From Vairimorpha apis BRL 01 (lineage: Eukaryota; Microsporidia; Nosematidae), in contig KE647219.1 in the NCBI GenBank assembly GCA_000447185.1, positions 1-15,696 on the forward strand: DNA of 15,696 nucleotides, in the 5' to 3' direction. This document shows positions 1 to 15,696 of the stretch, piece after piece. How positions within the stretch are numbered: the first letter of the stretch is position 1; each line of letters begins with the position of its first letter. The notes beneath the pieces are model-generated. The model saw only the letters and a program-made list of their open reading frames with translations, ran no database searches and was not told the DNA's origin. The position numbers and the translations under genes are program-made.

Positions 1-378
1 AATATTTTAAAATAAAATCTATCTTTTTACTTAATTAAATAAATTTTAAATAATACAAATTTTTAATTAAAAATTAAAATAATAAATAAAATCTATTTTA
101 TAAATTAATTATAATAATACAAATTTTTCATATAAATTATAAAAAAACTTCATAAAACAATTTTAAAAACCTTTTTAAATTAAAAATTAATTACTATCTA
201 TTTTTATAAATACAATAAACATTTACAAACAATTTACTATCTATTTTTAAATAAATATCATAAACTTACATACAATAAACATTTATTATCTATTCTTAAA
301 TAAATACAATAAACAAAACATTTACAAACAATTTACTTACAATATTAATTAAAATTAAAAATTATTTTTTTATATCCT
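1..378. repeat. AT-rich upstream region with degenerate direct repeats
   Basis: I see no gene here. A unit containing ACTATCTATTTTT followed by AATACAATAAACATTTACAAAC recurs imperfectly near 193, 236 and 286, with offsets of about 43-49 bp. A second loose repeat (AATAAAATCTAT, later AATACAAATTTTT) occurs near 9 and again near 84. The last ~40 bp form the immediate promoter of gene A and end in the tract TATATCCT directly before its ATG. Confidence 0.6.
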
Positions 379-3115
379 ATGTACAGTATAATAATATTAT
401 TAATTAAATTTCTAAAATCTACAAACACTAATACAAAATTAAATCATCTAATATATAACAGAATGATTGATTTTAATAATTGCTAGAGTGGATGACGTAA
501 TTGACACAATAATAACTAAACAAATACATATTAATAAAGTTGTACAAAATGATTTGGGTTTAGATGAATGTGATAATAAAATGATTGATGAACAGATTAG
601 TGTTATGTTAAATTATAGTAATATAGATGAACAGAGAAATAATTATATAAAAGGTAATAGAAATTATATTCTAGATGAACAATATAATGTTATGTTAAAT
701 TATAGTAATATAGATGATAGAAATTATAATTTAATAGATTATAAATATTTAATAGATAATCCTCCAAATAATAATAATATAAACATAATAATAGACACAA
801 AAATAAAAACTTTCATCAACAAAATAATTAACAGTATACTACAAAATAATTATATCTGTTTATCAATAAACAAAATGATAAACATATTTGTTAACGAATT
901 AATAAATACAAATATAAATGAATTAATAAATACAAATAATAAAATATATAATAATTTAAACAGATTTACAAATAATAAAATATACAACAATAATTTAAAC
1001 AGATTTACAAATAATAAAATATACAACAATAAAATACATTTTACAAATAATAAAATTTACAACAAAAAAAAAATATAAAAAGAATCTTTCTAATAAAATT
1101 TTATGTTTATTAGAATCAAATGATAGAAAATTTATAGAAAAACAAAATGGTGAGTATTTTTTAAAGGATGATAAATTAGAATTTGATAATGTTTTGGATG
1201 ATGTTATAGAGTTATATGATTTTGAAGTTGGTAAATGTAAAAATAATTTGTATATTAGTAAAGAAATGATTTTGTTGCAAATTGTTGATTATTTTGAGGG
1301 GAATTTAGATAATGATAGATTTAAATTATATAATCCTGAAATAGAAAATATTTCAAACACTGATAGTTTAAAATTATTTAATATTGAAAGTGATAAAAAT
1401 TTAGATAATTGTTTAAAATTATATAATAGTGAAATAGAAAAAAATGTAAATACTAATTCTGATTTAGTGAATAGTGAAATTGATAAATTTATACTAATTT
1501 TGATTTAGTGAATAGTGAAATGTTTAAATAATAATAGTATTGAATTATATAATTCTGAAATAGAAAATATTACAAATAATATTTATAAACCATTTAATAC
1601 TGAATTAGAAAATAACAAAATTAAAAAATTAAATTTAGTGAAGATTTTGAAATAAAAGAGCATTATATCACAAAAATTAAAAATAAATCAAATTTATATG
1701 AAAATAAAAATACTGTTAATATTGATATTAATAATGAAGTTATAAATAATATGAAATTTAATGACAATAATACTGATATCAACAAAGATGAAATTTTTGA
1801 ATATAAAATTGATTATAATAAAGAACAAAAATTTAAGAACAAAATGATAATATTAACGAAGATGAAATCTTAGAATATAGATTGTTAATCATGAAATTAT
1901 AAACAATACAAAATCAAAAAAATTAGAAGAACAAAATAATTCTGATATTAACAAAGATAAAATTTGTGAAAATAAAATTGAAAATAACAAAGAACAATAC
2001 AGTAATACAAAATCAAAAAAATTAGAAGAACAATATAATAATACAAAATCAAAAAAATTAAAAGACAATAAAATTGAAAATAACAAAGAACAAAATAATA
2101 ATACAAAATCAAAAAAATTAGAAGAACAATATAATAAAACAACATCAAAAAAATTAAAAGACAATAAAATAAAAAATTGTTATTTCGAAAAAATTAATAA
2201 AAATCAAGAAAATCCAGAAAATTCCAAACAATTTTCATTTTTTATACAATTAATACAAAAAGATTTATTAAATATCCTAAAAATAAAAAATAAATATTTT
2301 TTAAAAGAAGAAATATTAATTAACAAAATAATAAAAAAAATAGAAAATCCCAAATTTTTTCCTTTAAACGTTGATAAATTAACAAATATACTAAACAAAT
2401 TATTAAATACAACCAAAAACACACAAACATCATTAAATAATGACAAACAAAAAATAATAAATAATATTTTAAAAACAAAATACATATATAAAAATTCAAC
2501 CAAAAACACACAAACATCATTAAATAATGATAAACAAAAAATAATAAATAATATTTTAAAAACAAAATACATATATAAAAATTCAACAAAAGAAAAAACA
2601 TACATTATACATTAAAAAACAAATATAACCAATTTTATATAAGACTAAATAAAGAAATAATATCACTAGATGACATTTTTAATCGTACAATTATATATAT
2701 TAAAAATATTACTGATAACAAAATTAAACAATTATTTATTTTTGGTTTACAAAATGCAGTACTTTATGATAAAAATAATAGATATCCTAGATTTTTAAAT
2801 ATTTTAACTTTATTATATATTTTTGATAAAGATAATAAATTATATAATTGTTGTTGGCATCATAATTTTTTTAAATTGTTGACTATGTATAAATTTCAAG
2901 AGATACATAGTTATTTAGCTAATTATATATTTGAAACTAATAAATATAAATTTTATCATTTATATATTATTATGAATACTTTTAATGTTATTGATGCTTT
3001 AAATTTTTATAAGGATATTAAAAATAATATAATTGAATTTCAATGTATTAATGATTTGATTGATTTGGTTAATAAAGTTAAATGTTGGTTGTTTGGTATT
3101 AATATTAATGTTTGA
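379..3115 (+). CDS. Gene A: frameshift-interrupted large protein, unrecognised family, paralogue of gene B
   Basis: No known family recognised. I place the start at ATG 379 (MYSIIILLIKFLKS...), a hydrophobic, signal-peptide-like N-terminus directly behind CCT, because gene B begins the same way (CCC, ATGTAC). The plus strand stays protein-like to TGA 3113-3115 but only across frame changes. These lie near 471-474, 1064-1073 (A10), 1488-1491, 1518-1520, 1634-1636, 1841-1844, 1877-1882 and 2593-2598 (A6). Three need one base fewer and five one base more, giving roughly 910 residues. Open pieces include 467-1078, 1194-1508, a long one from about 1884 to 2615 without a useful ATG, and a final one from about 2612 to 3115. 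The middle is Asn/Lys/Glu-rich with repeats (LYNSEIE, NTKSKKLEEQYN, FTNNKIYNNNLNR). The C-terminal part matches gene B. Minus-strand ORFs at 1889-2605 are shadows. Alternatives: a pseudogene, or an intact gene with assembly indels. Confidence 0.66.
951..1065 (+). repeat. ~39-bp coding tandem repeat in gene A
   Basis: A 39-bp (13-codon) unit, read as FTNNKIYNNNLNR, is repeated about two and a half times and then degenerates (FTNNKIYNNKIH, FTNNKIYN). The period is a multiple of three and the reading frame is kept, as expected of a translated low-complexity region. It ends at the A10 run where the open frame breaks. Confidence 0.7.
1960..2165 (+). repeat. Lys/Glu/Asn-rich coding repeat in gene A
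   Basis: Blocks reading NTKSKKLEEQYN, NTKSKKLKDNK and IENNKEQ alternate several times in one plus-strand frame. The pattern predicts a charged, probably extended or coiled-coil segment just before the conserved C-terminal region. The same DNA gives Leu/Phe-rich minus-strand frames (1889-2164), which I regard as antisense shadows. Confidence 0.65.
2229..3112 (+). other. Conserved C-terminal region of gene A (shared with gene B)
   Basis: Read across one A-run frameshift (2593-2598), this region aligns by eye with the end of gene B. Matching blocks are QKDLLNILK (B: EKDLFTILK), FGLQNA (B: YGLQNI), PRFLNILTLLY (B: PRFLNVVTTLY), a single Trp in a similar place, and the terminal NKVKCWLFGININV (B: NKVKSSLFGIPYV). 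It is predicted mostly helical, with Leu/Ile/Phe/Tyr at regular spacing. I do not recognise the domain. Confidence 0.7.
2410..2583 (+). repeat. 87-bp in-frame tandem duplication inside gene A
   Basis: The unit starting CAACCAAAAACACACAAAC at 2410 is repeated at 2497, an offset of 87 bp (29 codons). The copies are nearly identical (GACAAAC against GATAAAC in one spot). A third start of the unit appears at 2584 and is cut off at once. Both copies read NNDKQKIINNILKTKYIYKN in the same frame. Gene B lacks the insertion, so the duplication is recent and specific to gene A. Confidence 0.8.
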
Positions 3116-3324
3116 AAATTAAACTTTTATTTGAAGGTTAATTTCATTATTCTATTATTTTTTTCCCTTCCGTATCAAACGAGTTCACTTAGAATATATT
3201 AATGTTTGAAAATAAATTAATTTAGAAAATTTGATTTTTTATTTTAAAGTGATTAAATTTTTTTTACTACAATTATTTAGTTGAAATTTATATTGTATTA
3301 TTAATATAAAAAATTTTATAACTA

Positions 3325-3650
3325 AAAATGTAATTAATTGAGCAAAGATAAATTTTATTATTGTTTTTGATACAAATATTTATTTAAATTTTTTTATATT
3401 CTAATTGTAATTATTAATTTTATATTAAAAATGCAATTTACTGTGCAAAGATAAATTTTTATTATTACAAACATCTATTCAAAAAAAATATATTGTAATT
3501 GTAATTTCTAATTTCATAACAAAAAATGCAATTTACTGTGCAAAGATAAATTTATTATTATTACAAACATCTATTCAAAAAAATATATTGAAATTGTAAT
3601 TATTAATTTTATATTAAAAAAATGCAATTAATTGAGCAAAGTTTATATTC
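3325..3650. repeat. Tandem ~95-bp repeat array
   Basis: Four imperfect copies begin with AAAAATG(C/T)AATT near 3327, 3428, 3524 and 3619. Each carries GAGCAAAG or GTGCAAAG shortly after. The two central copies also share TTACAAACATCTATTCAAAA and then ATATATTG(T/A)AATTGTAAT. The outer copies are more diverged and the last is truncated. Confidence 0.75.
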
Positions 3651-4230
3651 TTGAAAAACTATAAATCAACCATTTTTAATAAATTGTAAAATTTAGTTTT
3701 TAAATACAAATGTTTCAATAATATAATTAATAACAAAATTTATAATTTATTAAATTGGTTCATAAATAACAATATTATTTTAATATTTTAAACAAATAAC
3801 TATGTTGAATAAATATTTTTCTGTTTAATTGTACTTTAATTATTATAGTATAAATTGATATTCATTTTTTCTATAAAAACATAATGTTATGTAAAAATTA
3901 TTTATCAATTACAGATTATAATTTTATGATAAATTAAAAATGGCCGAATATATTAAAATTTTTTCATAAAAGAAATTAAATTTACCAAAAATTTATAATT
4001 ATTTAATAATCAAAATGTATTTTTTTTAAAATTTATATCATTTTAATAGTAAAAAAATGAATTTTCTATTTATATAAAATATTAAAAAAAAAACAAATCC
4101 TTTTAATATAATTACATATAGCAAAACTTAATATTTTATGTATTTTTATCTTGTAGTATACATATTTTGGATTTAAGTTAAAATATTTAGTTTTATATAT
4201 TAATTGTTTATAAAAAAAGAATAAATATTT

Positions 4231-4735
4231 TTTCATATCAAATCAATGATATTTAAAAAATTAATAAAAAAAATTTTATCTTACAGTTAAAATTAACATT
4301 TAATGTTTTTATGTTTTTATATCAAATCATTGATTATTTAAATTGTTTTAAATATTAATCAAAGAAATTGCAATCTTACAATAAAATTAAAGTTTTAATG
4401 TTTTTATTTCAGACCAATAATTATATTAATTACATTAAAGACATTTTATTTTATATAAAAAAAATATCAATTTAATTTTAATTGTAAAAATTTCTTTAAA
4501 TAATCAATGATTTGATATAAAAACATTAAAACATTAATTTCAATTGTAAAAATTTCTTTAAATAATCAATGATTTGATATAAAAACATAAAAACATTAAA
4601 TGTTAATTTTAATTGTAAGATTAAATTTTCTTTAATTAATTTTATTAATAATCATTAACTTGATATAAAAATTAAACAAATGTTTTATATAGATTGAAAT
4701 TTCTTTAATTAATTTATAAATAATCATTGATTTGA
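4231..4735. repeat. Inverted-repeat array of ~60-90-bp units
   Basis: The left side carries TTATATCAAATCATTGATTA-type units near 4231, 4318 and, more degenerate, 4401. The right side carries the reverse complement (TAATCAATGATTTGATATAA) near 4501 and 4561, with degenerate copies near 4650 and 4715. The best pair, about 4262-4343 against about 4556-4640, is nearly complementary over some 80 bp, including TTAACATTTAATG and CTTACAGTTAAAATT. The dyad centre is near 4450. This could form a long hairpin, be a non-autonomous inverted-repeat element, or be a local inverted duplication. It ends ~150 bp before gene B. Confidence 0.75.
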
Positions 4736-4883
4736 TAAAAAACAATATTATTAATTTAAATATTTAATAACATAATACCAGTTTAACATCACAATCCAAA
4801 TTGTTTAAACTTACATGTTAAATCATCCATTTTAAATAAAAAAACAATAAATTACTAAAAAATATAAAATTTTATATTTTAAT

Positions 4884-4891
4884 CTCCCATG
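4884..4891 (+). promoter_or_regulatory. CCC start-proximal motif of gene B
   Basis: CTCCC directly abuts the ATG at 4889. The surrounding DNA is almost pure A/T, so the three C residues stand out. Gene A has TCCT at the same position. CCC tracts near starts are described in AT-rich microsporidia. Confidence 0.6.
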
Positions 4892-6577
4892 TACATTCTT
4901 TTTATTTTAATAATTAATTATTCTATTCAAACATTTATTATATTTAATGATAACAATAACAAAAACTATAATAAACAAAAATTTGTTAATTTAAATGAAC
5001 AATCTTTATTAAAATTAAATAACATTATTAAATTAAATTCAGATAAGCAAATTAAATACGTTTTACAAAACAGAAAATTTAATTGTAATGAAAATTTATT
5101 ATTTATTTATAAAAAAATTGCTTATAATAGTTTTGATAAAGAAAAACTTGCGAAAGTTGAAAAGATTTTGAAATTTATTTTAGATAAACAAATTAATTAT
5201 GTTTTAGAAAATAAAATTATTTCGAAATTATCTAAAGATAAAAATTTAATTGATTATAAAAAGTCTTATAGGTTAGGTTATTCTGTAAAAGATAAAATTA
5301 ATAATGAAAATTATTTGTTCAATAAAAAATTTATAGATGAGAAATATATAAATAATTATGAATTAAATGAAGATAATAATCAGAAACCCGATTATATAAA
5401 TCAATTTAAAGAAATAGAAACAAATAAAAAATTAATTGAAGATAATAAACAGAAACTTAATTCTACATATATAAATCAAATAAATAAAGAATTTAATGAA
5501 GATAATAAACAAAAATCTAATTCATTATATATAAATCAATCCAAAGAAATAGAAACAAATAAAAAAGTTAATAGCATAACAAATAAAAGTAAAATTTTTA
5601 CAAGAAATTTAAATAAAAATCAAAACGAAATACTAACAATAGAAGAAAATAATAAAAAACATATTCAAAATTTTTTGTCTTTCGATGAACAGTTTTTAAA
5701 AAAGAAAAAATCAAATATAATATTATAATTGACGAAAATTTTTTACATAATATCTACAAATCAGATTATTTTAAAGAATTTATTAACGTATTTTTTATTA
5801 TAGAAAAAGATTTATTTACTATATTAAAAAATGCATATTTTTATATTTATTATGGAAATGAATTAATAGCAGACATTTTAAATAAATTTAATACAGAAAA
5901 AACTCTTATTGAAAGAATATCATTATTTTTAGATGTATTAAAAAAGTTAGAAAATTTTAATACTTTTAACATGAATATATTAAATGATGAAAAAAGTTTA
6001 TTAATTGAAAATTGTCTTAAGAATCATTTTTATAAATCTTATGAAAATAATAAAGTACTTAATAAAACTAAATCATCTTTATCAAAATTTAGACAACGTT
6101 TAATTAGACAAATTTTTGATTTAAGTGAAGTTTTAATATATCTTTCAAAAATATTAAATGAAATACCAGATAGAAATTTTCATGCATTAGTTTTGTATGG
6201 TCTACAAAATATTTTTAATAACGATTCGTATTTAAATTTACCTAGATTTTTAAACGTTGTAACAACTTTATACACCTATAAAAATGAACGTAATTTATAT
6301 TCTGTTAATTGGGATTTGACTTTATTTAGAATTATATGTTTTTCTAAATATGGAAAAAAACAAATAATTTTTGTCAAAGAATTTTTGATAGGATTTTTGA
6401 TAATAAAAAAAATGTATCTCGTCGTTTTTATTTAGTTTTAAATTCTATTTATATTGATCCTTTGTTAGATGATTATGAAAAGATAGAAAGAAATGAAAAT
6501 GTTTTAAATTTTTTATTTGTTTAATTATTATGTTAAATAAGGTTAAAAGTAGTTTGTTTGGAATACCATATGTTTGA
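4889..6577 (+). CDS. Gene B: paralogue of gene A, unrecognised family, frameshift-interrupted
   Basis: The start at ATG 4889 is chosen for the adjoining CCC and the hydrophobic N-terminus (MYILFILIINYSIQTFIIF), which looks like a signal peptide or anchor. The first open piece (4889-5728, 279 codons) is Asn/Lys-rich with repeats of about 25 residues (EDNKQK...YINQ...KEIETNKK). Three single-base losses then break the frame, at A6 5705-5710, T5 6382-6386 and T6 6509-6514. Allowing for them the protein runs about 563 residues to TGA 6575-6577. All three repairs have the same sign (one base missing). From about residue 290 it parallels gene A to the final residues. The protein is presumably secretory if the N-terminus is a signal peptide. 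Alternatives: a recent pseudogene, or an intact gene with homopolymer errors. Function unknown. Confidence 0.72.
5767..6574 (+). other. Conserved C-terminal region of gene B (shared with gene A)
   Basis: About 270 residues contain EKDLFTILK, YGLQNIF, LPRFLNVVTTLY, one Trp (VNWDLTLF) and the ending LNKVKSSLFGIPYV. Conservation between the two genes survives in exactly the frames obtained after correcting the homopolymer breaks, which supports those corrections. The piece 5971-6435 is the longest uninterrupted part. Confidence 0.7.
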
Positions 6578-7746
6578 GTTAAATTTTTTGATATACAATA
6601 TAATTTTCATAATAAATTTATTAAAAGAATATTTTTTTATACATTATAATTTTTTTAATATATTTATTATTAAAATATTTACATAATAAATTTATTAATA
6701 GAATAATTCTTTTTATACATTATAATTTTTAAAATATATTTATTATTAAAATATTTACATAATAAACTTATTAATAGAATAATTCTTTTTATACATTATA
6801 ATTTTTAAATATATTTATTATTAAAATATTTACATAATAAATTTATTAATAGAATAATTTATTAATAGAATAATTCTTTTTATCATTATAATTTTTATAA
6901 TATTATTTATTATTAAATGCATTTTTTGTATATATTATAATTATATTAATAATTTATTAATGTAAAATATAATTTTCATAATAATAAATTTTTAATATAA
7001 TTTATTTAGTTTTTATAAAATCAATATATTAATTTAATATAATTTATATTATAAAATTAAAATTATTTCTTAAAATTTGTTTTATTTAAATCAAAGAGTT
7101 ATTTTAATTTTGTTCTTTAACATTTTTAATATATTAAATAGTTTATTTTTTAATTAAATATAAGAATTGAAAAATTTTTTAATAAAAGATATGTAAATAA
7201 GAATTCTATTAAAAAAATACTATATTTAATAAAAAAAATAATTTATTTTAAAATAATTTAAAAAAATCTCATATTTAAAAATTATTTAATTTGTTTTCAT
7301 TAATCTAATCTATCAGTTTAATTTATTTGTCTTAAAAATATCAAAATAAAATATCTTAGTATCTAATTTAAAATTTAAAATTTTAATCTTTTAAGCAATA
7401 AAAATAACAAAAAATAAAAGAATTTATTAAAAATCAAATAATTATTTTTTTTAAAAACACATCTTTAATTAAAGATTATAAATCAATAAAAATTATACAA
7501 TTTGTTTTTATTATTTTTCTACTTTTTAAAATCATATTTTTAATATAATTTATAAAAATTTACTGAAAAATTAAAAAAAAATATTTTTATACACAAAGTT
7601 TAAACAACTTTTTAGTTTAAAAGTATTAAAATATGTCATCTAATAACAAAAAAAATATTTAAACAAACATTTTTAAAATCTTCAATTTAAAATTTAATTC
7701 TAATAAATAAAAATCAAAACGGCTGAATCAAATCAATATTTTTGAA
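6578..7746. other. Intergenic region between genes B and C
   Basis: Apart from the ~75-bp tandem array at its left end I see only AT-rich DNA with many A and T runs and no supported gene. A small less AT-rich patch, AACGGCTGAATCAAATC near 7718, lies ~80 bp before the gene C start and may belong to its promoter. The CCC motif of the other genes is absent here. Confidence 0.55.
6609..6905. repeat. Tandem ~75-bp repeat array, four copies
   Basis: Copies start with CATAATAAA(T/C)TTATTAA at 6609, 6682, 6758 and 6833 (offsets 73, 76, 75). Each includes AGAATAATTCTTTTTATACA and later TATTTATTATTAAAATATTT. The fourth copy has an internal ~19-bp duplication (ATTTATTAATAGAATAA twice). It begins 30 bp after the gene B stop. 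Confidence 0.82.
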
Positions 7747-7790
7747 ATGAAACAAAATTTGAAACAAATATGAATAAACATTCATTTTAA
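7747..7790 (+). promoter_or_regulatory. Two short upstream reading frames before gene C
   Basis: ATG 7747 opens an 8-codon frame ending at TGA 7771-7773. ATG 7770 overlaps that stop and opens a 6-codon frame ending at 7790, nine bases before the gene C ATG. If transcription starts upstream of 7747 these could affect initiation at 7799. If it starts closer they are irrelevant. Confidence 0.3.
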
Positions 7791-7798
7791 AATAAATC

Positions 7799-10000
7799 AT
7801 GCATTTACTTCTTTTTCTTTACACAGAATTATCCTTTCAATCTTCAATGCTATGCCACGAAACAATGAGCGATTTACTAAAAAATACAGGTTGTGCAAAA
7901 GGAGATAATACAGGTTTAAGTGATTTTATGGCATCTCCTACAGCTAAAAAAGTTGTTTGTGGTGAACCTTTACAAGATAAATGTGAAAATGATTATATTC
8001 AAAAAATGAACTCATTTAATAATGTGCCTAGAAATAAATCAAATTTAGGATTTAGTAATAATTGTGATGTAACTAGTGTAAAAGAAAATTATCAAAATTG
8101 TGAAGGACATAGTAATAATTTACAACATTTGAATTATCCTATGCAACCTTTACAATCTACTTATCAAACACCATCTCAACCTCTTATTTTACCAATACAA
8201 CCAAATTCTCAACAAATACAAAATCAACCTCAATTAAGTTCACAACAATTTTGTAATTCAAATATTTCTCAACAGCAATGTATACCACAACAAAATTCTA
8301 TTCAACAACCTGTTCAATTTTTTCAACCAAAAGAAAATACAAAACAATCTTATAATCAACAAAATAATTGTTTAATAAACGAAATGCCGAATCATAATTT
8401 AGAAAATAATTTTTGTCAAACAAATTCTAATATTAGTCCTGAAATAGATTTACGTTTACAGCCTAGTGTATCACCAATTATCACCTATTCTCAACCAGTA
8501 CAACAACCTTTATTTGTTCCTCCTGTTCAACCTATGCCTCAACCTATTCAACAACAATTTAATCAACCTATTCAACAACAGTCATCGTATCAGCAACAAT
8601 GCAATCCTTATATTAATCACCAACCTAAACAACAATATTGTATGCCAAAAACATATCAACCAAATTATGATTGTAATTTAACATACAGACAAACTAATTG
8701 TAAACCTCAAAGACATTTACAACAGATGTGTGAAAATCAAATTATTAACAATTCTAATAACAGGTCAATTAGATACAACAATAATTGTAGAGAAAATTAT
8801 GATATTTGTAATAATACACGTAGATACGACAATAATTGTAGAGAAGATAATTTTAAAAAAGAAAATCATGATATTTGTAATAATACACGTAGATACAACA
8901 ATAATTGTAGAGAAGATAATTTTGATATTTGCGAAAATGAAGGACGTAGACGTAAAAATGAAAATAACTATTATGATGATTACAACAATAATCAATTTAA
9001 TAAAGACAGAAACGGTTCAATCATATTTAATGAAAGTGATAATAATCAATTTAATAATGGCAGATACGTTCCTAATAATACTGATGAACGTGAATTTAAT
9101 TATTTACTTAAAGAAGGAATTCTTGTAATACAACCAGGCACTGATTTACACAGAAAAGTATCTAAAATATTTAAAGATAATAGAACGATAAAAGTTTCGA
9201 ATTTGGATAATAAACTTAATGATGATAGAAATGGTAGATTAACAAAAGATAATGTTTATGATGATAGAAAAAGAAACCGAAGTTATGATGATACAGATTC
9301 TAATGATGACTATACAAGACGTAGAAATCGTAATAATGATTATGAATCGGATGAAAACGACAGAAGACGTCGAAATAGAAATAAAAATGGAAATCGAAAT
9401 TACGATTCTGATTCCGATGAAAAATATACAAGACGTCGTAATAAAAAAAGAAATTCTAACAATGATGATTCAGATTCAGATGAAAGGTACAATAATAGAA
9501 GAAATAATGATGATGCTGATTTAGAAACTCAAAATGTTTTCCAAGATAACAGAATTAAACCACGTAAAAAGTCTTCTTATTTACTTAATAAATCTTTTGT
9601 TAAATCTAATAACAAAAAAACAGATAATAAATTAAAAAATAGTAAATTAAATGAAAAATCTAAATTTTATAAACTGAGTAAACTTAAAAATCAAGACCAG
9701 CAGAATAATAACGAATCAAATGATAAACAGAATAGTAACAATAATAACCAAAACGAAAAGAATAATAACCAAAATGATAAACAAGAAAACAATAATCAAC
9801 CTGAACCAGAAATTACAGTAGAAGTAAATCTAGATGATGATAAAGCTAATGTTAATGTAAATAATAAACAAAAAAGTAAAGTGAATTTAGATAATGATAA
9901 AGAACAAGAAGAAGATTTGGATGATGATAAAAAAGAAGATAATATGAAAGATGATAACAAAGAAGGTTACTTGAAGGAAAAAAAATTATATAAAAAATAA
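7799..10000 (+). CDS. Gene C: intact 733-residue Gln/Asn/Cys-rich protein with charged C-terminal half
   Basis: I do not recognise this gene. The N-terminus (MHLLLFLYTELSFQSS) has a short hydrophobic stretch that could be a weak signal peptide; Met17 or Met23 are alternative starts. Residues ~20-100 are less biased, with scattered Cys. Residues ~110-310 are Gln/Pro-rich (QPIQQQ, QQPLFVPP) with Cys roughly every 10-30 residues. Residues ~323-378 repeat DICNNTRRYNNNCRED about three times. Residues ~430-470 (LLKEGILVIQPGTDLHRKV) are the most ordinary-looking globular part. Residues ~490-570 alternate RRRN with DSDSDE, possible casein-kinase-2-type sites. Residues ~585-630 are Lys-rich and the end is Asp/Glu/Asn-rich. 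Despite 7-8-base A runs the frame is unbroken, unlike genes A, B and D. A Cys- and Gln/Pro-rich composition would suit a spore wall or polar tube component, while the charged half would also suit a nucleolar protein; neither is demonstrated. Confidence 0.88.
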   Translation: MHLLLFLYTELSFQSSMLCHETMSDLLKNTGCAKGDNTGLSDFMASPTAKKVVCGEPLQDKCENDYIQKMNSFNNVPRNKSNLGFSNNCDVTSVKENYQNCEGHSNNLQHLNYPMQPLQSTYQTPSQPLILPIQPNSQQIQNQPQLSSQQFCNSNISQQQCIPQQNSIQQPVQFFQPKENTKQSYNQQNNCLINEMPNHNLENNFCQTNSNISPEIDLRLQPSVSPIITYSQPVQQPLFVPPVQPMPQPIQQQFNQPIQQQSSYQQQCNPYINHQPKQQYCMPKTYQPNYDCNLTYRQTNCKPQRHLQQMCENQIINNSNNRSIRYNNNCRENYDICNNTRRYDNNCREDNFKKENHDICNNTRRYNNNCREDNFDICENEGRRRKNENNYYDDYNNNQFNKDRNGSIIFNESDNNQFNNGRYVPNNTDEREFNYLLKEGILVIQPGTDLHRKVSKIFKDNRTIKVSNLDNKLNDDRNGRLTKDNVYDDRKRNRSYDDTDSNDDYTRRRNRNNDYESDENDRRRRNRNKNGNRNYDSDSDEKYTRRRNKKRNSNNDDSDSDERYNNRRNNDDADLETQNVFQDNRIKPRKKSSYLLNKSFVKSNNKKTDNKLKNSKLNEKSKFYKLSKLKNQDQQNNNESNDKQNSNNNNQNEKNNNQNDKQENNNQPEPEITVEVNLDDDKANVNVNNKQKSKVNLDNDKEQEEDLDDDKKEDNMKDDNKEGYLKEKKLYKK
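8765..8932 (+). repeat. Coding repeat with conserved Cys in gene C
   Basis: The unit CGTAGATAC(A/G)ACAATAATTG with following AGAGAAGATAATTTT encodes RRYNNNCREDNF and recurs in frame at irregular spacing, preceded by HDICNNT or YDICNNT. Each unit keeps two Cys (DIC and NNC), suggesting selection on the Cys spacing rather than on bulk composition alone. Confidence 0.65.
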
Positions 10001-10150
10001 TCTTTAAATCGTTTAGCTTATGAAAAATGCATCTATTTTAAGAAGAACTTTTGAAAAAATAATAATGTTGTATAGAAAACAAATTATTTTTTTGAATTTG
10101 TAAATGTTTATTTATGTAAATATTATTTTTAAAATAAAATTAGAATGTTT

Positions 10151-10285
10151 TTAGAATTTAAAACTTTTATGTTTATTGTAGATGTGTATTTTAGTAAAAT
10201 ATTATAATCAAATTAAAATGAGAATTTTGTTAGAATTTAAAACTTTTATGTTTATTGTAGATGTGTATTTAAATAAAATATTATT
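10151..10285. repeat. 79-bp tandem duplication
   Basis: The segment TTAGAATTTAAAACTTTTAT followed by GTTTATTGTAGATGTGTATTT occurs at 10151 and again at 10230 (offset 79). It continues into TAAAATATTAT in both copies. More than 40 bases are essentially identical, which marks a recent duplication. Confidence 0.82.
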
Positions 10286-10408
10286 ATTAATATAAAAAGA
10301 TAATTTTACTAATAAAATATTATTTGTTTTTATCTTATTCAAAAATATCATATTAAAATTTATCAAAAATATTAATTAATCATTATAAATGAATTTAATA
10401 AGATTTAA

Positions 10409-10585
10409 TATTTTTAAAAGTATTTTATTGATATAATTAAACAATAAAAAATTCAATAATTTAAATGTTATTACTTTAATAAATTAATTATTAAAAATAA
10501 ATTTTAAAAATTACAGATTTTTAGAAGTATTTTATTGATATAATTAAACAAAAAAATTCAAGAATTTAAATGTTATTACTTTATT
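10409..10585. repeat. ~107-bp tandem duplication
   Basis: TTTTTA(A/G)AAGTATTTTATTG then ATATAATTAAACAA, and later AATTTAAATGTTATTACTTTA, occur from 10411 and again from 10518. The two copies differ by a few substitutions and small A-run length changes. Confidence 0.75.
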
Positions 10586-10843
10586 TAAATTTAATATATT
10601 TACTACTTAAATATTAATTTCTATTTAAATTAAAAATATTATTATATATATAATTTATTTATAAACATATATTTTAATTATGCACATATTTTAGTTAAAA
10701 TATAACTTGTCACAATAAAAAAATACAAGCATAATTATTATTATAATATATGTTTTATTCACAATTTATAAAAAATTTCAGTTATAATAATTTTAAATTT
10801 TATAATTGTAAAAAATACTTTCAATTTTTTTACTATACATTTT

Positions 10844-11012
10844 AAAACATTTTTTAAATTATTTTTTTTATATTTTAAATTTTACTATTAAAAACATATA
10901 AATAAAACTAGTATATAAAACATTTTAAAATTATTTTTTTAATATTTTAAATTTTACTATTAAAAACATATAAATCAAAATAGTATATAAAACATTTTAA
11001 AATTATTTTTTT
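10844..11012. repeat. ~72-bp tandem repeat, about two and a half copies
   Basis: AAAACATTTT(A/T)AAATTATTT begins at 10844, 10917 and 10989 (offsets 73 and 72). The first two copies share AAATTTTACTATTAAAAACA and TATAAAT(A/C)AAA(A/C)TAGTATATA. The third copy fades after the T run. Confidence 0.78.
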
Positions 11013-11126
11013 ACTTTATTATTTATAACATTTAAATATAAAAATATAACGTTTTAAAAAATACGACGGATTTTTTATACTGTAAACAATATATAAAAAT
11101 AATATAGATTTACAATTAATATTTAT

Positions 11127-14053
11127 TTACATAACACTCCGTTTTAATAACCCAACAAGCTCTAAATATTCATAATCTCTATCTTTGTTCTTAACATGTA
11201 AAACAGGATCAGTTCGACTTTCCAATTTATATTCACGTAAAGAAGTTTCAAATCGTTGTTCTTCAACACTTAATAACTTAAAATATTTGTTAAAGTACAT
11301 TTTTAAATCTTCTTTGTTTTTATTAGGAAAATGTTCTACCATATTTCCCCATTTTTTGTTATAATAACTATAAAATACGGCGAAAAGCTGTTGTTCATCC
11401 TTTGACCAATCTTTTTTGTTGAATTTTTTAGCCTCTGGTTTTTTAATCTTCTTTAAATAACACAATAAATATATTCTTAAGTCTTTTATGCTTTTTAAGA
11501 TAAATTTTTGGTATTTAGAAACATTCTTTCCAAAAATAGGATATTTGAGATGAAAAATATCTTTTTCTTCTTGTGTCCATTCTTTATCTATAATTAAATT
11601 CATTTCTTTGTCACTTATTCTTCTATTTTTCTTTTTAATATAATTGTGAGTCTTATTTTTATTTAAATAGTAGTTGTAGACAATGTCTTGCATACTTCTG
11701 TTCTTCATGTTCGAGTGAATACAATCAAGATTATTTTTAAATTTTAGAACTAATTTTTTAAATTCTTTCAATTCGTCTCCGACAAATTTAACACTATTGA
11801 AATCATCTTTTATTGTTGTTTCCTCAATCATTAATTTTGGAGTTTTAGTGGTATTAATATTATTGTATTCTTTATTTGTGTCTATATTACTAGTATTAGT
11901 GATATTATATATTGTATTTGTATCCAGAATATTATCTTCATTTATTATTTTATTAAGATCATTTTCTGTTTTGATATTTATTTTATTGTTATCTTCTATT
12001 TGATTTATATAAGAATTCATGTCTCCATTATCACTGATGTTTGTATAAGTATCTATAAAATTATCATTAATGTTATCACTATCTTTTATATTATTGATCC
12101 TATATTCTGGATCTAATAAAGTAGCTTTATTTATTATAGATTTATTATACAAAATTTCTTCATTATATTTTATGAATTCAAGTGGAGAATTGAAATTTTT
12201 ATATAAATTGGGTTTGGTTCTTTAAAAATAATAAATATCTTTTATCTTTACTTAATTCTTCTAATCTTTTACTATTTGCAGATTCAAATTCTGAGTTATA
12301 TAAAATTTTCTCTATTGTTTGATTGTCTAAAAGACCATTTTTATTAAACGAATCTTGTAAATTTGAATTTTCTAAATTTATAGAGTCTATTGATTTAGCA
12401 TTCGAAATGTCAGAGGATTTACTATTAGTGCTATTTGATGATTTAGCTTTTGATTTGTCTATTGATTTGGTATATGAAATGTCAGAAGATTTACTATTAG
12501 TGCTATTTGATGATTTAGATTGTGATTTGTCAAAAGAAATGGTTTTTGAATTATCTGTTGATTTACTTTTAGTGCTACTTGAAGATTTAGTTTTTGAATT
12601 ATCTAACGATTTTAATTTAATTGAGACGGATTTTTTAGCTTTTGTAGAATTTATTTTTTTATTTTTTGAAGAAATTATCTTTTTATCTTTTGTAACATTC
12701 AAATCAGTATTTTTTGTAAAATCAATTTCTTTGATTTTTATAGAATCCAAATTTTCATTATGTGTATTTAAAATTTCATCCTGTATATCAGATTTACTTA
12801 TTTTTAATTTAATACTTGTAGTACCATTTATTGTGTCAACAGGAATAATGTGATTATCATTTAATTTTCTAAGTGTAAATTATTTGATATTGAAAATTCT
12901 AAATGTTGTTGTTCAGGTGAAATTTTGTTATTTTCTAAATCAAGAGAAATTATTTTATTTTTATTATTTTTTCTTTTTGTTATAGTTGTTGTTTCAGCAG
13001 TCTGTTTAGTTTCTCTACCGTAAAATTTTTTATGCTTGCTGGTTTTTCTTCAAACAATTTATTTTGTAAATTTTTTCTATTTTATCTAATTCTAAATTTG
13101 TTTCATCAATTTTGTCTAATTTATTTGTTACTAGATTATTTACTTCCAAACTTGTTTCATTAATTTTTTCTTTGTTATTGTAATTTTTTAATTTATTTTT
13201 TTTTATAACTTTTAGATTTTGTAACTTTTCTTTTCTTTAACTTTTATATTTTTACTCTTAACTTTTTTCTTAGTATTCGTTATTTTGTCAACATTATTTT
13301 TATCTTCATGCATATTTTCTTCTTTATTAAGTAACAATTTGTTAAGTTCGGTTTCTTTATCAATATATTTATCATAATTTTCAGTATTAAATTCTTTAAC
13401 ATTTTTATTCCTTTCCTCATCATTTATCACAATATTGTTTTTTGTATTACTTATGCATTCTTTTTCATCAACAATTCTTTCATTAATAAATTTTTTTTTG
13501 CAAACTCTCTCATATAAATTTCTTTTAGGTTTATTAGTTTTTTCTTGTTGAATTTCTTTCACTTCATAAATAAAACTTTCACTGATAGTATCGTTGTCTT
13601 TTTCTTCCATTTCAACTTTTAAATCACAAATTTTAGCTTTTTTAACATTAGAATCCACATCTTGTTTCAGATCATTTTTAGATATAAACTCATCACTACA
13701 CTTTCTTTTTTTAGTATTATTTTTATCAATTACATTATTTTCCATGATTTCAAATCCAGATACTAATCTTTCTTCTTTTCCTATCATTACATTCACTAGT
13801 ATAGTAAAAATCAATAACTTTTTCATTTATAGTCCCCACATCAATTTCTATTACGTCTATTATCTTCATTAAAATTTATCATTTGAATTGATTTTGCATA
13901 AAATTTATCGTAATCAACATACATTGATCTAGGTTCTCTTAATTCATTATTTAAATAATCATTCCTATCAGAACTTGAATAATAATTTATAATTTCTGAG
14001 TTTATTTCGTTTACTTCTATTTCATCGTATGTTTTATTAGAAGTTAGTTTCAT
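11127..14053 (-). CDS. Gene D: frameshift-interrupted ~975-residue protein with C-terminal SANT/Myb-like domains
   Basis: I read one minus-strand gene from ATG 14053 (MKLTSNKTYDE), 10 nt behind a CCCC tract, to TAA 11127. An ATG at 14074 is in frame. Open pieces are 14074-13841, 13826-13212, 12750-12199 (extending to ~12868) and ~12220-11127. Missing-base breaks fit at T runs (plus strand) 13226-13229, 13071-13076, 13026-13031 and 12865-12868. An extra base (or two missing) fits near 12221, and the 13875-13785 join may need two more changes. The N-terminal two thirds is Lys/Glu/Asn/Ser-rich and disordered, with a Ser/Lys repeat. The last ~240 residues are globular with two SANT-like folds, so a chromatin or transcription role in the nucleus is inferred. 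ATG 13826 gives a signal-like MKKLLIFTILVNVMIG, the main argument for separate genes, but it has no CCC and follows a stop. Alternatives: pseudogene, two or more genes, or assembly indels. Confidence 0.6.
11274..11585 (-). other. Tandem SANT/Myb-like domains in gene D
   Basis: The first domain starts EWTQEEKDIFHLKYPIFGKN and ends RIYLLCYLKKIKK. The second starts DWSKDEQQLFAVFYSYYNKK and continues WGNMVEHFPNKNKEDLKMYF. Both show the W-(T/S)-x-(E/D)-E start, an aromatic mid-helix pattern and a third helix ending in Tyr/Phe-rich plus Lys, as in SANT domains of corepressor-type proteins. Just upstream, FKNNLDCIHSNMKNRSMQDI followed by VYNYYLNK resembles the second half of another SANT domain whose first helix I cannot see. 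Exact subfamily (NCoR/Snt1-like, CoREST-like or other) is not resolved. Confidence 0.62.
12404..12518 (-). repeat. 72-bp Ser/Lys coding tandem repeat in gene D
   Basis: Plus-strand segment GAAATGTCAGA(G/A)GATTTACT continuing to TTTGATGATTTAG lies at 12404-12446 and 12476-12518, an offset of 72 bp (24 codons). On the minus strand both copies encode KSSNSTNSKSSDIS. Degenerate Ser/Lys units extend the pattern to about 12620. The minus reading is the real one; the plus-strand ORF here is its antisense shadow. Confidence 0.75.
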
Positions 14054-14061
14054 TATTATAT

Positions 14062-14068
14062 ATGGGGT
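14062..14068 (-). promoter_or_regulatory. CCCC start-proximal motif of gene D
   Basis: On the minus strand ACCCCATATATAATAATG places a CCCC tract (14067-14064) 10 nt before the ATG at 14053. It overlaps codons 3-4 of the longer possible start at 14074. By analogy with RBX1 (CCC seven bases before ATG) this favours initiation at 14053. Confidence 0.5.
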
Positions 14069-14074
14069 GTTCAT

Positions 14075-14609
14075 TAAATTGAAGTGTTTGTAAACAAATT
14101 ATTAAATTGTATTTTTATAGAATGGTCTATGGATTAATTTTTGTGATGTTTACATTTTTTATTAATTGTTTACACAAAATCAAATTTTATTTATGCAATT
14201 TTTGTAATTTTTATATTTGTTTTGCATAAAAATTAGTAAGTATATATTTTAATTTGCATAAATGTTAAATAAAAAATGAATTTTAAATCATTTAAGAATG
14301 TAATTGTTATATGTTATTTATATAATTACAATAAAGAAAATAAAATTAAGTTTATATTAAAAAACGAATATTTTAATTCATATAATTTTTTATACATATG
14401 ATATATTTCATTTAAATAAATTTTAAAACAAATTTATTGTATTTAAATATGAACTATGTTTTAATAATTTAAATTCCAAATAAATTAAAATTTAAAATTT
14501 TTATAATAATATAAAATTTAATAATAAAAATACGTTTATAAAAAATTAGTACAATTTCATATTTAATTGTATTTTTGAAACATAAAATTTTATTTTTTAC
14601 CCTCCAAAT
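14075..14609. promoter_or_regulatory. Divergent promoter region between gene D and RBX1
   Basis: Gene D leaves to the left and RBX1 to the right. The half nearest gene D has TGTTTACA three times (14089-14096 inverted, 14147-14154, 14167-14174) and TTGCATAA three times (14191-14198 inverted, 14222-14229, 14254-14261). TGTTTAC matches the canonical forkhead-type core. The rest, 14270-14595, is plain AT-rich DNA without a visible gene. Confidence 0.5.
14600..14609 (+). promoter_or_regulatory. CCC start-proximal motif of RBX1
   Basis: ACCCTCCAAAT precedes the ATG at 14610, with CCC at 14600-14602 and a second CC three bases later. It stands in otherwise A/T-only sequence and supports this ATG as the start. 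Confidence 0.6.
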
Positions 14610-14879
14610 ATGCATGAAAAACCAATCATAAAAATCAAAAAAGTCAATTTAGTGGGAATGTGGTCACCAGACATGCAAGTAGAGACTTGTGCTATATGTA
14701 GAAATCACATAGGAGATACGTGCGTTGAATGTCAGAACGGCCTTAAACGAGGAGAAGTTTGCAGCGTGTCTTGGGGCACTTGTAATCATGCTTTTCATTC
14801 TCATTGTATTACAAGATGGTTAATGAGTAAAAATGTTTGTCCGCTTGATACTAAGCCATGGGAATACTATAAGCCTTAA
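14610..14879 (+). CDS. RBX1: RBX1/ROC1-type RING-H2 subunit of cullin-RING ubiquitin ligases
   Basis: An 89-residue intact protein. In this family the RING binds the E2 (or NEDD8-loading) enzyme and the N-terminal strand packs into the cullin, so it is the catalytic core of SCF-type ligases in nucleus and cytoplasm. Visible features are a short N-terminal strand (IKIKKVNLVGMW), CAIC at 27-30, the RNHI and CVEC (38-41) second site typical of RBX proteins, C51, C58, H60, H63, H65, C66, W70, then CPLD (C77, D80) and WEYYKP at the end. The Asp as last ligand (CPLD) is characteristic of RBX1/RBX2. WGTCNHAFHSHCITRWL is close to the RBX1 consensus, favouring RBX1 over RBX2/SAG or APC11. Relative to animal and yeast members (~108-121 residues) the N-terminal tail is shortened, and the loop before C51 is about two residues shorter. 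Base composition is less AT-rich than its neighbours, consistent with strong constraint. Confidence 0.93.
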   Translation: MHEKPIIKIKKVNLVGMWSPDMQVETCAICRNHIGDTCVECQNGLKRGEVCSVSWGTCNHAFHSHCITRWLMSKNVCPLDTKPWEYYKP

Positions 14880-15140
14880 TGGTTAATAAATAGAGAAATG
14901 TATATTAATGTGATGTATTATTAAACGATTTGTATTCTACTAAAAAAAGTATAAATAAATTTTTTATATTAATTTTTGTTACATATTTTTTTTATTAAAT
15001 ACATTTTAAATAGTTTATAGCAATTTTATAATTTAATGAATTTTATTTTAGTTTTTATAGAAATTATAAAGAATTTTTAAAATATTTTTGGAAATAAAAT
15101 TTATGAAAATTTTAAATACTTTAAACTACTATATAATATT

Positions 15141-15325
15141 AAAAATTCTTTTTAATTTACTATATTAAAAAATAAGAAAAATAAAATAATTTTAAATGCT
15201 AAAAATATTTTTAAAAATTCTTTATAATTTACTATATTAAAAAATAAGAAAATTTATTAAATTATAAATACTAAAAATATTTTTAAAATTCTTTATAAAT
15301 TGCTATAAAAACTAAAATAAAATTT
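15141..15325. repeat. ~72-bp tandem repeat, three copies
   Basis: AAAAATTCTTT(T/A)TAATTTACTA followed by TATTAAAAAATAAGAAAA starts at 15141 and 15213. A diverged third copy (AAATTCTTTATAAATTGCTA) starts near 15284. Offsets are 72 and 71 bp, and AATACTAAAAATATTTTTAAA sits between the copies. Confidence 0.75.
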
Positions 15326-15470
15326 ATTAAATTATAAATACTATATATATTGAAAAATTATAAATATTTTAAGACTATAAAAAAATTATAAATTTTTAAA
15401 AATCTTTGTAAAATAAAATTTTCAAATCAAAAATAATAATTTTTTGCAACAAATTAATTTAAAATTTTTG

Positions 15471-15492
15471 TTGTTACTAAATTTAGTAACAA
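15471..15492. promoter_or_regulatory. Perfect 22-bp palindrome upstream of the last gene
   Basis: The half-site TTGTTACTAAA is followed immediately by its exact reverse complement, with no spacer. It lies about 80 bp before the ATG at 15575. A second, looser dyad (CAACAAA at 15447 with TTTGTTG ending 15473) overlaps its left edge. This could be a binding site for a dimeric regulator or a small cruciform. Confidence 0.55.
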
Positions 15493-15564
15493 TTTTTTAC
15501 ACTAATTAGTTTTAAAATTTTTAACATTTACCTAATTATCTAAAAATTTACCTTTTTTTATAAA

Positions 15565-15577
15565 CCCTAAAAAAATG
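15565..15577 (+). promoter_or_regulatory. CCC start-proximal motif of the last gene
   Basis: AACCCTAAAAAAATG places CCC (15565-15567) seven bases before an ATG, the same spacing as at RBX1. This is the main reason for calling the otherwise short reading frame that follows a real gene start. Confidence 0.5.
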
Positions 15578-15696
15578 GAAGAAAGTGATATTGAATTAGA
15601 AATAGAAAATGTATTCGATGACAACATTAAAATACAAAAAAATTACTAGAATTTTACAAGATAAAACTAATAAAAATAGTAATAGAATATTAAAAG
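15575..15696 (+). CDS. Start of an acidic protein, cut by the window edge and by an A-run frameshift
   Basis: ATG 15575 reads MEESDIELEIENVFDDNIKI and then hits TAG at 15647-15649, just after an A7 run. Removing one A gives a frame that stays open to the window edge (TRILQDKTNKNSNRILK). Too little is visible to name it. The acidic start and CCC motif suggest a genuine gene broken in the same way as A, B and D. Confidence 0.45.

What the first reader, a model, noticed from the sequence alone, without database searches (positions are those of the whole stretch)
379..6577. Tandem pair of paralogous genes of an unrecognised family
Genes A and B share the start context (CC(C/T) + ATGTAC), a hydrophobic N-terminus, an Asn/Lys-rich repetitive middle and a C-terminal region of ~270-290 residues. 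Shared motifs include (Q/E)KDL..ILK, GLQN, PRFLN..T.LY and a terminal NKVK..LFGI...V. The middle parts have diverged into unrelated repeats while the ends match. That is the pattern of a lineage-specific surface or secreted family under diversifying repeat turnover.
Basis: partly seen in the sequence, partly recalled or inferred. Interest (0 to 1): 0.75.

Follow-up and report, generated by a model that had tools for sequence, protein, structure and literature searches.

The report
Secreted-protein gene family in a microsporidian
Two neighbouring genes belong to a family of some 30 to 40 probably secreted proteins in a microsporidian parasite, joined by one shared helical end domain with no known relative; such lineage-bound families are common in these parasites, so this is a new example of a known kind.

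Summary
Genes A (379-3112) and B (4889-6574) share a C-terminal domain of about 275 residues. A profile of 15 non-window copies finds four pieces of A and B at E 2.5e-44 to 2e-8; A against B beats 1000 of 1000 shuffles. It is a family, not a pair: four searches of the window's own 5.96-Mb assembly give 41 loci on 25 contigs, 31 found by two or more queries; 16 of 16 same-contig neighbours share a strand. A and B are deeply diverged members, with no sign of a recent duplication. The organism is in the Nosema/Vairimorpha clade. No Pfam match and no convincing PDB match by sequence or fold was found; two models are all-helical. N-termini look signal-peptide-like, on hydropathy alone. CC(C/T)ATG is not a family mark; it also precedes uL4. 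Both genes are frame-broken here, but a public protein reads gene B open across its first break, so that break is probably an assembly error or strain difference. Best reading: a lineage-specific, secreted, probably host-exposed family; secretion and host exposure are inferred.

The parts
379..3112 (+). Gene A, a family member; frame broken in this assembly (I take it as pieces 379-483, 467-1075, 999-1505, 1512-1652, 1625-1870, 1881-2612, 2579-3112)
   Evidence: stop-free segments; domain pieces; that the N-terminal pieces belong to the same gene is by position
379..440 (+). Hydrophobic N-terminus of gene A (MYSIIILLIKFLK...), signal-peptide-like, directly after CCT
   Evidence: 9-residue Kyte-Doolittle maximum 3.1
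896..2177 (+). Low-complexity tandem-repeat middle of gene A (39-, 45-, 41- and 96-nt units)
2220..3103 (+). Conserved C-terminal helical domain of gene A, in two frames (2220-2582 and 2585-3103); holds an 87-nt x 2.2 repeat at 2405-2591
   Evidence: leave-window-out HMM, model 7-126 and 98-274; repeat
4889..6574 (+). Gene B, a family member; frame broken in this assembly (pieces 4889-5725, 5689-6432, 6348-6521, 6497-6574); public protein P0008, the same gene, reads open across the first break
4889..4950 (+). Hydrophobic N-terminus of gene B (MYILFILIINYSIQTFIIF...), signal-peptide-like, directly after CCC
   Evidence: 9-residue Kyte-Doolittle maximum 3.2
5418..5539 (+). 60-nt x 2 repeat in the low-complexity middle of gene B
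5770..6574 (+). Conserved C-terminal helical domain of gene B, in three frame pieces
   Evidence: HMM model 8-217 (5770-6399) and 204-256 (6357-6515); last motif NKVKSSLFGI read; helical model of piece 5743-6432

Best explanation
Genes A and B are two deeply diverged members of a large gene family of a Nosema/Vairimorpha-clade microsporidian. Each protein most likely enters the parasite's secretory path by an N-terminal signal peptide (inferred from hydropathy), carries a fast-changing low-complexity linker of very variable length, and ends in a compact all-helical domain of about 275 residues (shown by profile; helical by two models). With no conserved cysteine column and no catalytic-looking residue set, the domain most likely binds a partner rather than catalysing; most likely the proteins are exported to the host cell or the parasite surface, and many diverged copies give a panel of binding variants (inferred). 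Copies lie in same-strand arrays and in multi-kilobase similar blocks (shown); whether a block pair is a duplication or two haplotypes is open.
For: Homology. Copy number: 131 hits of four queries collapse to 41 loci on 25 contigs, 31 found by 2 or more queries; 12 contigs carry 2 or more copies, and 16 of 16 same-contig neighbours are on one strand (chance 1.5e-5 if orientation were random). Public assemblies hold intact members of the same build: P0001 463 aa, P0003 447 aa, P0004-P0007 375-376 aa. N-termini: 9 CC(C/T)ATG starts were taken as family starts; 8 of 9 have a domain piece within 3 kb downstream (L032:4133 has none). Their 9-residue hydropathy maxima are 1.3 to 3.5. Only C165 is open from start to domain end in this assembly; B is linked by P0008, and C222/C35 by P0002; the rest are linked by position. 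P0003 begins MFIILLLFFSLATSASA. Domain: P0004 model pTM 0.74, ten-residue pLDDT means 70-93 over residues 91-310 and 321-370; B-piece model pTM 0.63, nine helices in the same order and of similar length. No cysteine among columns at 70% or more (columns filled in at least 10 of 17 rows). Restriction: 11 proteins found, all of lgn/ena sources, among the 7995 candidates scored from 5.77 billion, while uL4 of this genome finds Vairimorpha bombi, V. necatrix and Nosema granulosis there. Reinke et al., PMC5423893 (passages read): 68 large families, 59 of 68 not found outside a genus or species.
Against: No SignalP-type prediction, expression or localisation data. The hydropathy contrast is weak: 8 other CC(C/T)ATG frames in the same scan score -0.8 to 2.5, so four of the nine family values (1.3, 1.3, 2.2, 2.2) do not stand out, and P0004-P0007 reach only 1.1-1.9 in the first 30 residues, below the 2.6 found elsewhere in them. 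On my grouping, 6 of 31 well-supported loci keep the domain open in one frame (8 of 31 on a looser 80% span that lets in B and C211), against 15 (strict) to 20 (lenient) of 26 kinase loci (Fisher p 0.018 to 1.7e-5 over these choices), so part of the family may be dead. Recent copies show no clear purifying selection. Absence elsewhere is weakly tested: word-seeded, capped candidates, and lengths limited to 0.55-1.75 of the query (about 153-486 aa, 255-810 aa).
Confidence: 0.64

Rival explanations
1. The family is mostly a graveyard: a few live genes and many pseudogenes spread by block duplication, A and B among the dead.
For: Both window genes are frame-broken; 6 to 8 of 31 supported loci keep the domain open while 15 to 20 of 26 kinase loci do; recent copies evolve near neutrally.
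Against: Broken loci have intact public counterparts: B as P0008 (100% over 204 aa, 96.7% over 274 aa; open across the first break only, it ends before the later ones) and C58 as P0003 (100, 90 and 98.8% in three pieces); C35 and C9 have near but not identical ones, P0002 (93-94%) and P0006 (89-97%). Some kinase genes are broken in this assembly too. AT-rich low-complexity genes are likely to suffer indel errors (inference).
Confidence: 0.2
2. The family is carried by an uncharacterised transposable element, as Cornman et al. 2009 suspected for unknown multigene families of N. ceranae.
For: Five such N. ceranae families were noted and suspected to be elements (PMC2685015, passages read); block similarity here reaches 6.3-6.5 kb at 89-90%.
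Against: No transposase, integrase or reverse-transcriptase domain in 17 domain copies; hydrophobic N-termini; members mostly 25-35% identical with variable linkers; same-strand arrays; blocks hold DNA beyond the gene. Flanks were not scanned for such domains, and terminal repeats were not tested.
Confidence: 0.07
3. The proteins are structural parts of the parasite (spore wall or polar tube) instead of host-exposed effectors.
For: Signal peptides and low-complexity repeats also mark spore-wall and polar-tube proteins (recalled); the next gene, 7799-10000, is a 733-aa Q/N-rich frame of that look (resemblance recalled).
Against: About 40 diverged copies are unlike the few, more conserved polar-tube proteins (recalled); no Pfam match.
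Confidence: 0.2

Closest known systems
Large gene families of microsporidia (Reinke et al. 2017, PMC5423893; passages read), e.g. NemLGF1 and NemLGF5 with signal peptides
   Same: At least 10 members in one genome, signal-peptide-like N-termini, no known domain, apparent lineage restriction
   Different: Other genus; no sequence comparison with the NemLGF families was made; no proteomic evidence of host exposure
Five unknown multigene families of Nosema ceranae (Cornman et al. 2009, PMC2685015; passages read)
   Same: Same clade, at least 10 members, no database homologues
   Different: Almost all of those lay on contigs of 500-1000 bp and were suspected transposons; their alignments (Text S4) were not available here, so identity with this family is untested
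Encephalitozoon interB and DUF2463 families (named in PMC2685015)
   Same: Unknown-function multigene families restricted to few microsporidia
   Different: No Pfam family matched more than 1 of 17 members, best E 0.0037
Unique secreted genes of Vairimorpha bombi (PMC10989860; passages including most of the abstract read)
   Same: Lineage-specific genes enriched in secretion signals in a relative
   Different: That report counts unique genes; at least one V. bombi protein is in the searched database, but no named V. bombi protein was among the 11 hits

Membership tests
Microsporidian large gene family (Reinke et al. 2017 definition) | at least 10 homologous members in one genome | tested here: met
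   41 loci from four queries, 31 hit by 2 or more
Microsporidian large gene family (Reinke et al. [quoted passage not shown]
   nine CC(C/T)ATG starts with hydropathy maxima 1.3-3.5 against -0.8 to 2.5 for 8 other frames; no SignalP, no genome-wide baseline
Microsporidian large gene family (Reinke et al. 2017 definition) | not found outside the genus or species (true of 59 of 68 families) | tested here: inconclusive
   11 hits, lgn/ena sources only, unnamed; V. bombi, V. necatrix and N. granulosis uL4 are in that database; search is word-seeded, capped and length-limited
Host-exposed effector family | protein found in host cytoplasm or nucleus | not testable with these tools
   needs proximity labelling or imaging
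Known Pfam families (incl. LRR, ricin B, interB, DUF2463) | profile match to the domain | tested here: not met
   best single-member E 0.0037, no family in more than 1 of 17 members; no match over cut-off in the five window pieces of A and B scanned
Known folds of the PDB | significant structural match | tested here: inconclusive
Transposable element | transposase, integrase or reverse transcriptase in the repeated unit | tested here: inconclusive
   no such Pfam hit in 17 domain copies; linkers of other copies and flanks were not scanned
Transposable element | terminal repeats or target-site duplications | not tested
   none

The most novel reading that the evidence does not exclude
The C-terminal domain is a fold not yet seen in a solved structure, used as a secreted binding module by one microsporidian lineage; a subset of members (C165, C58, C204 and the public protein P0002) carries a shared basic, nuclear-localisation-like motif P(F/L)KKR(K/R) in the N-terminal third (residues 64-81 of P0001-P0003), so these would be exported proteins bound for the host nucleus.
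Probability: 0.15. Interest if true: 0.6.

Novelty: new member of a known kind. Interest (0 to 1): 0.35.

Why it matters
If the proteins are host-exposed, the conserved helical domain is one handle on some 30 to 40 otherwise unannotatable loci of a parasite in the clade that includes the bee parasites V. bombi and V. ceranae, and one structure would serve the whole family. It also warns that shared CC(C/T)ATG starts are no evidence of gene kinship in microsporidia, and that frame breaks in such AT-rich genes should be checked against reads before calling pseudogenes.
Full report
What was checked. The window is a whole contig (C135, 15,696 bases) of an unnamed assembly of 5,960,447 bases in 223 contigs. 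Its uL4 protein is nearest to chain LC0 of entry 6rm3 among solved structures (572 bits; next 7qep at 416 and 6zu5 at 356). 6rm3 is the V. necatrix ribosome (uL4 chain LC0 named so); the species of the other two entries are recalled as E. cuniculi and Paranosema locustae. Among proteins the named uL4 relatives are V. bombi (78%), V. necatrix (75%) and N. granulosis (69%); four unnamed lgn matches stand at 99, 89, 76 and 69% (listed at E 1e-130 or better). So it is a microsporidian of the Nosema/Vairimorpha clade, species not identified. The window is 17.0% and the 182.5 kb of fetched family loci 16.1% G+C.

The observation. A and B are open only in pieces in different frames: I take A as seven pieces and B as four. 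A and B C-terminal pieces score 132 against a shuffle mean of 56 (sd 9.3, maximum 96, n 1000). The strongest test leaves the window out: a profile of 15 other copies finds A 2579-3112 (2.5e-44, model 98-274), A 1881-2612 (2e-11, 7-126), B 5689-6432 (6e-42, 8-217) and B 6348-6521 (2e-8, 204-256) among 849 stop-to-stop segments. The domain runs over about 2220-3103 in A and 5770-6574 in B (and the last motif).

A family, not a pair. Searching the own genome with the B piece gave 24 matches, with P0003 40, with the C223 member 30 and with P0002 37. The 131 hits collapse (same strand, gaps up to 450 bases) to 41 loci on 25 contigs; 31 are hit by two or more queries; A and B are each hit by all four. 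The tool states that such counts are lower bounds; on the other side, 10 loci rest on one query each. Twelve contigs carry two or three copies, and 16 of 16 same-contig neighbours are on the same strand. A tree of 22 members puts A and B in a weak group with C165 (82/42), 3.73 changes per site from each other; B is flagged as a long branch (2.24), so its place is unsure. Array neighbours on C58 and C222 fall in different starred groups, and the three of C211 in two starred groups and one lone branch. So arrays hold old, diverged lineages. Blocks of 6.3 kb (C9/C6, 89%) and 6.5 kb (C222/C35, 90%) are shared; these may be segmental duplications or diverged haplotypes. Polyploidy with diverged haplotypes is known in the clade (V. 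necatrix, tetraploid, pseudo-haplotypes 96% identical, PMC10759460, passages read).

Anatomy. Intact public members (P0001 463 aa, P0003 447 aa, P0004-P0007 375-376 aa) have a more or less hydrophobic N-terminus, a K/N-rich variable part and the domain. Nine CC(C/T)ATG starts were taken as family starts; 8 of 9 have a domain piece within 3 kb downstream on the same strand, L032:4133 has none. The frame is open from start to domain end only in C165; B is tied to its domain by P0008 and the C222/C35 first genes by P0002, the others by position. Hydropathy maxima are 1.3-3.5 for these nine and -0.8 to 2.5 for the 8 other CC(C/T)ATG frames of at least 25 codons printed by the same scan, so the contrast is suggestive only. 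P0003 starts like a textbook signal peptide (recalled pattern). The same start signal precedes uL4, so it is general; the start of the P0003 locus on C58 lacks it. P0001, P0002, P0003 and a C204 segment share P.KKR(K/R) (0, 1 and 2 of 2000 shuffles for the three proteins); P0004, P0007 and P0008 lack it, and it is not found in the fetched C222 and C35 loci. It looks like a nuclear localisation signal, untested. Among the best-conserved domain columns are G337, F342, P351, L360, E366, W374, Y415, N419 and K455 of P0001; no cysteine is among the columns at 70% or more. AlphaFold2 models of P0004 (pTM 0.74, mean pLDDT 71.5, N-terminal 82 residues mostly under 50) and of the B piece itself (pTM 0.63, mean pLDDT 71.6) show nine helices in the same order (P0004 109-131, 137-147, 152-168, 179-189, 200-217, 224-237, 241-255, 265-282, 287-295; B piece 10-34, 40-49, 55-71, 82-92, 105-121, 127-140, 144-154, 169-185, 190-198). 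The two alignments share 12 of 13 rows, so the models are not independent; of five models for the B piece three had mean pLDDT under 60. No significant fold match was found, no Pfam family, and by PDB sequence only a borderline I-MsoI match that I take as chance.

Are the genes alive? Both are frame-broken here. P0008 (lgn, 5 member sequences) is gene B, 96.7% over 274 aa and 100% over 204 aa, open across B's first break; it ends before the later ones. C58 has the intact counterpart P0003; C35 and C9 have near counterparts P0002 (93-94%) and P0006 (89-97%). No public counterpart of A was found, but A would exceed the length limit of the searches made. Breaks in this assembly are thus at least in part errors or strain differences. 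Against this, 6 of 31 supported loci (8 on a looser count) keep the domain open, compared with 15 to 20 of 26 kinase loci as I grouped them, and 20 of 20 scored AAA matches show no stop inside (a shorter domain). Selection estimates are weak: dN/dS 0.78 and 0.46; in one block coding rates (4.6-5.1%) are like the gap between the genes (4.2%) and half of the upstream DNA (11.0%). I read this as a living but fast-changing family with some dead copies.

How it most likely works. Shown: homology, copy number, same-strand arrays, domain. Inferred: secretion, host exposure, binding role. The pattern (many copies, apparent clade restriction, signal-peptide-like N-terminus, no known domain) is the one that Reinke et al. 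found enriched among experimentally host-exposed proteins of Nematocida (PMC5423893, passages read). Rivals are structural spore proteins, a mostly dead family, and a transposon-borne gene as Cornman et al. suspected for N. ceranae families (PMC2685015, passages read).

Novelty. A new member of a known kind. I found no name for the family in the searches made (papers; Pfam; PDB; proteins), but it could be one of the N. ceranae families of 2009, whose alignments were not available here. Interest is moderate to low unless the fold proves new or the basic-motif subset proves to enter the host nucleus.

Noticed in passing
window 7799-10000 (+): 733-aa open frame, Q/N-rich N-terminal half and K/D/N-rich C-terminal half, starting MHLLLFLYTELSFQSS; looks like a polar-tube or spore-wall type protein (recalled resemblance); no Pfam match.
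   Followed up: partly
window 13212-13826 (-): 204-aa frame with a signal-peptide-like start (MKKLLIFTILVNVMIG) followed by KKRK, similar in layout to the basic-motif family members but not matched by the family HMM; 12199-12750 (-) with 24-residue repeats may be a further piece of it.
   Followed up: no
window 11127-12152 (-): Frame with a Myb-like DNA-binding domain (PF00249, E 6e-9); true start not determined.
   Followed up: no
window 14610-14879 (+): RING-H2 protein of Rbx1/APC11 type (best PF12678 zf-rbx1, E 9.5e-22), preceded by CCCTCCAAAT, another C-rich start.
   Followed up: no
window 3257-3641, 6603-6882, 10098-10307, 10369-10600, 10843-11013 and 15105-15359: AT-rich intergenic tandem arrays with units of about 72-107 nt.
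   Followed up: no
L022 (C9) 1442-7644 with L035 (C6); L031 (C222) 2270-8639 with L032 (C35): Blocks of over 6 kb at 89-90% identity that hold family genes: segmental duplications or uncollapsed haplotypes.
   Followed up: partly
G000 kinase loci C95, C12, C140 (two), C172, C102: Kinase-domain loci split over frames or with stops inside in this assembly, so indel errors or real decay reach beyond the family.
   Followed up: no
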